Assembly (NCBI RefSeq): GCF_013387495.1
Contig: NZ_JABZEE010000024.1
Span: 62,001 to 126,000, forward strand
Direction of reading: 5' to 3'
Length of the DNA stretch: 64,000 nt
Source of the DNA: Streptomyces sp. PKU-EA00015
GTDB taxonomy: Bacteria > Actinomycetota > Actinomycetes > Streptomycetales > Streptomycetaceae
The position numbers and the translations under genes are program-made. Below the pieces are notes generated by a model. It did no database searches and had not been told where the DNA came from. It saw only the letters and a program-made list of their open reading frames with translations. How positions within the stretch are numbered: position 1 is the stretch's first letter; each line of letters opens with the position of its first letter. Positions 1-64,000 of the stretch are shown here, piece after piece.

Positions 1-360
1 GAGAGCGAGAGCGGCTACTGGCGCATCGACAAGGACCGCAAGGTCGAGGTCGTCATGGTCCGCGACCAGGGCATCGTGGAGATCTGGTACGGCGAGCTCG
101 CCGACCAGAAGCCGCAGATCGACCTGGTGACGGACGCCGTCGCGCGCACTGCCGTCTCCGGCCCGTACAGCGGCGGCAAGCGGCTCTACGGCTACGTGAA
201 GAGCGACCTGATGTGGGTGGGCGAGAAGGCCACCCCGGAGGTCCCGCTGCGGCCGTACATGTCGGCGCACCTGAAGAAGGTCGTCACCCCGGAGCAGGTC
301 GCGTCCTGGGCCAAGGACCTCGGCGACCTGCCCGACGACGGCATCGCGTTCTTCAGGTAG
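1..360 (+). CDS. Nitrobindin-like heme-binding beta-barrel protein (FABP/DUF1794 family), 5'-partial
   Basis: The reading frame is open from the first base and ends with TAG at 358-360, so only the last 119 residues are seen. The visible part (GYWRID near the left edge, alternating beta-strand sequence, then PYMSAHLKKV about 30 residues from the end) matches the nitrobindin/FABP-like family, whose 10-strand barrel binds heme b and reacts with nitrogen oxides. The histidine in MSAHLKK (residue 90 of the visible part) is where the family usually places its axial heme ligand. It lies 68 bases upstream of nur. Function in Streptomyces is not established, and heme binding is inferred from the family. 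Confidence 0.8.
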   Translation, partial: ESESGYWRIDKDRKVEVVMVRDQGIVEIWYGELADQKPQIDLVTDAVARTAVSGPYSGGKRLYGYVKSDLMWVGEKATPEVPLRPYMSAHLKKVVTPEQVASWAKDLGDLPDDGIAFFR

Positions 361-416
361 GCAGGGCTTTCGGCCAAGCCAGGGGTGCAGCCGGGGCCGG
401 GCGGCGTGCCGCTGCC

Positions 417-429
417 TAGACTGGGGCTG
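417..429 (+). promoter_or_regulatory. Candidate -10 (TAGACT) for leaderless nur transcript
   Basis: TAGACT at 417-422 is followed 7 bases later by the GTG start at 429, the spacing expected for a leaderless mRNA. No Shine-Dalgarno sequence precedes the start. This supports the first of two adjacent GTG codons as the start. Confidence 0.5.
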
Positions 430-890
430 TGGTGAGCACCGACTGGAAGAGCGATCTGAGGCAGCGCGGCTACCGGCTGACCCCACAGCGCCAGCTTGTC
501 CTGGAGGCCGTGGACACCCTCGAGCACGCCACCCCGGACGAGATCCTGGGCGAGGTGCGCAAGACGGCGTCCGGGGTCAACATCTCCACGGTCTACCGGA
601 CGCTGGAGCTGCTGGAGGAGCTGGGCCTGGTCTCGCACGCCCATCTCGGGCACGGCGCCCCCACCTATCACCTCGCGGACCGGCACCACCACCTGCATCT
701 GGTGTGCCGGGACTGCACGAACGTCATCGAGGCGGACGTCGAGGTGGCCGCCGACTTCACCGCGAAGCTGCGCGCGACGTTCGGCTTCGACACGGACATG
801 AAGCACTTCGCGATCTTCGGCCGGTGCGCGGACTGCACACAGAAGGCACAGGCCAAGGCGCCCGGCGGGACACCGTCCGCCGAGACGTAG
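429..890 (+). CDS. nur: Fur-family nickel-responsive repressor Nur
   Basis: Fur-family regulator of 153 residues: winged helix at about 10-80 (RLTPQRQLVLEAV, then NISTVYRTLELLEELG) followed by a metal-binding dimerization domain starting at RHHHLHLVCRDC. His33, His86, His88 and His90, and His70, His72 and His126, fall at the positions I recall for the two metal sites of S. coelicolor Nur. Two CxxC pairs (C93/C96, C133/C136) are present. Nur represses nickel uptake genes and, indirectly, switches between Ni- and Fe-superoxide dismutase. The gene begins with GTG-GTG. Its TAG stop overlaps the promoter of the next gene. Zur or CatR are the alternatives, but the ligand pattern and gene context favour Nur. 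Confidence 0.85.
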   Translation: MVSTDWKSDLRQRGYRLTPQRQLVLEAVDTLEHATPDEILGEVRKTASGVNISTVYRTLELLEELGLVSHAHLGHGAPTYHLADRHHHLHLVCRDCTNVIEADVEVAADFTAKLRATFGFDTDMKHFAIFGRCADCTQKAQAKAPGGTPSAET

Positions 891-901
891 TCTTGCTCGT
901 A
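888..901 (+). promoter_or_regulatory. Candidate -10 (TAGTCT) for ygfZ-like gene, overlapping the nur stop codon
   Basis: TAGTCT at 888-893 contains the TAG stop of nur and sits 8 bases before the ATG at 901, implying a leaderless transcript that starts at the end of the upstream gene. Confidence 0.4.
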
Positions 902-1863
902 TGAAGAGCCCTCTCCTGTCCCTGCCCGGCGCGGTCCCCGCCGAGGGACGCGACGAAGGGGTCGCCGCGCACTACGGCGACCTGTTCCGTGAGCAGCGCG
1001 CACTCGCCGCCGGCAGGGGTCTCGTCGACCTCTCGCACCGCGGCGTGGTCACCGTCACCGGCGACGACCGGCTGAGTTGGTTGCACCTGCTGCTCACCCA
1101 GCACGTGAGCGAGCTGCCGGCTGGGCAGGCCACCGAGGCGCTGATCCTCTCCGCACACGGGCACATCGAGCACGCCCTGTACCTCGTCGACGACGGCGAG
1201 ACGGTGTGGGCCCATGTGGAGCCGGGCACCCAGGAGGCGCTGATCGCCTATCTGGAATCGATGAAGTTCTTCTACCGGGTGGAGGTCGCCGACCGCACCG
1301 ACGAGTTCGCCGTCGTGCACCTGCCGGCCGGGTCGATAGCCGAGGTGCCGGACGGCGTGGTCGTCCGGGAGACCGCGTACGGCCGCGACCTGTTCCTGCC
1401 GCGCGCGGACCTGGAGGCGTATGCGGCGCAGCACGGTCCGGTGGCCGGGATCCTCGCGTACGAGGCGCTGCGGATCGAGCAGCACCGGCCGCGGATCGGT
1501 TTCGAGACCGACCACCGCACCATCCCGCACGAGCTGGGCTGGATCGGCAGCGCGGTCCATCTGCAGAAGGGCTGCTACCGCGGCCAGGAAACCGTCGCGC
1601 GTGTCCACAACCTGGGGAAGCCGCCGCGCAGGCTGGTCTTCCTCCACCTGGACGGCAGCGAGGTGCACCTGCCCGCCCCCGGCACGCCGGTGCGGCTGGC
1701 CGCGGACGAGGAGGGCCGCCAGCTGGGCTTCGTCACCACGTCCGGCCGCCACCACGAACTGGGGCCGATCGCGCTCGCGCTGGTGAAGCGGAACGTACCG
1801 GTGGACGCGGAGCTCCTGGCCGGCGACACGGCCGCCGCCCAGGAGACGGTCGTCGAGCCGTAG
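901..1863 (+). CDS. ygfZ: YgfZ/GcvT-domain folate-binding protein (CAF17-like)
   Basis: The 320-residue product has the glycine-cleavage T-protein fold and carries the family signature KGCYRGQE at residues 223-230, with the conserved cysteine C225. YgfZ/IBA57 proteins bind tetrahydrofolate and help assemble or repair certain Fe-S clusters; they do not cleave glycine. Start is the ATG at 901 with a promoter-like box directly upstream and no ribosome-binding site. Together with nur and dtd it belongs to a conserved actinobacterial neighbourhood. The family call is firm, and the client proteins cannot be read from sequence. Confidence 0.85.
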   Translation: MKSPLLSLPGAVPAEGRDEGVAAHYGDLFREQRALAAGRGLVDLSHRGVVTVTGDDRLSWLHLLLTQHVSELPAGQATEALILSAHGHIEHALYLVDDGETVWAHVEPGTQEALIAYLESMKFFYRVEVADRTDEFAVVHLPAGSIAEVPDGVVVRETAYGRDLFLPRADLEAYAAQHGPVAGILAYEALRIEQHRPRIGFETDHRTIPHELGWIGSAVHLQKGCYRGQETVARVHNLGKPPRRLVFLHLDGSEVHLPAPGTPVRLAADEEGRQLGFVTTSGRHHELGPIALALVKRNVPVDAELLAGDTAAAQETVVEP

Positions 1864-1872
1864 GGCCCGCCG

Positions 1873-2310
1873 CTACACCTCGACGATGATCGTGAACGGG
1901 CCGTTGTTCGTCAGCGAGACGCGCATCTGCGCTCCGAACCGGCCCGTCTCCACGTGCGCGCCCAGCGCCCGCAGCTGGGCGACCACCTCGTCGACCAGCG
2001 GTTCGGCGACGAGGCCCGGCGCCGCCGCGTTCCAGGTGGGGCGGCGGCCCTTGCGGGCGTCCCCGTAGAGGGTGAACTGCGAGATCACCAGCAGCGGCGC
2101 CCCCGTGTCCGAGCAGGACTTCTCCCCCTCCAGCAACCGTACGGACCAGAGCTTGCGGGCCAGTTGGGCCGCCTTCTCCTTCGTGTCCTCGTGGGTGACC
2201 CCCACCAGCACACACAGTCCCTCGCCGACGATCTCGCCGACCGTCTCCGGCCCCGACTCACCGGGCACCACGACGCTCGCGCCGTCCACCCTCTGCACCA
2301 CTGCACGCAT
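1873..2310 (-). CDS. dtd: D-aminoacyl-tRNA deacylase
   Basis: The product has 145 residues, the usual length for DTD. The start is the ATG at 2310, giving [13 protein letters not shown]; an open frame extends further upstream but has no family resemblance. Two active-site signatures are seen: SQFTLYGD (77-84) and NNGPFT (135-140). DTD hydrolyses D-amino acids and glycine mischarged on tRNA. It converges tail-to-tail with the ygfZ-like gene, with 9 bases between the stop codons, and is divergent from rsiG. Confidence 0.93.
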
Positions 2311-2400
2311 ACCGAGAAAACTACCTGGCCGCCATTCGGGGCCGAACAGGTGCAGACCGCCTGCGACGGGACGTATCGGGATGGCACGATGCACGCAGGC

Positions 2401-2444
2401 GGTGCATCCCCGGGCCCTCCGGGCCGGGAAAGGGCCCATGCACC
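2401..2444 (+). repeat. Nested inverted repeat upstream of rsiG
   Basis: GGTGCAT (2401-2407) pairs with ATGCACC (2438-2444), and inside it GGGCCC (2412-2417) pairs with GGGCCC (2432-2437). The hairpin ends 27 bases before the rsiG start, in the dtd/rsiG divergent region. It could be an operator or an mRNA leader structure; no known regulator is recognised. Confidence 0.4.
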
Positions 2445-2470
2445 GGTTGCGAGGGGACGGACATACGCAC

Positions 2471-3112
2471 ATGAGCACATCTGGCGCCGGGCGGTCGCTC
2501 GGCCCCGTATCGGTTTCCGCGCCGGTCTCAGCGCCGGTCTTCGTGGCGGACCGGCGGGCGGCGTCCGCGACGGAAGCCGCCCCGGCCGCCCGGCCACCCC
2601 ACCAGCGCGCCCGCGCCGAGCTGCCCGAGCCCGTCCGGCACGATCTGGCCACGCTGCAGCTGCCGGAGCTGCGCGCCCTGCGCCGGGACTCGCAGCGCGA
2701 CGAGGCCGACCTGAGCTATGTGCGGCGGCTGGTGCAGGGCCGGATCGACATCCTGCGGGCCGAACTGGAGCGCAGGGCCGACCCGGAGGCGCCGGTCGTC
2801 GACCGGCTCTCCGAGATCCTCGCCGACACGCCGTCGCGGCGAGGCTCGTCCGCCCGGCACGTCACGCTGTCGACGCCGCACGGGGAGGAGTACCGCCGCC
2901 TCGCGTCCGACATGCTCGACGAGGTCGGCCTGTCCGACCTCGACGCCCGCACGGACGAGGAGCTGCACACCGCGATGGGGCGGCTGCTCGCCTACGAGCA
3001 GCAGGTCTCGCGCCGCCGGCAGCAGCTCCAGCGGACCGCCGACGACTGCAGCGCCGAGATCACCCGCAGGTACCGTGAGGGCGAAGCTCAGGTCGACGAC
3101 CTGCTGACCTGA
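2471..3112 (+). CDS. rsiG: RsiG, c-di-GMP-dependent anti-sigma factor of WhiG
   Basis: The 213-residue protein is largely helical with two copies of the pattern E(X)3S(X)2R(X)3Q(X)3D: E78-S82-R85-Q89-D93 and E176-S180-R183-Q187-D191. This is the c-di-GMP-binding signature of RsiG, where two helices of an antiparallel coiled coil bind a partially intercalated c-di-GMP dimer and then hold the sporulation sigma factor WhiG. The first 50 residues are Ala/Pro-rich and look disordered. The ATG at 2471 is chosen because the longer frame upstream runs antisense to dtd. A diguanylate cyclase gene (cdgB) lies 46 kb away in this window. Duplicated motif plus context make the call strong. Confidence 0.9.
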
Positions 3113-3269
3113 CACGGGCCTCCGGGCGATTCTCCGGGGGACGGGAACGGGTACGCGGACGGGGTGCTCGCCCGTCCGGAAGGCCGGCGCCAACCCCGCG
3201 CAGCCAGCAGGGCGTTCGCGCACCTGCCGCCCGCCCGAAAAGGGCATGCGCGGCGCTCGGCGGGCGGCC

Positions 3270-3283
3270 TAGCGTGGGACGCA
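3270..3283 (+). promoter_or_regulatory. Candidate -10 (TAGCGT), leaderless start of eis-like gene
   Basis: TAGCGT at 3270-3275 lies 8 bases before the ATG at 3283, which has no ribosome-binding site. Confidence 0.4.
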
Positions 3284-4527
3284 TGAGTGTCGAGACGCGT
3301 CGGATCGCCGAGACCGAGTTCCCCGACTGGCTGAGGGCGCTGGCCACCGGGTTGCTGCGGCCGCCGGTCGTCACCGACGAAGAGGTCGCCGGCCGCCTCC
3401 CGCACACCGACCTCACCCGCACGCGGGGCGCGTTCGACCAGGGCCGCTGTGTGGCGACGTACCGCTCGTTCGCCCAGGAGCTCACCGTGGTGGGCGGCGC
3501 CCGGATCACGGCGAGTGCCGTGTCGAACGTGACCGTCTCGCCGACCCACCGCCGCCGCGGCCTGCTCACCCGGATGATCAGCGAGGACCTGGCGGAGGCC
3601 AAGGAGCGCGGCGACGCGGTCTCGACGCTGATCGCCGCGGAGTACCCGATCTACGGGCGGTACGGCTACGGCCCCGCCGCCTCGCTCACCGAGTGGTCCG
3701 TCGACGTGCCGCGCGCCGGCCTCGACGGCCGCTGGTCGCGGCCGGACGACGGCGGCCGTGTCGACCTGGCCGACGGCTCCGACGTCCGCAAGCTGGGCCC
3801 GGAGCTGCACGGGCGGCTCGCGGCACGGCAGCACGGCGTGGTCAGCCGCGACGATCGGTGGTGGCAGGTCAACACGGGCCGGGCGGTGACATCCGCGTTC
3901 CCGTGGACGGAGCCGTTCTACGCGGTGTACCGGTCGGCCGCAGGGGACGTGGAGGGCCTGCTGACGTACGCGGCCGACGACAAGTGGGGCGACGCCAAGC
4001 AGCCGCTGAACACGGCCACGGTCCGGGATCTGATCGCGGTGACGCCGGCGGCCGAGCGGGCGCTGTGGCGCTTCGTGTGCTCGGTGGACTGGGTCACCAC
4101 GGTCCGTTCGGGCGGGCGCGCCCCCGACGACCTGCTTCCGGATCTGCTGCCCGACCCGAGGGCGGCCCGCGTGGTCACGCAGGCGGACTTCCTGTGGGTG
4201 CGCGTGCTGGACGTCGTGCGGGCGCTGGAGGCGCGGACGTATGCGGTGCCGGCGTCGTTGGTGCTGGAGGTCGTCGACGCCTCGGGCATCACGGGCGGCC
4301 GTTTCGGCCTGACGGTGTCGCCGGACGGGGCGGCCTGCGCCCCGTCCTCGTCCGCGCCCGATCTGACGCTGGATGTACGGGAGCTGGGTGCGCTGTACCT
4401 GGGAGACGCCTCGGCGCTGCGGCTGGCGGCGCTGGGCCGCGTGGAGGAGCACAGCCCGGGAGCGGCGGCGCTGGCCGACAGGGTGTTCCGCACGGCGCGC
4501 CGCGCCTGGTGCCCGGACGTCTTCTGA
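3283..4527 (+). CDS. Eis-like GNAT family N-acetyltransferase
   Basis: The 414-residue protein has the three-part layout of the Eis (enhanced intracellular survival) family: an N-terminal GNAT domain with the acetyl-CoA loop ([15 protein letters not shown], about 85-99), a second GNAT-like domain, and a C-terminal sterol-carrier-like domain ending in the family carboxylate (GCPDVF-type tail, here CPDVF). Eis enzymes acetylate amino groups of aminoglycosides and other amines. The preferred start is ATG 3283, since it sits 8 bases after a -10-like box. Substrate is unknown. Confidence 0.85.
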
Positions 4528-4535
4528 GGGGGTGG

Positions 4536-4703
4536 TCAGGCGCCGGGGGCCACGGCGGGCGCCACCAGCAGGAGGCCGCCGACACCGGCGCAGGTGGCGT
4601 TCTCCGCCTTTACACCGACGACCAGCAGGGCGCATCCGAGCGCGGCCGTGAGGCCGAAGCGCCACTGCACGTACTGCTCGATGACAAGAGTGATCAGGGG
4701 CAC
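4536..4703 (-). CDS. Small membrane protein of unknown function (55 aa)
   Basis: I do not recognise a family. The GTG at 4703 is preceded by a strong ribosome-binding site (GAGGAGG-type, 4711-4717). The 55-residue product has two hydrophobic stretches (roughly LITLVIEQYVQWRFGLTAA and CALLVVGVKA to GGLLLVAPAV), so it is probably a two-helix inner-membrane peptide. It converges on the eis-like gene with 8 bases between stops and is divergent from the devA-like gene. Small hydrophobic proteins are common at this place in Streptomyces. Confidence 0.6.
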   Translation of the reverse strand: MPLITLVIEQYVQWRFGLTAALGCALLVVGVKAENATCAGVGGLLLVAPAVAPGA

Positions 4704-4822
4704 GGCGATCCCTCCTCGGTTAGGAGTGGAGCGGCTCAGGGATGTGCGGACGAGTCCGCGCGCGGCACCCGTACGACTCTGGACGGGCGAGCAGATGGCG
4801 CAGGAGCGAGCGTGGGCGAGTG

Positions 4823-4874
4823 TTGACACCTCACGCACTGGTTGGCCAACTTGTCGGCCAACTCACTGAAGTTG
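4823..4874 (+). promoter_or_regulatory. Candidate operator cluster upstream of devA-like gene
   Basis: A TTGACA box (4823-4828) is followed by the palindrome GTTGGCCAAC (4841-4850), two copies of GGCCAACT 12 bases apart (4844 and 4856), and the inverted repeat CAACT-N6-AGTTG (4859-4874). The same CAACT-N6-AGTTG layout recurs at 6728-6743. DevA of S. coelicolor is known to bind its own promoter; that these repeats are its site is my inference. Confidence 0.5.
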
Positions 4875-4937
4875 TCCCCACTTGGCCGGTGGTAATAAAC
4901 AGGATGCCGGTAACTCCCCATACCTGGCTGGAAGTTG

Positions 4938-4950
4938 TAACGTTCTGTTG
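4938..4950 (+). promoter_or_regulatory. Candidate -10 (TAACGT), leaderless devA-like transcript
   Basis: TAACGT at 4938-4943 places transcription start at the GTG codon at 4950, and no ribosome-binding site is present. Confidence 0.45.
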
Positions 4951-5834
4951 TGACCCTTGAGCACCATGCAGTGAACGGCGCCGGAACGCCCTCACCGGAT
5001 CAGGTGGCGGACGCCCTGGCCGAGCGCATCCGGTCGGGCCGGCTGAAAGAGGGCGAGCGGATTCCGACCCAGGGGCAGCTGGTCGAGGAATTCAAGGTGG
5101 AGCGGCGCACGGTTCGACAGGCACAGGCCTTGCTGCGCCAAGCCGGTCTGATCACCGGTGGCGGCAAAGGAGCTCCGGCCCGCGTTGCGTCACCGCATGC
5201 CCAGGGGGTGGTGCCGGAAGAACCGCAGGAGACGGTGGCGGTCCTCGGCCCGCGCGTCATCGAGGCGTTCGAGGTGCAGGACGTGCGCATCGACGCGATC
5301 TGCCTGACCACCGAGACGCTGAACCAGGCGCTCGCCGAGCCGCTGCGGCGGGTGCAGGCACGGCAGATCACACCGCAGAGCATCCGGATCAGGGTGCTGG
5401 TTCCCGCCCGTTCCCTGAGCCTGGCGTTTCCGCGGCCGGCCGAGGACTCGGTCACCGAGGACGCGGTTCACGAGCACTGGCTCACGCTGCGGAACAGGTA
5501 CGGCAGTGAGCTGCTGAAGAGGGCCCGGGAGATCACGTCCCGCGGCATCGATGTCGACGTGACGCTCAGGACCCTGCCGGTGACGCCGATCGCGAAGCTC
5601 TATCTGCTGAACGGCTCGGAGGCGCTCTTCGCGTTCTACAACGTCGCCAGGCGCGAGGAACAGATTGCGGGAACACCGTCCGCGATCTACGACACGCTCG
5701 GCGCGGAATCGATGCTCTTTCCCTTCGAACTGCATGCCGGTCGCCGGGACGAGGCGTTCGTCCAGCAGTCGCAGGCGTGGTTCGACAGTCTTTGGGGCAC
5801 GCTGGCCGAGGACAACATCGAGTTGAGCAGCTGA
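4950..5834 (+). CDS. devA: GntR-family regulator, probable DevA (sporulation/aerial growth)
   Basis: The 294-residue protein has an N-terminal GntR winged helix (about 15-80: DQVADALAERIRSGRLKEGERIPTQ and ERRTVRQAQALLRQAGLI) joined to a C-terminal domain that is not the usual FadR or UTRA ligand domain. Immediately downstream is a HAD phosphatase. In S. coelicolor the GntR regulator DevA forms an operon with the hydrolase gene devB, represses itself, and is needed for normal aerial hyphae and spore chains. That arrangement and chromosomal position agree with this gene. The ligand of the C-terminal domain is unknown. A DevA paralogue rather than DevA itself remains possible. Confidence 0.7.
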   Translation: MTLEHHAVNGAGTPSPDQVADALAERIRSGRLKEGERIPTQGQLVEEFKVERRTVRQAQALLRQAGLITGGGKGAPARVASPHAQGVVPEEPQETVAVLGPRVIEAFEVQDVRIDAICLTTETLNQALAEPLRRVQARQITPQSIRIRVLVPARSLSLAFPRPAEDSVTEDAVHEHWLTLRNRYGSELLKRAREITSRGIDVDVTLRTLPVTPIAKLYLLNGSEALFAFYNVARREEQIAGTPSAIYDTLGAESMLFPFELHAGRRDEAFVQQSQAWFDSLWGTLAEDNIELSS

Positions 5835-5867
5835 CCGGCCGCCTCCCGTGTGAAGCGCCGCAGCCGT

Positions 5868-5894
5868 CAACTACGCCTAGAACACGCATAGTTG
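5868..5894 (+). repeat. Inverted repeat CAACTA-N15-TAGTTG between devA- and devB-like genes
   Basis: CAACTA (5868-5873) and TAGTTG (5889-5894) are perfect inverse copies with CGC/GCA steps inside. It lies 64 bases before the devB start and shares the CAACT half-site with the repeats at 4859 and 6728. Confidence 0.4.
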
Positions 5895-5957
5895 TGGGCA
5901 GTATGGGGAGTGACGGCACCGGCAGCCCGACGACGCTGCCCCGACGGACGGAGCGAT

Positions 5958-6734
5958 GTGACCGACTCGCACCCGACCGCTGTGTTCGCCCTTCTCGCCA
6001 CTGCGAAGTGCGTCCTGTTCGACTTCGACGGTCCGATCTGCCATCTCTTCAGCGGGCATCCGTCCCAGCAGGTGGCGGCCGAGCTCCGGGACTGGATCGT
6101 GCAGAACGTTCCGGGCGATGTGCCGGTGGGCGCCGGCCGCAGCCACGATCCACTCGCCCTGCTCAGGGCCACCGCGACCCGGTTCCCGGGCAGCGACCTG
6201 GTGACGGCGATGGAGCGACAACTGACCGAGCACGAGCTCCGGGCCGTCGTGGCGGCCGAACCGGCCGAAGGCGCCGGAGACCTCATACGCGGGCTCGACG
6301 GCGCGGGCTTCCGTCTCGCCGTCACGACGAACAACTCGGCGAGCGCGGTGCGAAGCTATCTCGACCGCGAGGGGCTGAGCGTCCACTTCGGACCCCACAT
6401 CCACGGCCGACTGCCGGATCCGCACCTGATGAAGCCGCATCCGAACTGCCTCAGCCAGGCTCTGGAGACGACCGGCTCGACCGCCGCCGAGTCCCTGATG
6501 ATCGGGGACTCGGCGGCCGACTATGAAGCGGCCGCACATCTCGGTGTTCCGTTTCTGGGGTATGCGAGTAACGAGAGGAAGCGATCCGAGCTCAAGGAAG
6601 CCGGAGCCACGGAGATCGTCTCCAGCATGGCGGCTCTGCTACCGGTCCTGGGCGCGCTGGAGACCGGCCGTCCACTCGGAGGTGACAAGCGTTCCGGTTC
6701 TTCCGAAAGCTGGTCGACTTCTCCGACCAACTGA
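5958..6734 (+). CDS. devB: HAD-family phosphatase, probable DevB
   Basis: The 258-residue protein carries the HAD motifs in order: motif I FDFDGPICHL (nucleophile Asp and the +2 Asp, about residue 22-24), motif II TTNNSAS, and motif IV GDSAADYEAA. The cap-1 helical insert sits between motifs I and II, as in phosphoglycolate phosphatase-like enzymes. GTG 5958 is chosen because GGAG lies 5 bases upstream; the open frame extends back but without a site. It follows the GntR gene by 123 bases. In S. coelicolor devB is co-transcribed with devA and affects aerial growth; its substrate has not been settled. Confidence 0.7.
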   Translation: MTDSHPTAVFALLATAKCVLFDFDGPICHLFSGHPSQQVAAELRDWIVQNVPGDVPVGAGRSHDPLALLRATATRFPGSDLVTAMERQLTEHELRAVVAAEPAEGAGDLIRGLDGAGFRLAVTTNNSASAVRSYLDREGLSVHFGPHIHGRLPDPHLMKPHPNCLSQALETTGSTAAESLMIGDSAADYEAAAHLGVPFLGYASNERKRSELKEAGATEIVSSMAALLPVLGALETGRPLGGDKRSGSSESWSTSPTN

Positions 6735-6743
6735 CATGAGTTG
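6728..6743 (+). promoter_or_regulatory. CAACT-N6-AGTTG inverted repeat
   Basis: This has the same half-sites and spacing as the repeat at 4859-4874 upstream of the GntR regulator. It overlaps the devB stop codon and precedes the kinase-like gene at 6937. Candidate regulator binding site, inferred from recurrence only. Confidence 0.4.
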
Positions 6744-6936
6744 TACGCCGTTGTATTTTCACTGAAGGGCCGTCAGCCGAGCGGAGTGCCGGGCCGGGAC
6801 AGCTCTGCGTTCCCGACGTGCCGAGCAGGAGCGATGACTCCGGTCTGATGATGTCGGCAGCAGCTCCCCACGGAACCCGGAGCGGGAGGGTAGTTTTCCT
6901 CGAATCAGTACCTGATCCGGAGCACCAAGGGCACCA

Positions 6937-8055
6937 GTGATGACAGTCGGCGCGGAAACGGACTCCGAGGCTCGTCGGCGGGCCGTGATGTGGAGCGACG
7001 GCGGTGACCGCGTGATCGTGGGACCGCTCAAGGGCTACCACCACGAGACGTATGCCTTTCCCCTGCCGCCGGAGAGCCCGCTGCGCCCCCGTTACGCGTG
7101 GGGCAAACTTCGATCACCGCGCAGTGGTGTGCTCTGGTACGACCGCAGGTGCTTCGCGTCCGAGGACCGACTTCTGCTGATGCTCAAAGGGCGCGTCGAC
7201 CGGGTTCCGGAGTCCGTCGAGGTCACGCCAGGCGTCTATCTGCAGGGATTCGTGGAGGGGCGGCCGCCCGGGGGCGGGCCGCTGCCGGGCCGGCCGCTGT
7301 CCGGCCACCACGAGGGCCAGCTCGCACGGCTCTTTCAGCAGGTGGTCGCGATCAAGACCGATGAGTTCGACGACCTGCCCCGAACCTGTTTGCCCGATGG
7401 CCACCCTGTGCTCGACGACGATTCGACGGTGTTCCTCAACCGGTTGACGGATTTCACCGCCACCCAGGTGTACGACCGGCACGCCGAGGAATACGGCGAG
7501 CTGTTCGAGAGGCTCGGGGTGCGCAGAAGGGCACTGGAGGCTCTGGCGCTGCCCGCAGGGCGGTTGGCGAACCGCCCCTTCGCGCTCGTGCACGGGGACC
7601 TGCACCGCCACAATTTCATCGTCGACCACGCGGGTGATCTGTGGACCATCGACTGGGAGCTGGCCATGATCGGCGATCCCCTTTACGAGCTGGCCACCCA
7701 CCTCCATCTCATGCGCTACTCGACTCGTGACGCGCAACGCGTCGGCACGATGTGGGCCGGTGCGGTGGAAGAAGTCCGCCCAGGTGCCTCCCGGGAATGG
7801 CAGCGGGATCTTCCGTATCTGCTCGCCTACAAGCGGGTCCAGTCCGTTTTCACCGATGTCGTCCGCGCGGCCGTGGGGCTGGGCCCGCGCAACGATCCCC
7901 ACCGCGTCGTCCTCCCGGTCGCGGCCTGGAAGGTCCGGCGTGTGCTGGAGGCGGCCAAGGGACCGCTGGGCCTGACGCAGGTGCCGACGGTGCCGCAGGT
8001 GATGTCGGCCTATGCGGGCTGGCTCAAGCGGTCGGGAGGCGCCACCGCGCCGTGA
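6937..8055 (+). CDS. Aminoglycoside-phosphotransferase-fold kinase, substrate unknown
   Basis: The 372-residue product shows the APH/choline-kinase catalytic loop HGDLHRHNF at about residue 222 and the metal-binding IDWE about 15 residues later. These are the essential Brenner-type motifs of the fold. The N-terminal lobe is unusual and has no clear Walker-like loop. GTG 6937 and ATG 6940 are adjacent; AAGG at 6927-6930 fits ATG 6940 better. It follows the devAB-like pair in the same direction after 202 bases containing a shared inverted repeat, so it may be in the same regulon. A resistance role is not supported by anything here; small-molecule or sugar phosphorylation is equally possible. 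Confidence 0.65.
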   Translation: MMTVGAETDSEARRRAVMWSDGGDRVIVGPLKGYHHETYAFPLPPESPLRPRYAWGKLRSPRSGVLWYDRRCFASEDRLLLMLKGRVDRVPESVEVTPGVYLQGFVEGRPPGGGPLPGRPLSGHHEGQLARLFQQVVAIKTDEFDDLPRTCLPDGHPVLDDDSTVFLNRLTDFTATQVYDRHAEEYGELFERLGVRRRALEALALPAGRLANRPFALVHGDLHRHNFIVDHAGDLWTIDWELAMIGDPLYELATHLHLMRYSTRDAQRVGTMWAGAVEEVRPGASREWQRDLPYLLAYKRVQSVFTDVVRAAVGLGPRNDPHRVVLPVAAWKVRRVLEAAKGPLGLTQVPTVPQVMSAYAGWLKRSGGATAP

Positions 8056-8188
8056 TCGTGCGGCGGTCCCGGCGTGGTCCTCCCCGTCCCGCGCGGTGGT
8101 CCGCGCGGCCCTGGCGGGCGGTGTACTGGACAGGGCCCGCGGCGCCGGCGATACGTGCCCTGCATGACTGCTGTCTCCTCTTCGTGTC

Positions 8189-8216
8189 GTGCTCCGTCAC
8201 TGCACTGACGGAGCAC
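8189..8216 (+). terminator. Hairpin between convergent genes
   Basis: Perfect 11-base stem GTGCTCCGTCA / TGACGGAGCAC with a 6-base loop. A second, imperfect hairpin follows at about 8234-8276. Probably ends transcription of the kinase-like gene and of the convergent acetyltransferase. Confidence 0.6.
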
Positions 8217-8306
8217 GGCGAGGTGTGACACGACGGCGGAAGAGCCTTCTGCGGACGCTGACCAGAGGCCTTCCGCCCGGGGCGCGCGTCGGCCCTGAAG
8301 GGAATG

Positions 8307-8759
8307 TCAGCTCTCGGCGGCCAGGCGCAGCGCGATCCACGGCACGGTGTCGCCGGGCAGCAGGTACCGCTCGACCTCGACGAATCCGTGCTGGAGCGCG
8401 AACCTCAGACCGTCGGGGTTGGATTCCAGGACGACCGTCTCGATTCCCTCGCCGCCTAGCTCGCGCGCCCGCGCCAGACCGCGGGCGTAGAGCTCCGTGC
8501 CGAAGCCCTGCCCACGGTGGGCGGCGAGCACTCGCGCGATCACGGTGACCACCGGTTCCTCGCTCGTGGGCGGGCGCACCGTCGAGCAGCCCACGAGCTC
8601 GTCGCCGAGGTACGCGACCTCCAGGTGGTAGCGCCCGGACCGTTCCCGGACCTCGTCGAGCGACAGGGTGGCGGTCGGGATGATCACGTTGTGGACGTAC
8701 TGCCAGTCCCTGAGCACGGCGTCGTCGCCGTGAGCCTTTTCGATGCGCAGCTCGGTCAT
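8307..8759 (-). CDS. GNAT family N-acetyltransferase
   Basis: The 150-residue single-domain protein contains the GNAT acetyl-CoA loop AHRGQGFGTELYARGL (about 90-105) and the typical C-terminal ESNPDGLRFALQHGFVEVERY strand-helix-strand. Start at ATG 8759 (MTELRIEKAHGDD); the frame continues upstream without similarity. Substrate cannot be predicted. It stands alone, convergent with the kinase gene. Confidence 0.82.
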   Translation of the reverse strand: MTELRIEKAHGDDAVLRDWQYVHNVIIPTATLSLDEVRERSGRYHLEVAYLGDELVGCSTVRPPTSEEPVVTVIARVLAAHRGQGFGTELYARGLARARELGGEGIETVVLESNPDGLRFALQHGFVEVERYLLPGDTVPWIALRLAAES

Positions 8760-8996
8760 CGCAGCAGACAACCGGGTGCATGACGGAGCGTCAACCGGGT
8801 ACGCGCCCCGGGACTGGCGCCGCACCCCTTGCCAGGCACTGCCCCGCGTGGAGCACTCCCTCACCCCACTGGACGCGACCTCGTGGAGCACCTTGTTCCG
8901 CTCACGGGGGCGGGTCGCCGGCCGTGCCGACGCCCTCGTGGACGGCTCGCGTCCCGGCTCGGCCCCGACCCGGCATCAGGGTGGCATGGAACACTC

Positions 8997-9016
8997 TTGC
9001 AAGCAGATGCTTGCAA
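8997..9016 (+). promoter_or_regulatory. Perfect palindromic operator upstream of the XRE regulator
   Basis: TTGCAAGC (8997-9004) and GCTTGCAA (9009-9016) are separated by AGAT. It lies 31-50 bases upstream of the XRE gene start, where an autoregulatory site would act. Which regulator binds is inference. Confidence 0.55.
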
Positions 9017-9046
9017 TTGTTAGCGCTTGTCGGGCACCATCGAAGC

Positions 9047-9487
9047 ATGGCATCGCTCAACGTCGGCAACCTCGGTGACTACCTCCGCGAGCAGCGGCGC
9101 AGCGCGCAGCTCTCGCTGCGGCAGCTCGCCGACGCCGCCGGGGTGTCCAATCCGTATCTGAGCCAGATCGAGCGCGGACTGCGCAAGCCGAGCGCGGAAG
9201 TGCTCCAGCAGGTCGCCAAGGCGCTGCGGATCTCCGCCGAGACCCTCTACGTCCGGGCGGGGATCCTCGACGAGCAGGAGCGGGACGAGCTGGAGACGCG
9301 TGCCGTCATACTGGCCGACCCCTCGATCAACGAGCGGCAGAAGCAGGTGCTGCTGCAGATCTACGAGTCCTTCCGCAAGGAGAACGGGCTCGACAGCGCG
9401 AGCGGACCCGCGAGCGCCCCCGAGGACACCACCGCTGACGGCCCCCGCACGGCCGGCGCGGGCGATGCCGATCCGAAGAACGACTGA
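9047..9487 (+). CDS. XRE-family regulator next to hbhA-like gene (Rv0474-type)
   Basis: The 146-residue protein has an N-terminal helix-turn-helix (LGDYLREQRRSAQLSLRQLADAAGVSNPYLSQIERGLRKPS, residues 8-50) and a helical middle part; the last 30 residues are Pro/Ala/Asp-rich and look disordered. The order XRE regulator, HbhA-like protein, DUF2516 membrane protein is the same as Rv0474-Rv0475-Rv0476 in Mycobacterium, so this is a conserved actinobacterial cluster. A perfect 8-base palindrome upstream suggests autoregulation. ATG 9047 is the start at the beginning of the conserved domain. Confidence 0.8.
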   Translation: MASLNVGNLGDYLREQRRSAQLSLRQLADAAGVSNPYLSQIERGLRKPSAEVLQQVAKALRISAETLYVRAGILDEQERDELETRAVILADPSINERQKQVLLQIYESFRKENGLDSASGPASAPEDTTADGPRTAGAGDADPKND

Positions 9488-9522
9488 GACGTACCGATCT
9501 GCCTTCCGGGAGGACGACAGTC

Positions 9523-10110
9523 ATGGCCATCACCGATGACCTGCGCAAGACCTTCAGCGACCCGACTCCCCTCTACTTCGCCGCCGGCACCGCCGACCTC
9601 GCCGTGCAGCAGGCGAAGAAGGTGCCCGCGCTGCTCGAGCAGCTCGCGGCCGAGGCGCCGAGCCGCTTCGAGGCCGTGCGCAACACCGACCCCAAGGTCG
9701 TGCAGGAGAAGGTGACCGCGCAGGCCAAGGAGGCGCAGGCCACCGTGCAGGCCAAGGTCACCGAGGTGCTCGGCAACATCGACACCGACCTGAAGAAGCT
9801 CGGCGAGAGCGCCCAGGACCTCGCGCTGCGCAGTGTCGGCGTGGCCGCCGAGTACGCCGTCAAGGCGCGTGAGGCGTACGAGAAGGTCGCCGAGCACGGC
9901 GAGCAGACCGTGAGGGCCTGGCGCGGCGAGGCCGCCGACGAGCTCACCGAGATCGCCGTGGCCGTCGAGCCGGAGCCCGCGAAGCCCGCCGGGTCGGCGC
10001 AGGACGCGAAGCCCGCGGAGGCCAAGGCCGAGACCAGGAAGCCGGCCCCGGCGCGTAAGCCGGCCCCCCGCAAGCCGGTGGCGAAGAAGGCGACGCCTTC
10101 GGCCGAGTGA
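9523..10110 (+). CDS. HbhA-like protein with Lys/Ala/Pro-rich tail
   Basis: The 195-residue protein begins MAITDDLRKTFSDPTPLYFAAGTADLA, closely like heparin-binding hemagglutinin HbhA of mycobacteria, then forms a long amphipathic coiled coil (about 25-150), and ends in a basic KPAPARKPAPRKP repeat tail resembling histone-type tails. In mycobacteria the tail binds heparan sulfate and the protein also associates with membranes and lipid bodies. In a soil Streptomyces adhesion is unlikely, and a structural or nucleoid/membrane role is more plausible, which is inference. GGGAGG precedes the ATG by 11 bases. It follows the XRE gene by 35 bases and is probably co-transcribed. Confidence 0.82.
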   Translation: MAITDDLRKTFSDPTPLYFAAGTADLAVQQAKKVPALLEQLAAEAPSRFEAVRNTDPKVVQEKVTAQAKEAQATVQAKVTEVLGNIDTDLKKLGESAQDLALRSVGVAAEYAVKAREAYEKVAEHGEQTVRAWRGEAADELTEIAVAVEPEPAKPAGSAQDAKPAEAKAETRKPAPARKPAPRKPVAKKATPSAE

Positions 10111-10225
10111 CCCCAGGAGCACGGGCGCCGCGGCGACGCGGCGCCCCGCCCCCGGCAGGCGCATCGCCTCGGAGGCGTTCCCGGAGGTACCTTGGCGCGA
10201 GGCGCCACAAACCACTGACTAGGCG

Positions 10226-10573
10226 GTGTTCGGGATGCTGGCTGACAACTTCGACTTCGGGCTGTGGATGATCACCAGGCTCGTCTTCCTCGTGACGTCC
10301 GTGACCGCCCTGGTCATGGCAGCTGTGGCCCGTGAGGACGCCTACCGGGCGGCGGACAAGAAGACGAAGTCCTTCTGGCTGATCATCCTCGGTGTCGCCG
10401 TCGCCGTGAACCTCTTCATCCCGATGCTGTTCCTGTCGATCGCCGGACTGATCGCGGCGATCGTCTTCTTCGTGGACGTGCGCCCGGCGCTGGCGCAGGT
10501 GTCCGGCGGCGGCCGCCGCCGGGGCGGATCCAGCAGCGACGGTCCGTACGGCCCGTACAACGGCGGCCGCTAG
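10226..10573 (+). CDS. DUF2516 family membrane protein
   Basis: A 115-residue protein with three hydrophobic segments (about 10-35, 55-75 and 75-90) and a Gly/Arg/Ser-rich hydrophilic tail ending PYGPYNGGR. The family DUF2516 has no known function and is always found beside HbhA-like genes in actinobacteria. GTG 10226 gives the longest frame, but AGGCGG at 10221-10226 fits ATG 10235 (MLADNFDFGLW) better. It lies 115 bases after hbhA. Confidence 0.75.
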   Translation: MFGMLADNFDFGLWMITRLVFLVTSVTALVMAAVAREDAYRAADKKTKSFWLIILGVAVAVNLFIPMLFLSIAGLIAAIVFFVDVRPALAQVSGGGRRRGGSSSDGPYGPYNGGR

Positions 10574-10628
10574 GCAGCGGGCCCGTCCTTCGGGCGCAGC
10601 GCGCCCAGGCGGGCGTTTCTCCTTGCTC

Positions 10629-10663
10629 GGACGGCCCTGGTCTGCGGTGGACCGGGGCCGTCC
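10629..10663 (+). terminator. Hairpin between DUF2516 gene and REC-phosphatase gene
   Basis: GGACGGCCC (10629-10637) pairs with GGGCCGTCC (10655-10663), with further inner GGT/ACC pairing. The two flanking genes converge, so it may serve both. The remaining 250 bases up to 10920 hold nothing else that I can support. Confidence 0.55.
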
Positions 10664-10920
10664 TTGCTGTGCACGGCAGGCCGCTCGTCCGACTTCGTGG
10701 ACAGGTGCCTCATGCGCGCCGTGCGCGTGTGCCGGTGGTCCGCATTGCCTCGACCGGGGCAGCAGCCTGCCCGCGGGCGAGGGAACCCCGCGCCGAAACC
10801 GACCCTTCTGCGCGCCGCGCGGGCCGATCGGCAACCCGCGGCCAGCCGTCGGCTCTCGCCAGGGGCTGCTTCGCCCGCCCGCTCACGCCCCCGCTCGTCG
10901 AGGAGCGCGCGCCCGTCGTG

Positions 10921-12162
10921 TCAGGCCCGGGAGCCGCGGCTCAGGAGCAGGACCGCGACGTCGTCCGTCAGGTCGCCGCCGTTCAGCTCGCGCACCTCGC
11001 CGACCGCCGCCTCCAACAGCGACTCGCCGTGCAGCCCCGCCGCCAGCTGGCGGTTGATCATCGCGACCATGCCGTCCTGGCCGAGGCGCTGTTTGGTGTC
11101 CGGGCCCTGGCGACCCTCGATCAGGCCGTCCGTGTACATCATCAGGCTCCACGAGCCGCCGAGCTCCACCTGGCGGCGCGGCCAGCGGGCGCGCGGCAGC
11201 AGGCCCAGCGCCGGGCCGCCGTCGTCGTACGGCAGCAGCTGCGCGGCCCGCCCGTGCCGGGCGATCAGCGGGCTCGGGTGGCCGGCCAGGCAGAGCCCGG
11301 CCCGCCGGCCGTCCGGCGCGATGTCCACCGTGCAGAGCGTCGCGAAGATCTCGTCGCTCTCCCGCTCGTGCTCCAGCACCTGCTGGAGCGTGGACAGCAG
11401 CTCGTCCCCGCACAGCCCGGCGAAGGTCAGCGCCCGCCAGGCGATGCGCAGCTCCACACCGAGCGCCGCCTCGTCCGGTCCGTGGCCGCAGACGTCGCCG
11501 ATCATCGCGTGGACGGTGCCGTCGGGCGTGCGGACCGTGTCGTAGAAGTCGCCGCCGAGCAGCGCGCGTGAGCGCCCGGGGCGGTAGCGCGCGGCGAAAC
11601 GCAGGTCCGAGCCCTCCAGCAGGGGAGTGGGCAGCAGACCGCGCTCCAGACGGGCGTTCTCCTGCGCGCGCATGCGGGACTCGGCGAGCTTCACCTGGGC
11701 GGTGTCGGCGCGCTTTCGCTCCACCGCGTAGCGCACGGCGCGGCTCAGCAGCCGTCCGTCGAGCTCCTCGCGGACGAGGTGGTCCTGGGCGCCGACCCGT
11801 ACCGCCTCGGCGGCCAGCCGGCTGTCGCCGGACGCGGTCAGGGCCAGCACCGCGTGGCGCGGCGCGAGGCGCAGGACGTGCTTGAGGGCGCCCAGCTCGT
11901 CGCCCGTGGTGCGACCGGGCAGGGCGAGGTCGACGAGCACGCAGTGCACGTCGTCGGTGAGCAGTCGCTCGGCCTCGGTGAGATTCCGGGCCGTGCGGAT
12001 ACGCACGCGGGTACCGGCCGCGTCGAGCAGCTCCGGGACGCTGATGGTGCCCGCCGGGTCGTCCTCGATGATCAGGAGCGTGAGGTCGCCGCCGCTGGTC
12101 GTCCCGCCGGGGGCGGTCTCCGCGACGGGGACGTTCCTCTGTCGCGGTACGGGTACGGGCAT
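10921..12162 (-). CDS. Response-regulator-fused PP2C (SpoIIE/RsbU-type) phosphatase
   Basis: A 413-residue protein: receiver domain at about 25-145 (LLIIEDDPAG acidic pocket, VLVDLALPG phospho-acceptor Asp, LALTASG Thr), a short coiled linker, then a PP2C-type SpoIIE domain (LGGDFYDTVRTPDGTVHAMIGDVCGHGPDEAALG, and C-terminal LTDDVAVLLLS). The Lys normally found near the end of the receiver is replaced (DHLVREEL). Such RsbU-like enzymes remove phosphate from anti-anti-sigma factors and free alternative sigma factors. ATG 12162 is chosen because an AAGGAA site lies about 10 bases upstream. No sigma/anti-sigma gene is adjacent, so the partner is unknown. Confidence 0.85.
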   Translation of the reverse strand: MPVPVPRQRNVPVAETAPGGTTSGGDLTLLIIEDDPAGTISVPELLDAAGTRVRIRTARNLTEAERLLTDDVHCVLVDLALPGRTTGDELGALKHVLRLAPRHAVLALTASGDSRLAAEAVRVGAQDHLVREELDGRLLSRAVRYAVERKRADTAQVKLAESRMRAQENARLERGLLPTPLLEGSDLRFAARYRPGRSRALLGGDFYDTVRTPDGTVHAMIGDVCGHGPDEAALGVELRIAWRALTFAGLCGDELLSTLQQVLEHERESDEIFATLCTVDIAPDGRRAGLCLAGHPSPLIARHGRAAQLLPYDDGGPALGLLPRARWPRRQVELGGSWSLMMYTDGLIEGRQGPDTKQRLGQDGMVAMINRQLAAGLHGESLLEAAVGEVRELNGGDLTDDVAVLLLSRGSRA

Positions 12163-12477
12163 CGGTTCTGTTTCCTTCCCTCCCCCCGAGGGCGGCAGGG
12201 CGACGATCGACGTCCCGCCAGACGGGGACCATAGCGGTAGGCGGTGGCCGAACGGAATGCCGATCAACGAAGAGCCACTGGCATATGCCGCGCATAGGGA
12301 GGTAGTTACCGGGCGCGTCATGACGAACATCACGCCGTCATCGCCCCGGCCGCCCCTTTCGCCCCATGTGCCGGGTGGCGCACGTCACTTGCGCCGCGGA
12401 GCCGGTATCCGGCCGGCACCGGGGCGCGTGCGGGCATGGGACGCACATCACGCGTCGGCCCCGGAGGGCGACCCACG

Positions 12478-13563
12478 TCACTTGTCGGGGCGCACGACTC
12501 CGAGGATGGTCATCGACCCGGCGCCGGCGACTGTGACGTTCCTTCCCGGGCGGGGCGCGTGGATGATCGCGCCATCGCCGACGTACATCCCGACGTGGCT
12601 CGCGTCGGCGTGGTAGATGATCAGGTCGCCGGGGCGCATGTCCTGGAGGGCGATCCGGGGCAGCAGCCGCCACTGCTCCTGCGAGGTGCGCGGAATGCCG
12701 CGCCCGGCGGCCGCCCAGGCCTGTGAGGTCAGCCCCGAGCAGTCGTACGATCCCGGGCCCTCGGCTCCCCACACGTACGGCTTGCCGAGCTGCGCGGTGG
12801 CGAACTCGACGGCCTTCCTGCCCTGTTCGCTCGCGCGGCCGTCGATCTCGTCGAGTATGCCCGAGTCGAGCCACTGGCTCTGGGCCTTGTACTGCGCCTG
12901 CTGCTCCAGCTGGAGGAGGTGCCGGAGCTCCTCCTTCTCCAGCTTGTCCTCGAGCTTCTTGGCTGCGGCGATCTTGGCCTTGATCTGCTTCTTGGCCTTC
13001 TCCTGCTTGAGCCTGCCGGCCTCCAGCCGCTCCCAGTGGGCGCTGGCGTCCCTGCTGTACGCAGCCAAATCGGCCTGCGTCTGCGTCAGTTCGGCGATGA
13101 GGTCCTTCGTGGCCTTCTGGCCCTGCTGGATACGGCCGACGCCGTCCAGGAACAGCTGCGGGTCGTCGACGAGCGCCAGCTGCGCCTCGGGCGGCAGGCC
13201 GCCGGCGCGGTACTGCGCGCGGGCGGCGGCGCCTGCGCGGTTCTTCAGGTCCTCGATGCGGGCCTGGCCCTTGGCCATCTCCTGGGCCAGCTTCACGATT
13301 TCGGCCGACTGCTTCTCGGTCCGTTCCTTGGCCAGGTTGTACGCGTCGGTGGCGGACGCGGCCTGGCGGTAGAGCGCGTCGATCTGCAGGCGCACCGCTT
13401 CGAGCGAGGCGCTCGGCGGGGGAGGGGCCATCGGTCCGGGCACGGTGACCGAGACAGGCGGCTGCGGCTCCGGTGCCGCGAGCGCCTGGCCGGGGACCGC
13501 GAGCACGGTCAGTGCGCAGACCAGGCTGATCGCTGCGGCAGTGGCACAGCGGCGTCGGTTCAC
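12478..13563 (-). CDS. Secreted NlpC/P60 peptidoglycan hydrolase with coiled coil
   Basis: The 361-residue product starts with a signal peptide (VNRRRC..., hydrophobic core, cleavage near ALA-APEP at about 29). Residues 50-235 form long coiled coils like those of FtsX/FtsE-activated RipC-type hydrolases, and residues 245-361 are the NlpC/P60 papain-like domain with C275 (YDCSGL), H323 (SHVGM) and H335 (IIHAP). It should cut the D-Glu/meso- or LL-DAP bond in wall peptides outside the cell. GTG 13563 has a strong GGAGGGGGAG site. An 8-base inverted repeat (13587-13608) lies 24 bases upstream. Confidence 0.9.
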   Translation of the reverse strand: MNRRRCATAAAISLVCALTVLAVPGQALAAPEPQPPVSVTVPGPMAPPPPSASLEAVRLQIDALYRQAASATDAYNLAKERTEKQSAEIVKLAQEMAKGQARIEDLKNRAGAAARAQYRAGGLPPEAQLALVDDPQLFLDGVGRIQQGQKATKDLIAELTQTQADLAAYSRDASAHWERLEAGRLKQEKAKKQIKAKIAAAKKLEDKLEKEELRHLLQLEQQAQYKAQSQWLDSGILDEIDGRASEQGRKAVEFATAQLGKPYVWGAEGPGSYDCSGLTSQAWAAAGRGIPRTSQEQWRLLPRIALQDMRPGDLIIYHADASHVGMYVGDGAIIHAPRPGRNVTVAGAGSMTILGVVRPDK

Positions 13564-13586
13564 GACTCCCCCTCCGGACGGGCGCT

Positions 13587-13608
13587 GGTCAATCGCATGT
13601 GATTGACC
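13587..13608 (-). promoter_or_regulatory. Inverted repeat GGTCAATC-N6-GATTGACC upstream of NlpC/P60 gene
   Basis: A perfect 8-base inverted repeat with a 6-base spacer sits 24-45 bases before the GTG start of the cell-wall hydrolase, where a regulator could block or contact RNA polymerase, or the mRNA leader could fold. The other 295 bases up to 13904 contain three GTGAAC-type repeats on the minus strand (13770-13825) but no recognisable riboswitch or gene. Confidence 0.45.
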
Positions 13609-13904
13609 GTCAGTAACTTGAGTGCGACGTCGTGATGGTGTCATGGCGACCGCCAAAACGACAGGCACGACCGGCACTTCGTCCCCCGCGGATTTCCCCA
13701 CCCCGGCGATGCCTGCCGCTCGTCCCCACCGTCACTACGAGCGGGCCCGTCCCGGTGTTCCCGTGGCCGGATCCGTTCACCTGTCACGGTGTCCCGTTCA
13801 CCCCAAACCAGGACGTGTTCACCCGTATTGGCGGTTTGCCCCGGTCGAGGGCGGGGGCCAGTGCCTCCGCGGTGCGTCGGCCGAGGGCCGGCCCCTGCCA
13901 CGCC

Positions 13905-14690
13905 TCAGCCGGAGGCGGGCGCCAGCGCCTCCCACGCGACGGTGACCTCGCCCTGCCGCCACCGCCGCCGGTCGTCCCTCACGGGCCACTCGCCCGCCAG
14001 GTCGCCCACCGCCCGGATCCAGCGCTGGCGCGCCCCCAGCGAGGCGTACGGCGCGGCCGCCGCCCAGGCGCGGTCGAAGTCCCGCAGGAACGCGTGCACC
14101 GGCTCGCCCGGCACATTGCGGTGGATGAGCGCCTTCGGCAGCCGCTCGGCCAGGTCGGAGGGGCGCTCCAGGGAGCCGAGCCGGGTGGCGAACGTCACCG
14201 TCCGCGGCCCCTCGGGTCCGAGCGCCACCCAGACGTGCCGCCGCCCGATCTCGTCGCACGTGCCCTCGACGAGCAGCCCGCCGGGCGCCAGTCGCCCGCA
14301 GAGCCGCGACCAGACCGCCGCGACCTGGTCCTCGTCGTACTGGCGCAGCACATTGGCCGCTCTGATCAGCGCCGGCCGGTCCCGTGTCGGCACCTCGAAG
14401 CCGCCGTGCCGGAAGGTGAGCCCGGCGCGTTGGTACGGCTTCGCGGCGGCGACGCGGGCCGGGTCGATCTCGACGCCGACGACCTCGCACCGCGGTTCGG
14501 CGGTGCGCAGCCGTTGGAGCAGCTCCACGGCGGTCCAGGGGGCCGCCCCGTACCCGAGGTCGACGGCGAGGGGGACCGCGGCGCTGCGGCGCAGGGCGGG
14601 GCCGTGCGTCGCGGCGATCCAGCGGTCCATGCGGCGCAGCCGGTTCGGGTTGGTCGTCCCGCGGGTCGCGGTGCCGACGGGGCGATTCAT
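13905..14690 (-). CDS. SAM-dependent methyltransferase (class I)
   Basis: The 261-residue protein has a Rossmann-type motif I (PLAVDLGYGAAPWTAVELLQ, about 41-60) and the acidic ribose-binding residue in VVGVEIDP, followed by a motif resembling methyltransferase motif IV. The start is ATG 14690. It is divergent from mshA with 191 bases between. The substrate is unknown; the position next to mshA is conserved in Streptomyces, but no link with mycothiol is established. Confidence 0.8.
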   Translation of the reverse strand: MNRPVGTATRGTTNPNRLRRMDRWIAATHGPALRRSAAVPLAVDLGYGAAPWTAVELLQRLRTAEPRCEVVGVEIDPARVAAAKPYQRAGLTFRHGGFEVPTRDRPALIRAANVLRQYDEDQVAAVWSRLCGRLAPGGLLVEGTCDEIGRRHVWVALGPEGPRTVTFATRLGSLERPSDLAERLPKALIHRNVPGEPVHAFLRDFDRAWAAAAPYASLGARQRWIRAVGDLAGEWPVRDDRRRWRQGEVTVAWEALAPASG

Positions 14691-14881
14691 GTCACCGAGG
14701 GTAAGCGTTCGCGCCGCGGGCCCCTGAGACCGGCCGCCCGGCCCGTTCCGGTCCGCCTAAACGGCAATGATTTGGCAAAGTGGGAGCAGCCGGGAAATGG
14801 AAGTGTCCGCTCCGCTGTTGTGCAGGCGTGCGGGACCTCAGCCCCGCAGTTTGTCGTGCCCGCAGCGAGAGGACCGCCGAC

Positions 14882-16222
14882 GTGAGCCAGTACGTCTCCC
14901 GCCTCGGCAGCAGCCGGATGGCGCCCCGCCTCCGGTTCCCCGGCGGCCCCCGCAAGCCGCGCAGGGTCGCGATGCTCAGCGTCCACACCTCGCCGCTGCA
15001 CCAGCCGGGCACGGGCGACGCGGGCGGCATGAACGTCTACATCGTCGAGCTCGCCAAGCGGCTCGCGGCCATCAACATCGAGGTCGAGATCTTCACCCGG
15101 GCAACCACCGGCGGTCTGCAGCCGGTCGTCGAGCTCGCCCCCGGCGTCCTCGTCCGGCACGTCGACGCGGGCCCCTACGAGGGCCTGGCCAAGGAGGACC
15201 TGCCGCCCCAGCTGTGCGCCTTCACGCACGGTGTCATGCAGGCGTGGGCCGGCCACCGCCCCGGGCACTACGACCTCGTCCACTCGCACTACTGGCTCTC
15301 CGGCCACGTCGGCTGGCTCGCCGCCGAACGCTGGGGCGTCCCCCTCGTCCACGCCATGCACACCATGGCCAAGGTCAAGAACGCCGCGCTCGCCGAGGGC
15401 GACACCCCCGAGCCCCCCTCCCGCGTCATCGGCGAGACCCAGATAGTGGGCGCCGCGGACCGGCTGATCGCCAACACGGCGGAGGAGGCCGACGAACTCG
15501 CCCGCTTCTACGACGCCGACCCGGCGAAGGTCGCCGTCGTCCACCCGGGCGTCAACCTCGACGTCTTCCGGCCGGACGACGGGCGGGCCGCGGCACGGGC
15601 GAGGCTCGGGCTGCCGCAGGACGCGTTCATCCCGCTGTTCGCGGGCCGCATACAGCCGCTCAAGGCCCCCGACGTCCTGCTGCGCGCCGTCGCGCTGCTG
15701 CTGGAGCGCGACCCGTCCCTGCGTCACCGCATCCATGTGCCCGTCGTCGGCGGCCCCAGCGGCAGTGGACTGGCCAAGCCCGAGGGGCTGCAGAAGCTCG
15801 CCGCCCGGCTCGGTATCGCGGACGTCGTCCACTTCCGGCCCCCGGTCGGGCAGGTGCGGCTCGCGGACTGGTTCCGGGCCGCGTCCGTCCTGGTCATGCC
15901 CTCGTACAGCGAGTCCTTCGGGCTGGTGGCGATCGAGGCCCAGGCGGCCGGCACCCCGGTCGTGGCCGCCGCGGTCGGCGGGCTGCCGGTGGCCGTGCGC
16001 GACGAGGAGACGGGCTTCCTGGTCCCCGGTCACGACCCCGCCCACTACGCGGACGTCCTGGCGAGCTTCGTGCGCGACCCGTCGCTGACCGACCGCATGG
16101 GCGCGGCCGCCGCCCGGCACGCGCAGTCCTTCGGCTGGGGCACGGCGGCGTCGGCGACGGCGGACGTGTACACGGCGGCGATGTACGAGCACCGCCACCG
16201 CACGCGGGCCCATCACCACTGA
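14882..16222 (+). CDS. mshA: D-inositol-3-phosphate N-acetylglucosaminyltransferase, mycothiol step 1
   Basis: The 446-residue GT-B (GT4) glycosyltransferase shows the MshA landmarks: [22 protein letters not shown] at about 32-53 for UDP-GlcNAc and inositol binding, [12 protein letters not shown] in the C-terminal domain, and the E-x7-E motif ESFGLVAIE. It joins GlcNAc to 1L-myo-inositol 1-phosphate, the first committed step to mycothiol, the thiol buffer of actinobacteria. GTG 14882 (VSQYVSRLG) is chosen because GAGAGGA lies about 10 bases upstream; an open frame extends back to 14780 without similarity. Confidence 0.93.
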
Positions 16223-16224
16223 CG

Positions 16225-16237
16225 TACGCTCCCAGCA
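16225..16237 (+). promoter_or_regulatory. Candidate -10 (TACGCT), leaderless start of ybjN-like gene
   Basis: TACGCT at 16225-16230, immediately after the mshA stop, is 7 bases before the ATG at 16237. Confidence 0.4.
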
Positions 16238-16737
16238 TGGCTGACGCAGAGCGCGCGATGCAGGTCATCGAGCAGACCCTGAAGGACGCGGAACTCGAAT
16301 GGGAGAGCCCGGACACGGGCTCGTACGTCGTCAAACTCCCCGGCACCCGCAAGCTGTCGACGACCTGCTCCCTCCTGGTCGGCAGGCACTCGCTCTCCGT
16401 CAACGCCTTCGTCATCCGCCACCCCGACGAGAACGACGCGGCCGTCCACCGCTGGCTGCTGGAGCGCAACCTCAAGCTGTACGGGGTCAGTTACGCCGTC
16501 GACCGGCTCGGCGACATCTATCTCGTCGGCAAACTGCCGCTGTCGGTGGTCACTCCCGAGGAACTGGACCGGCTGCTCGGGTCGATCCTGGAGGCGGCGG
16601 ACGGCTCCTTCAACACGCTCCTCGAACTGGGCTTCGCGAGCGCGATCCGCCGTGAGTACGCGTGGCGCGTGTCACGCGGCGAATCGACGCGCAACCTGGA
16701 CGCGTTCACGAACCTGACCCAGCGGCCCGCCGACTGA
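16237..16737 (+). CDS. YbjN-domain protein (type III secretion chaperone-like fold)
   Basis: The 166-residue protein belongs to the actinobacterial YbjN family, recognisable from ADAERAMQVIEQTLKDAELEWESPDTGSYVV at the N-terminus and RNLKLYGVSYAVDRLGDIYLVGKLPL in the middle. The fold resembles type III secretion chaperones, though no such system exists here; the role is unknown. It lies 14 bases after mshA. A leaderless promoter may give it its own transcript. In many actinobacteria ybjN follows mshA, so a link is plausible. Confidence 0.82.
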   Translation: MADAERAMQVIEQTLKDAELEWESPDTGSYVVKLPGTRKLSTTCSLLVGRHSLSVNAFVIRHPDENDAAVHRWLLERNLKLYGVSYAVDRLGDIYLVGKLPLSVVTPEELDRLLGSILEAADGSFNTLLELGFASAIRREYAWRVSRGESTRNLDAFTNLTQRPAD

Positions 16738-16778
16738 TCCCGCAGACACCTCCACGCTTCGTCTGACCCACCTTCATT

Positions 16779-16810
16779 CCCGGTGCACACGGCCCTGCCC
16801 GTGCACCGGG
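16779..16810 (+). terminator. Terminator after ybjN-like gene
   Basis: Perfect 10-base stem CCCGGTGCAC / GTGCACCGGG around a 12-base loop, 42 bases after the stop. Confidence 0.6.
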
Positions 16811-16861
16811 ACGCCGTGGCATGCTCACCGCCGACGCAGACATGAACGGCGTTCATGCCGC

Positions 16862-17347
16862 GAGGGCTCGCACGACAACCTGATCGAGGACTTCACCGTC
16901 GCGCAGCGCACGGTCCCCGCGCCCGCCGGGACCCAGCTGCACGGCATCAACGTGGAGGGTCTGTCGAGCCACAACGTCTGGTCGCGGGGCGTGATGGAGA
17001 TGGGCACCTTCGACACCCACCGCGGGGTGCCGTTCGCCAACGTCCGCACCGACATCACGGTGAACAACACCGGCAGGCACGGCGGCGACGCCGGCGCGGG
17101 ACCGCTGTACGGGGCGCGCTTTACGCACTGGAACGTGACCGTCACCAACGAGCGCGCCGGACTGGTCAGGATCGGCGGGGTCGCCCCATACAGCGCGACC
17201 GTCGCGATCAGTACGGTGCGCGAGTTCGACCAGATCGACGTGCCGGACTTCGCGGGGGATCTCCGCACCCGGCTCGAGGCGTACGGCTCTCCGGGCGGCG
17301 TGCGCCCCGCGAACCTCTACGAGGCCCAGCGCGAACTGCGCTGGTGA
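16862..17347 (+). pseudogene. C-terminal remnant of a secreted beta-helix, lyase-like protein
   Basis: From 16862 one frame reads EGSHDNLIEDFTVAQRTV and continues without a stop to 17347, but it has no start codon at its head and no ribosome-binding site. The first possible start inside is GTG 16952, leaving 131 residues. The repeated strand-turn pattern (SSHNVWSRGVMEMGTFDTHRG, VRTDITVNNTGRHGG, THWNVTVTNE) looks like the last coils of a right-handed beta-helix, as in polysaccharide lyases or alginate lyase-like proteins. The domain that would carry a signal peptide and the catalytic site is missing. I infer a 5'-truncated relic of a carbohydrate-active secreted enzyme. Confidence 0.55.
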
Positions 17348-17517
17348 CAACCCGTCTCTCCGGCCGGTGCACCGCCCGCATGCGGGACGCGCCGACCGGA
17401 GGGACGATCGCCCTCGGCGGGCGGCTGTCCGACATCGGCGGCCCTCGGCTGAGCACGCGGGTGACGGGCCGGTCGGCGCAGGAGGGACCGCCGCCCGGTT
17501 GAGGCCCGGGCGAGACC

Positions 17518-18867
17518 TCAGGCCTCGACGGCCTCGGCCTTCTCGGAGGCGGTCTCCGAAGCCTCGGGCCGGGCGTTCTCGGCCAGCGCCCGGCGCAGCA
17601 GGAGTGTGTACCCGGCCGCCGCGACGCAGCCCACGGCCGCACAGCCGATCCACAGGACGTCCGGGCCGGGGCCGTCGACCACCCAGCCGGCCAGGATCGG
17701 CGCGACGAATCCGGCGACCGCCCAGGACATGCCCATCACACCCTGGTAGCGGCCGCGGGCGTGCTCGGGGGCCAGGCGGGCCGTCGCGGCCGCGTTGGTC
17801 GGCACGTGCACCATTTCGCCGACGGTCCACACCACCACGGTGGCCGCGAACAGCAGAGGCGTGCCGGCCAGTGCCGTCACTCCCGTACCGGCGGCGAAGA
17901 GCAGCGAGGAGACGGTGAGCAGCGCGGCCGGCGAACGCTTCTCGGTGATCCTGTTGACCAGCAGCTGGAACGCGACGATCACCACCCCGTTGACCGCGAT
18001 GACCATGCCGTACGCGTCGGCCGACAGGCCCTCGCCCGCCATGGTCAGCGGCAGACCCACCCAGGGGGCGGTGAAGATCAGGCAGACGAGCAGATTGAGC
18101 AGGACCAGCGTCCTGAAGGGTGCGTCCTTCAGGACGTCGAGCACGGTCAGCCGCTCGTCCTCAGGGGCGCCCGCGACGGCGTCGGACCGCTTCTCGGGGC
18201 GGGTCTCCGGCAGCCGCAGGAAGACGATCAGCGCGCACAGCGCGGTGGCGAGGGCGTCGACCACGAACAGGGTCCGGTAGCCGAGGAAGATCGCGGCGCC
18301 GCCGCCGAGGGCGGCGATGGCGAAGCCGAGGTTGAGCGCCCAGTAGTTCAGCGCGTAGGCCCGGCGCAGCCCGGACTCGGGCACGAGGTCGGCGATGGTG
18401 GCGCTGATCGCGGGCCGTACGGCCTGCATCGCCACGCCCATCAGCAGCACCACGACCGCGATGCCCCAGGCGCTGGTCACCACGGCGAGCGCGGCGGCGC
18501 ACGCGCCGCCGGCCAGGTGCATGGAGATCATCGTGGGGCGCCGGCCCCACCGGTCGGTCAGCATGCCGCCCAGCGGCGACCCGGCGACGCCGCCGAGTCC
18601 GTGCAGCGCGACGACAAGGCCCGCGTACCACGCGGAGTAGCCCAGTTCCTGGGTCAGATAGAGCGACAGGAAGGTGAGGACGAAAGCGCCGGTACGGTTC
18701 ACCAGCGTCGAGGTCCACAGCCACCAGAAGCCCCCGGGCAGCCCCGAGACGGTTCCGCGCAACGCGCGTCTGAACGAGGCGACGGACATGGCGGAGACCC
18801 CCCGGGGTGTAAGCGGCTCAAGCGGCATCCGTAACTTACTGAGCCGCGCCTCGGCGCTGCCACTCAT
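17518..18867 (-). CDS. MFS multidrug-type transporter
   Basis: The protein (449 residues from the longest start) has about 12 membrane segments and the MFS loop 2-3 motif [14 protein letters not shown] (about 99-112), placing it in the drug-proton antiporter group. It probably exports an unknown small molecule. Start is uncertain. The most upstream ATG (18867) is followed by codon 12, TTA (18832-18834), a rare leucine codon read by the bldA tRNA. Starts at codon 14 or 27 (18789) would avoid it. Acidic residues dominate the cytoplasmic tail. It is divergent from gpmA. Confidence 0.85.
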
Positions 18868-18931
18868 TTGACGGCGACCGTCAATCGAGTCCGCTCCTCG
18901 GTCACCCGCGCGGGTGGCGCGGGCCGTCGAT

Positions 18932-18945
18932 TAGGCTCGGGCCCA
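18932..18945 (+). promoter_or_regulatory. Candidate -10 (TAGGCT), leaderless gpmA
   Basis: TAGGCT at 18932-18937 is 8 bases before ATG 18945; no ribosome-binding site is seen. Confidence 0.4.
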
Positions 18946-19706
18946 TGGCCGACGCACCGTACAAGCTGATCCTCCTCCGCCACGGCGAGAGCGAATGGAA
19001 CGCGAAGAACCTGTTCACCGGCTGGGTGGACATCAACCTCACGGAGAAGGGCGAGAAGGAGGCAGTCCGCGGCGGTGAGCTGCTCAAGGACGCCGGCCTG
19101 CTCCCCGACGTTCTCCACACCTCGCTCCAGAAGCGGGCCATCCGCACCGCGCAGCTCGCGCTGGAGGCCGCGGACCGCCACTGGATCCCGGTCCACCGCT
19201 CATGGCGCCTGAACGAGCGCCACTACGGCGCACTGCAGGGCAAGGACAAGGCCCAGACCCTGGCCGAGTTCGGCGAGGAGCAGTTCATGCTCTGGCGCCG
19301 CTCGTACGACACCCCGCCGCCGGTCCTCGCCGACGACAACGAGTTCTCGCAGGCCAACGACGCCCGCTACGCGACGATCCCGAGCGAGCTGCGCCCGCGC
19401 ACCGAGTGCCTCAAGGACGTCGTCGAGCGCATGCTGCCGTACTGGTACGACGGCATCGTCCCCGACCTGCTGGCCGGCCGCACGGTCCTGATCGCCGCCC
19501 ACGGCAACAGCCTGCGCGCGCTGGTCAAGCACCTCGACGGCATCTCCGACGCCGACATCGCGGGCCTGAACATCCCGACGGGCATCCCGCTGGTCTACGA
19601 GCTCGACGCCGACTTCAACCCGATCACCCGGGGCGGCACCTACCTCGACCCGGACGCGGCGGCGGCGGCGATCGAGGCCGTGAAGAACCAGGGCAAGAAG
19701 AAGTAA
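18945..19706 (+). CDS. gpmA: 2,3-bisphosphoglycerate-dependent phosphoglycerate mutase
   Basis: The 253-residue protein has the catalytic RHGESEWN motif at 12-19 with phospho-histidine H13, and the second His in [15 protein letters not shown]. Length and the [11 protein letters not shown] stretch are typical of dPGM. It interconverts 3- and 2-phosphoglycerate in glycolysis and gluconeogenesis. It is a single gene with a strong terminator right behind it. Confidence 0.96.
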
Positions 19707-19719
19707 GCACGCACATCCG

Positions 19720-19760
19720 AGCCCCCGGCCTCGGCGACCTCGTCGCCGAGGCCGGGGGCT
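19720..19760 (+). terminator. gpmA terminator
   Basis: A perfect 19-base stem (19720-19738 with 19742-19760) with a 3-base loop, 14 bases after the gpmA stop. Confidence 0.85.
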
Positions 19761-19906
19761 TCGTGTCCCTGCTGCCCGCTACTGCGGACGGCGGCAGTCG
19801 TGCCTGTACCTCGGGGCACCCGGGACCGGGCGCCCCGGTTGCTGCCGCCGCGGACGTACATCGCGGCACCGTACGCGTCGCCGTGCCGGCGCTCCGGAAG
19901 GCGGAA

Positions 19907-19935
19907 GTCCCGCCCCCCTTCTCCTGGGGCGGGAC
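19907..19935 (-). terminator. Terminator of the Cys-rich gene
   Basis: GTCCCGCCCC / GGGGCGGGAC, 10 bases perfect with a 9-base loop, just downstream of the minus-strand stop at 19961. Confidence 0.6.
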
Positions 19936-19960
19936 CTACTCCGCGTGCCGCCGTCGTCGG

Positions 19961-20113
19961 CTACCCGCAGCAGCCGCCGCACTGGCAGGGCGCGCCCGAC
20001 TGGCAGCCGCAGCCGCAGCCCGAGCCGCACCCGCAGGCGCCGAGAACGGGCAGGAAGACGACTTCGACGGAGCTCGCTTCCTGCGGGGAGTCGGTCACGG
20101 GGGACTCGGCCAT
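19961..20113 (-). CDS. Small cysteine-rich protein (50 aa), possible metal binder
   Basis: ATG 20113 has an excellent GAGGAGG site 7 bases upstream, so translation is likely. The product has about 25 ordinary residues (MAESPVTDSPQEASS, then a VEVVFLPVLG strand) and then a tail of nine cysteines in 24 residues with CGC spacing (CGCGSGCGCGC and CQCGGCC). The tail resembles short metallothioneins or a metal-storage tail, but no family is recognised. It is followed by its own terminator and preceded by phoU in the same direction. Thioether-type maturation is unlikely since no LanB/LanC-like gene is nearby. Confidence 0.6.
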   Translation of the reverse strand: MAESPVTDSPQEASSVEVVFLPVLGACGCGSGCGCGCQSGAPCQCGGCCG

Positions 20114-20270
20114 GGGTGCCTCCTCATGGGCGCGCGCTGCCGCGCGCACGCATCACCGGCATACGGAAATGCCGCCTTCGCCCATTGCACGCCCGGCAGG
20201 CCCGGCGCATCAACGGCGCACATGCGCAAGCGCCCCCCAGCGCGCCGCGGATGCCGCCACGCGCCCTCGA

Positions 20271-20948
20271 CTACGCGCCCTCGACGGCGGTCTGCTGCTG
20301 GAGCTCGTCCGCGTGCTCGCCCGTCACCAGGTACACCACGCGCTTCGCCACCGACACCGCGTGGTCCGCGAAACGCTCGTAGTAGCGGCCGAGCAGCGTC
20401 ACGTCCACGGCCGTCTCGATGCCGTGCTTCCAGCGGTCGTCCATCAGGTGCTGGAAGAGCGTGCGGTGCAGCAGGTCCATCTCGTCGTCGTCCTGCTCCA
20501 GCTGGAGCGCCAGGTCGACGTCCTTGGTGATGATGACCTCCGCCGCCTTCGCCATCAGGCGCTGCGCCAGCTGACCCATCTGCAGAATCGTCGCGTGCAG
20601 GTCGTTCGGCACCGCGCGGTTCGGGAAGCGCAGCCGCGCCAGCTTCGCCACGTGCTGCGCGAGGTCGCCCGAGCGCTCCAGGTCGGCGCTCATCCGCAGC
20701 GAGGTCACCACGATCCGCAGATCCGTCGCGACCGGCTGCTGCCGGGCCAGGAGGGCGATCGCACGCGCCTCCAGGTCGTGCTGGAGGTCGTCGACCTTCT
20801 GGTCGGCGGCGATCACACTCTCGGCCAGCTTGAGGTCGGCGTCGAGCATGGCCGTCGTGGCGCGCCCGATCGCCGACCCGACCAGCCGGGCCATCTCGAC
20901 CAGGCCCTCGCCGATCGAGTCCAGTTCCTCGTGGTACGCGTCACGCAT
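20271..20948 (-). CDS. phoU: Phosphate-specific transport regulator PhoU
   Basis: The 225-residue protein begins MRDAYHEELDSIGEGLVEMARLVG and has two PhoU three-helix bundles. Metal-binding ExxxD signatures are present in both repeats, for example the DLERSGDLAQHVAKLA stretch and RYYERFADHAVSVAKRVVYLVTG. PhoU couples the Pst transporter to the PhoR/PhoP sensor. ATG 20948 has a GAGAGGGA site. It is divergent from phoR with PHO-box-like sequences between them. Confidence 0.93.
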   Translation of the reverse strand: MRDAYHEELDSIGEGLVEMARLVGSAIGRATTAMLDADLKLAESVIAADQKVDDLQHDLEARAIALLARQQPVATDLRIVVTSLRMSADLERSGDLAQHVAKLARLRFPNRAVPNDLHATILQMGQLAQRLMAKAAEVIITKDVDLALQLEQDDDEMDLLHRTLFQHLMDDRWKHGIETAVDVTLLGRYYERFADHAVSVAKRVVYLVTGEHADELQQQTAVEGA

Positions 20949-21029
20949 TGGGTGTCCCTCTCTTGATGCGACCGGGTCCGGGTGGGGCTCCGAACCCCCA
21001 CGCTCCCACGTTCGGCCCTGTAGTGGTCC

Positions 21030-21073
21030 GAACGCTCCCCCGCAAATGAACCACCACTTTCCCCTTGGTGAAC
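21030..21073 (-). promoter_or_regulatory. Candidate PHO boxes in the phoU / phoR-phoP intergenic region
   Basis: On the minus strand GTTCACC (21067-21073) and GGTTCAT (21046-21052) have GTTC cores exactly 22 bases apart, two turns of the 11-base PhoP direct-repeat unit. A third GTTC core lies at 21030-21033. PhoP binding at this divergent promoter is known in S. coelicolor. Exact repeat boundaries are inferred. Confidence 0.6.
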
Positions 21074-21134
21074 TCTGAGCGACGACTGTTCGAGGTGCCA
21101 CCCGTTTGGCTGGGAGAGTGTCCGGGACCCCGCA

Positions 21135-21148
21135 TAACCTGGGATGCA
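21135..21148 (+). promoter_or_regulatory. Candidate -10 (TAACCT), leaderless phoR-phoP transcript
   Basis: TAACCT at 21135-21140 lies 8 bases before the ATG at 21148. No ribosome-binding site. Confidence 0.4.
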
Positions 21149-22407
21149 TGGACGTGAACGCGGCGGTCGCCGCAGCGGCAGCGATCGCCGGTCTTTGCAC
21201 CGGCGTCATCGCGGTGCTGGCGTTCCGCTGGAGCGAGCGGGAACAGAAGCGCCCCACCCGCACCTCGCTCCACACCGATGCCGTGCTGCCGCCCGGCGTC
21301 GACACCGTGCTGTCCGTCCTCCGTTCCTCCGCGGTCGTCCTGGACGAGTCCGACTCGGTCGTCAAGGCCAGCTCCGCGGCGTACGCACTCGGTCTGGTCC
21401 GCGGCGGAAAGCTCGCCGTCGAACCGATGCTGCACATGGCTCGTGACACCCGCCGCGACGGCGAGATACGGCAGGTCGAGCTGGACCTGCCCCGCCGCGG
21501 CACCGGCCGCGGCGAGGCCCTGGCCGTTTCCGCCCGCGTCGCCCCGCTCGGCTCGCGCCTCGTCCTCCTCCTCGTCGAGGACCTCACCGAGGCACGACGG
21601 ATAGAGGCGGTGCGGCGCGACTTCGTCGCCAACGTCAGCCATGAGCTCAAGACCCCGGTCGGCGCGCTCTCCCTGCTCTCCGAGGCGGTCATGGACGCCT
21701 CGGACGACCCCGAGGCGGTCATGCGCTTCGCCGGCCGCATGCAGATCGAGGCGACCCGGCTCACCAACCTCGTACAGGAGCTCATCGACCTCTCCCGGGT
21801 CCAGAACGACGACCCCCTGGAGGACTCCGAGCCCGTGCGCGTGGACGAACTGGTCGCCGAGGCCATCGACCGCTCCCGGCACACCGCGTCCACCAAACAG
21901 ATCACCATGGCCTCGGGCGGCACCGCCGACCTCAGCATCTGGGGAAACCGCGGCCAGCTCGCCGCCGCCCTCGGCAACCTCGTCGAGAACGCGGTCAACT
22001 ACTCACCGGCCCGTACGCGCGTCGGCATCTCCGCCCGCCGGGTCAGCGCGCCCGGGGGCGACCTCATCGAGATCGCCGTCACCGACCAGGGCATCGGTAT
22101 CTCCGAGAAGGACCGCGAGCGGATCTTCGAGCGGTTCTACCGCGTCGATCCCGCCCGCTCCCGTGCCACCGGAGGCACCGGCCTGGGCCTTGCCATCGTC
22201 AAGCACGTGGCCGCCTCGCACGGCGGGGAGGTCACGGTGTGGAGCTCCGAGGGACAGGGCTCCACGTTCACCCTGCGGCTGCCCGAGGCGGGCGCCGCGC
22301 GGGACCGCGCCACCACCACCGGCCCGGATCGCCTCGACGAGGACGACGACCGGCCTTACGACACCGATCCGAACAGTGAAATTCCTGCCCCGGAGGTCCT
22401 TCCGTGA
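21148..22407 (+). CDS. phoR: Sensor histidine kinase PhoR (SenX3-type)
   Basis: The 419-residue protein has one N-terminal membrane segment (about 5-25), a PAS-like region (45-150), then the H-box FVANVSHELKTPVG, N-box NLVENAVNYS, G1 DQGIGIS, F FERFYRVD and G2 GGTGLGLAIV. It senses phosphate limitation, probably with PhoU and Pst, and phosphorylates PhoP. Start ATG 21148 is set by a -10 box; an open frame begins 14 codons earlier. The last four bases overlap phoP (GTGA), indicating translational coupling. Confidence 0.94.
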   Translation: MDVNAAVAAAAAIAGLCTGVIAVLAFRWSEREQKRPTRTSLHTDAVLPPGVDTVLSVLRSSAVVLDESDSVVKASSAAYALGLVRGGKLAVEPMLHMARDTRRDGEIRQVELDLPRRGTGRGEALAVSARVAPLGSRLVLLLVEDLTEARRIEAVRRDFVANVSHELKTPVGALSLLSEAVMDASDDPEAVMRFAGRMQIEATRLTNLVQELIDLSRVQNDDPLEDSEPVRVDELVAEAIDRSRHTASTKQITMASGGTADLSIWGNRGQLAAALGNLVENAVNYSPARTRVGISARRVSAPGGDLIEIAVTDQGIGISEKDRERIFERFYRVDPARSRATGGTGLGLAIVKHVAASHGGEVTVWSSEGQGSTFTLRLPEAGAARDRATTTGPDRLDEDDDRPYDTDPNSEIPAPEVLP

Positions 22408-23084
22408 CCCGAGTGCTCGTCGTCGAGGATGAGGAATCCTTCAGCGACGCCCTGTCCTACATGCTCCGCAAGGAGGGCTTCGAGGTCGCCGTGGCGACCA
22501 CGGGTCCCGAGGGTCTCGACGAGTTCGAGCGCAATGGCGCCGACCTCGTGCTCCTCGACCTGATGCTGCCCGGCCTGCCCGGTACCGAGGTCTGCCGCCA
22601 GCTGCGCGGCCGCTCGAACGTCCCGGTCATCATGGTGACCGCGAAGGACAGCGAGATCGACAAGGTCGTCGGGCTGGAGATAGGAGCCGACGACTACGTG
22701 ACCAAGCCCTTCTCCTCGCGGGAGCTGGTCGCCCGCATCCGCGCGGTGCTGCGCCGCCGCGGTGAGCCGGAGGAGGTCACCCCCGCCGCCCTTGAGGCCG
22801 GCCCCGTCCGGATGGACGTGGACCGCCACGTCGTCACCGTCTCCGGCGGCAAGGTCGACCTGCCGCTGAAGGAGTTCGACCTGCTGGAGATGCTGCTGCG
22901 CAACGCGGGCAGGGTCCTGACCCGTATGCAGCTCATCGACCGGGTCTGGGGCGCGGACTACGTCGGCGACACCAAGACCCTCGACGTCCACGTCAAGCGC
23001 CTGCGCGCCAAGATCGAGCCGGACCCGGGGGCCCCGCGCTACCTGGTGACGGTCCGCGGCCTGGGCTACAAGTTCGAGCCGTAG
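22404..23084 (+). CDS. phoP: OmpR-family response regulator PhoP
   Basis: The 226-residue regulator has a receiver (acidic pocket VEDEE, phospho-acceptor D52 in LVLLDLMLPG, K101 in TKPFSS) and a winged-helix DNA-binding domain (about 130-225, with RVLTRMQLIDRVWGADYVGDTKTLDVHVKRLRAKIE). It binds PHO boxes to switch on phosphate scavenging and repress many antibiotic genes. GTG start overlaps the phoR stop by four bases. A very strong terminator follows. Confidence 0.95.
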   Translation: MTRVLVVEDEESFSDALSYMLRKEGFEVAVATTGPEGLDEFERNGADLVLLDLMLPGLPGTEVCRQLRGRSNVPVIMVTAKDSEIDKVVGLEIGADDYVTKPFSSRELVARIRAVLRRRGEPEEVTPAALEAGPVRMDVDRHVVTVSGGKVDLPLKEFDLLEMLLRNAGRVLTRMQLIDRVWGADYVGDTKTLDVHVKRLRAKIEPDPGAPRYLVTVRGLGYKFEP

Positions 23085-23152
23085 ACCGCGGAACGAGCGG
23101 AACGCGTACGACCGGCGCCACAGGCGCGCCGAGCGCGGCCGGCACACATGCC

Positions 23153-23190
23153 GGGAAGGGCGCCCACCGAGATCGGTGGGCGCCCTTCCC
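23153..23190 (+). terminator. phoP terminator
   Basis: Perfect 16-base stem (23153-23168 / 23175-23190) with a 6-base loop. It can also terminate the convergent lipoprotein gene. Confidence 0.85.
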
Positions 23191-23211
23191 GTACGCCTGG
23201 TGCGCGGTGTG

Positions 23212-23880
23212 TCAGTGACCCGAGCCGTGGGACGCGGACGCCGAGTCCGACGGGGACGCCGCCTCGCCGCCCGCGGCCTCGCGCTGCTGGTCGGAGACGG
23301 CCGGAGAGCCCGACGGGGAACCGGCCGGAGAGCCCGACGGCGACGGCGCGGCCGGCTGCTCGGCCGTCGGCTTCGGCGACGAGGACGGGCCGAAGCCCGC
23401 GTAGTAGCCGGTGGCCGGGACGACGAACGTCACCATCTTCACGTCGCCGGTCTCGCTGAAGCGGAAGACGACCTCCTGCGTGTCGCCGTTCCTCACCGCC
23501 TCGTGGCCGCCCGCGATCACGGCGGACGCGTTGCCCTTGCCGCCGATGATCACCGAGCCGCCGGCCGGGACCGTGATCGGGCCCGAACCCTGGGCCGCCT
23601 TGAGCGCGACCTTCGCGTCGGAGCCCGGGAGCGTGATCGAGTCGAGGGTCTGCTTCTGGGTGCCCTCGTTGAAGACCGTGACGCTGACGGCCGCCGCGCC
23701 CTCGGGCTGCGTGATGACGGTCGCGTTCTGGAGCTTGAGGTCGTCGACGGCCGTCGCGGCGTTGTCCGGCCTGACGCCGAGGGTCTGCGCGTCGTTGCCC
23801 GCACCGCAGGCGGAGAGCGAGGCGATCGAGAAGACGATGGCAGCGCCGGCGAGGGCACCGCGTCGAAGGCTGCTGCTCAC
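23212..23880 (-). CDS. Lipoprotein, DUF461/PCu(A)C-like domain
   Basis: The 222-residue product starts with a lipoprotein signal (VSSSLRRGALAGAAIVFSIASLSAC, lipobox LSAC with Cys25) and has an immunoglobulin-like beta domain (about 35-155) of the DUF461/copper-chaperone PCu(A)C-like group. It ends in a long Pro/Ser/Gly/Ala-rich tail, probably crossing the wall. The Met/His copper ligands of true PCu(A)C proteins are not obvious, so copper binding is doubtful. GTG 23880 is the start. It converges on phoP. Confidence 0.75.
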   Translation of the reverse strand: MSSSLRRGALAGAAIVFSIASLSACGAGNDAQTLGVRPDNAATAVDDLKLQNATVITQPEGAAAVSVTVFNEGTQKQTLDSITLPGSDAKVALKAAQGSGPITVPAGGSVIIGGKGNASAVIAGGHEAVRNGDTQEVVFRFSETGDVKMVTFVVPATGYYAGFGPSSSPKPTAEQPAAPSPSGSPAGSPSGSPAVSDQQREAAGGEAASPSDSASASHGSGH

Positions 23881-24106
23881 GGCGGCGGCTTCTCCTTGGA
23901 CGTACGGACTGTTGGTTGGCTGTCACCGGCCTGTGGCGTCAGCTCGCGCTCAGGTTACCGAGCCGCAGGTCGCGCCCCGCACCCGACCCGCCCTTTGCCC
24001 GCGCGGCCCGCGTACCGGGGGTCGCGGGGCAGCGGCGGCAGCATGCTTTCGGACTTCGGACGGCTGCCCCGATCATGCCGATACGCACGCCGTTCACATA
24101 ACGCCG

Positions 24107-24163
24107 GTGATCAATTTCCCGGGCGGCCATGCTTTCCTTACGAATAGCCCGAAGTGATCAATT
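24107..24163 (+). repeat. Direct repeats GTGATCAATT upstream of carD
   Basis: GTGATCAATT occurs at 24107-24116 and 24154-24163 in the unusually long (590-base) gap before carD. Each contains the palindrome TGATCA. The rest of the gap is AT-richer than its surroundings, with a CCCCTTGGAAGGGG palindrome at about 24259-24272 and a TAACGT box nearby. It is probably promoter DNA with no supported gene. Confidence 0.35.
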
Positions 24164-24472
24164 GTGGATTCTGCGCCGCCAGGGCCGTACGGGTGACCGA
24201 TCCTCGAACGGACTACATGAACTCGGCCATCGAGAACCCGGCAAATCAGGACGTTCAACCCCTTGGAAGGGGGGTGTGCGGTGTGTAACGTGTGCGTTTC
24301 TGTGTGCCCGCGCAGCCGCTCCGACCTGCGAATACCCCCCTCCGCAAGCCGTCCGCAGCACGTTCGTGTCGCTGTTGTCAAGCCCCGAGATATGCCCTGA
24401 CCTGCGAAAACGCCATTCAGAAGAAGCTGTATCCGTGTTACCCTGGATAGCCACGGAAGGGGTACCTGTCAC

Positions 24473-24955
24473 ATGACGTTCAAGGTTGGCGACACCGTGG
24501 TCTATCCCCATCACGGGGCCGCGCTGATCGAGGCCATCGAAACTCGCCAGATCAAAGGCGTGGACAAGACCTACTTGGTGCTCAAGGTCGCCCAGGGCGA
24601 CCTGACGGTTCGCGTACCGGCGGACAATGCGGAGTTCGTCGGCGTTCGCGATGTGGTCGGTCAGGACGGGCTCGACCGGGTCTTCGAGGTTCTTCGCGCA
24701 CCTTACGCGGAGGAGCCGACGAACTGGTCCCGGCGCTACAAGGCAAATCTCGAGAAGCTCGCCTCCGGCGATGTCATCAAGGTCGCCGAAGTAGTACGTG
24801 ACCTGTGGCGGCGAGAGCGTGAGCGCGGGCTTTCCGCCGGTGAGAAGCGGATGCTCGCAAAGGCGCGCCAGATCCTGGTGAGCGAGCTCGCCCTCGCGGA
24901 GAACACCAATGAGGACAAGGCCGAGGCCCTGCTCGACGAGGTCCTCGCGTCCTGA
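24473..24955 (+). CDS. carD: CarD/CdnL-family RNA-polymerase-binding regulator
   Basis: The 160-residue protein has the N-terminal Tudor-like RNAP beta-binding domain ([29 protein letters not shown]) and the C-terminal helical DNA-binding part with the conserved tryptophan ([17 protein letters not shown]) that stabilises the open complex. Mycobacterial CarD stabilises promoter opening at rRNA and many other promoters and is essential. A GGAAGGGG site lies 11 bases upstream of ATG 24473. It is upstream of ispD-ispF, an order widely conserved in actinobacteria. Confidence 0.93.
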
Positions 24956-25250
24956 CGCACGATTGATGCCGCGGTGCCCGCTGACACGCTGGACGATCCA
25001 GCCTGTCGCCGGGCGCTGCGGCATGTTCGTCCACGAGTGTCATGTCGACGTCTCCCGTCGACCACCGCCGCTCGCACATCACACCGTGCGCTGTTGTGGT
25101 GTGCCGGGCCCGGGCGGCTGGCGCAGACCAGTGGTCACGGAAGGGTCCGGTCAAGGCGTCGCGCCCGGCACTCCCCCCACCTGACGGCCGGGGGCATGCC
25201 CAGGCCATACCCATGTCGGCCGAGGAAACAAACCTGCGGGAGTGCAACCG

Positions 25251-25988
25251 ATGCCAGACCAACCGCGCCCCTACCGCACCGCAGCCGTGATCCCGGCCGC
25301 CGGCCGGGGCGTGCGCCTCGGACCGGGCGCCCCCAAGGCCCTGCGCGCGCTGAACGGCACGCCCATCCTGGTCCACGCCGTCCGCGCCATGGCCGCGTCC
25401 CGCGCCGTCTCCCTCGTCGTCGTCGTGGCGCCGCCGGACGGCGCCGCCGACGTCAAGCGCCTCATGGACGCCCACGCCCTGCCCGAGCGGACGGACTACC
25501 TCGTCGTCCCCGGCGGCGACAGCCGCCAGGAATCCGTACGCCTCGGGCTCGACGCCCTCCCCGACGGCATCGACATCGTCCTGGTCCACGACGCGGCGCG
25601 CCCGCTCGTGCCCGTCGACACCGTGGACGCCGTCATCGAGGCCGTGCGCGACGGCGCGCCCGCCGTCGTACCGGCGCTCCCGCTCGCCGACACCGTCAAA
25701 GAGGTCGAGCCGGCACCGGAGGGCGAACCCGAGCCGGTCGTCGCCACCCCCGCGCGAGCCCGTCTGCGCGCCGTGCAGACCCCGCAGGGCTTCGACCACG
25801 ACACCCTCGTCCGCGCGCACCGCACCGTGACCGGCGACGTCACCGACGACGCCGGCATGGTCGAGCAACTCGGCCTGAAGGTCGTCGTCGTCCCCGGCCA
25901 CGAAGAGGCCTTCAAGGTGACCCGGCCGCTCGACCTCGTCCTCGCCGAGGCCGTACTCGCCCGCAGGAGGGCCAACGATGGCTTCTGA
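25251..25988 (+). CDS. ispD: 2-C-methyl-D-erythritol 4-phosphate cytidylyltransferase
   Basis: The 245-residue protein has the nucleotidyltransferase loop [19 protein letters not shown] and the family signature [10 protein letters not shown]. IspD transfers CMP to MEP in the non-mevalonate isoprenoid pathway. ATG 25251 is chosen because CGGGAG ends 8 bases upstream; a GTG at 25242 overlaps that site. The 3' end overlaps ispF by 11 bases, so the two are translated together. Confidence 0.94.
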
Positions 25989-26475
25989 GCCGCTGAACCT
26001 CCCCCTCGTCGGCATCGGTACTGATGTGCACGCCTTCGAGAAGGGCCGCGAACTGTGGTGCGCGGGTCTGCTCTGGGAGGACGCCGACGGATACGGGCTC
26101 GCCGGCCACTCGGACGGTGACGTCGCCGCGCACGCCGCCTGCGACGCCCTGTTCTCCGCCGCCGGCATCGGCGACCTCGGCGCCCACTTCGGCACCTCCC
26201 GGCCCGAGTGGTCCGGCGCCTCCGGCGCCACCCTTCTCGCGGAGGCCGCGCGGATCGTGCGTGCCGAGGGATTCGAGATCGGCAATGTCTCCGTTCAGGT
26301 GATCGGCGTGCGGCCGAAGATCGGAAAGCGGCGCGACGAGGCGCAGAAGGCGCTCTCGGCCGCCGCGGGCGCCCCCGTCTCCGTGTCCGGCACCACCACC
26401 GACGGGCTCGGTCTGACCGGACGGGCCGAGGGGCTCGCCGCCGTCGCGACCGCGCTCATCGTGCGGAGAGGCTGA
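25978..26475 (+). CDS. ispF: 2-C-methyl-D-erythritol 2,4-cyclodiphosphate synthase
   Basis: The 165-residue protein is the usual length and has the metal ligands DVHAF (D16, H18) and GHSDGDV. It cyclises CDP-ME-2-phosphate with loss of CMP. It follows ispD with an 11-base overlap; GGAGG precedes the ATG inside ispD. Confidence 0.95.
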
Positions 26476-26502
26476 ATCCGTTTCCCGGGCGATATCACAA
26501 GT

Positions 26503-26534
26503 TGCCCCGCGAACCCCACAGGGGGCGCGGGGCA
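26503..26534 (+). terminator. Terminator of ispD-ispF
   Basis: TGCCCCGCG / CGCGGGGCA, 9 bases perfect, around a 14-base loop that contains CCCC/GGGG pairing as well. Confidence 0.65.
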
Positions 26535-26549
26535 CTGCCATCCGCCCAC

Positions 26550-26562
26550 TACCCTTGATGCG
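26550..26562 (+). promoter_or_regulatory. Candidate -10 (TACCCT), leaderless cysS
   Basis: TACCCT at 26550-26555 is 7 bases before GTG 26562, with no ribosome-binding site. Confidence 0.45.
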
Positions 26563-27962
26563 TGACTATTCGCCTGTACGACACCAGCGCCCGGCAGATC
26601 CGTGACTTCACCCCCCTCGTGCCGGGTTGCGTCTCGATCTACCTGTGTGGCGCCACCGTGCAGGCCGCACCGCACATCGGGCACATCAGGTCGGGCCTCA
26701 ACTTCGACATCATGCGCCGCTGGTTCGAGTACCGCGGCTACGACGTGACGTTCATCCGCAACGTCACGGACATCGACGACAAGATCATCAACAAGTCGGC
26801 CGAGCAGAACAGGCCCTGGTGGTCCATCGGTTACGCGAACGAGCGCGCCTTCAACGACGGCTACGAGGCACTCGGCTGCCTCCCGCCCACCTACGAACCG
26901 CGCGCCACCGGCCACGTCACCGAGATGGTCGAGATGATGCGCGGCCTCATCGAGCGCGGCCACGCGTACGAGGCGGACGGCAGCGTCTACTTCGACGTGC
27001 GCTCCTTCCCCGACTACCTGGCGCTGTCCAACCAGGACATCGACGACCTGCGCCAGCCCGCCGAGGAAGGCATCACCGGCAAGCGCGACCCGCGCGACTT
27101 CGCCATGTGGAAGGCGACCAAGCCGGGCGAGCCCGACTGGGAGACGCCCTGGGGACGCGGCCGCCCCGGCTGGCACCTCGAGTGCTCGGCCATGGCCCAC
27201 AAGTACCTGGGCTCCGCGTTCGACATCCACGGCGGCGGCCTCGACCTGATCTTCCCGCACCACGAGAACGAGATCGCCCAGGCCAAGGCCTTCGGCGACG
27301 ACTTCGCCGCGTACTGGGTGCACAACGCCTGGGTCACCATGAGCGGCGAGAAGATGTCCAAGTCGCTCGGCAACTCGGTGCTCGTCAGCGAGATGGTCAA
27401 GAACTGGCGCCCCATCGTCCTGCGTTACTACCTCGGCACCCCGCACTACCGCTCGATGATCGAGTACAGCGAGGAGGCACTGCGGGAGGCCGAGTCCGCG
27501 TTCGCCCGCATCGAGGGCTTCGTGCAGCGCGTCGTGGAGAAGGCGGGGGGCGTCGTCGCGCCCGCCGACGAGGTGCCGCTCGCGTTCGCCGAGGCCATGG
27601 ACGACGACCTCGGGGTGCCGCAGGCCCTCGCGATCGTCCACACCACCGTCCGCCAGGGCAACTCCGCCCTGGCCGCCGACGACAAGGAAGCCGCCGTGGC
27701 CCGCCTCGCCGAGGTCCGTGCCATGCTCGGCGTCCTCGGCCTCGACCCGCTCGACGAACGCTGGGCGGGCGAGGGCGACCGCGGCGACGACCTCCACGGC
27801 GTGGTCGACTCCCTGGTGCGCCTGGTGCTGGAGCAGCGCGAGGCCGCCCGCTCCCGCAAGGACTGGGCCACCGCCGACGCCATCCGCGACCAGCTCGGCC
27901 AGTCCGGGCTCGTCATCGAGGACAGCCCCGACGGACCCCGGTGGACCCTCGGGCCCCGCTGA
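26562..27962 (+). CDS. cysS: Cysteinyl-tRNA synthetase
   Basis: The 466-residue class I synthetase shows APHIGHIRSG (HIGH) at about 37-46, KMSKSLGN at about 265-272 and zinc ligands (LYLCGATVQ, CSAMAHK, HHENE). It charges tRNA-Cys. The related MshC has another spacing and is not expected here. A terminator follows. Confidence 0.96.
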   Translation: MTIRLYDTSARQIRDFTPLVPGCVSIYLCGATVQAAPHIGHIRSGLNFDIMRRWFEYRGYDVTFIRNVTDIDDKIINKSAEQNRPWWSIGYANERAFNDGYEALGCLPPTYEPRATGHVTEMVEMMRGLIERGHAYEADGSVYFDVRSFPDYLALSNQDIDDLRQPAEEGITGKRDPRDFAMWKATKPGEPDWETPWGRGRPGWHLECSAMAHKYLGSAFDIHGGGLDLIFPHHENEIAQAKAFGDDFAAYWVHNAWVTMSGEKMSKSLGNSVLVSEMVKNWRPIVLRYYLGTPHYRSMIEYSEEALREAESAFARIEGFVQRVVEKAGGVVAPADEVPLAFAEAMDDDLGVPQALAIVHTTVRQGNSALAADDKEAAVARLAEVRAMLGVLGLDPLDERWAGEGDRGDDLHGVVDSLVRLVLEQREAARSRKDWATADAIRDQLGQSGLVIEDSPDGPRWTLGPR

Positions 27963-27976
27963 GCCACAGGCGCGAT

Positions 27977-28002
27977 GTGCCGCCCGGAGCGCCGGGCGGC
28001 AC
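27977..28002 (+). terminator. cysS terminator
   Basis: Perfect 11-base stem GTGCCGCCCGG / CCGGGCGGCAC with a 4-base loop, 14 bases after the stop. Confidence 0.75.
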
Positions 28003-28056
28003 ACTTCCTTACGTACACACATTTGTTTGAGCGAGCTTTACAGAAACAGGTAGGTC

Positions 28057-29004
28057 ATGGCCGGGAACAGCCAGCGCAGGAACCGCCGCACGTCCAACAA
28101 GAAGGGCGCGCAGGTCGGCAGCGGTGGCAAGCGGCGCCGCTCACTCGAGGGCAAGGGGCCGACGCCGCCCGCCTCCGCCCGCAAGGGACACGTCAAGAAC
28201 CGCCTCGCCAACGCCAAGGCCAAGCAGGCCCAGCGCCGTCCCGTGGCCCGCCGCGGCGGCAAGGGCGCCTCGGAGATGGTCGTCGGCCGCAACCCGGTCT
28301 TCGAGGCGCTGCGCGACGGCGTGCCCGCCTCCACGCTCTACGTGCAGCAGTTCATCGACAACGACGAGCGCGTCCGCGAGGCGCTCCAGCTCGCCACCGG
28401 CCGCGGCAACATCAACATCATGGAGGCGCCGCGCCCCGAGCTCGACCGCATGACGAACGGGCTCAACCACCAGGGCCTGGTCCTCCAGGTCCCGCCGTAC
28501 GAGTACGCCCACCCCGAGGACCTCGCGGCCGCCGCCTTCGACGACGGCGAGGACCCGCTGATCGTCGCGCTCGACGGCGTGACCGACCCGCGCAACCTCG
28601 GCGCGGTCGTCCGCTCCGTATCGGCGTTCGGCGGCCACGGCGTCGTCGTGCCCGAGCGCCGGGCGGCCGGCATGACCGCCGGCGCCTGGAAGACCTCGGC
28701 CGGCACGGCCGCGCGCACGCCGGTCGCGCGCGCCACCAACCTGACCCGCGCACTGGAGTCGTACCAGAAGGCCGGTCTCACCGTCGTCGGCCTCGCCGCC
28801 GACGGCGACACCGAGGTCGGCGAGCTGGAGGCGCTCGGCGGCCCGGTCGTGATCGTGGTCGGCAGCGAGGGCAAGGGCCTGTCCCGCCTGGTCGGCGAGA
28901 CCTGCGACCACCTGGTCCGCATCCCGATGCCCGGCGGCGCGGAGTCCCTCAACGCGGGCGTCGCCGCGGGCGTCGTGCTCTACGAGGCGGCCAAGCGACG
29001 CTGA
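28057..29004 (+). CDS. rlmB: 23S rRNA (guanosine-2'-O-)-methyltransferase RlmB (TrmH family)
   Basis: The 315-residue protein starts with a basic low-complexity extension (about 1-70, many Lys/Arg/Gly), followed by the L30e-like substrate domain ([11 protein letters not shown], ~75) and the SPOUT domain with [23 protein letters not shown] and [22 protein letters not shown]. This matches RlmB, which methylates the 2'-O of G2251 in 23S rRNA. It is separated from cysS by a terminator, though the cysS-rlmB order is conserved in actinobacteria. ATG is preceded by a weak site only. Confidence 0.92.
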
Positions 29005-29079
29005 CTCTGTGGTTGCTGTCCGGGGTGGTTTCCTCGGGGCGGGCCGGGCCTCCGCGCCCCGGAACGTCGGGGCCGCCCC

Positions 29080-29097
29080 GGGAACGCAAGCGTTCCC
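29080..29097 (+). terminator. Possible terminator after rlmB
   Basis: GGGAACGC / GCGTTCCC with a 2-base gap, 75 bases after the stop; the stem is short. Confidence 0.4.
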
Positions 29098-29222
29098 AGG
29101 GCGCGTCCCTATCGGGCAGACCCGGTACAGCGCGGTCGAAAAGGCTCAAGAGGAGCGCTTGACGGGTCTCGGACAGATCGGGCTTGTCGGGGCCGTGCCC
29201 TAAACACACATCACTCGGTTAG

Positions 29223-30872
29223 ATGAGTGTGGACACCAGAACGCCCCGGTCCGGGTTCGATGATCAGCCTGCGCTGAGCATGGTCAAGGTGGACTGCGAT
29301 CCCGCGCAGGTCATCGTCAACCACGCCAGCTTCCGGGTGCGGCTCGCCCAGAGCGCGCGCCCCGCACGTGGCTTGGCGGACACCGCACGGCTCGCCTCCG
29401 TCGGCGCGGGCGCCGCGCGGCGCAGGGCACCCGTCGTGTGGAGCGGCAGGTCAGCCCCCGGGGACTCCGGCGCGACCGGCCTCCTCCAGGCCGTGCGCAA
29501 CTCCACCCTGGAGCACGACCCGTACAACTCCGGCGCCACCCAGGTCATGCCGCGCGTCGACCTCGGCGGCGACACCGTGCAGTACCCCGCTGTCACCGAC
29601 GCACGACCCCTGCTGCCGCCCATGCGCCAAGCCGTCGGCGCCTACGACTCGTACGACTCCGACAGCCAGGGCGGCCAGGGCGGTCAGGACACGTACAGCA
29701 GGGACACGTACGGCTCGGACACGTACGGCCCGGACACGTACGGCACGGACCCGTACGGCCACAGCATGTACGATCCGGGGCCGTACACCGAGATCTCGCC
29801 CGCCGCCCACGCGCCCGCCAGCCACCGGCCCGCCGGCGACCCCACACGGCACGCCTACTACCCCGGCCGCCGCCTGAACCTCGGCGTGGTGCTCCTGCCG
29901 CTGCGCGTGTTCCTCGGACTGATCTCCGTGTACGCCGGCATGGGCAAGCTCTGCGACCCCGTCTACTTCGACGGCGGCCACCGCGGCTCCCTGGTCAAGT
30001 GGCTGAGCTCGCTCCACCCCTGGGCACTGGCCGAGCCCCTGCGCGACTTCGCTCTCGCCCACCCCGTCGGCGCCGGACTCACCGTCGCCTTCCTCCAAGT
30101 CGTCGTCGGCGTCCTCACCGTCCTCGGCCTGTGGCAGCGCGTCGCCGCCGTCGTCGGCGCGCTGCTGTCCTCGGTGCTGATCCTCACCGTCAGCTGGCGG
30201 ACCGTCCCCGTCTACGACGCCCCCGACTTCATCTTCCTCGCCGCCTGGTCCCCGCTGATCATCGCGGGCGCCCCCGTCTACTCCGTCGACGGACGCCTCG
30301 CGGGCGAGGCCTGGCGCACCCTCGGCCCGCGCTCCGACATCTGGGACCTGCGCCGCCGCGTCCTGTGCCGCGGCGGACTCGTCGCCGCCGTCGTCGTCGG
30401 CCTCACCATGCTCGTCGGCTCCATGCTCGGCGGAGCCGTCCGCTCCACCGAGATCGTCACCGTCCCCGGCCCCGGCCAGAACCCCAGCAACCACCTGCCC
30501 GGCGCCTCGCTCCCGCAGGAATCGAGCATCGAGCGCAGCTCCTCGAGCCCGCGCCAGGACAGGCCGTCCCCGTCCGCCAGCCGCTCAGGCACGCCCACCT
30601 CCACGACCTCCGCACCCGCCGAGGACACCGTCCGCGAGACCGTCCCGGCCGACGGCGTCCCCAGCCAGACCCAGGGCACCGGCCAGCAGCCCCCCACGGG
30701 CTCCCGGCCCGCCCCGCCGCCCACCAGCGCCGGCCCCACGTCCAGCGGCGGCACCGGCTCCGGCGGCACCTCCGGCGGCACCTCGGGCGGCACGACCGGA
30801 GGCTCCGGCGGAGGCAGCGGCGGCAGCGGCGGCTCCGGAAGCGGCGCCGTCATCGGCGGCCTGCTGGGCTGA
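29223..30872 (+). CDS. DoxX-family membrane protein with long disordered tail
   Basis: A 549-residue protein. Residues 1-210 are hydrophilic and repeat Tyr-Gly-rich DTYG-type units (about 155-190). Residues 215-330 hold a DoxX domain with four membrane segments (LGVVLLPLRVFLGLISVYAGMGKLCDP is the first). A further segment lies at about 380-400, and the last 140 residues are Pro/Ser/Thr/Gly-rich, ending in a GGSGG-rich run. DoxX proteins are linked to thiol and quinone redox processes, but this one's role is unknown. The ATG lies in TTAGATG with no clear site. Confidence 0.75.
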   Translation: MSVDTRTPRSGFDDQPALSMVKVDCDPAQVIVNHASFRVRLAQSARPARGLADTARLASVGAGAARRRAPVVWSGRSAPGDSGATGLLQAVRNSTLEHDPYNSGATQVMPRVDLGGDTVQYPAVTDARPLLPPMRQAVGAYDSYDSDSQGGQGGQDTYSRDTYGSDTYGPDTYGTDPYGHSMYDPGPYTEISPAAHAPASHRPAGDPTRHAYYPGRRLNLGVVLLPLRVFLGLISVYAGMGKLCDPVYFDGGHRGSLVKWLSSLHPWALAEPLRDFALAHPVGAGLTVAFLQVVVGVLTVLGLWQRVAAVVGALLSSVLILTVSWRTVPVYDAPDFIFLAAWSPLIIAGAPVYSVDGRLAGEAWRTLGPRSDIWDLRRRVLCRGGLVAAVVVGLTMLVGSMLGGAVRSTEIVTVPGPGQNPSNHLPGASLPQESSIERSSSSPRQDRPSPSASRSGTPTSTTSAPAEDTVRETVPADGVPSQTQGTGQQPPTGSRPAPPPTSAGPTSSGGTGSGGTSGGTSGGTTGGSGGGSGGSGGSGSGAVIGGLLG

Positions 30873-30886
30873 GACCGCACACACCA

Positions 30887-30924
30887 GGAGGGCGGCCACC
30901 GGAAACGTCCGGTGACCGCCCTCC
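30887..30924 (+). terminator. Terminator after the DoxX gene
   Basis: A 16-base stem with one mismatch (30887-30902 / 30909-30924) and a 6-base loop. It may also serve the convergent nucleotidyltransferase gene. Confidence 0.75.
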
Positions 30925-30967
30925 CGCAACGGTTCCCCGCCTGCCCGCGCCGCCTGCAGACGCCGGC

Positions 30968-31690
30968 TCAGCGCACCTGCGAAGCGAGCTCCTTCGCGGC
31001 CTCCGTCAGATCCTTCGCCGTGTCGATCGCCCGCCAGTACGCCCCCTGCGGCAGCGGGAAGCCCGCCAGCCGCCGCTCACGCGCCAGCCGCGGAAACGTC
31101 GTGCGCTCGTGGTCGCCGACGTCCGGCAGCAGCCCCGTGAACGCCGCCGAGAACACGTACACGCCCGCGTTGATCAGATACGGCGACGGCGGCGACTCGA
31201 TGAAGTCCGTGATGTGCCCGAACGCGTCCGTCTCCACCGCGCCCCACGGGATCCGCGGACGCGCCAGCGCCAGCGTCGCCGTCGCATCGCGCTCCTCGTG
31301 GAACGCCGCCATCTCCCGCAGCGAGAACCGCGTCCAGATGTCACCGTTCGTCGCGTACCACGGCTCTTCAGGATGCGGCAGGCTCTCCGCCGCGTACTTC
31401 AGACCGCCGCCACGGCCCAGCGGCTCCGTCTCCACCACCGTCGTGACCCGCAGCGGCAGATCGGCGCTCTCCAGCCACTTCTGGAGCACCTCGGCGAGAT
31501 GGCCGCACGAGACCACCGCATCGGTCACGCCCTCCGCGGCCATCCAGGCCAGCTGGTGCCCGATGATCGGCATCCCCGTACCGGGGATCTCCACCATCGG
31601 CTTCGGGCGGTCGTCGGTGTACGGGCGCAGCCGCGAGCCCTGGCCACCGGCCAGGACCACGGCCTGCGTCGGATACGTAGGCGTCTGCAT
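30968..31690 (-). CDS. Sugar-nucleotide nucleotidyltransferase
   Basis: The 240-residue protein is one domain of the NTP_transferase fold: AVVLAGGQGSRLRPYTDDRPKPMVEI (about 9-34) holds the GxGxRL-x-P-x10-PK signature, and the metal-binding aspartate appears in ATNGDIWTRF. It links a nucleotide to a sugar-1-phosphate; glucose-1-phosphate or mannose-1-phosphate is likely but not determined. ATG 31690 starts just before the signature. Confidence 0.85.
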   Translation of the reverse strand: MQTPTYPTQAVVLAGGQGSRLRPYTDDRPKPMVEIPGTGMPIIGHQLAWMAAEGVTDAVVSCGHLAEVLQKWLESADLPLRVTTVVETEPLGRGGGLKYAAESLPHPEEPWYATNGDIWTRFSLREMAAFHEERDATATLALARPRIPWGAVETDAFGHITDFIESPPSPYLINAGVYVFSAAFTGLLPDVGDHERTTFPRLARERRLAGFPLPQGAYWRAIDTAKDLTEAAKELASQVR

Positions 31691-31723
31691 GCCGTGAACG
31701 ATATGCGCACCGCCGGACACGAC

Positions 31724-31757
31724 ACGGACCGGACCCGCGAGTGCGGGCCCGGTCCGT
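31724..31757 (-). terminator. Terminator of the small secreted protein gene
   Basis: 15-base stem (31724-31738 / 31743-31757) with one mismatch and a GAGT loop, lying downstream of the minus-strand stop at 31803. Confidence 0.7.
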
Positions 31758-31802
31758 CGAACCGGTCCGTGCGGTGCGCCGGCTGCCCGCGGCGCCGGAC
31801 CC

Positions 31803-32225
31803 TCAGTGCCCGAGCGCCTGCTGCTGGACGCCCGTGGCGAAGGAGGTGTCGCAGACGGGCCGCGAGAACCGCTGCGCGCGCGTGGGCCCGTAACGGTCCA
31901 CGGCGGCCCGGCCCAGGGAGCGGGCGATCGACATGCAGTGCTGGGCGAGCGACGGACGCGCCTCGACCTCGCGCTGCAGATGCGTGAGCGCGACGCCCGG
32001 GTCCTTCGCCTGCAGCTCCGTGAGGAGCCTGTCCCGCAGAACGTCCTGCGGGGCACGGGACGTGGCCCGTGTCGAGACGTGCTCGGAGGAGGCCGTGAGC
32101 ATCTGCGACTTGGTGGCCTGTCCTGCCCACGGGACGGTGGAGACCGCGAGGGTTCCGGAGAGCACCAGGACGACAGGCAGAACGAGGGCGAGAGTGCGGC
32201 CGATTCGGCGGGCTGTGTGGGTCAC
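31803..32225 (-). CDS. Small secreted or membrane-anchored protein of unknown function
   Basis: I do not recognise a family. The 140-residue product has a basic N-terminus and a hydrophobic core (ALVLPVVLVLSGTLAVST), consistent with a signal peptide or membrane anchor. A helical domain follows with two cysteines (HCMSIA and PVCDTSF). GTG 32225 is the start. It is followed by its own terminator. Confidence 0.6.
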   Translation of the reverse strand: MTHTARRIGRTLALVLPVVLVLSGTLAVSTVPWAGQATKSQMLTASSEHVSTRATSRAPQDVLRDRLLTELQAKDPGVALTHLQREVEARPSLAQHCMSIARSLGRAAVDRYGPTRAQRFSRPVCDTSFATGVQQQALGH

Positions 32226-32369
32226 GCGAGCGAGCGTAGCGGCCAGTAATGGTTTGGCGACATCCAGTCACTCAGGCGGGCGATGGTTCGAGGGTTCTTT
32301 TCGAATCCCACGTTGACGCACGGGGTGAAATGCTGCTGAATGCGCGAAATATGTCCGAATGTGCGAAAA

Positions 32370-32402
32370 GCCGGGCTCCGCACGTCGAGTGCGGAGCCCG
32401 GC
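32370..32402 (-). terminator. msiK terminator
   Basis: Perfect 14-base stem (32370-32383 / 32389-32402) with a 5-base loop, directly after the msiK stop. Confidence 0.85.
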
Positions 32403-32435
32403 CTCTGCGCCGGCGAACCGAAGCCGGCCGGCGCG

Positions 32436-33563
32436 TCAGTCGCTCAGGCGCTCGCCCGTCGTCGTCGAGAAGACGTGGATCTCGCCCGGACGCGGCACGA
32501 CGTGCAGCTCGCTGCCCTTCTCCGGCACGCTGCGGCCGCCGACGCGGACGACCAGGTCCTTGTGCTCGCCGCCGACCTGGGCGGAGCCGTACACGTAGCC
32601 GTCGGCGCCGAGCTCCTCGACGACGTTCACGGACACGGCGAGGCCGGCCGGGGCGTCCTTGGAGAGCGTCCGGGTCTCGGCGCCGCCGTGCTCGACGACG
32701 TCGAAGTGCTCGGGGCGGACACCGACCGTCACCGTCGTGTCGCCCTTGTCGGCGGCGGCGGACAGGGCCTCGCGGGAGACCGGGACGACGCTGTTGCCGA
32801 ACCTCACGCCGCCGTCGGTGATCGGGACCTCGACCAGGTTCATGGCCGGGGAGCCGATGAAGCCGGCGACGAAGAGGTTGGCCGGGCGGTCGTACATGTT
32901 GCGCGGCGAGTCGACCTGCTGGAGCAGACCGTCCTTGAGCACCGCGACGCGGTCGCCCATGGTCATGGCCTCGACCTGGTCGTGCGTGACGTACACCGTG
33001 GTGATGCCGAGACGGCGCTGGAGCGAGGCGATCTGCGTCCGCGTGGAGACACGCAGCTTGGCGTCGAGGTTCGACAGCGGCTCGTCCATGAGGAAGACCT
33101 GCGGCTCACGCACGATGGCCCGCCCCATGGCGACACGCTGGCGCTGACCACCGGAGAGCGCCTTGGGCTTGCGGTCCAGGTACTCGGTCAGGTCGAGGAT
33201 CTTCGCGGCCTCTTCGACCTTCTTGCGGATCTCGCTCTTGTTGACGCCGGCGATCTTGAGCGCGAAGCCCATGTTGTCGGCGACGGTCATGTGCGGGTAG
33301 AGCGCGTAGTTCTGGAACACCATGGCGATGTCCCGGTCCTTGGGCGGCAGATGCGTGACGTCGCGGTCACCGATGCGGATGGCGCCGCCATTGACGTCCT
33401 CGAGCCCGGCGAGCATGCGCAGGGAGGTGGACTTTCCGCAGCCGGAGGGACCGACGAGGACGAGGAACTCGCCGTCCTCGGTCTGGATGTCGAGCTGGTC
33501 GACGGCGGGCTTGTCGGAACCCGGGTAGATCCGGGTCGCCTTGTCGAACGTGACAGTAGCCAT
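32436..33563 (-). CDS. msiK: Multiple-sugar import ATPase MsiK
   Basis: The 375-residue ABC ATPase has Walker A GPSGCGKST (38-46), signature LSGGQRQRVAMGRAIV, Walker B VFLMDEPLSNLDA, and a C-terminal regulatory TOBE domain (about 245-375) like MalK/UgpC. MsiK is the shared ATPase for many Streptomyces carbohydrate importers (cellobiose, maltose, chitobiose), so there are no permease genes beside it. A dre-like DasR site (33618-33633) lies 55 bases upstream of the ATG. Confidence 0.95.
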   Translation of the reverse strand: MATVTFDKATRIYPGSDKPAVDQLDIQTEDGEFLVLVGPSGCGKSTSLRMLAGLEDVNGGAIRIGDRDVTHLPPKDRDIAMVFQNYALYPHMTVADNMGFALKIAGVNKSEIRKKVEEAAKILDLTEYLDRKPKALSGGQRQRVAMGRAIVREPQVFLMDEPLSNLDAKLRVSTRTQIASLQRRLGITTVYVTHDQVEAMTMGDRVAVLKDGLLQQVDSPRNMYDRPANLFVAGFIGSPAMNLVEVPITDGGVRFGNSVVPVSREALSAAADKGDTTVTVGVRPEHFDVVEHGGAETRTLSKDAPAGLAVSVNVVEELGADGYVYGSAQVGGEHKDLVVRVGGRSVPEKGSELHVVPRPGEIHVFSTTTGERLSD

Positions 33564-33617
33564 GGTGAATGGCTCCCTTCACCGGCAGGAACGTGCCGGA
33601 CGATCCGTTGTAGAGGG

Positions 33618-33633
33618 AGTGGTCCAGTCCACC
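33618..33633 (-). promoter_or_regulatory. dre-like DasR binding site upstream of msiK
   Basis: AGTGGTCCAGTCCACC matches the dre consensus A(C/G)TGGTCTAGACCA(C/G)T at 13 of 16 positions. DasR is the GntR repressor responsive to glucosamine-6-phosphate. Binding is inferred. Confidence 0.5.
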
Positions 33634-33837
33634 CGTGGATGGACTTGCGGTGACGCTACCTGGCGATGTGGGATCTGTCAGCAGTCGGTGGGCGGGGAAA
33701 TTTTCGAACCCCTCTGCGCGAGCCGCTACGGCAGAGCGGCTGACTTTTGGCCAGCGGTCCAGAGCAACGCGCTTTTTACCTGAGCCCCGGGCGGTAGAGC
33801 CACGGCTTTTTGGCCCGGCCGCTCGTGCGGCTCCGGT

Positions 33838-33968
33838 GCTGTCCTCGCGGACAGCTCTTCCTGCTTCGACGCCCATCGCCGGACCGGAATGGCCCTGAGG
33901 GTCACTCCCGTACGGTCTTACGCGGGCTCCACAGGCATGACGGCCGACGGCCCGTCGGTCCGTGGGTC
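33838..33968 (-). ncRNA. Possible omega-RNA / element right end downstream of tnpB
   Basis: The 130 bases after the tnpB stop carry a perfect GCTGTCC-GCGA-GGACAGC hairpin (33838-33855). TnpB nucleases use an RNA made from the 3' end of tnpB and the element's end. Boundaries and target-site motif are not determined, so this is a prediction from family knowledge. The stretch between it and msiK (33634-33837) holds the msiK promoter region and no gene. Confidence 0.35.
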
Positions 33969-35360
33969 TCACGCTGCCAGATGGACCTCTGGCAGCTCCG
34001 AAGCCTTGATCACCGGCGGCATGGGCCTGCCCGGCGGCAATGCCATCGCCACCGACCAGAACAGCCGCATCCCCTCGTCCCGAAGGTTCACCGCGGCGTT
34101 CACGTCCCGGTCGTGCAGCACGCCGCACTCCTCGCAGGTCCACTCGCGCACCGACACATCCAGCCTCGGACCCTTCGCATGGCATGCGCAGCAACGGCGG
34201 GTCGACGGGAAGAAGCGGTCCACGATCACCAGCGTGCGCCCGTACCAGGCGCACTTGTAGCGCAGTTGACGCAGCAGCTCGCCCCACGACGCATCGATGA
34301 TCGACTGGTTCAGCTTCGCCTTCCTCCGCCGTCCCTTGCCCACGGCCGGGCGCAGCAGATTGGCGACGGGCAGGTCCTCCACCACGAGCACTTGGTTCTC
34401 GCGCACGAGGCGGGTCGTGAACTGATCCAACAGATCCCTGCGAACGTCGCTGATCAGCGCATACAGTCGTGCGATCCGCTCCCTCGCCTTCCCCCTGTTC
34501 CTCGAACCCTTCTCCTTGCGGTGCAGCTCCCGCTGCCGCCGGGCCAGCTCGTCCGCGTACTTCCTGAGCAGCCGGGGATGCCCCAGCTTCGAACCGTCGT
34601 CCAACGTCACCAACGTCGCCAGGCCAAGATCCAGACCCACCGCCTTCGGCTCTGTCCCACCCGGCAGAAACGCTGCAGGCAGCGGCTCGATCAGCTCTTC
34701 GACCAGCACCGACAGGAAATACCGGCCGGCCCGGTCCCGCGTCACCGTCAGCTTCACCGGCACCTCACCACGGGGAAGTGGCCGCGACCACCGCACATCG
34801 AGCGGCTCGGTCTGCTTGGCCAGCGTGACCAGCCCCGTACCGGGCCGCTCCGGATCCTCGACCCAGCGGAAGCCGGTCCGCACGTACGTCGCGGAATCCC
34901 GCGACCGGCGCTTCTTCTTCCGCTTCGGATACTTCGCCGTGCCCTTGAAGAACCGCGAGAACGCACCGTCCAGATGCCGAAGCGCCTGCTGCAACACCGC
35001 CGACGACACATCCCGCAGCCACGACGTCCCCTCCGCCCGACGCCACCCCGTCAGCGCCCGGCATGTCTCCGCGAAACCCACGGACACCTGGTGCTGCTCC
35101 CAGGCACGCGCCCGCAGGGCAAGCCCCTCGTTGTAGACCCACCGGCAGGCGCCGAAGGTCTGCTCCAGCTGCGCGGCCTGTTCCACGGTCGGATAGAAGC
35201 GGTACTGGTAGACGCGCTGCTGGGTGCCGGTTTCCTTGGCGCGGCGCCGCAAGGGAACGGCCCGGCGCTTGTGGTGCTTGCTTCGGTCGGCGATGCCCAG
35301 GGCCTCGCGCTTGATGCGCTTGGCTTCCTCGCCGACGACGCGAGCAGGTGACTCCGTCAT
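33969..35360 (-). CDS. tnpB: TnpB, IS200/IS605-family RNA-guided nuclease (solitary)
   Basis: The 463-residue protein has the three RuvC-type acidic residues: D244 in GLDLGLATLV, E328 in LVVEDLPVANLL and D419 in HDRDVNAAVNL. A zinc finger (C390, C393, C409, C412) lies between the last two, and a helix-turn-helix-like N-terminus begins at about 48. The first 47 basic residues are an extension. All catalytic and zinc residues are intact, so it is probably active. No tnpA transposase is adjacent, as in IS1341-type elements. It lies between msiK and a tRNA gene. Confidence 0.9.
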   Translation of the reverse strand: MTESPARVVGEEAKRIKREALGIADRSKHHKRRAVPLRRRAKETGTQQRVYQYRFYPTVEQAAQLEQTFGACRWVYNEGLALRARAWEQHQVSVGFAETCRALTGWRRAEGTSWLRDVSSAVLQQALRHLDGAFSRFFKGTAKYPKRKKKRRSRDSATYVRTGFRWVEDPERPGTGLVTLAKQTEPLDVRWSRPLPRGEVPVKLTVTRDRAGRYFLSVLVEELIEPLPAAFLPGGTEPKAVGLDLGLATLVTLDDGSKLGHPRLLRKYADELARRQRELHRKEKGSRNRGKARERIARLYALISDVRRDLLDQFTTRLVRENQVLVVEDLPVANLLRPAVGKGRRRKAKLNQSIIDASWGELLRQLRYKCAWYGRTLVIVDRFFPSTRRCCACHAKGPRLDVSVREWTCEECGVLHDRDVNAAVNLRDEGMRLFWSVAMALPPGRPMPPVIKASELPEVHLAA

Positions 35361-35515
35361 ACACCCCCTGCCGTCCGATAGTCGGAACAGAACGTCAGTC
35401 CGTTCAACGAACGTGCGGATGGGTGGTTACGGTCGACGCAAAGTTCTTCGCGAGTGGTTCGGGGCTCTGTGTAGAGTGGGAGCGCCTTCCCGCGCGGATC
35501 ACACTGCGTGAAGCT

Positions 35516-35591
35516 GCCGCCTTAGCTCAATCGGTAGAGCGGGGTCCTTGTAAGACTCAGGTCGTCGGTTCGATTCCGACAGGCGGCTCCA
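35516..35591 (+). tRNA. tRNA-Thr (anticodon UGU)
   Basis: A complete cloverleaf: acceptor GCCGCCT/AGGCGGC, D-arm GCTC...GAGC, anticodon arm GGGTC-CTTGTAA-GACTC with TGT, T-arm GTCGG-TTCGATT-CCGAC, discriminator T and an encoded CCA (35589-35591). It decodes ACA/ACG threonine codons. A strong terminator follows. Its 3' end is a common integration site, but no integrase is present here. Confidence 0.97.
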
Positions 35592-35600
35592 ACCACACAC

Positions 35601-35629
35601 GTGTCCCGGACCCTTCAGGTCCGGGACAC
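35601..35629 (+). terminator. tRNA-Thr terminator
   Basis: 12-base perfect stem GTGTCCCGGACC / GGTCCGGGACAC with a 5-base loop and a T-rich tail (TTCTGTTTT). Confidence 0.85.
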
Positions 35630-35726
35630 TTCTGTTTTGCGGGGGCGGGACATGGTGCGTATGCACAGGGAGCAGCAGGCCGTGTATCGCCGGCAGCGGG
35701 AGGCGTGCTGTCCGGCCCGGGCGTTT

Positions 35727-36335
35727 TCAGGCTTCGGGCGCCTGGGGGGTGCGGGCCAGTACGCCGTGGCCTCGGGTGGGGGTGTGCGGGCCCAGGGTGT
35801 GGGGGTTGATGCTGAGCGCCTCGGCGAGTTTGGGCGCGAGTTCGGATGACAGCCAGTCCCACTCGTCGTCGTCGCCGGCCTCCGCGCGGCACTGGACCTC
35901 GAAGGGCAGGGGCTCGCCGATGGTCAGTTCCTCGTCGTCGGGCTCGCCGGTGAAGGCGGCCCGGCGTACGACGTGGCCGTTCTCGGCGACGAGCCAGGCG
36001 GAGCCGTCCGACTGCGCGCCGTGGTAGTAGGCCTGGGCCTTGCCGAACCGGGCGCTGAGCTGCTCGCAGAGTGCGGGCATGTCGTCCTCGGTGGGGTCGC
36101 ACCAGGCTCCTACGACGAGGGTCCAGCCGTCGAGTTCGGGGGTGACGAAGACTCTGTCGTAGCCGTGGTCCGGGTCGTGGGCGTCGTCGTCGACGGCTTC
36201 GACGGCCTGCGCGAAGTCGGTCGGGCGTGGGTCCGTGAGGCCCATCGCGTCGAGTACGGCCGCCTGGTCGCCGGTGGGGATCGCCAGCCAGTGGAGCCAG
36301 CAGGCGGTGATGGGAGTGGGGGTGTCGGCGGGCAT
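35727..36335 (-). CDS. Hypothetical acidic protein, 202 aa
   Basis: No family is recognised. The product is acidic and cytosolic (no signal or membrane segment), with many Asp/Glu and Trp (TACWLHWLAIP, DGWTLVVGAWCDPTEDDMP, DDDEWDWLSSEL). Start ATG 36335 overlaps the stop of the upstream oxidoreductase by four bases (ATGA), so the two are translationally coupled. In other Streptomyces a similar protein often sits beside tRNA-Thr; function unknown. Confidence 0.6.
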   Translation of the reverse strand: MPADTPTPITACWLHWLAIPTGDQAAVLDAMGLTDPRPTDFAQAVEAVDDDAHDPDHGYDRVFVTPELDGWTLVVGAWCDPTEDDMPALCEQLSARFGKAQAYYHGAQSDGSAWLVAENGHVVRRAAFTGEPDDEELTIGEPLPFEVQCRAEAGDDDEWDWLSSELAPKLAEALSINPHTLGPHTPTRGHGVLARTPQAPEA

Positions 36336-37726
36336 CAGTGGCGTCCCGAGATCTTGTCGGCGAGGCGGGCGAGGGGGTCCGTCGTGGGTGTGTGGGTGGT
36401 GGATTCGCGGCGGTCCGCCGCGCGGTAGGCGGCGTAGAGGGTGTGGACGCCGAGCCAGCGCAGTGGTTCCGGTTCCCAGTTGCGGACCTTGTGGTTGACC
36501 CAGGGCAGTGAGGTCAGGTCGGTGGGGCCGGACTGGCCCGAGTCCTGCTGGATGAGGTCGCGCAGGGTGCGGGCGGCGAGGTTGGCGGTGGCGACGCCCG
36601 AGCCGACGTAGCCGCCGGCCCAGCCGAGGCCGGTGGAGCGGTCGAGGGTGACGGTGGCGCACCAGTCGCGGGGGACGCCGAGGACGCCGGACCAGGCGTG
36701 GGCGATGCCGGTGCCGGCGAGCTGGGGGAAGAAGCGTATGAGGATCTCGCGCAGGGCGTCGATGGTGGCGGGCTGGGTGCGTCCGTCGTTGTCGGTCCTG
36801 GAGCCGTAGCGGTAGGGGGCGCCGCGGCCGCCGATGGCGATGCGGTCGTCGGCGGTGCGCTGGGCGTACATGTAGGCGTGGGCCATGTCGCCGAGGGTTT
36901 CGCGTCCGGCCCAGCCGATCTCGGACCAGACGTGCTGGGGCAGGGGGTCCGTGACGATCATGGAGGAGTTCATGGGGAGCCAGGTGCGGCGGCGTCCCTT
37001 GAGGGAGGCGGTGAAGCCTTCGGTGCAGCGCAGGATGTAGGGGGCGCGGACGGTGCCGTAGGGGGTGACGGCGTGCTTGGGTCTGATCTCCGTGACGGGG
37101 GTGGACTCGTGGAGGGTGACGCCGAGGGTTTCGACGGCGGTGGCGAGGCCCTTGACCAGTTTGGCGGGGTGGAGGCGGGCGCCGTGCGGGGTCCAGCTGG
37201 AGGCGACGGCGCCGGTGATGTGGATGCGTTCGGCGGTTTCGCGGGCGCCGAGCAGGAGGCGGTCCTTCTCGCCGAAGGCGATGTCGACGGCGTGGAGGGC
37301 TTTGAGCCGGGAGAGTTGGGCGGGGGTGTGGGCGATCTCGAGGACGCCGCCTTTGTGGATGTCGGCGTCGATGCCCTCTTCGCCGGTGATGCGGATGACT
37401 TCGTCGACGGTGTCGTTCATGGCCTGCTGGAGGCGGACGGCGGCGTCGTGGCCGTGCAGGCGGGCGTAGCGGTCGCGTCCGGCGATGCCGTTGTAGAGCC
37501 ATCCGCCGTTGCGTCCGGAGGCGCCGTAGCCGCAGAACTTGGCTTCGAGGACGGTGATGTTGAGGAAGGGGACGGCCTTCTTGAGGTAGTAGGCGGTCCA
37601 CAGGCCGGTGTATCCGCCGCCGACGATGCAGATGTCGGCGGTGGTGTCGCCGGGCAGGGGTTCGCGGGGGGTGGGGGTGCCGTCCTGTGCGTACCAGAAC
37701 GATATGCCGCCGTTGACGGTGCTCAT
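36335..37726 (-). CDS. FAD-dependent oxidoreductase (DAO/glycine-oxidase type)
   Basis: The 463-residue protein has an FAD motif CIVGGGYTGLWTAYYLKK (about 33-50) and a typical DAO-fold layout with a conserved SGRNGGW (~70) and a C-terminal WSGVLGVPRDWCATV / GWAGGYVGSGVATANLAART FAD segment. Such enzymes oxidise amines or amino acids (gamma-glutamylputrescine oxidase PuuB-like proteins share this N-terminus). Substrate is not determined. The start at ATG 37726 gives MSTVNGGISFWYAQDG. It is divergent from the phosphotransferase gene. Confidence 0.8.
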   Translation of the reverse strand: MSTVNGGISFWYAQDGTPTPREPLPGDTTADICIVGGGYTGLWTAYYLKKAVPFLNITVLEAKFCGYGASGRNGGWLYNGIAGRDRYARLHGHDAAVRLQQAMNDTVDEVIRITGEEGIDADIHKGGVLEIAHTPAQLSRLKALHAVDIAFGEKDRLLLGARETAERIHITGAVASSWTPHGARLHPAKLVKGLATAVETLGVTLHESTPVTEIRPKHAVTPYGTVRAPYILRCTEGFTASLKGRRRTWLPMNSSMIVTDPLPQHVWSEIGWAGRETLGDMAHAYMYAQRTADDRIAIGGRGAPYRYGSRTDNDGRTQPATIDALREILIRFFPQLAGTGIAHAWSGVLGVPRDWCATVTLDRSTGLGWAGGYVGSGVATANLAARTLRDLIQQDSGQSGPTDLTSLPWVNHKVRNWEPEPLRWLGVHTLYAAYRAADRRESTTHTPTTDPLARLADKISGRH

Positions 37727-37801
37727 GTCGATTGCTGCTTCCCTGCCGGTGGACGCGTTCGTGTGGCGGGAATTTACTGCTCCGGGCGGGGTTTCGCGAC
37801 G

Positions 37802-37814
37802 TACGATCGCGGCG
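37802..37814 (+). promoter_or_regulatory. Candidate -10 (TACGAT), leaderless phosphotransferase gene
   Basis: TACGAT at 37802-37807 is 7 bases before GTG 37814, with no ribosome-binding site. Confidence 0.45.
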
Positions 37815-38698
37815 TGATCGACATTCCGGACGAGCTGGTCGCTTCGTTGCTGTCGTACGGGGAGGAGTCGGGGAGGGCGCTCGTCGCGGCTCTGCCCGGG
37901 CGGGCGGAGGCCTTTCTCGACAGGTGGGGGCTGCGGATCGACGGGCCGTCGATGTACGGCGGGGTGTCGCTGGTGCTGCCTGTGGTGCGTGGGGACGGTT
38001 CGCGGGCGGTGCTGAAGTTGCAGCAGCGGGACGAGGAGACCGAGGGGGAGTGGCTGGCGCTGCGTACGTGGGCCGGTGACGGGGTGGTGCGGCTGTTGGA
38101 GTGTGACGCGGACACGGGGACGCTGCTGTTGGAGAGGGTGGCTCCGGGGCGGCATCTGTCGACGGTGGCGGACGACCGGGTGGCGACGGAGGTGCTGGCC
38201 GGGTTGTTGGCGCGGTTGTCGTCGGTGGCGGCGCCGGAGGGGCTGCGCGGGCTGGGGGACGTGGCGGCGCGGATGCTGGTTCAGGTGACGGATGCGGTGT
38301 GGGAGCTGGCGGAGGAGGACGAGCGGAGGCTGCTGCGGGACTGTGCGGCGGCGGTGCGGGAGGTGGCGGGGGAGCCGGGTGACCGGCTGCTGCACTGGGA
38401 CCTGCACTTCGACAACATCCTGGCGGCCGAGCGTGAGCCGTGGCTGGCGATCGATCCGAAGCCGCTCGCGGGGGATCCGGGGTTCGAGTTGCTGCCGGCG
38501 CTGTGGAACCGGTTCGACGAGGACGCTGTGCTGTGGCGTTTCGATCTGTTGACGGAGGTGCTGGGGTTGGATCGTGAGCGGGCGCGTGCGTGGACGCTGG
38601 GTCGGTTGCTGCAGAACGGGCTGTGGGAGATCGGGGACGGGGAGTGCGAGCTCGACGAGCGCCAGGTGTTCATCGCTCGGGCGCTGCTGGCACGGTAG
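37814..38698 (+). CDS. Aminoglycoside/hydroxyurea phosphotransferase-like kinase (APH_6_hur)
   Basis: The 294-residue protein has the catalytic loop HWDLHFDNILAA at about 195-206 and the metal-binding AIDPKPLAGDPGFELLPALWN (about 212-232), features of the APH(6)/hydroxyurea kinase family that phosphorylates streptomycin at the 6-OH. Whether it gives streptomycin resistance here is unknown; related genes are widespread in Streptomyces without known drugs. GTG 37814 follows a -10 box. It lies 25 bases before the acetyltransferase gene in the same direction. Confidence 0.8.
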   Translation: MIDIPDELVASLLSYGEESGRALVAALPGRAEAFLDRWGLRIDGPSMYGGVSLVLPVVRGDGSRAVLKLQQRDEETEGEWLALRTWAGDGVVRLLECDADTGTLLLERVAPGRHLSTVADDRVATEVLAGLLARLSSVAAPEGLRGLGDVAARMLVQVTDAVWELAEEDERRLLRDCAAAVREVAGEPGDRLLHWDLHFDNILAAEREPWLAIDPKPLAGDPGFELLPALWNRFDEDAVLWRFDLLTEVLGLDRERARAWTLGRLLQNGLWEIGDGECELDERQVFIARALLAR

Positions 38699-38723
38699 GC
38701 GGCTGTCGGGGCAGGCTGTGTCC

Positions 38724-39194
38724 ATGATTCGTACTGCTGTACCCGACGACGTGCCCGTGATCCATGAGATGGTCCGGGAGCTCGCGGAATACGAGAGGGC
38801 TCTGCACGAGGCGAAGGCGACCGAGGAGCAGTTGCGGGAGGCGCTGTTCGGGGAGCGTCCGGCGGCGTTCGCGCACATCGCGGAGACGGACGCGGGCGAG
38901 GTGGCCGGGTTCGCGCTGTGGTTCCTGAACTTCTCGACGTGGCGCGGGGTGCACGGGATCTATCTGGAGGACCTGTACGTGCGGCCGCGGGTGCGTGGTG
39001 GGGGTCATGGGAAGGCGTTGCTGACGGAGCTGGCGCGGATCTGTGTGGCGCGTGGCTACGAGCGCCTGGAGTGGTCGGTGCTGAACTGGAATGCCCCGTC
39101 GATCAGTTTCTACGAGTCGCTGGGTGCGAAGCCGCAGGACGAGTGGACGGTGTACCGGCTGACGGACGGGGCGCTCGCGAGTCTGGGGTCGTAG
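38724..39194 (+). CDS. GNAT acetyltransferase, diamine N-acetyltransferase-like
   Basis: The 156-residue protein begins MIRTAVPDDVPVIHEMVRELAEYE, as in spermidine/spermine or thialysine acetyltransferases (SSAT group). It has the LYVRPRVRGGGHGKALLTELARICVARGYERLEWSVLNWN acetyl-CoA loop and the C-terminal FYESLGAKPQDEWTVYRL. Substrate is likely a small amine. ATG 38724 is the start with no good site; it may be leaderless or read through from the kinase gene. Confidence 0.82.
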   Translation: MIRTAVPDDVPVIHEMVRELAEYERALHEAKATEEQLREALFGERPAAFAHIAETDAGEVAGFALWFLNFSTWRGVHGIYLEDLYVRPRVRGGGHGKALLTELARICVARGYERLEWSVLNWNAPSISFYESLGAKPQDEWTVYRLTDGALASLGS

Positions 39195-39209
39195 GGCGGG
39201 CCTGTCGGG

Positions 39210-40205
39210 TTACGGGACGAGGACGACCTTGCCGACGGTGTCGCGGGTTTCGAGGGCGCGGTGGGCCGCGGCGGCCTGGTCGAGGGGGAAGCGGGTGACG
39301 GTGGGCCGCAGTCGGCCGGCGGCTGCTTCGGTGAGGGCGCGGGTCTCGAGTGCGCGCAGGCCGCCGGCCTTTTCGAGCATGGCGGGGCCGAGGACGCCCT
39401 CGGAGGTGATGCCGCGTTCGGCGAGTTCCTGGTCGGTGAAGAGGGGGGCGGCGTCGGTCGTGATGCCCTGGCTGGACCAGCCGAAGACGATGTGTCGTCC
39501 GCCCTTGGCGAGGAGGTCGGCGGCGGCGCGGGCGGTGTCCCCGCCGACGGAGTCGTAGAGGACGGTGGCGCGGCGGTCGCCGAGGTGGGTGCGGAGGGTG
39601 TCGGGCCAGTCGGGGTGCAGGTAGTCGACGGCGAGGTCGGCGCCGCCGGCGCGGACGCGGGCGGTCTTGGCGGGGCCGCCGGCGAGGCCGATGACGGTGG
39701 CACCGGCGTTCTTGGCGTACTGGACGATCAGGGTGCCGATGCCGCCGGCCGCGGCGGGGACGATGACGGTGTCCGCGGGGCCGAGGTCGGTGAACTGGAG
39801 GATGCCGAGCGCGGTGCGGCCGGTGCCGATCATGGCGACGGCCTCGGCCTCGTCGAGGCCGTCGGGGATCTCGTGGAGGCGGTCGGCGTCGGTGACGGCG
39901 AGTTCGGCGTAGCCGCCGGGGTTCATGCCGAGGTGGGCGACGACGCGCTTGCCGAGCCAGGTGTCGTCGGTGCCGGCGCCGATCCGGTCGACGGTTCCGG
40001 CGACCTCGCGGCCGGGCACGGTGGGGAGCTCGACCGGGGCCGGGTAGGGGCCCTGGGCGCCCTTGCGCAGGGCCGCGTCGAGGAGGTGCACGCCGGCGGC
40101 TGCGACGGCGATCCGTACCTGGCCGGGGCCGGGTACGGGGTCGGCGACGCTTTCGTGGGTGAGGTTCTCGGCGGGGCCGAAGGCGTGGAGGCGGACGGCG
40201 TGCAT
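39210..40205 (-). CDS. Quinone oxidoreductase-like MDR NADPH reductase
   Basis: The 331-residue protein is a medium-chain reductase without zinc ligands, with the NADPH motif AAAGGIGTLIVQYAK (about 148-162) and the GYAELAVTDADRLHEIPDGLDEAEAVAMI region. Such enzymes reduce quinones or enones. ATG 40205 has a GAGGGAG site. It converges on the acetyltransferase gene (15 bases between) and is downstream of the FAD gene on the same strand. Confidence 0.85.
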   Translation of the reverse strand: MHAVRLHAFGPAENLTHESVADPVPGPGQVRIAVAAAGVHLLDAALRKGAQGPYPAPVELPTVPGREVAGTVDRIGAGTDDTWLGKRVVAHLGMNPGGYAELAVTDADRLHEIPDGLDEAEAVAMIGTGRTALGILQFTDLGPADTVIVPAAAGGIGTLIVQYAKNAGATVIGLAGGPAKTARVRAGGADLAVDYLHPDWPDTLRTHLGDRRATVLYDSVGGDTARAAADLLAKGGRHIVFGWSSQGITTDAAPLFTDQELAERGITSEGVLGPAMLEKAGGLRALETRALTEAAAGRLRPTVTRFPLDQAAAAHRALETRDTVGKVVLVP

Positions 40206-40248
40206 GGTGGGCTCCCTCGTTGTCGGTTGCGGGACCCACTGTTCAACC

Positions 40249-41433
40249 TCAACTTTGCTTGAGGTCAAGGGGTGTTCGTGTCCCCGCGTACTTGATGTCG
40301 CGCAGGGCGAGCGAAACCGCTTCGATCCCGCTGTTGAACGCCACTTCGCACAGGAGTCCGGGGGCGGCCACCTGGTCGCCGGCGAGGTAGACGCCGTCGC
40401 CGCGGTCGATGGCGGGCCGGTCGCGCCAGGTGGTGCCGGGCAGGTCCACGGCTCCGGTCCGGCCGTTGGCCAGCGCCTCGCGGCGCCACACGGTGCGCTC
40501 GCGCCAGCCGGGGAAGCCGAGGTCGAGGAGGGCTTCGGCGCGGGCGACGCCGTCGGCCCTGGACTCGTCGGGGGCTGTCGGGAGCTGGCCCTGGATGAGC
40601 GACTGCCCCTTGGGGGCGAGTGACGGGTCCTGGGCGGTGAAGCGTTCCAGCCAGCCGGGGGCGTCGAGGTCGGAGACGACGAACGGGTCGCCGTGCCGGG
40701 CGCGCAGCGCCAGGTCGACGAGGGTGGTGCGGCCGCTGGGCCAGCGCAGGGTGTCGTCGCCGATGAGCCGTCGCGCGGCGTCGAGGGAGGTGGCGACGAT
40801 CACGGGTCCGTGGCGCTCGGGCAGGGCGTCGACGCGGGAGGTGGTCTCGATGCGTACGCCGAGGTCCCAGGCGCGCGCCGCCATGCGTTCGATGACCTGG
40901 CCCCAGCCGCCGCGCGGGTAGTGGGCCTCGGGCGGCAGGGCGGTGGTGCGTCGGAGCCGTTCCTGGACGAAGGCGGCGGAGAGCGATCCGGGGTCGTGGT
41001 GGAAGAGGGCGACGCCCATGAAGTGGGCGGCGGCGCGGGCGCCGCTCTCGCCGGCGACGCCGGTGGCCCAGGTCATGAAGTCGGTGTCCACAGGGGCGTC
41101 TTCGGCGCGGCGGCGCGCGATCCTGAGCAGGGCGAGCGGCGGGGTCCTGCGGAGTGCGCCGCCGCGGCGGAAGCGGAAGCGGGCGCCTTCGAGGGGCGGG
41201 AGCGCGGCCATGGGGCCGAGCAGGCCGCGCTGCTTCAGCCAGGTCCAGTGGGGGCCGCGGTTGTAGAGGGCGTGCGGACCCTCGTTGGTGCGGTAGGGGC
41301 CCTCCGCGGTGCGGGCGCGGCCGCCGAGCGTGTGGTGCGCCTCGTACAGGGCCACGCGGGCACCGGACTCGGCGGCGGTGATGGCGGCGGTGAGGCCGGC
41401 GAATCCGCCGCCGACGACCGTGATCTCCTGCAT
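40249..41433 (-). CDS. FAD-dependent NAD(P)-binding oxidoreductase (phytoene-desaturase-like)
   Basis: The 394-residue protein starts directly with the dinucleotide motif VVGGGFAGLTAAITAAESGARVALYEAHHTLGGRART, characteristic of the amine oxidase/phytoene desaturase superfamily, and ends with GDQVAAPGLLCEVAFNSGIEA, the C-terminal FAD contact. The substrate is unknown. ATG 41433 is chosen because it begins the FAD motif. It is divergent from the pentapeptide gene. Confidence 0.82.
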   Translation of the reverse strand: MQEITVVGGGFAGLTAAITAAESGARVALYEAHHTLGGRARTAEGPYRTNEGPHALYNRGPHWTWLKQRGLLGPMAALPPLEGARFRFRRGGALRRTPPLALLRIARRRAEDAPVDTDFMTWATGVAGESGARAAAHFMGVALFHHDPGSLSAAFVQERLRRTTALPPEAHYPRGGWGQVIERMAARAWDLGVRIETTSRVDALPERHGPVIVATSLDAARRLIGDDTLRWPSGRTTLVDLALRARHGDPFVVSDLDAPGWLERFTAQDPSLAPKGQSLIQGQLPTAPDESRADGVARAEALLDLGFPGWRERTVWRREALANGRTGAVDLPGTTWRDRPAIDRGDGVYLAGDQVAAPGLLCEVAFNSGIEAVSLALRDIKYAGTRTPLDLKQS

Positions 41434-41552
41434 TGCTGTCTCTCCCTGGGGGGCTCGGTCCGTTCTCGTGGATGCGACGGATCCGGTGCCGCGATGTGTG
41501 ACATCGCCGCGGCCCGAGGGCGTTGTCAGTGGCACACGTCACCATGGGGACC

Positions 41553-42221
41553 ATGGCGAAGGCGCGTGGGACGAAGGTGGCGGCGGCTCGGGTGGCCGAG
41601 GTGCGGCTGCCGCCGCTGGAGAGGTTCGGGGGCGGCGCGCTTGAGCCGGACGGGGACTACGACGGGGTGGAGTTCGCCGGGCTGGATCTCGGCGGGCAGC
41701 GGGGTGCGGGGGCGCGGTTCATCGACTGCGCGCTGCGGGAGTGTGCGCTGGACGGCACGGAGCTGGCCGGGGCCCGGTTCGTGGACTGCGTGCTGGAGGG
41801 TGTACGGGGTGTGGGGACGGAGCTGGCGGGGGCGTCGTTGCGGGACGTGGAGGTGAGGGACGCGCGGCTGGGCGGGGCGCAGCTGCACGGGGCGGTGCTG
41901 ACGGGAGTGGTGGTGAGGGGAGGGAAGATCGACTTTCTGAATCTGCGGGAGGCGAAGCTGACGGACGTGGTGTTCGAGGGCTGTGTGCTGATGGAGGCGG
42001 ATTTCGCGGGGGCGCGGCTGGAGAGGGTGGAGTTCCGGGACTGCGCACTGCGGCAGGTGGACTTCGGCACGGTGCTCATGAAGGACGTCGACCTGCGGGG
42101 GGCGACGGAGCTGGACATCGCGCGGGGTGTGGAGCGGCTCGCGGGTGCGGTGATCAGTCCGGCGCAACTGCTGAAGCTGGCTCCGGCGTTGGCGGCGCAG
42201 GTCGGCCTGCGGGTGGAGTAG
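41553..42221 (+). CDS. Pentapeptide-repeat protein
   Basis: The 222-residue protein has more than ten pentapeptide repeats with the A(D/N)LxX type pattern (for example GARFIDCALRECALDGTELAGARFVDCVLEG) at about 40-195, expected to form a right-handed quadrilateral beta-helix. The C-terminal 30 residues are helical. Some such proteins mimic DNA and block gyrase inhibitors, but nothing specific shows that here. ATG 41553 or 41544 is the start. Confidence 0.75.
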   Translation: MAKARGTKVAAARVAEVRLPPLERFGGGALEPDGDYDGVEFAGLDLGGQRGAGARFIDCALRECALDGTELAGARFVDCVLEGVRGVGTELAGASLRDVEVRDARLGGAQLHGAVLTGVVVRGGKIDFLNLREAKLTDVVFEGCVLMEADFAGARLERVEFRDCALRQVDFGTVLMKDVDLRGATELDIARGVERLAGAVISPAQLLKLAPALAAQVGLRVE

Positions 42222-42352
42222 GCGGGGGCGGAAGGGGCCGGGGGAGGCGGCGGTCGGGGGGATGCCGGGCCGGCCAGGGGCAGAGGCGGCGGCGGTCGGG
42301 GGCGCCGTCGGACCCCGGGGGAAGCGGTCCCGTGCGGGCCGGTGGGCCGGGG

Positions 42353-42853
42353 CTACTGGGTGCGGGGGAAGCGGGACTGGAGGTCCCAGATCGCGGGGTT
42401 GTCGGCGAGACCCTCGTGCATGTCCGTCAGGTCGGCGATCAGGTCGTGGAGGAAGTCGCGGGCCTCGCGGCGCAGTTCGGCGTGGCCGAAGGTGAGGGGC
42501 GGCTCGTCGCCGGGCATCCAGTCGGCTTCGACGTCGACCCAGCCGAAGCGCCGCTCGAAGAGCATGCGGTCGGTGGACTCGGTGAAGTCGAGCTCGGCGT
42601 GCTGGGGCCGTGCGGCGCGGCTGCCGAGCGGGTCGCGGTCGAGCTGCTCGACGATGTCGCACAGCGCCCACGCGAAGTCGAGCACGGGCACCCATCCCCA
42701 GGCTGTGGACACCTCCCGGTCCGCCTTGGTGTCGGCGAGGTAGACGTCGCCGCAGAACAGGTCGTGGCGCAGCGCGTGGACGTCCGCGCGCCGGTAGTCG
42801 GTCTGCGGGGGGTCGGGGAAGCGGCGCGAGAGGGAGTAGCCGATGTCGAGCAC
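42353..42853 (-). CDS. Hypothetical protein, about 166 aa
   Basis: I recognise no family. The protein is acidic, with aromatic-rich sequences (FDPP-type start MLDIGYSLSRRFPDPP, FGWVDVEADWMPGDEPPLTFGHAELRREARDFLHDLIADL). The start is uncertain; GTG 42853 is the first one available and has no clear site. It is convergent with the pentapeptide gene and precedes senR. Confidence 0.6.
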   Translation of the reverse strand: MLDIGYSLSRRFPDPPQTDYRRADVHALRHDLFCGDVYLADTKADREVSTAWGWVPVLDFAWALCDIVEQLDRDPLGSRAARPQHAELDFTESTDRMLFERRFGWVDVEADWMPGDEPPLTFGHAELRREARDFLHDLIADLTDMHEGLADNPAIWDLQSRFPRTQ

Positions 42854-42983
42854 GTAGGTGATGGTGTCATGGGACCTGGAGAAACGTCACCGCACGCGTA
42901 TTCGAGTGAACGGCGTCCGGTTCCGGCCGGCGGCACGGCCGACGCGGGGAGTGTCGCGCTGAGCGAAGGAGGCCACTGCGGCC

Positions 42984-43604
42984 TCACGGCAGCAGCCGCT
43001 GCTCTTTCGCCACCGCCACCGCTCCCGCCCGCGTGTCCACGCCGAGCTTGGCGTAGATACGGCCCAGGTGCGTCTTCACCGTCGCCTCGCTGATGAACAG
43101 CGCGCGTGCGATCTCGCGGTTGCCGAGACCGCGGGCGAGCTGGCCGAGGATGTCCCGTTCCCGTTCGGTCAGGGTCGGTCCGGCGGCGCCCCGCATCCGG
43201 TCCATCACGCGGCCGGCGACCGGTGCCGACAGTGCGGTGCGGCCCTCGGCCGCCGCGCGGATCGCGGCGAACAGCTCCTCCGGCCGTTCCGCCTTGAGCA
43301 GATATCCGGTCGCCCCGGCTTCGATGGCTCGGGTGATGTCCGCGTCCGTGTCGTACGTCGTCAGCACCAGCACATGCACGTCGGGCGAGGCGATGCGCCG
43401 CGTCGCCTCCACCCCGTCGATGCCCGCACCGAGCTGAAGATCCATCAGGACCACGTCCGGAGTCAGCTTGGCGGCCATCGCCACCGCCTCCTCGCCGCTG
43501 CCCGCCTCGCCGACGACCTCGATGTCCCCTTCGCTGCCGAGAAGGGCCAGCAACCCCGCCCGTACGACGGCGTGGTCGTCGCAGAGCAGGATCCGTACGG
43601 TCAT
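42984..43604 (-). CDS. senR: NarL/LuxR-family response regulator, probable SenR
   Basis: The 206-residue regulator has a receiver (CDDHAVVRAG, phospho-acceptor D55 in DVVLMDLQLG) and a C-terminal LuxR-type helix-turn-helix (about 140-200, LTERERDILGQLARGLGNREIARALFISEATVKTHLGRIYAKLG). Its start overlaps the kinase stop (ATGA). The kinase plus the divergent HbpS gene match the S. reticuli/S. coelicolor SenS-SenR-HbpS three-component system for redox and heme stress, with SenR controlling furS-cpeB and itself. Confidence 0.85.
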   Translation of the reverse strand: MTVRILLCDDHAVVRAGLLALLGSEGDIEVVGEAGSGEEAVAMAAKLTPDVVLMDLQLGAGIDGVEATRRIASPDVHVLVLTTYDTDADITRAIEAGATGYLLKAERPEELFAAIRAAAEGRTALSAPVAGRVMDRMRGAAGPTLTERERDILGQLARGLGNREIARALFISEATVKTHLGRIYAKLGVDTRAGAVAVAKEQRLLP

Positions 43605-44881
43605 GACACCTCCAGGGGAATCGCCGCCGAGAGCACCGTGCCCTCGCCCGGCGCGGACTCGACGGTCAGGGTGCCGCCGAGCTGGCGCACCCGTGCGCGT
43701 ATCGCGGGCAGGCCATGCCCTCGGACGACCAAGGGCGCGTCGGCCGCGGCGCCGGACACGTCACCCGGATCGAAGCCCCGGCCGTCGTCGGCGACGTCGA
43801 GGACGACCTGGTCGTCCAGGTACGTCAGCGTCACCGCGGCGGTGGCGGCGCCCGCGTGCTCGCGCACGTTCGCCAGCGCGCCCTGCGCGATGCGCACCAG
43901 CGCCGACTGGACCCGGTCCGGCAGCGCGACCGGTGCGCCGTCGACCCGGAAACCGGCGGACTCGCGGGCCGCGACCCTGCGCAGCGCCTCCTCCAGGCTG
44001 CCGCCCTCGGCGAGGTCGGCGGGCGCCAGGTCGTGCACGAAGCGGCGGGCCTCGGCGAGATTGTGCTCGGCGATCGACCCTGCCGTACGGACATGGCGGC
44101 GCGCGGCCCGAGGGTCGGCGTCCCACGTGCGGTCGGCTGCCTGCAGCAGCATCTGCTGGCTCGACAGGCCCTGGGCGAGCGTGTCGTGGATCTCCATGGC
44201 CAGGCGCTGGCGCTCGGCGAGGGTGCCCTCGCGGCGTTCGGTGGCGGCCAGTTCGCGGCGGGTCCTGATCAGGTCGTCGATGAGGGCGCGCTGCCGGGTC
44301 ACGAGCCGTTCGGCGTGGACGAAGACGGCGGTGGCGATCGCGGCGACGGCGGGCGGCGCGATGACCAGGTTGGGGTCGAACCCGCCGTGCGAGAGCTGGA
44401 CCTGCGCCGTGACGACGAAGACGGTGAGCAGGACCACGAGCACGAGCGCGGCCCGCATCGGCAGCGTGCGCAGACCCGTGTAGAACAGCGGCACCGCGCA
44501 CCAGGCGAAGCTCGGCGCGAGCACCACGAGCACCATCCACACGGTGACGACCGTGAACAGCCACGGCCGCACGAACCGGCGGGGTGTGGCGCGCGGCCCG
44601 AAGACGGGCCCGAGGACGTACAGCAGCGTCAGCGCGGCCGACAGGCCGATGATCCACGGGGAGCGGATCTCCCAGGGGTGGCGCAGCAGGTAGCGGGCGA
44701 GCGAGGCGCCGAGCAGCAGGAAGAACGCGGCGTGCATGACCCGCGCCAGCCACCGGGCGTCGGGGTCCTGCTCGTGCACGGCTCGCTCCTCGGGTCGGGC
44801 GCCGACCTGGTCGTGATGCAGGTCGTAGGCATCCATCGTGACCCGGGCGGACCAGGGCGGCATCAGCCGATCGGTCGACAT
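43601..44881 (-). CDS. senS: Histidine kinase, probable SenS
   Basis: The 426-residue HisKA_3-type kinase has five or so N-terminal membrane segments (about 45-185), the H-box AMEIHDTLAQGLSSQQMLL (~215) and an ATPase domain with DDGRGFDPGD and GHGLPAIRARVRQLGGTLTVESAPGEGT. SenS of S. reticuli receives extracellular HbpS. The ATG at 44881 gives the longest product; an internal ATG at codon 16 (MDAYDLHH) is an alternative. It overlaps senR by four bases. Confidence 0.83.
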   Translation of the reverse strand: MSTDRLMPPWSARVTMDAYDLHHDQVGARPEERAVHEQDPDARWLARVMHAAFFLLLGASLARYLLRHPWEIRSPWIIGLSAALTLLYVLGPVFGPRATPRRFVRPWLFTVVTVWMVLVVLAPSFAWCAVPLFYTGLRTLPMRAALVLVVLLTVFVVTAQVQLSHGGFDPNLVIAPPAVAAIATAVFVHAERLVTRQRALIDDLIRTRRELAATERREGTLAERQRLAMEIHDTLAQGLSSQQMLLQAADRTWDADPRAARRHVRTAGSIAEHNLAEARRFVHDLAPADLAEGGSLEEALRRVAARESAGFRVDGAPVALPDRVQSALVRIAQGALANVREHAGAATAAVTLTYLDDQVVLDVADDGRGFDPGDVSGAAADAPLVVRGHGLPAIRARVRQLGGTLTVESAPGEGTVLSAAIPLEVS

Positions 44882-45000
44882 GCCCGTCGTCCGTCACGGG
44901 TCACAGGGGCAGCCGGACCGTGGACCGTGCGGAGCCGGGGGCGGCCGGAGGATCGACGGCAGGGCGAAAACGCAGCCCGTACCTCCCAAGGAGCCATCCC

Positions 45001-45540
45001 GTGAAGAAGATCCTCATCGGTGCCGCCACCGCCGCCGTCGTCGCCGCCGGTACGTTCGGCGCGGTCTCCGCCAGCGCGTCGGCCCCGGCCGCCGAGACCC
45101 GGGCCGCGGTCACGGCCGACGCCTTCGACCGCAACCTGCAGCAGTCCACGTACCTGACCGTCGAGGCCGCGACGAAGGCGGCGCAGGCGACGCTGCAGGC
45201 CGCGGAGAAGGAGAACCAGCGCGTCACGGTTGCCGTCGTCGACCGCAACGGCAACACGATCGTCACCCTCCGCGGCGACGGAGCGGGCCCGCAGTCGTAC
45301 GAGTCCGCCGAGCGCAAGGCGTACACCGCGGTGTCGTGGAACGCGCCGACCTCCGAGCTGGTTCGGCGCCTGGAGCAGGCGCCGAACCTGAAGGACATCC
45401 CGGGCACGCTGTTCCTCGCGGGCGGTGCCCCCGTCACCGCCGGGGGCGCCCCGATCGCGGGCATCGGTGTGGCGGGTGCGCCGAGCGGGGCGCTGGACGA
45501 GAAGTTCGCGCAGGCGGGGGTGGCGGCGCTGGGGCGCTGA
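45001..45540 (+). CDS. hbpS: Secreted heme-binding protein HbpS
   Basis: A 179-residue GlcG/HbpS-family protein: Sec-type signal (VKKILIGAATAAVVAAGTFGAVSASA, cleavage near residue 25-30), then the GlcG fold with an E101-x-x-E104 pair (SYESAERKAYTA) that matches the iron-binding ExxE of S. reticuli HbpS. HbpS forms octamers, binds heme and Fe, and modulates SenS autophosphorylation depending on redox state. GTG 45001 has AAGGAG 8 bases upstream. It is divergent from senS with 119 bases shared. Confidence 0.88.
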   Translation: MKKILIGAATAAVVAAGTFGAVSASASAPAAETRAAVTADAFDRNLQQSTYLTVEAATKAAQATLQAAEKENQRVTVAVVDRNGNTIVTLRGDGAGPQSYESAERKAYTAVSWNAPTSELVRRLEQAPNLKDIPGTLFLAGGAPVTAGGAPIAGIGVAGAPSGALDEKFAQAGVAALGR

Positions 45541-45631
45541 CGCTGACGGCGGGGCGGGGGCATGGCCCCGGGGTCCGTGGCGGGCCCCGGCCCCGCGGCG
45601 TTACCGCGCCTGTCCGCGCGGCGCGCCTGCC

Positions 45632-45743
45632 GGGGCGCCGCCCCGGACCCCGCGCCTCAAGCGCCGGCGGGGCCGGAGGCTCCCGGCCCTCGGGGCGCCG
45701 CCCGGACCCCGCGCCTCAAGCGGCGGCGGGGCCGGAGGCTCCC
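45632..45743. repeat. Tandem intergenic repeat, two copies of a GC-rich unit
   Basis: Two nearly identical units (45632-45684 and 45692-45743, 60-base period) share CCGGACCCCGCGCCTCAAGCG. The same core, with CCTCAATCGCCGG, recurs in the palindromic element at 58432-58614. This looks like an interspersed Streptomyces intergenic repeat family. Confidence 0.65.
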
Positions 45744-45748
45744 CCGCC

Positions 45749-45761
45749 TAGGATCAGGGCG
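45749..45761 (+). promoter_or_regulatory. Candidate -10 (TAGGAT), leaderless M1 peptidase gene
   Basis: TAGGAT at 45749-45754, 7 bases before GTG 45761, immediately after the tandem repeat. Confidence 0.4.
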
Positions 45762-47146
45762 TGGAACCGCGTGCTGCTGTCCGGATCGTCGTCGCCCTCG
45801 GCGTGCTCGTCCTCGCGGGCTGTACGGCCGGGTCCGTGGGGGTGCGGGGGGAGCCGGGAGCCGCCGGGGTGCGGGATCCGTACTTTCCGCGGCTCGGCAA
45901 CGGCGGTTACGACGTCCAGCACTACGACCTCGCCCTCGACTACGACCCCGCCACCGGCCGCCTCGACGGCACCGCCGAGATCACCGCGCGGGCCACGCAG
46001 GACCTCAGCGCCTTCCATCTCGACCTGCACGGCCTGACCGTCGAGAGCGCCACCGTCGACGGGCGGCGCGCGGCGGCCAACCGGGCCGGCGACGAGCTGA
46101 CCGTAAGGCCGCGCCAGGACATCGAGGACGGCTCCCGTTTTCGTACGGTCATCCGCTACTCCGGCTTCCCGCGGCCCGTCACGGACTCCGACGACGCCCA
46201 CGAGGGCTGGCTCAGGTCACCGTCCGGGGCGCTCGCGGTCGGCGAGCCGTCCGGCTCCATGGCGTGGTTCCCCGGCAGTCACCACCCGTCCGACAAGGCC
46301 ACCTACGACATCGCCGTCACCGTGCCCAAGGGCGTCCAGGCCGTCTCCAACGGAGAACGGGCCGGCGAGCGCACCGTCGGCGGCCGCACCACCCACAGCT
46401 GGCACTCGGCCGAGCCGATGGCCAGTTACCTCGCGATCCTCGCCGTCGGCGACCTGCGGGTGACGACCTCGCGCACGCCCTCCGGGCTGCCGGTCGTCAC
46501 GGCAGTCGACCCGAAGGCCGCGAAGGCGAGCGCGGACCTGCTCGGCGAACTCCCCGACTACGTCGACTGGTGCGCCCGGCACTTCGGCCCGTACCCCTTC
46601 GCGTCGGCCGGTGCGATCGTCGTGCCGAGCGAGCGGATCGGCTACGCGCTGGAGACGCAGACCAGGCCCGTCTTCCCGCTGGACCAGTTCGACGGGACGA
46701 CCCTGGTGCACGAGCTGGCGCACCAGTGGTTCGGCAACTCCGTCTCGCCCGAGTCCTGGCGGGACATCTGGCTCAACGAGAGCTTCGCCACGTACGCGGA
46801 GTGGATGTGGCGGGAGGACTTCGAGGACGTCCCGGTCGAGGACAGCTTCGAGGCGGCGTACGAGGACGACGAGAACTGGGCCTTCCCGCCCGCCGAACCA
46901 CCCGGCCCCGACGACCTGTTCGCGTCGCCGGTGTACGGCCGGGGCGCGATGGTCCTGCACCAGGTGCGCGAGGCGGTCGGCGACGACGCCTTCTTCCGGA
47001 TCGTGCGCGGCTGGGCGGCGGAGCACCGGCACGGCAACGCTTCCACCGACGACTTCACCGCGTACGCCGAGGAGCGGTCGGGCAAGGACCTCAGCGAGGT
47101 GTGGGACGTGTGGCTGTACGGGGACGGGCGGCCGGAGACCCCGTGA
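45761..47146 (+). CDS. Lipoprotein M1-family metallopeptidase (aminopeptidase)
   Basis: A 461-residue M1 enzyme: lipobox LAGC (Cys about 21), N-terminal beta-saddle domain, and catalytic domain with H317-E-x-x-H321-x18-E340 (HELAHQWFG... LNESFATY), a complete zinc site. It lacks the long C-terminal helical domain of aminopeptidase N, so it is a short M1 form. Anchored outside the membrane, it should trim peptides for nutrition. GTG 45761 follows a -10 box. Confidence 0.88.
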   Translation: MEPRAAVRIVVALGVLVLAGCTAGSVGVRGEPGAAGVRDPYFPRLGNGGYDVQHYDLALDYDPATGRLDGTAEITARATQDLSAFHLDLHGLTVESATVDGRRAAANRAGDELTVRPRQDIEDGSRFRTVIRYSGFPRPVTDSDDAHEGWLRSPSGALAVGEPSGSMAWFPGSHHPSDKATYDIAVTVPKGVQAVSNGERAGERTVGGRTTHSWHSAEPMASYLAILAVGDLRVTTSRTPSGLPVVTAVDPKAAKASADLLGELPDYVDWCARHFGPYPFASAGAIVVPSERIGYALETQTRPVFPLDQFDGTTLVHELAHQWFGNSVSPESWRDIWLNESFATYAEWMWREDFEDVPVEDSFEAAYEDDENWAFPPAEPPGPDDLFASPVYGRGAMVLHQVREAVGDDAFFRIVRGWAAEHRHGNASTDDFTAYAEERSGKDLSEVWDVWLYGDGRPETP

Positions 47147-47152
47147 ACGGGA

Positions 47153-47181
47153 AGGGCCCCGGCCGGAGCGGTCGGGGCCCT
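47153..47181 (+). terminator. Terminator between M1 peptidase and terD genes
   Basis: 12-base stem with one wobble pair (47153-47164 / 47170-47181) and a 5-base loop. The genes converge, so it may serve both. Confidence 0.75.
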
Positions 47182-47200
47182 CGCCGGTCGGACGGCCGGG

Positions 47201-47776
47201 TCAGATGTTGACGCCGAAGTCGCGGGCGATGCCCTCGAGGCCCGAGGCGTAACCCTGGCCGACCGCGCGGAACTTCCACTCCGCGCCGTTGCGGTACAGC
47301 TCGCCGAAGACCATGGCGGTCTCGACGGCGGCGTCCTCGCTCAGGTCGTAGCGGGCGATCTCGGCGCCGCCGGCCTGGTTGACGATGCGGATGTAGGCGT
47401 TGCGCACCTGGCCGAAGTTCTGCGAGCGGGAGACCGCGTCGTAGATGGAGACCGGGAAGACGATCTTGTCGACGTCGGCCGGCAGAGCCGCCAGGTTGAC
47501 GTTGATCTGCTCGTCGTCGCCGCCGCCCTCGCCGGTGCGGTTGTCACCGGTGTGGACGATGGTCTGGTCCGGCGTCGACTTGTTGTTGAAGAAGACGAAG
47601 TGCGCGTCGGAGGCGACCTTCCCCGCCGGGTTGACCCCGATGGCGGAGGCGTCGAGGTCGAAGTCCGTGCCGGTGGTGGTGCGGACGTCCCAGCCGAGGC
47701 CGACCGTGACGGCGGTCAGGCCCGGTGCCTCCTTGGTGAGCGAGACGTTGCCGCCCTTGGACAGGCTTACTGCCAT
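47201..47776 (-). CDS. terD: TerD-family protein (tellurium resistance/stress)
   Basis: The 191-residue protein begins [30 protein letters not shown] and has the calcium-binding DFDLDAS and [12 protein letters not shown] loops of TerD. TerD proteins bind Ca2+ and act in tellurite, phage and stress resistance, and in Streptomyces in cell development. Here it stands alone without terB/terC/terZ. ATG 47776 has AAGGGGAC-type sequence upstream. Confidence 0.9.
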
Positions 47777-47964
47777 TGGGAAGTCCCCTTTGTTCGAGTG
47801 TGCGGGCTTCGGGTCCTTGCGAAGCTACCGTCATCCGTCATAACGCGGGCAGGGGACCGGCAGGTTCCGTCCGCCGACGGAAATGCCGGGGAACGGCGGG
47901 GAACGGCAGGGGACGCGGGGAAAAGCGGATGACGGGCTCCGCGCGGCGCGGGACCATGGGTGTC

Positions 47965-48393
47965 ATGTCCGGGCCCTACATCATCCGTGGTTCGGTCTCC
48001 CTGCCGGAGGCCGAGCTCCTGTGGCGTTTCTCGCGCTCCTCGGGGCCGGGCGGCCAGCACGTCAACACCAGTGACTCCCAGGTCGAGTTGCGCTTCGACC
48101 TGGCGAGGACGGAGGCGCTGCCGCCGGTGTGGAAGGCACGGGCGCTGGAGCGGCTCGCGGGTCGGCTGGTGGGCGGGGTGATCGCCGTACGCGCTTCGGA
48201 GCACCGCTCTCAGTGGCGCAACCGAGAGGCGGCGGCCGTGCGCCTTGCGGCGCTCCTGGCGGAGGCGACGGCGCCGCCGCCGAGGCCGCGGCGGGCGACG
48301 AAGATCCCCCGCGGCATCAACGAGCGGAGGCTGCGGGAGAAGAAGCAGCGGGCGGAGACGAAGCGGGGGCGCTCGGGCCGCGACTGGTCGTGA
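47965..48393 (+). CDS. arfB: Ribosome-rescue hydrolase ArfB-like (GGQ protein)
   Basis: The 142-residue protein resembles ArfB (YaeJ): the catalytic GGQ at residues 29-31 (SGPGGQHVN), no codon-recognition domain, and a basic C-terminal tail (ATKIPRGINERRLREKKQRAETKRG) that would enter the empty mRNA channel of a stalled ribosome. It frees peptide from ribosomes stuck without a stop codon. ATG 47965 is chosen over 47956, which lacks a site. Confidence 0.88.
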   Translation: MSGPYIIRGSVSLPEAELLWRFSRSSGPGGQHVNTSDSQVELRFDLARTEALPPVWKARALERLAGRLVGGVIAVRASEHRSQWRNREAAAVRLAALLAEATAPPPRPRRATKIPRGINERRLREKKQRAETKRGRSGRDWS

Positions 48394-48411
48394 CCCCGGG
48401 GGCGACCGGTA

Positions 48412-48966
48412 TCAGGCCAAGTGGCGGTAGCGGCCCTTGAAATACGTGAGCGGGCCGGTGTGGGAGCCCGCCAGACCCACCCTCAGGACGCGGCCGATCA
48501 CCAGCGTGTGGTCGCCCGCCTCCACCCGTTGTTCCGTGCGGCATTCCAGCGTCGCGAGCGCTCCCGTGATCAGCGGCGCCCCGCACACCTCGCCCCGCTC
48601 GTAGGCCAGGCCCTCGAACAGCAGCCGGTCGCTGACGCGGCCCTTCATCGCGAAGCGGCCCGCGACCTGGCGCTGGCTCTCGGCGAGCAGCGAGACGCCC
48701 CACAGGGGCTGTTCCGCCAGCAGGTCGTCCATGCGGGAGCCGTTGCGCAGGCTCACCATCACCAGGGGCGGGTCCAGGGAGACCGACAGGAACGCCGTCG
48801 CGGTCATGCCCACGTCCTCGCCGCGCGGGCCGTCGTCGGCGTCGTGCGCGGTGACCAGCACCACACCGGCGGCCAGGCGGGACATGGCGGCGCGGAACTC
48901 CTCGTTGCTCACCCCCTCAGCATGGGGGATGGCGGCGGCATCGGTGGAAGGGGTCGTCTGGAGCAC
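48412..48966 (-). CDS. Flavin reductase-like FMN-binding protein
   Basis: The 184-residue protein has the split-barrel flavin reductase signature (AAGVVLVTAHD..., GMTATAFLSVSLDPPLVMVSLRNGSRMDDLL) with the conserved GMTA(T) loop. It supplies reduced FMN/FAD to two-component monooxygenases or reduces iron. No partner monooxygenase is adjacent. GTG 48966 is the start. It converges on arfB with 18 bases between. Confidence 0.85.
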   Translation of the reverse strand: MLQTTPSTDAAAIPHAEGVSNEEFRAAMSRLAAGVVLVTAHDADDGPRGEDVGMTATAFLSVSLDPPLVMVSLRNGSRMDDLLAEQPLWGVSLLAESQRQVAGRFAMKGRVSDRLLFEGLAYERGEVCGAPLITGALATLECRTEQRVEAGDHTLVIGRVLRVGLAGSHTGPLTYFKGRYRHLA

Positions 48967-49131
48967 ACCCGGAACGCTAGTCTCGGCCCTCCCGTACCCG
49001 CATCGGGCCAGGGAACCAGCCGGGGCCTAGGACCATGGGTCCAGCCGACGGGGGCCGCCCCACAGATGGTTGTGTGTTCAAGAAAGCGAGGGTGTGCCCA
49101 TGGCGGACCCATTCGACCCTTCATCCTCTGA

Positions 49132-49147
49132 TGTGACTTGAGTCACA
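49132..49147 (+). promoter_or_regulatory. Crp-type palindrome upstream of cdgB
   Basis: TGTGACTTGAGTCACA is a perfect palindrome and fits the Streptomyces Crp pattern GTG(N)6GNCAC at every fixed position. It also contains TGAC/GTCA, near but not equal to the BldD box (TNAC-N5-GTNA). It lies 130 bases upstream of the cdgB start. Further on, GCCGGTA and TACCGGC form an inverted repeat (about 49152-49180). Direct binding is inferred. Confidence 0.5.
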
Positions 49148-49276
49148 GAGGCCGGTATTTGTTGACCCTCTGTACCGGCGGGGCAGCTCGCTGTGATTCA
49201 GTGGCTCGTATACCGCAACAAGTACGCCAATCAGAACCCTGGAGTTTTGCTGTCGAAGTCTCGGGGAGAGCAAGCG

Positions 49277-50914
49277 ATGGAGACCGAGTCGGAGCCCTAC
49301 GTCCGTCTTGCGACCCTGCGGCAGCTGCACCAGGTGGTCGCTGACCTCAACACGGCCCGCAGCCTGGCCGACACCCTGCAGACCGTCGCCGACGGCGTCG
49401 TGGCCGGACTCGGATACGAGCTGGCGTGCGTCAACCTCGTCCGCCCCGACGGTGATCTCGTCGTCGCCGCCTTCGCCGGCAGCGCCGCGGCCGAGGCCCT
49501 GATCACCGGGCGCGTCGGCTCCCGCGAGTCCTGGGAGCGGCGGCTGTCGATGGGCGAGGCGTGGGGCGAGCTCCGCTTCATCCCGCACACCGAGGGCTGG
49601 GTCCTGATCGAGGACGACGTCCCGCAGTGGCACACCGAGGGCCCCGAGCCCCGCTTCGAGGACGAGTGGCACCCCCAGGACCGGCTCTACGCGCCCATGT
49701 ACGCGTCGGGCGGCGGGCGGGAGCTCCTCGGCGTGATCTCCGTGGACCGGCCCCGCAACGGGCGCAGGCCCGGCCCCTGGGGCCAGGAGGCCCTCCAGAT
49801 GTACGCGTCGCAGGCCGCGATCGCGATCAGCAACGCCCGGCTGCGCGCCAACATGCAGCGCGCCCTGGTCCGCCTGGAGCGCGAGCAGCAGGCGCTGCGG
49901 GCCAGCGAGGAATCCTTCCGGCAGGCGTTCGAGTACGCGCCGAGCGGGATGGCCATCGCCGAGATGGGCGGCGACCAGCACGGGCGGCTGCTGCGGACCA
50001 ACGACGCCCTGTGCCGGCTGCTGGGCCGGCCCGCCTCCGCGATGCGGCGCTACTCGTTCGCGGACCTCGTCCACCCCGAGGACGTCGGCACGCTGCTGCG
50101 GACCTCCGCCGAGGGCGGCCGCGCCGAGATCAGGCTGGGACGCAGGGACGGCACGTATGTATGGGTGTCGCTGCGCAATTCGGTGGTCGCCGACACCGCC
50201 GACGGGCCGCGCTTCCTGCTCACCCACGTCGAGGACATCGAGGACCGCAAGCGCCACGAGCTCCAGCTCGCGCACCGGGCCTCGCACGACGCGCTCACCG
50301 GACTGCCGAACAGCGCCGAGCTGCGGGCGCGCCTGAGCGCGCGGCTGTGCGAGCGGCCGCACGCGCCGTACGCAAGCGACATCCAGTCGCTGGACGCGGC
50401 GTACGAGGGCGACGGCGGCTTCGGCGCGGACGGCTTCGACTTCGGCGCGGTCGGCGGCCGGCCGTACGACCACCATGTGCACACCGTCGCCCCGGACGAC
50501 GAGATCGACGACGGCGCGAAGGGCCTCGCGGTGCTCTTCTGCGACCTGGACGGCTTCAAGTCGATCAACGACCGGTTCGGACACCAGACCGGTGACGCGG
50601 TGCTGGTCGAGGTCGCGCGCCGGCTCACCACCGGCGTACGGGACGGGGACACGGTCGCGCGGCTCGGCGGTGACGAGTTCGTCGTGCTCGCCGACGGCCT
50701 CGGCGCGGCGGACGCCGCGGATCTGGCCGTACGGCTGCGGAACGCGATCATCCTGCCGATCAGGGTCGGCGGCCGCGGGGTGCGCGTCGGGGCGAGCTTC
50801 GGAATCGGCTGGGCGAGTTGCGGGATGTCCGTGGAGGAGGTCCTGCAGTCCGCCGATCAGCGGATGTACGTCGAGAAGCGGTCCCGCGCCAAGGTGCACC
50901 GTCGGGCCGGATGA
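49277..50914 (+). CDS. cdgB: Diguanylate cyclase CdgB (GAF-PAS-GGDEF)
   Basis: The 545-residue protein has an N-terminal GAF domain (about 20-190), a PAS domain (about 205-330) and a GGDEF domain with intact GGDEF at 464-468 and the inhibitory RxxD (RDGD) five residues before it. A disordered acidic insert (about 370-410) lies inside the GGDEF N-part. It makes c-di-GMP from two GTP. CdgB of S. coelicolor (a BldD target) has this architecture. c-di-GMP loads BldD and RsiG to hold development back. ATG 49277 has a GGGGAGAG site. Confidence 0.9.
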   Translation: METESEPYVRLATLRQLHQVVADLNTARSLADTLQTVADGVVAGLGYELACVNLVRPDGDLVVAAFAGSAAAEALITGRVGSRESWERRLSMGEAWGELRFIPHTEGWVLIEDDVPQWHTEGPEPRFEDEWHPQDRLYAPMYASGGGRELLGVISVDRPRNGRRPGPWGQEALQMYASQAAIAISNARLRANMQRALVRLEREQQALRASEESFRQAFEYAPSGMAIAEMGGDQHGRLLRTNDALCRLLGRPASAMRRYSFADLVHPEDVGTLLRTSAEGGRAEIRLGRRDGTYVWVSLRNSVVADTADGPRFLLTHVEDIEDRKRHELQLAHRASHDALTGLPNSAELRARLSARLCERPHAPYASDIQSLDAAYEGDGGFGADGFDFGAVGGRPYDHHVHTVAPDDEIDDGAKGLAVLFCDLDGFKSINDRFGHQTGDAVLVEVARRLTTGVRDGDTVARLGGDEFVVLADGLGAADAADLAVRLRNAIILPIRVGGRGVRVGASFGIGWASCGMSVEEVLQSADQRMYVEKRSRAKVHRRAG

Positions 50915-51000
50915 GGCGCAGGCCACCCCTTGGGACCACTGCGACCGGGTAGGCTCGCCGGGTCGGCGACGTGCTGACGAGATGGTGAGGAGTGACCGGT

Positions 51001-51972
51001 ATGACGGCCGCGAACAACGGCGCGAGCACGCCCGAGGACGACGACCCGTTCGGCTACCTGTACGAGGACGGGCAGGCCGCGGGCGCCACCCCGCCGGGGC
51101 AGGGTCGCGGCTACGGCTACCCCGGTCCCGCCCCGCAGCCCGGCGTCCCGCGGACCTCGTACAACCAGGTGCGCACGGTCGGCGAACGCCGTCAGTACGC
51201 CCAGCCGCCCGCCCCGGGGTTCCCGCAGCAGAGCTACAGCCCGCAGCAGGGTTACGGCCAGCAGCCGACCGCCGCGTACGCCGCACCGGAGACGTACCCC
51301 GGCGGTGCGCAGACCCGGCAGACCCCGGCGGTGCCCCCGCAGGGCCGCGGCCGCGGTCCCAACACCCGGGGCCTGCTCATCGGCGCCATCGCGGTCGTCG
51401 CGGTCGTCGTGATCGGCATCGGCGCGGCGCTGCTGACGAGCGGCGACGAGAAGAACGACGCGGGCGGCGACCCCGGCGCGAGCACGGGCCCGACGGCGGC
51501 GGAATCGGTCAAGCCGAGCGACGGTCCTTCGGACAAGCCCGAGGAGCCGGCCGAGCTGCCGAAGCAGGACGCGGCGTCGTTGAAGCTGGGTGCCCCGGCG
51601 ACCGCGGCGAACACCGTGCCGGGCGCCAAGGGCACCGGCGGCGGCTATGTGATGTTCAACGGCCCGGGCGGCTCGGCGAGCTGGTCCGTCGAGGTGCCCG
51701 AGGCGGGCGCTTACACCATGTACCTGACCTACAGCGTGCCGGGTAAGGACGCCAAGACCTCGCTCACGATCAATGGCCAGACGCCCCGCGAGATCAACAT
51801 GGCGAACTTCTCCAAGGCCGCCGAGGGTGACTGGGCGAAGGGTTGGACCAACACCTACGTCTTCGTGAACCTCGACAAGGGCAAGAACGACCTCAAGATC
51901 TCCTGCGAGCTGGGCAACCAGTGTGAGGCGTACCTCGACCAGGTGTGGCTGGAGGCGGGCCAGAAGGGCTGA
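51001..51972 (+). CDS. Membrane protein with C-terminal carbohydrate-binding-like domain
   Basis: The 323-residue protein has a disordered Gln/Pro/Tyr-rich N-terminus (to about 115), one membrane segment (LLIGAIAVVAVVVIGIGAALL, ~125-147), a Ser/Asp/Pro-rich linker, and a C-terminal beta-sandwich (about 195-323) resembling CBM6/CBM35-type carbohydrate modules (SASWSVEVPEAGAYTMYLTYSVPG, GNQCEAYLDQVWLEAG). Thus the domain is extracellular. ATG 51001 is preceded by GAGGAG 8 bases upstream; the GTG 9 bases earlier lies in that site. Sugar specificity is unknown. Confidence 0.7.
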   Translation: MTAANNGASTPEDDDPFGYLYEDGQAAGATPPGQGRGYGYPGPAPQPGVPRTSYNQVRTVGERRQYAQPPAPGFPQQSYSPQQGYGQQPTAAYAAPETYPGGAQTRQTPAVPPQGRGRGPNTRGLLIGAIAVVAVVVIGIGAALLTSGDEKNDAGGDPGASTGPTAAESVKPSDGPSDKPEEPAELPKQDAASLKLGAPATAANTVPGAKGTGGGYVMFNGPGGSASWSVEVPEAGAYTMYLTYSVPGKDAKTSLTINGQTPREINMANFSKAAEGDWAKGWTNTYVFVNLDKGKNDLKISCELGNQCEAYLDQVWLEAGQKG

Positions 51973-52042
51973 GGCTTGCCGCAAGCCCCTGGTGTCAGCG
52001 AGGATGCCGTGCCCCCGGATGCATCGGCTGCCGCAGAAGAAG

Positions 52043-52075
52043 TCTGGCCTCACCCCGAGTCGGGGTGAGGCCAGA
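52043..52075 (+). terminator. Terminator between the CBM-like gene and the small secreted gene
   Basis: Perfect 14-base stem (52043-52056 / 52062-52075) with a 5-base loop; convergent genes. Confidence 0.85.
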
Positions 52076-52094
52076 GCACGCGAGACCTGAGGAC

Positions 52095-52508
52095 CTACCA
52101 GTCGAAGCACTGGTTGAGCATGGTGTTGCCCTCGAACCGCGCTACTTCGACACCTATGTCAAAGAGCCCGGAGGAGTCTTCGGCGTAGGTCTCCCATGTC
52201 TGCGACGTTCCGGATCCGCCGGTGTGGCTGCGCCACCCCCATCTCTTGATGGTGCCGTGTACGTTTTTTGAGATGAGGCGAATGCGTACGTGGTGTCCGT
52301 CTGCCTGCGTGTCATACAGCCTGAAGGACAACTTGACCCTGGCGTCGGGGCCGTAGTAGTTGCTGAAGTCGTAGCCGCCAGATGCGCCGGTCGTGCTGCA
52401 TCCGTGGTAGCCGCTGGTGCCGTCAGCCTGCGCGGGACCGGCTGTGCCAATGGTGAGCGCAACCGCCGCAGTCAATGCGGCAGTTGCGATCGGCATGCGA
52501 GAACGCAC
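52095..52508 (-). CDS. Small secreted protein, possibly disulfide-bonded
   Basis: No family is recognised. The 137-residue product has a clear signal peptide (VRSRMPIATAALTAAVALTIGTAGPAQA, cleavage near residue 28), then a mature part rich in Tyr, Trp and Gly with two cysteines (YHGCSTTG and LNQCFDW at the very end). GTG 52508 or ATG 52496 is the start. Its codon use is less extreme in GC than its neighbours, which suggests a more recent arrival. Confidence 0.65.
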   Translation of the reverse strand: MRSRMPIATAALTAAVALTIGTAGPAQADGTSGYHGCSTTGASGGYDFSNYYGPDARVKLSFRLYDTQADGHHVRIRLISKNVHGTIKRWGWRSHTGGSGTSQTWETYAEDSSGLFDIGVEVARFEGNTMLNQCFDW

Positions 52509-52600
52509 AATCCCCCCTAGGTAATGAATCGAACTAACTGTCGTATGTTATGCGACCTTTGGGGGCGGCTAGCGAGCTTGTTGAGAAGGTGTCGGTCGGC

Positions 52601-53527
52601 TCACAGCGTCGCCAGGTGCTCCGTCACCGTGATCTGCGGCAGGAGTTTCTCGTACGCCGCGGCGTCGTACTCGCCCGCCGCGGGGGCCAGCACCGTGGCC
52701 GCCGACAGGGCGACCGCGCGGGCCAGGCGGTCGGGCCAGGGGAGCCCTTCGACCAGGCCGGACAGAAGACCTGCCACGGCGGAGTCGCCCGCGCCGGTCG
52801 GATTGCCCCGGACCGCCGTGGGCGGGGACGCCTGCCAGATGCCGTCGGGGGTGGCCGCGACCAGGCCGTCGGGGCCGAGCGAGCCGACGACCGCGTGCGC
52901 GCCGCGGCGGCGGGCGTCGCGGGTGGCGCGCAGCGGTTCGCGGGAGCCGGTGAGCTGGGCGAGCTCGTCGGCGTTCGGCTTGATCACGTCGGGGCGGGCG
53001 GCGATGCCGCGGCGCAGCGGTTCGCCGCTGGTGTCGAGGAGGACGGGCACGCCGGCGGCACGGGCACGGCGGACCAGTTCGGCGTAGGCGCCGACGTGGA
53101 TGCCCGGAGGCAGGCTGCCGCAGAGCGCGACCGCGTGGGCCTCGGCGAGGAGGGATGTGTACGCGGCGAGGAACGCGGACCATTCCTCGGGCGTGACGGT
53201 CGGGCCCGGCTCGTTGAGCTGCGTGGTGTCGCCGCTCGCGTCGTCGACGACGGCGATGGTGCGGCGGGTGGTGCCGGCGACGGGGACGAACGCGTCGCGC
53301 GGGGCGAGCGGCGCGAGCATCTCGCGCAGCACGGCGCCGGTGTGCCCGCCGGCGAAGCCGGTGACGACGGTCTCGTGGCCGAGGGCGCTGAGCACGCGGG
53401 CGACGTTGACGCCCTTGCCGCCGGGGCGTTCGCGGACCTCGGCGACGCGGTGCGTGGTGTGCGGGGCGAGGGCGGCGATCTTGTACGTGATGTCCAGGGC
53501 GGCGTTGAGTGTGACCGTAAGGATCAC
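52601..53527 (-). CDS. PfkB-family sugar kinase (1-phosphofructokinase-like)
   Basis: The 308-residue kinase starts VILTVTLNAALDITYKI and has GGKGVNVARVLSALG and the C-terminal GNPTGAGDSAVAGLL with the catalytic Asp. Hexose-phosphate kinases such as FruK or LacC have this start. The substrate could be fructose-1-phosphate, tagatose-6-phosphate or a related sugar. It lies 118 bases after nagA in the same direction but is separated by a terminator. Confidence 0.85.
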   Translation of the reverse strand: MILTVTLNAALDITYKIAALAPHTTHRVAEVRERPGGKGVNVARVLSALGHETVVTGFAGGHTGAVLREMLAPLAPRDAFVPVAGTTRRTIAVVDDASGDTTQLNEPGPTVTPEEWSAFLAAYTSLLAEAHAVALCGSLPPGIHVGAYAELVRRARAAGVPVLLDTSGEPLRRGIAARPDVIKPNADELAQLTGSREPLRATRDARRRGAHAVVGSLGPDGLVAATPDGIWQASPPTAVRGNPTGAGDSAVAGLLSGLVEGLPWPDRLARAVALSAATVLAPAAGEYDAAAYEKLLPQITVTEHLATL

Positions 53528-53589
53528 TCGTCTGTACCCCCGGATAGCGCGCCTGCCGTACTCGTACGAGTCCTGATCATGCCAAACAG

Positions 53590-53626
53590 AAGGCGGTTGG
53601 CCCAAGACCTGGTGACCAACCGCCTT
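53590..53626 (-). terminator. nagK-nagA terminator
   Basis: 11-base perfect stem AAGGCGGTTGG / CCAACCGCCTT, 15-base loop, between the nagA stop (53646) and the PfkB gene. Confidence 0.7.
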
Positions 53627-53645
53627 GCCGGGGTTTGCGCAGAAA

Positions 53646-54809
53646 TCACACCACTTGTGGTGCAATCACCCATTCACCACGGCGCATCACGCCCTTGAGG
53701 GCGAACTCCTCGTCGAGGACGACCAGGTCCGCGTACTTGCCGGGCTCCAGCGAGCCGACCTCGTCGTACACGCCGAGCAGCTTCGCCGGGTTGGCCGAGA
53801 TGGCGGTCACGACGTCCGCGACCGGGATGCGGTCGACGGTGACGGCCCGCTTGAAGGCCGTGTCCAGGGTGAGCGTGGAACCGGCGATCGAGTCGCCCTC
53901 CACGAGCCGCGCGACGCCCTCCTTGACCTCGACCTCCAGCGGTCCGAGCTGGTAGCGGCCGTCGCCGAAGCCCGCCGCGTCCATCGCGTCGGTGATGAAC
54001 GCGACCCGGCCGGCGCCCGCGCTGCGGAAGGCTAGCTCCAGGGCCGCCGGGTGGAGGTGGGTGCCGTCGTTGATGAGCTCGACGGTGACCCGCTCGTCCT
54101 CGAGCAGCGCGGCGATCGGTCCGGGCGCGCGGTGGCCGAGCGCGGGCATGGCGTTGAACAGGTGCGTGGCGACGGTGGCGCCGGCGTCGATCGCCTCACG
54201 GGTCTGCTCGTACGTGGCGTCCGTGTGCCCGACCGCCGCGATGACGCCGTGCTCGGCCAGCAGCCGTACGGAGTCGATGCCGCCCGGCAGTTCGGTGGCG
54301 AGCGTCATCATCCTCGCGGTGCCGCGCGCCGCGTCCACCAGTTTGCGGACCTCGGCCGGGTCGGGGTCGCGCAGCAGCGCCTCGCTGTGGGCCCCCTTGC
54401 GGCAGGGCGAGATGAACGGGCCCTCGAAGTGGATGCCCGCGAGGTCGCCCTGTTCGACGAGCTCGGACAGGAAACCGGCGCGGTGCGCGAGGAAGTCCAT
54501 GTCGCCGGTGACGGTGGAGGCGACCAGGGTGGTCGTGCCGTGCTGCCGGTGCGTTCGCACGCCCTGGAGCACCTCGTCGGCGGTGCCGGAGGTGAAGGAG
54601 GCTCCGCCGCCGCCGTGGTTGTGGAGGTCCACGAAGCCGGGAACGATCCAGTGACCGGACAGGTCGAGCGCGGGAGCATCCCCGGGTGCGGCCGCGGCGA
54701 TCCTCGTGCCCTCGACGGCGATCCGGCCGTTCTCCACGGTCCCGGTCGGCAGCACCACACGGGCTCCGGCGAGAACGGTGCTCGTGGTGCTTCCGGTGCT
54801 GGCGGCCAT
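53646..54809 (-). CDS. nagA: N-acetylglucosamine-6-phosphate deacetylase
   Basis: The 387-residue amidohydrolase has the metal site DLHNHGGGGASF (near residue 60), a HFEGPFISPCRKGAHSE loop and HTDAT... typical of NagA. It removes acetate from GlcNAc-6-P to give glucosamine-6-P, the DasR inducer. ATG 54809 overlaps the nagK stop by one base (TGATG), so translation is coupled. Confidence 0.94.
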   Translation of the reverse strand: MAASTGSTTSTVLAGARVVLPTGTVENGRIAVEGTRIAAAAPGDAPALDLSGHWIVPGFVDLHNHGGGGASFTSGTADEVLQGVRTHRQHGTTTLVASTVTGDMDFLAHRAGFLSELVEQGDLAGIHFEGPFISPCRKGAHSEALLRDPDPAEVRKLVDAARGTARMMTLATELPGGIDSVRLLAEHGVIAAVGHTDATYEQTREAIDAGATVATHLFNAMPALGHRAPGPIAALLEDERVTVELINDGTHLHPAALELAFRSAGAGRVAFITDAMDAAGFGDGRYQLGPLEVEVKEGVARLVEGDSIAGSTLTLDTAFKRAVTVDRIPVADVVTAISANPAKLLGVYDEVGSLEPGKYADLVVLDEEFALKGVMRRGEWVIAPQVV

Positions 54810-55738
54810 CAGGCGGTTACCTCCGTGAGTAGATCCCAGGCGAGCAGCCCTGCGCCCAGGCATCCGGCGGTGTCCCCGAGGGCCGCCGGGACGATGTCGG
54901 GCAGCTGCTGGAACGTGACGCGTTCCTCGACGGCCGCCCGCAGCGGTGTGAACAAGGTTTCCCCGGCCTCGGCGAGGCCGCCACCGATGATCAGCGTGCG
55001 GGGGTCCAGCAGGGTGAGCGCGGTGACGAGCCCGTCGGCGAGCGCGTCCACGGCGTCCTGCCAGACCCGCAGGGCCGCCGGGTCGCCGGACTCGACGGCC
55101 TTGGCGCAGTCGGCGGCGTCGGCGCCTGGGTCGCCGGAGGCGGCGGCCCAGGCGCGCGTGACGGCGGAGGCGGAGGCGAGGGTCTCCAGGCAGCCGCGCC
55201 GGCCGCAGCCGCACTCGGGGCCGCCGGGCCGTACGACGACGTGGCCGATCTCGCCCGCGCAGCCGTGCGCGCCGGCCTCGATGGTCCCGTCGATGCCGAT
55301 GGCGCCGGCGATGCCGGTGCCGAGCGGGACGAAGAGGAACCGGTCGGCGCCGCGGCCGGCTCCGATCCGGCCCTCGGCGAGGCCGCCGGTGCGGACGTCG
55401 TGGCCGAGGGCGACGGGCACGCCGCCGAGCCGCTCGGCGAGCAGGCCACGGAGGGGGACGTCGCGCCAGCCGAGGTTGGCGGCGTAGACGGCGATGCCGC
55501 GTTCGGCGTCGACGATGCCGGGCACGGCGAGTCCGGCGGCCTCGGCCGGGCGGCCGAGGTGCGCCTGTCCGTGGGCGCGGAGGTCCGCCGCGAAGTCGAG
55601 GATGGACGCGACGACGGCGTCGGCTCCCCGGTCCCGCCCGGTGGCGCGCCGCGCCTCGTGCAGCAGTGTCCCGTCCGCCCCGACCAGGGCGGCCTTCATG
55701 CCGGTGCCGCCCACATCGAGGGCGATGACGTGTCTCAC
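54809..55738 (-). CDS. nagK: ROK-family N-acetylglucosamine kinase
   Basis: The 309-residue protein begins with a ROK phosphate loop (VRHVIALDVGGTGMKAALVGADG), has a GTGIAGAIG sugar/nucleotide site and the ROK zinc motif CGCGRRGCLE. The enzyme phosphorylates free GlcNAc, as NagK in the Streptomyces nagKA operon. GTG 55738 is the start, and it is followed directly by nagA. A dre site lies just upstream (55766-55781). Confidence 0.88.
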   Translation of the reverse strand: MRHVIALDVGGTGMKAALVGADGTLLHEARRATGRDRGADAVVASILDFAADLRAHGQAHLGRPAEAAGLAVPGIVDAERGIAVYAANLGWRDVPLRGLLAERLGGVPVALGHDVRTGGLAEGRIGAGRGADRFLFVPLGTGIAGAIGIDGTIEAGAHGCAGEIGHVVVRPGGPECGCGRRGCLETLASASAVTRAWAAASGDPGADAADCAKAVESGDPAALRVWQDAVDALADGLVTALTLLDPRTLIIGGGLAEAGETLFTPLRAAVEERVTFQQLPDIVPAALGDTAGCLGAGLLAWDLLTEVTA

Positions 55739-55765
55739 GAAGACAGTGTGGCGCGTGGACCGGGA

Positions 55766-55781
55766 ACAGGTCTAGTCCAGT
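55766..55781. promoter_or_regulatory. dre site (DasR) between nagKA and the sugar-binding protein gene
   Basis: ACAGGTCTAGTCCAGT matches the dre consensus ACTGGTCTAGACCAGT at 14 of 16 positions. DasR is the GlcNAc regulator in Streptomyces. It lies 28 bases upstream of the nagK start and could also affect the divergent lipoprotein gene. Confidence 0.75.
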
Positions 55782-55977
55782 AGAGGGGATTGTTGTCACG
55801 CCATACAAAACCGGGAGCCGCGAGGGGGCGCATCCCGGCGGGACGTTGTGAAAGCGATACCGGCAATGGTGTAGACCTCATGAACGGACGTGGAAGAATC
55901 GATGCTCGTCTCGCAGGGCGTCGCGGGGGACCGACCGTGGCAAATCGACAACTGACAGCAGAGGGTGGGGGAGTGCC

Positions 55978-57243
55978 GTGAAGCGGCCCTTCATAGGTCT
56001 GACCGCGGCAGTCGCCGCACTCGGCATGACGGTCGCGCTGAGCGGCTGCGGCAACGGATCCGACCACGTCACCCTCAAGCTGGTGGCCGCCGACTACGAC
56101 GTCGCCGGCGGCGAGAGCAGCAAGACCTACTGGGCCGACCTCACGGCCGCGTTCGAGGCCGAGAACCCCGGCATCGAGGTCGAGGTCCAGATCGAGTCCT
56201 GGAACGACGTCGACCGCAAGGTCGCCGAGATGGTCGAGGCCGGAGAGGCCCCCGACATCGCGCAGATCGGCGCCTACGCCGACTATGCGGCCGCCGACAA
56301 GCTCTACTCCGCGGACCAGCTGCTCTCCATCCCCGTGCAGTCCAACTTCCTCGGTCCGCTCACCACGGCGGGCGAGCACAAGCGCACCCAGTACGGACTG
56401 CCCTTCGTCGCCTCGACCCGGCTGCTCTTCTACAACAAGGAGCTGTTCGCCGAGGCCGGCGTCGAGGACGAGCCGAAGACCTGGGCCGACCTGGAGGAGG
56501 CCGCCCGGAAGCTGAAGGCCGGCACCGGCGCCGCCTACCCCTTCGCCCTGCCGCTCGGGCCCGAGGAGGCCCAGGCCGAGACGATGATGTGGCTGCTCAG
56601 CGGCGGCGACGGCTACACGGACCCGGTCGACAAGTACACGATCGACTCGCAGCGCAACGTCGACACCTTCCAGTGGCTGAAGGACCACCTCGTCGAGGAG
56701 GGCCTGACCGGTCCGGTGGCGCCCGGAAAGCTCAATCGCAAGGACGCCTTCGCGGCGTTCACGCGCGGCGAGGTCGGCATGCTCAACGGTCACCCCTCCC
56801 TCATGCAGGCCGCCGAGAAGAAGGGCATCGAGGTCGGCAAGGTCGCCCTGCCGGGCCGGCACGGCGAGGCCAAGGCGTCGATGGGCGTCGCCGACTGGAT
56901 CATGGGCTTCAAGGAGAACGGGCACCGCAAGGAGATCGGCACGTTCCTCGACTTCGTCTTCACCGACAGGAACGTCCTGGACTTCGCCGACCAGAACGAC
57001 CTGCTCCCCGTGACTGTCTCCGCCTCCGAGGCGATGGAGCTGGACCCGGCGCACAAGGACCTGAAGGCGTTCCTGCGGGAGCTGCCCGGCTCGGTGCTGC
57101 CCCCCGTCGGCAAGACGTCGTGGGCCGCGGTCAGCGAGAGCGTCAAGAAGAACATCGGCAAGGCGGTGGAGCCGGGCGGCAGCCCCGCGAGCGTCCTCGG
57201 CCGCATCGCCCGCGAGGCCGATGCGGCGGAAGCCGCGGAGTAG
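55978..57243 (+). CDS. Sugar ABC transporter solute-binding lipoprotein (orphan)
   Basis: The 421-residue protein has a lipobox LSGC (Cys24) after a hydrophobic signal (VKRPFIGLTAAVAALGMTVA) and the family-1 extracellular sugar-binding fold (KTYWADLTAAFEAENPGIEVEVQIESWNDVDRKVAEMVEAGEAPDIAQIG, ~43-92). No permease genes follow; the next genes are DUF3263 and otsB. It must therefore work with permeases elsewhere and probably with MsiK. Ligand is unknown; the dre site and nagKA next door suggest an amino sugar or chito-oligosaccharide. GTG 55978 is the start. Confidence 0.82.
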   Translation: MKRPFIGLTAAVAALGMTVALSGCGNGSDHVTLKLVAADYDVAGGESSKTYWADLTAAFEAENPGIEVEVQIESWNDVDRKVAEMVEAGEAPDIAQIGAYADYAAADKLYSADQLLSIPVQSNFLGPLTTAGEHKRTQYGLPFVASTRLLFYNKELFAEAGVEDEPKTWADLEEAARKLKAGTGAAYPFALPLGPEEAQAETMMWLLSGGDGYTDPVDKYTIDSQRNVDTFQWLKDHLVEEGLTGPVAPGKLNRKDAFAAFTRGEVGMLNGHPSLMQAAEKKGIEVGKVALPGRHGEAKASMGVADWIMGFKENGHRKEIGTFLDFVFTDRNVLDFADQNDLLPVTVSASEAMELDPAHKDLKAFLRELPGSVLPPVGKTSWAAVSESVKKNIGKAVEPGGSPASVLGRIAREADAAEAAE

Positions 57244-57311
57244 CCGCGCCCGGGCGGGGCGAGCGGGTATCGATGTCCCCGAGCGTGTCCCCGTGCACCC
57301 CCCTGCGGCGA

Positions 57312-57325
57312 TAGGTTGGATCGTA
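57312..57325 (+). promoter_or_regulatory. Candidate -10 (TAGGTT), leaderless DUF3263 gene
   Basis: TAGGTT at 57312-57317 is 8 bases before ATG 57325. Confidence 0.4.
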
Positions 57326-57561
57326 TGACCGACGAGCCCACGCTGACCGAGCGTGAGCGCGCCGTCCTAGGGGTGGAGCGACGGTCCTGGTCCGGGCCCG
57401 GGGCCAAGGAGCGGGCGATCAGGGAGCAGCTGGGGATGTCCCCGGTGCGCTACTACCAGCTCCTCAACGCCCTCCTCGACGACCCGCGCGCCCTCGCCCA
57501 CGACCCTGTCACCGTCAACCGGCTTCGCCGTGTGAGGGACGCCAGGAGAAGTCGCCGATAA
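57325..57561 (+). CDS. DUF3263 family protein (78 aa)
   Basis: The 78-residue protein has the DUF3263 pattern LTERERAVLGVERRSWSGPGAKERAIREQLGMSPVRYYQLLNALLDDP, a helix-turn-helix-like array typical of small actinobacterial DNA-binding proteins. Function is unknown. ATG 57325 follows a -10 box. Its TAA stop lies inside the -10 box of otsB. Confidence 0.82.
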   Translation: MTDEPTLTERERAVLGVERRSWSGPGAKERAIREQLGMSPVRYYQLLNALLDDPRALAHDPVTVNRLRRVRDARRSRR

Positions 57562-57572
57562 GGTCGGGTACA
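57559..57572 (+). promoter_or_regulatory. Candidate -10 (TAAGGT) of leaderless otsB, overlapping the DUF3263 stop
   Basis: TAAGGT at 57559-57564 includes the DUF3263 stop codon and is 8 bases before ATG 57572. Confidence 0.45.
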
Positions 57573-58417
57573 TGGGCAGCTCCCCGTACGCACACACCCT
57601 GCCGACGCCGTCCACCCCCGCTGGCCGCGACGGGCTCGCGGCACTGCTCGACCGGCCGGCCGGTGCCGTCGTGGCCCTCGACTTCGACGGCACCCTCGCC
57701 GAGATCGTGCCCGACCCCGAGCAGGCGCGCGCCCACCCCGCCGCCGTACCGGCGCTGGCCGCCCTCGCCCCGAAGATCGCGTCCGTCGCGGTGATCACGG
57801 GCCGGCCGGCCGGTGTCGCCGTGCGCTACGGAGGTTTCGCGGGCGTCGAGGGGCTCGACCACCTGGTGGTCCTCGGGCACTACGGCGCCGAGCGCTGGGA
57901 CGCCCTCACCGGGACCGTGAACGCGCCCGCGCCGCACCCCGGTGTCGCCGCCGCGCGTGCGGAGCTGCCCGGCTTCCTCGACGGCCACGGTGCCTGGCAC
58001 GGCACGTGGATCGAGGAGAAGGGCCGGGCCGTCGCCGTGCACACGCGCCGCGCGGAGGATCCGCAGGGCGCCTACGAGGCCCTGCGCGAACCGCTCGCCG
58101 CGCTCGCCTCCCGCCACGGCCTGATCCTGGAGCCGGGCCGCATGGTCCTGGAACTGCGCCCTCCGGGCATGGACAAGGGCGTCGCGCTGGCGGAGTACGT
58201 GCGGGAGGTGGGCGCCACGGCCGTGCTCTACGCCGGGGACGACCTGGGCGACCTGCCCGCGTACGGCGCGGTCGAGAAGCTGCGGTCGGACGGGGTGCCG
58301 GGGCTGCTGGTGTGCAGCGGCACCGAGGTCCCGGAACTGGCGTCCCGCGCGGACCTGGTGGTGCCGGGGCCGGGTGCGGTGGCGTCGCTGCTGGCGGCGC
58401 TGTCGGAACGGGTCTAG
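57572..58417 (+). CDS. otsB: Trehalose-6-phosphate phosphatase
   Basis: The 281-residue HAD enzyme shows the motif ALDFDGTLAEIVPDPEQARAHP (about 34-55) and GDDLGDLPAY near 222-231. It removes phosphate from trehalose-6-phosphate. otsA lies convergent across a palindromic element. Starts at ATG 57572 on a leaderless transcript. Confidence 0.92.
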   Translation: MGSSPYAHTLPTPSTPAGRDGLAALLDRPAGAVVALDFDGTLAEIVPDPEQARAHPAAVPALAALAPKIASVAVITGRPAGVAVRYGGFAGVEGLDHLVVLGHYGAERWDALTGTVNAPAPHPGVAAARAELPGFLDGHGAWHGTWIEEKGRAVAVHTRRAEDPQGAYEALREPLAALASRHGLILEPGRMVLELRPPGMDKGVALAEYVREVGATAVLYAGDDLGDLPAYGAVEKLRSDGVPGLLVCSGTEVPELASRADLVVPGPGAVASLLAALSERV

Positions 58418-58431
58418 CCCTGCGGGCTGCT

Positions 58432-58614
58432 TTTCCCCACCCCGCCCCTTCCCGTAACCGGGGGCGCTGCCCCCGGACCCCCGCGCCTCAATCGCCGGCG
58501 GGGCTGATTTCGCGCAGCGAAATCCAGCCTGTCCGGCGATTGAGGACACCGCGCGGAGCGCGGTACGGGGTCTGGGGCGAAGCCCCAGTTACGGGAAGGG
58601 GCGGGGTGGGGAAA
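58432..58614. repeat. 183-base palindromic element with perfect 26-base terminal inverted repeats
   Basis: The ends 58432-58457 and 58589-58614 are perfect inverse copies (TTTCCCCACCCCGCCC... against ...GGGCGGGGTGGGGAAA). Inside, CCTCAATCGCCGG (58486-58498) pairs with CCGGCGATTGAGG (58533-58545), and a GATTTCGC-GCA-GCGAAATC hairpin sits at the centre. It lies between the convergent otsB and otsA genes and carries no gene. Part of it is shared with the tandem repeat at 45632. It could be a bidirectional terminator or a non-autonomous element of the MITE or REP type. Confidence 0.8.
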
Positions 58615-58645
58615 CGGCCCCGCGCAGCGGCCACGGCCCCGGGCG

Positions 58646-60028
58646 TCACGCCCGCAGGGCCTCCAGCTGGTCCAGGAACCAGCGCCGCGGCGGCAGCGAC
58701 GTCGCCGCCGCCGACAGGCGCTTCGTGCGCTCCGCCCGTTCGCCGTCCGGCATCGTCAGCGCCGCGTGCAGCGCCTCCGCCGTGCCGGTCACGTCGTACG
58801 GGTTGACCGTGATCGCCTCCTCGCCCAGGTCCCAGTGCGCCCCCGCCTCCCGGGACAGCACCAGCGCGCACCCCGCGTCCGAGACGACCGGGACCTCCTT
58901 GGCGACCAGGTTCATGCCGTCCCGGATCGGGTTGACGAGGGCGACGTCGGCCAGCCGGTACGCGGCGAGCGAGCGGGCGAAGTCGTCCTTGACGTGCACG
59001 ACGACCGGGGTCCAGCCCGCGGTGCCGTACCGCTCGTTGATCTCGGCGGCGATCCGGGAGACCTCGGCCGTGTACTCCCGGTAGACCGCGAGGTCCTGCC
59101 GCGACGGATAGGCGAGCGCGATGTGGACGACCCGCTCGCGCCACTCGGGGCGGGTCTCCAGCAGCTCCTGGTACGCCAGCAGACCGCGCACGATGTTCTT
59201 GGACAGCTCGGTCCGGTCGACGCGCACGATCGTCCTGCGGCCCTCGCCCACCTGCTCGCGCAGCTGTGCCATCTGTTCCGCCACGTCCGGCCGGTGCGCC
59301 CGCTCGCGCAGGAAGTCCGCGTCGGCGCCGAGCCCGTGGACCCCGATCGCCGTCGTGCCGGTGCCGCCGGTGACCCGCTCGCAGCACGCGGCGAACGCGT
59401 CCGCCCAGCGCCGCGTCAGGAAGCCCAGCCGGTCCGCGCCCAGCATCCCTCGCAGCAGCTCCTCGGCGACGTCGTCCGGCAGCAGCCCGAAGTAGTCCGG
59501 GGGCGCCCACGGTGTGTGCGTGAAGTGGCCGATCCGCAGGTCGGGGCGCATCTGGCGCAGCATCCCCGGCACCAGCGCGAGGTGGTAGTCCTGCACGAGC
59601 ACCGCCGCGCCCTGTGCCGCGTCGGCGGCCAGCGCCTCGGCGAAGGCGCGGTTGTAGGCCCGGTAGGCTCCCCACTGCCGGCGGAACTCCCGGTCGAAGA
59701 CCGGCTCCAGCGGAGTCTGGTAGAGCATGTGGTGCACGAACCACAGCACCGAGTTCGCGATGCCGTTGTACGCGTCGGAGTGGATGGCCGGATCGATGTC
59801 GAGCATCCTGACGCCCGGCTCGCTCACCCCGCGCCGCACGGCCTCGCGGTCGCCTTCGCCGAGGGCGGCGCACACCCACAGCGACTGCGCGTCGGAGCCG
59901 ATCGCGGAGAGGCCGGAGACGAGGCCGCCTCCGCCGCGGCGGGCGTCGAGCCCGCCCTTGCCGTCCGGTGAGTAGGAGACCGGGCCGCGGTTGGAGGCGA
60001 CGAGGATCTGAGCAGCGTCGGTGACCAT
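58646..60028 (-). CDS. otsA: Alpha,alpha-trehalose-phosphate synthase (GT20)
   Basis: The 460-residue GT-B enzyme begins [24 protein letters not shown] and has [35 protein letters not shown], typical of OtsA. It joins UDP- or GDP-glucose with glucose-6-phosphate. Trehalose protects spores and hyphae. ATG 60028 is the start. otsB is opposite, across the palindromic element. Confidence 0.95.
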
Positions 60029-60085
60029 GTGGCGAACCTAGCCCGTCCTGTATGGCCTCAAACGTGCGTGCGGCCGCGCCGTCGG

Positions 60086-60304
60086 TCAGTGGTCACGTTT
60101 CCGGCCACGGGCGGCCGCGACGGCGACCACGCCCGCCGCTGTCAGGCTGAGTGCGACCCCGCCGAGCAGCCACAGCTGCTCGGCGGTGGAACCGGTGAGG
60201 GCCGGCGCACCGGTGTGCCGCGGCCCCTCGGCGGCCAGGGCCGGCGCCGTGCCCTGGAGCTGGCGCATGACGTCCATGAAGTCGGTGAGGTCCATGAGGT
60301 TCAT
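60086..60304 (-). CDS. Small membrane protein, 72 aa
   Basis: No family is recognised. The product has a hydrophilic start (MNLMDLTDFMDVMRQLQG) and one membrane segment near the C-terminus ([29 protein letters not shown]) with a basic end, so the C-terminus should be cytosolic. The start is uncertain; ATG 60304 gives the longest form. It is in the same direction as gpgS and otsA. Confidence 0.45.
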   Translation of the reverse strand: MNLMDLTDFMDVMRQLQGTAPALAAEGPRHTGAPALTGSTAEQLWLLGGVALSLTAAGVVAVAAARGRKRDH

Positions 60305-60342
60305 ACATAGGAAAGTTAGACAAAAGGAACAGAGGGTACGGC

Positions 60343-61284
60343 TTATGCCGCGCGACGCGCCGCGTACTCACCGATCTCGCGCATAGGCGGCCGCTCCTCG
60401 GTGTCCACCGGGTGGTCCCGCGCTACGAATCCGTGCTCGCCGCGCACGAACTGGGTGAGCTCGGGCCGCACCAAATGGCCGCGGGCCAGCCTCAGTTGCG
60501 CCGTGCGGTAGATCGTCGCCGCCATCCGGCCAAGAGCCTGCCCGTCCTGGTGGCGGTGCCTGCGCGTGCCCACGTCGACCTGTGCGAGCGCGTCGAGTCC
60601 CACCAGGTTGAGGGCGTCCACCAGCAGGCCCAGCTCCACTCCGTAACCGACCGGGAACGGCAGTTGCTCCAGCAGGGAGCGCCGGGCCGCGTACTCGCCG
60701 CCCAGCGGCTGGACGAAACCGGCCAGTTGCGGCCAGTGCAGATTCAGCAGCGGCCGCGCCACCAGCTCGGTCACCCGGCCTCCCTGAGCAGGGGCGGCAC
60801 CGAGCGGGCGGTCGTACATCGCCTTGACGAACTGCACTTCGGGGTCGGTCAGCAGCGGCCCCACGATCCCGACGACGAAGTCCGGGGAGAACTCGCGCAG
60901 GTCCGCGTCCACGAAGCACACGATGTCACCGGTGGTCACCATCAGTGACCGCCAGAGCACATCGCCCTTGCCCGGCACCGCCGGTATGCGCGGCAGGACG
61001 GCGTCCCGGTGGACCACCCGCGCGCCCGCCGCGGCGGCCACCTCGGCCGTGCGGTCGCTCGACGCCGAGTCGATCACCACCAGTTCGTCGACCAGCGGAA
61101 CGGGGCCCGACATCAGCGCGCCGCGTATCGTGGTGACGATCTCCCCGACCGTCTCCTCCTCGTTCAGGGCCGGCAGCACCACGCTGACCGTGGTGTTCTT
61201 CTTGGCGGCCAGCAGCCGGCCGAGAGGGCGGTCGGCCACCGACCAGGACCGTCGGGTGAGCCAGCGCTCCACCTCATCCAGCAC
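60343..61284 (-). CDS. gpgS: Glucosyl-3-phosphoglycerate synthase
   Basis: The 313-residue GT-A (GT81) enzyme contains SVVLPALNEEETVGEIVTTI (~30-49), the metal-binding VDADLREFSPDFVVG and the acceptor segment (WPQLAGFVQPLGGEYAARRSLLEQLPFPVGYGVELGLLVDA). It transfers glucose from a nucleotide sugar to 3-phosphoglycerate, the first step to glucosylglycerate. GTG 61284 is chosen because GGAG is 5 bases upstream (VLDEVERWL); a longer ATG frame starts at 61320. Next to otsA, so these make compatible solutes. Confidence 0.88.
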   Translation of the reverse strand: MLDEVERWLTRRSWSVADRPLGRLLAAKKNTTVSVVLPALNEEETVGEIVTTIRGALMSGPVPLVDELVVIDSASSDRTAEVAAAAGARVVHRDAVLPRIPAVPGKGDVLWRSLMVTTGDIVCFVDADLREFSPDFVVGIVGPLLTDPEVQFVKAMYDRPLGAAPAQGGRVTELVARPLLNLHWPQLAGFVQPLGGEYAARRSLLEQLPFPVGYGVELGLLVDALNLVGLDALAQVDVGTRRHRHQDGQALGRMAATIYRTAQLRLARGHLVRPELTQFVRGEHGFVARDHPVDTEERPPMREIGEYAARRAA

Positions 61285-61402
61285 GTGATCTCCATCTCGC
61301 GGATCGGACGACCATCTCAAGCGTCCAGGGGTTCGGTTACAGTCTTGAACAACGCGCAGGGCCGCCGCATGTCGGGGTCACCGCGCCGACAATCGAATAC
61401 CG

Positions 61403-61543
61403 CTCATCCAGAGGGGCAGAGGGACACGGCCCGTTGAAGCCCCGGCAACCCTCCAGCCGATCTCTGCGCTCATCGCGCGAGGCTCACGGCTAGGGAAGGT
61501 GCCAATTCCGTCTCGCGGCGAGATGCGCCGCGGGGAAGATGAG
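61403..61543 (+). promoter_or_regulatory. SAM-I (S-box) riboswitch controlling metM-metO
   Basis: The leader has the S-box elements in order: CTCATC-CAGAG, a GGCAGAGGGA step, GAAGCCCCGGCAACC, AAGGTGCCAATTCC and a closing GATGAG (61538-61543) that pairs with CTCATC (61403-61408) to form helix P1. The closing strand runs into GGAG/AAAGG just before the ATG at 61563, so SAM binding likely hides the ribosome-binding site. High SAM should shut off the operon. Confidence 0.93.
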
Positions 61544-61562
61544 GAGAAAGGGCCTCGCCTCC

Positions 61563-62867
61563 ATGGCTGTGCAGACTGTCGCCACCACGAACGAATCCGC
61601 TGGTTCCACCGGATCCGTCGACCTGGGCCCCGCCTCCGGGCTCTCCTGCCGCGAGTGCGGCGAGCGGTTCGACCTCGGTCCGATCTTCGCGTGCGAGGTC
61701 TGTTTCGGGCCGCTCGAAGTCGCGTACGACGTGCCGAGCGGCGACCCCGAGGCCCTGCGAGCGCGGATCGAGTCCGGCCCCGAGAACATCTGGCGCTACG
61801 CCCCGCTGCTGCCCGTCCCGGCCGACGTCGCGGACAAGCCGAACCTGAACCCCGGCTGGACCAAGCTCGTCCAGGCCGACAACCTCGCCCGTGAGCTGGG
61901 CGTCGAGGCCGGCAAGCTCTTCGTCAAGGACGACTCCGGCAACCCGACGCACTCCTTCAAGGACCGCGTCGTCGCCCAGGCCCTGGAAGCCGCCCGCGCC
62001 TTCGGCTACACCACCCTCTCCTGCTCCTCCACCGGCAACCTCGCGGGCGCGGTCGGCGCCGCGGCGGCCCGCGCCGGCCTCCGCTCCTGCGTGTTCATCC
62101 CGCACGACCTGGAGCAGGGCAAGGTCGTCATGGCCGCGGTCTACGGCGGTGAACTGGTCGGCATCGAGGGCAACTACGACGACGTCAACCGCTTCTGCTC
62201 CGAGCTCATCGGGGACCCGGCCGGCGAGGGCTGGGGCTTCGTGAACGTCAACCTCCGCCCGTACTACGCCGAGGGCTCCAAGACGCTCGCGTACGAGATC
62301 TGCGAGCAGCTCGGCTGGCGGCTGCCCGACCAGATCGTCATCCCGATCGCCTCCGGCTCCCAGCTCACCAAGATCGACAAGGGGCTGCAGGAGCTGATCA
62401 AGCTGGGTCTCGTCGAGGACAAGCCCTACAAGATCTTCGGCGCCCAGGCCGAGGGCTGCTCCCCGGTGTCCGTCGCCTTCAAGGCGGGCCACGACGTGGT
62501 CAAGCCGCAGAAGCCCGACACCATCGCCAAGTCCCTGGCGATCGGCAACCCGGCCGACGGCCCGTACGTCCTGGACATCTGCCGCCGCACCGGCGGCGCG
62601 GTCGAGGACGTCACCGACGAGCAGATCGTGGACGCGATCAAGCTGCTGGCCCGCACGGAGGGCATCTTCACGGAGACCGCCGGCGGCACGACCCTCGGCG
62701 TGGCGAAGAAGCTGATCGAGGCCGGTGAAATCGACCCGTCCCTGACCACGGTCGTCGTCAACACGGGTGACGGCCTCAAGACCCTCGACGCGGTGGCGCC
62801 CACGACGGGTATGACCGCTGTCATCCGACCCAACCTGGACTCTTTCCGAGAGGCTGGCCTCGCATGA
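61563..62867 (+). CDS. metM: PLP-dependent threonine-synthase-like enzyme, probable MetM (homocysteine-forming)
   Basis: The 434-residue protein resembles threonine synthase: PLP lysine K133 in NPTHSFKDRVV, GNLAGAVGAAAARAG phosphate loop, IASGSQLTKIDKGL and a C-terminal NTGDGLKTL. Unlike the ThrC of hom operons it has an N-terminal zinc-ribbon-like C29-x2-C32-x11-C44-x2-C47. It lies under a SAM riboswitch and overlaps a sulfur-carrier gene by four bases. MetM of Streptomyces, a threonine-synthase homologue, makes homocysteine from O-phosphohomoserine using thiocarboxylated MetO. This gene pair fits that description. Annotation as thrC is the older alternative and cannot be excluded from sequence alone. 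Confidence 0.82.
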   Translation: MAVQTVATTNESAGSTGSVDLGPASGLSCRECGERFDLGPIFACEVCFGPLEVAYDVPSGDPEALRARIESGPENIWRYAPLLPVPADVADKPNLNPGWTKLVQADNLARELGVEAGKLFVKDDSGNPTHSFKDRVVAQALEAARAFGYTTLSCSSTGNLAGAVGAAAARAGLRSCVFIPHDLEQGKVVMAAVYGGELVGIEGNYDDVNRFCSELIGDPAGEGWGFVNVNLRPYYAEGSKTLAYEICEQLGWRLPDQIVIPIASGSQLTKIDKGLQELIKLGLVEDKPYKIFGAQAEGCSPVSVAFKAGHDVVKPQKPDTIAKSLAIGNPADGPYVLDICRRTGGAVEDVTDEQIVDAIKLLARTEGIFTETAGGTTLGVAKKLIEAGEIDPSLTTVVVNTGDGLKTLDAVAPTTGMTAVIRPNLDSFREAGLA

Positions 62868-63139
62868 GCGTCAACGTCCGTATCCCCACCATCCTCCGCA
62901 CGTACACGGGCGGGCAGGCCGAGGTCCCCGCGGAGGGTGCGACCCTGGCCGAGGTCATCGCGGACCTGGAGAAGAACCACACGGGCATCGCGGCCCGCGT
63001 CCTGGACGACCAGGGCAAGCTGCGCCGCTTCGTCAACGTGTACGTGAACGACGACGACGTCCGCTTCGAGCAGGGCCTGGAGACGGCGACGCCGGACGGT
63101 GCGGGCGTCTCGATCATCCCCGCCGTCGCCGGCGGCTGA
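62864..63139 (+). CDS. metO: Sulfur-carrier protein MetO (MoaD/ThiS/CysO family)
   Basis: The 91-residue protein is a beta-grasp ubiquitin-like carrier (VRIPTILRTYTGG, FVNVYVNDDDVRF) ending in the diagnostic Gly-Gly (AVAGG), which is adenylated and thiocarboxylated by a MoeZ-type enzyme. Its ATG overlaps the metM stop (ATGA). It is expected to give sulfur to MetM. A terminator follows. Confidence 0.88.
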   Translation: MSVNVRIPTILRTYTGGQAEVPAEGATLAEVIADLEKNHTGIAARVLDDQGKLRRFVNVYVNDDDVRFEQGLETATPDGAGVSIIPAVAGG

Positions 63140-63168
63140 TCTCCTCCGCGTCACCCCGCGTTATCGGT

Positions 63169-63203
63169 ATTGCCCCCTCCGCGAGAGAAGCGGAGGGGGC
63201 AAT
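63169..63203 (+). terminator. metM-metO terminator
   Basis: Perfect 14-base stem ATTGCCCCCTCCGC / GCGGAGGGGGCAAT with a 7-base loop, 30 bases after metO. Confidence 0.85.
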
Positions 63204-63546
63204 TCTGCATGGTTGAGCGCGGTAGAGTCTGGGAAGCCCCCTCCGCCGGCCGCTCGGCAATGCGTTCCGCGCTCCACGAGAATGCGCCAAAGTAAGCGAT
63301 CGAATTGCGTCGAAAGTGGCACTTTGCCGGGCCCGACTTGCCCCGGAATTCAATGAATTCGCATGAATCGGCCGATCGGTCCTGCCCAGATTTCTCGTCC
63401 GATTGACCTGTTGCAGAGGGCAGTTGGGCAGATACATTCAGCCGCGGTCGACGCGTTCCGGCGCACACCCCTCCTGCTGGGGTGAGGTCTGACCCGGGTC
63501 CGCGAAGTGCGGTCCTGTGCAAGGGCCAGTAATAGGGGAGTTAGGC
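63204..63546 (+). promoter_or_regulatory. Long leader and promoter region of the cold-shock gene
   Basis: 343 bases without a gene. TTGAGC and TAGAGT (about 63214-63231) look like -35 and -10 boxes, which would leave a leader of about 310 bases. Long structured leaders that act as thermosensors are usual for csp genes. AGGGGAG (about 63535-63541) is the ribosome-binding site. Confidence 0.45.
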
Positions 63547-63750
63547 ATGGCTCAGGGCACCGTCAAGTGGTTCAACGCGGAGAAGGGGTACGGCTTCATC
63601 GCGGTCGACGGTGGTGCGGATGTTTTCGTCCACTACAGTGCGATCCAGATGGACGGATACCGCACCCTTGAAGAGGGTCAGCGAGTCGAGTTCGAGATCT
63701 CGCAGGGCCAGAAGGGTCCGCAGGCTGACATGGTCAAGCTCGCCGTCTGA
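63547..63750 (+). CDS. Cold-shock domain protein (CspA-type)
   Basis: The 67-residue single cold-shock domain has the RNP-1 KGYGFIA (13-19) and RNP-2 VFVHYS motifs. It begins [13 protein letters not shown]. It chaperones RNA. Streptomyces have several; this one is scoF3-like by position, directly before the groEL2 promoter. ATG 63547 has an AGGGGAG site about 6 bases upstream. Confidence 0.95.
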
Positions 63751-63792
63751 TCCAACTGATCCAGGCGCGTTCGGCCACCGACGCAGTCACAC

Positions 63793-63835
63793 ACGAGGGG
63801 TCCGCATCCCGCAGACGGGGATGCGGGCCCCTCGT
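63793..63835 (+). terminator. Terminator of the cold-shock gene
   Basis: 18-base stem with one wobble pair (63793-63810 / 63818-63835) and a 7-base loop. Confidence 0.8.
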
Positions 63836-63867
63836 GCGTGTTCCGTGGGTCCGATGCGGGGGAGGCG

Positions 63868-63894
63868 CTTGCACTCTCAGGGGTCGAGTGCTAA
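63868..63894 (+). promoter_or_regulatory. CIRCE element 1 (HrcA operator)
   Basis: CTTGCACTC-N9-GAGTGCTAA; the right half is a perfect match to CIRCE, the left has two differences from TTAGCACTC. HrcA represses chaperonin genes here. Confidence 0.85.
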
Positions 63895-63902
63895 TCATTG
63901 CG

Positions 63903-63929
63903 TTAGCACTCTCCCAGTGAGAGTGACAG
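63903..63929 (+). promoter_or_regulatory. CIRCE element 2 (HrcA operator), degenerate right arm
   Basis: TTAGCACTC-N9-GAGTGACAG; the left half is perfect, the right half matches GAGTG only. With element 1 it forms a double operator, as expected before groEL2, whose gene lies past the right edge of the window. Confidence 0.75.
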
Positions 63930-64000
63930 AACTTGGATCGGGTCGGTGAGGTCCGCAGGCCGGGTGGGGCAAGGAACCACACGGCGCGCAGGCCGTCCGT

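Follow-up and report, generated by a model that had tools for sequence, protein, structure and literature searches.

A SAM-I riboswitch and a predicted homocysteine-forming metM-metO operon in Streptomyces, and their linkage across Actinomycetota

In Streptomyces sp. PKU-EA00015 a SAM-I riboswitch precedes a two-gene unit, metM-metO, which, judging from its sequence, almost certainly belongs to the published MetM/MetO system, as the first-pass annotation of this DNA had rightly recognized. We analyzed the locus within a 64,000-nucleotide stretch of the genome (the window) and compared it with its relatives in other Actinomycetota. The operon is very probably repressed by SAM, and its products would make homocysteine and hence methionine and SAM. 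The locus itself is already known, and what we consider worth following is the phylum-wide linkage of riboswitch and enzyme, the alternation with metX and the existence of two expression platforms. In a joint reading, to which we give only slightly better than even chances, SAM-I-metM-metO would be an old module found throughout the phylum that alternates with SAM-I-metX at the regulated step leading into homocysteine, in which the riboswitch mechanism changed and the target was kept, and which draws on a shared carrier cycle. Genes annotated as threonine synthases would be placed as probable homocysteine synthases, and methionine synthesis would be explained in genomes that have neither metA nor metX. 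The spread across the phylum also opens questions about the redundancy of MetM and MetX, the need for Mec in methionine synthesis and the shift of platform on one target, and in Streptomyces the supply of methionine and SAM bears on secondary metabolism.

The metM-metO unit and the gene content of its genome

The unit lies on the forward strand between a divergent glycosyltransferase gene (60343-61320, reverse strand, with a Glycos_transf_2 domain match) and a downstream ORF (63547-63750) that we presume, from its family, to be of the cold-shock type. It comprises metM (61563-62867) and metO (62864-63139), and is followed by a perfect 14-bp inverted repeat with a 7-nt loop (63169-63203, forward strand), the probable end of the metM-metO transcript. 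This repeat ends exactly at 63203, the last coordinate of the region described in the first-pass annotation, and was missed by the consensus terminator scan because it has no T-run. The promoter scan returned no sigma-70 consensus site.

The metM ORF runs from its likely start, ATG 61563, to the stop at 62867 and encodes 434 aa; an alternative in-frame ATG at 61539, inside helix P1 of the riboswitch, would give 442 aa. The product belongs among the PLP enzymes related to threonine synthase. It has a PALP domain match of 232.9 bits and scores above the cut-off of the TIGR00260 threonine synthase model (273.3 versus 167.1 bits) and below that of the NF006050 threonine synthase model (256.7 versus 303 bits). 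When 138 MetM-type proteins were aligned with the genome's two ThrC paralogues, R232, Y235, S239, C299 and S324 were kept in 138/138 MetM-type proteins and were different in both paralogues. The ThrC loop NP[YH]R-x-EGQK, shared by the three solved threonine synthases that match best, is not found in the window MetM, which reads RPYY-x-EGSK. In threonine synthase the loop arginine binds the substrate phosphate. In MetM a tyrosine takes its place and an arginine has appeared three positions before it, which suggests that the pocket for the phosphate or the carrier has been remodelled. MetM is predicted to be a homocysteine synthase that uses O-phosphohomoserine. An AlphaFold2 model built from 27 Streptomyces sequences had a mean pLDDT of 35.3, probably for want of diverse sequences.

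Near its N terminus MetM carries C29-x2-C32-x11-C44-x2-C47 (61647-61703, forward strand), the CxxC-N11-CxxC ribbon that the first-pass annotation had read on a threonine-synthase-like enzyme, and these four cysteines may bind zinc. Each of them is kept in 133-134 of the 138 MetM-type proteins, and the remainder are gaps apart from a single serine at each of C32 and C47. We rejected the ribbon as a hallmark of MetM since the same four cysteines occur in L003, a threonine-synthase-like protein of this genome, and its proposed standing as one of the least explored parts of the system falls with the same observation. The NF006050 match begins at residue 25 of MetM and position 7 of the model, hence this threonine-synthase model spans the ribbon as well. 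Among 20 PDB sequences matched at E ≤ 1e-5 there is no solved structure covering the ribbon, all matches starting at residue 73 or later. Its role is perhaps carrier docking.

The second gene, metO (91 aa), encodes a sulfur carrier of the ThiS/MoaD fold (PF02597 ThiS, 63.8 bits). The ATGA at 62864-62867 contains both the metM stop and the metO start, and the protein ends in ...PAVAGG, so that the GG-ending carrier overlapping by four bases is as it had been described. The nearest solved relatives of MetO are chains from 3dwg and 4n6e, the closest being 3dwg chain C, which we take to be CysO. Four ThiS-family carriers were matched in this genome.

Elsewhere in the genome (7.70 Mb in 159 contigs, completeness 99.99%) lies a canonical threonine synthase, L002 on contig C72, which is 37% identical to MetM from residue 78 on and scores 323.5 bits against TIGR00260, above the cut-off. 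It sits between a homoserine dehydrogenase (NF004976, 558.5 bits) and a homoserine kinase (TIGR00191, 216.6 bits), both above cut-off, and this hom-thrC-thrB cluster, separate from metM-metO, supplies the second threonine synthase that the first-pass annotation had anticipated. Further relatives of MetM are L004, of the ThrC type (TIGR00260, 293.7 bits), and the ribbon-bearing L003.

The absence of several classical methionine genes had likewise been anticipated, and this proved right for metX, metA and MetY but not for metB. The best MetX match reaches 28.6 bits with partial coverage of the model, and none is found in this genome at E 1e-40; since not one of 396 genomes or 14 controls attained the curated MetX cut-off of 500 bits, E-values were used instead. 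MetA (PF04204) has no match in this genome at E 1e-15. The PF01053 family is represented by three strong proteins, namely a metB-type cystathionine gamma-synthase (NF005871, 675.8 bits versus a cut-off of 513), the cystathionine gamma-lyase L009 (NF005758, 569.1 bits versus 440) and the methionine gamma-lyase-like L008, which is below every listed cut-off; the MetY/MetZ cut-off was reached by no PF01053 protein of this genome. Although metB is present, the acyl-homoserine that classical MetB uses would have no visible source in this genome.

The cystathionine gamma-synthase could also supply most of the homocysteine by a plant-like transsulfuration from O-phosphohomoserine, with MetM/MetO serving as a side route, minor or bifunctional. 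Its score above the cut-off fits this, as do the acyl-homoserine enzymes not found in this genome. However, the other strong PF01053 proteins, the lyase L009 and the below-cut-off L008, fit reverse transsulfuration, and SAM-I stands at none of the three PF01053 genes because the genome yields a single match, that of metM, which leaves this reading improbable. The identity of the locus as MetM/MetO is supported by the separate ThrC, the lack of metX and metA and the Rfam SAM match.

The riboswitch and its expression platforms

The Rfam covariance model of the SAM-I (S-box) riboswitch, RF00162, matches the aptamer at 61401-61545 on the forward strand with 76.4 bits (E 3.6e-16), above the gathering score of 44.4, which bears out the S-box leader of the first-pass annotation. 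With 150 of 433 first-look candidates scored, nothing else in the 7.7 Mb of this genome matches at E ≤ 0.001. Helix P1 pairs 61403-61408 with 61538-61543, and its two strands, CTCATC and GATGAG, as well as the GGTGC core motif, are kept in 81/81 Streptomyces leaders. These consist of the window and 80 loci kept from 517 relatives, S. noursei (L033) included, which are 86-95% identical to the locus in the window. The phylum sample described below adds 11 Streptomyces loci, each of which also matches the covariance model, and the element is thus no chance resemblance.

The 3' strand of P1 opens a putative translational expression platform (61538-61562, forward strand). In the window, AGAAAGGG at 61545-61552 forms a putative ribosome-binding site beside P1 and is followed by a CCTC element and then the ATG. 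Two bases past P1 begins AGAAAGG, which is presumably complementary to the 3' end of Streptomyces 16S rRNA. The spacing from GATGAG to the ATG is 17-21 nt in 81/81 Streptomyces leaders, and a purine run ending in GGG follows GATGAG in all of them, with one extra A in two; this run is GAGAAAGGG(A) in 75/81 and shorter in 6/81.

We compared the folding of the 81 Streptomyces leaders with P1 enforced and with its 5' strand blocked. The mean unpaired probability of the ribosome-binding stretch was 0.61 with P1 on and 0.85 with P1 blocked (higher in 77/81), which is only a moderate shift on loss of P1, and the start codon hardly shifted at all (0.53 to 0.55; higher in 45/81). With P1 blocked, a GAGG/CCTC hairpin forms with a mean probability of 0.57; its stem uses some of the P1 bases, and the ribosome-binding stretch lies in its loop. 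When SAM is plentiful, P1 would be stabilized and the Streptomyces ribosome-binding site would become less accessible, and metM and the overlapping metO would then be poorly translated. A translational switch in the Streptomyces leader is thus moderately supported by sequence and folding.

Outside Streptomyces, a terminator-like hairpin with a U-run was found in 27/88 metM leaders when the region scanned began 20 nt ahead of the aptamer end and stopped 70 nt beyond it, compared with 0/88 on the opposite strand, 2/88 in coding sequence and 15/1760 in mononucleotide shuffles. A scan confined to sequence ahead of the start codon chosen for each gene gave 23 terminator-like leaders, mainly in families f27, f34, f42 and f45. 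These hairpins raise the alternative that the Streptomyces riboswitch, too, controls transcription rather than translation. In the Streptomyces leaders of the phylum sample, however, no terminator was found (0/11), and the spacing of 17-21 nt that separates the 3' strand of P1 from the ATG in 81/81 leaders leaves little room for one. In addition, riboswitches of Actinomycetota tend to be translational, according to the part of PMC12452182 available to us. Transcriptional control in Streptomyces is hence rather unlikely, and Rho-dependent or coupled effects are possible.

The terminator-type leaders fit the expectation of an off-switch. Taken together, metM leaders appear to use two platforms, terminator-like hairpins on the one hand and, in Streptomyces, a ribosome-binding site beside P1 on the other. 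The mechanistic part of the joint reading is that SAM would act by termination in several families outside the class of the window and by occlusion of the ribosome-binding site in Streptomyces.

Distribution across Actinomycetota and the carrier cycle

In an even draw of species comprising 396 Actinomycetota genomes, 138 have a MetM-type enzyme, defined as a match to the window protein at E ≤ 1e-80, and the more distant of these relatives are 49-61% identical to the window protein. The corresponding 138 loci are 137 fetched ones and the window. At least one SAM-I element is present in 199/396 genomes (above the Rfam cut-off in 192). On the same strand upstream of metM it is found at 99/137 fetched loci, or 100/138 with the window, and the linkage extends over 25/35 families. 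These loci were counted with model R1, whose alignment consists of 42 of the 137 fetched loci and the window, all of which match by construction; all 100 linked genomes are also Rfam SAM-I positive at the genome level, and the listed Rfam places alone give a linkage in at least 57. At six of the 38 loci without SAM-I, the upstream sequence is shorter than 250 nt. A SAM-I element anywhere in the genome is seen in 109/138 genomes with MetM versus 90/258 without, a comparison for which a p-value is not a clean test given that the species are related.

A MetO-like gene lies directly downstream of metM in 107/138 loci and has an exact GG end in 74 of these 107, the carrier ORFs having been read from stop to stop with exact tails and inexact N termini. 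Of the 31 loci without an adjacent MetO, 4 have less than 350 nt of downstream sequence, and 30 of the 31 genomes have a carrier elsewhere. SAM-I and an adjacent MetO occur together in 86/138 loci, and family f15 (14 genomes) has a MetM-type enzyme with neither. As a side observation, groEL is found downstream in 31/138 metM loci, which is probably an inherited gene order.

A canonical ThrC match (E ≤ 1e-60) is present in 130/138 MetM genomes, counted per genome and with its distinctness from MetM resting on the cross-match of 1.5e-45 in the genome of the window. The remaining 8 genomes, which include G097 and G274 at 97-99% completeness, have no such match. These counts bear on the alternative that MetM is a second threonine synthase that simply lies beside a carrier gene, with the riboswitch balancing threonine against methionine. 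The TIGR00260 score of MetM, above the cut-off, favours it, as do, within the available parts of the two papers, a S. lividans riboswitch target annotated as threonine biosynthesis (PMC8079986) and a cyanobacterial relative that is mainly a threonine synthase (PMC12172450). We nevertheless rejected it as the main reading because 130/138 MetM genomes also match canonical ThrC. Both the linkage to MetO and SAM-I across many families and the loop residues, unlike those of both ThrC paralogues in 138/138 proteins, argue further against it, and a homocysteine synthase is preferred over what seems a very improbable second threonine synthase.

MetX occurs in 36/138 genomes with MetM versus 114/258 without (Fisher p 5e-4, with species not independent). 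A clear inverse relation between the two enzymes was hence rejected in favor of a partial one, and since both occur together in these 36 genomes, including 4/12 Streptomyces, MetM is not always the only route. Comparing 112 MetX places (150 genomes have a match) with 150 SAM-I places, among the matches listed, we found SAM-I 148-244 nt upstream of metX at at least 30 places in at least 29 genomes, and MetM in none of these. SAM-I therefore stands before one or the other of two genes, metM and metX, whose products commit carbon to homocysteine.

In the proposed cycle, the C-terminal glycine of MetO would be converted to a thiocarboxylate by an E1 of the MoeZ/MoeB type. MetM would bind O-phosphohomoserine diverted from the threonine pathway, eliminate the phosphate on PLP and add the MetO sulfur to give homocysteine, the product published for S. 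albulus MetM. The Mec protease would release any homocysteine that remained bound to MetO. Searches for Mec and MetA covered 80 of the 138 MetM genomes, chosen for completeness and spread, and a Prok-JAB (Mec-family) match was found in 80/80, with 79 above the cut-off; this presence is confounded because the separate CysO route would need Mec as well.

One genome, G244 (L323), has on one strand, in a row, sat, a TauE-type exporter gene, mec, a ThiS-CysK fusion, metM and metO, and continues past metO with genes whose products are of the ThiF (E1-like), NIL-domain and PP-loop types. This arrangement was seen once, in a genome absent among the SAM-I matches listed, but it places MetM in sulfur assimilation. 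Within the joint reading, G244 suggests a complete cycle that runs from E1 activation through synthesis by MetM or the CysK fusion to release by Mec, and in which cysteine and methionine could share a single protease and a single activating enzyme.

A conserved neighbor that completes the carrier cycle is not general, and was rejected: over a region reaching 900 nt upstream of metM-metO and as far as 3500 nt downstream of it, an E1-like gene stands beside the pair only in G244. Single neighbor matches are a NIL-like protein in G172 and PP-loop proteins in G236 and G140; G051 has a MoeZ-query match 3 kb away, and G351 a cysteine-synthase ORF just upstream of metM. In family f15 metM has no partner beside it, and away from metM a JAB gene, an E1-like gene and a carrier are consecutive in G106 (L324). 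In G022 and G049 the JAB gene is separated from the carrier by a comparable gap, with a gene in between.

Relation to known systems

MetM/MetO was reported in Streptomyces by Hasebe, Adachi, Maruyama and Hamano (2024, Appl Environ Microbiol 90:e01247-24; via PMC12172450). In the available part of PMC12172450, MetM is a Streptomyces homocysteine synthase with homologues in cyanobacteria, it prevents methionine auxotrophy in S. albulus, and a SAM riboswitch lies upstream of S. albulus metM. Likened by description, the S. albulus system and the window share a threonine-synthase-like enzyme, a sulfur-carrier gene and an upstream SAM riboswitch, and no difference between them was found in that part (PMC12172450). 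A cyanobacterial relative, 51.6% identical to S. albulus MetM, is described there as mainly a threonine synthase and not fully a MetM, a caution against extending the name MetM to all distant relatives; those of the window MetM, at 49-61% identity, could behave in the same way.

In S. lividans TK24, RF00162 with RNA-seq support precedes SLIV_16930-SLIV_16925 (PMC8079986, Table 3). By description this unit resembles that of the window, with RF00162 before two genes of amino-acid synthesis, but differs in being filed as threonine biosynthesis. The MetM/MetO pair and its riboswitch thus appear in the available parts of PMC12172450 and PMC8079986 and are therefore both in print, and the riboswitch link is not the least explored part that the first-pass annotation had taken it for. 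Among open papers we found none on the phylum-wide SAM-I-metM linkage or its platforms. A 2013 regulon survey treats, among Actinobacteria, Corynebacteriaceae and Mycobacteriaceae (PMC3766115, available part), and MetM is not mentioned in the available part of PMC13257386.

The CysO-CysM-Mec system of M. tuberculosis resembles MetM/MetO in that it has a GG-ending ubiquitin-fold carrier, a PLP enzyme and a phosphorylated amino acid (PMC3227635, available part). Its cysteine-route pairing is not found at metM-metO, and the window genome has its own, separate mec-cysO-cysM cluster at L018, where the carrier gene lies between a JAB gene and one whose cysteine-synthase product scores 367.1 bits against TIGR01136. 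The CysO of L018 and MetO share 59% identity, but MetO ends in a free AVAGG, whereas the L018 CysO ends in AVAGGMV. Another carrier-based homocysteine route is HcyS-MetY of Wolinella, in which a sulfur-carrier thiocarboxylate is likewise the sulfur donor, but which differs in using O-acetylhomoserine and a MetY-type enzyme of fold type I.

SAM-I riboswitches upstream of metX

Among the metX and SAM-I matches listed, 30 places of metX, which encodes an enzyme of the acyl-homoserine route, carry the riboswitch 148–244 nt upstream. They lie in 29 genomes, for example G119, G087 and G290, and MetM, the predicted homocysteine synthase, was found in none of these 29.

Gene arrangements and carrier tails in other genomes

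In G244, an operon-like row (locus L323, G244:C8:45500-54500) comprises sat, a TauE-type exporter, mec, a ThiS-CysK fusion, metM and metO, followed by genes for E1-like, NIL-domain and PP-loop proteins. The fusion is a natural one, in which the carrier is joined via its C-terminus to cysteine synthase, and it is odd because the glycine end of the carrier is not free. Family f15 (loci L324–L326 and L328) has a MetM-type enzyme with no SAM-I and no adjacent MetO at these loci; carrier and JAB gene lie close together at another site, and in G106, of the same family, an E1-like gene sits between them.

MetO-like carriers at L268, L285, L263 and L242 (and at L208, L239 and L246) extend approximately 5–20 residues past PAVAGG and would need trimming ahead of activation. 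PP-loop or NIL-like matches occur a short distance downstream of metM in G236 (L186), G140 (L182) and G172 (L241), family f47, the PP-loop matches being LarE-like by appearance.

Further genes of the genome and elements of the window

A third ThrC-type gene of the window's genome (L004/L103, G000:C148) is flanked by RpiR-like regulator and transposase-like ORFs, and L003 (G000:C81), a threonine-synthase-like protein with a four-cysteine ribbon of its own, is encoded between subtilase-like and thiolase-like ORFs, all neighbours being named from reading of translations.

The window also holds an msiK RNA (RF01747; 33567-33625, minus strand, 61.2 bits) and a tRNA-Thr with anticodon tgt (35516-35591, plus strand). 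At 63872-63925 lies a 23-bp, 83% complementary inverted repeat (arms GAGTGCTAA and TTAGCACTC), downstream of which a groEL-like ORF starts just past the window end; the repeat looks like a CIRCE element.
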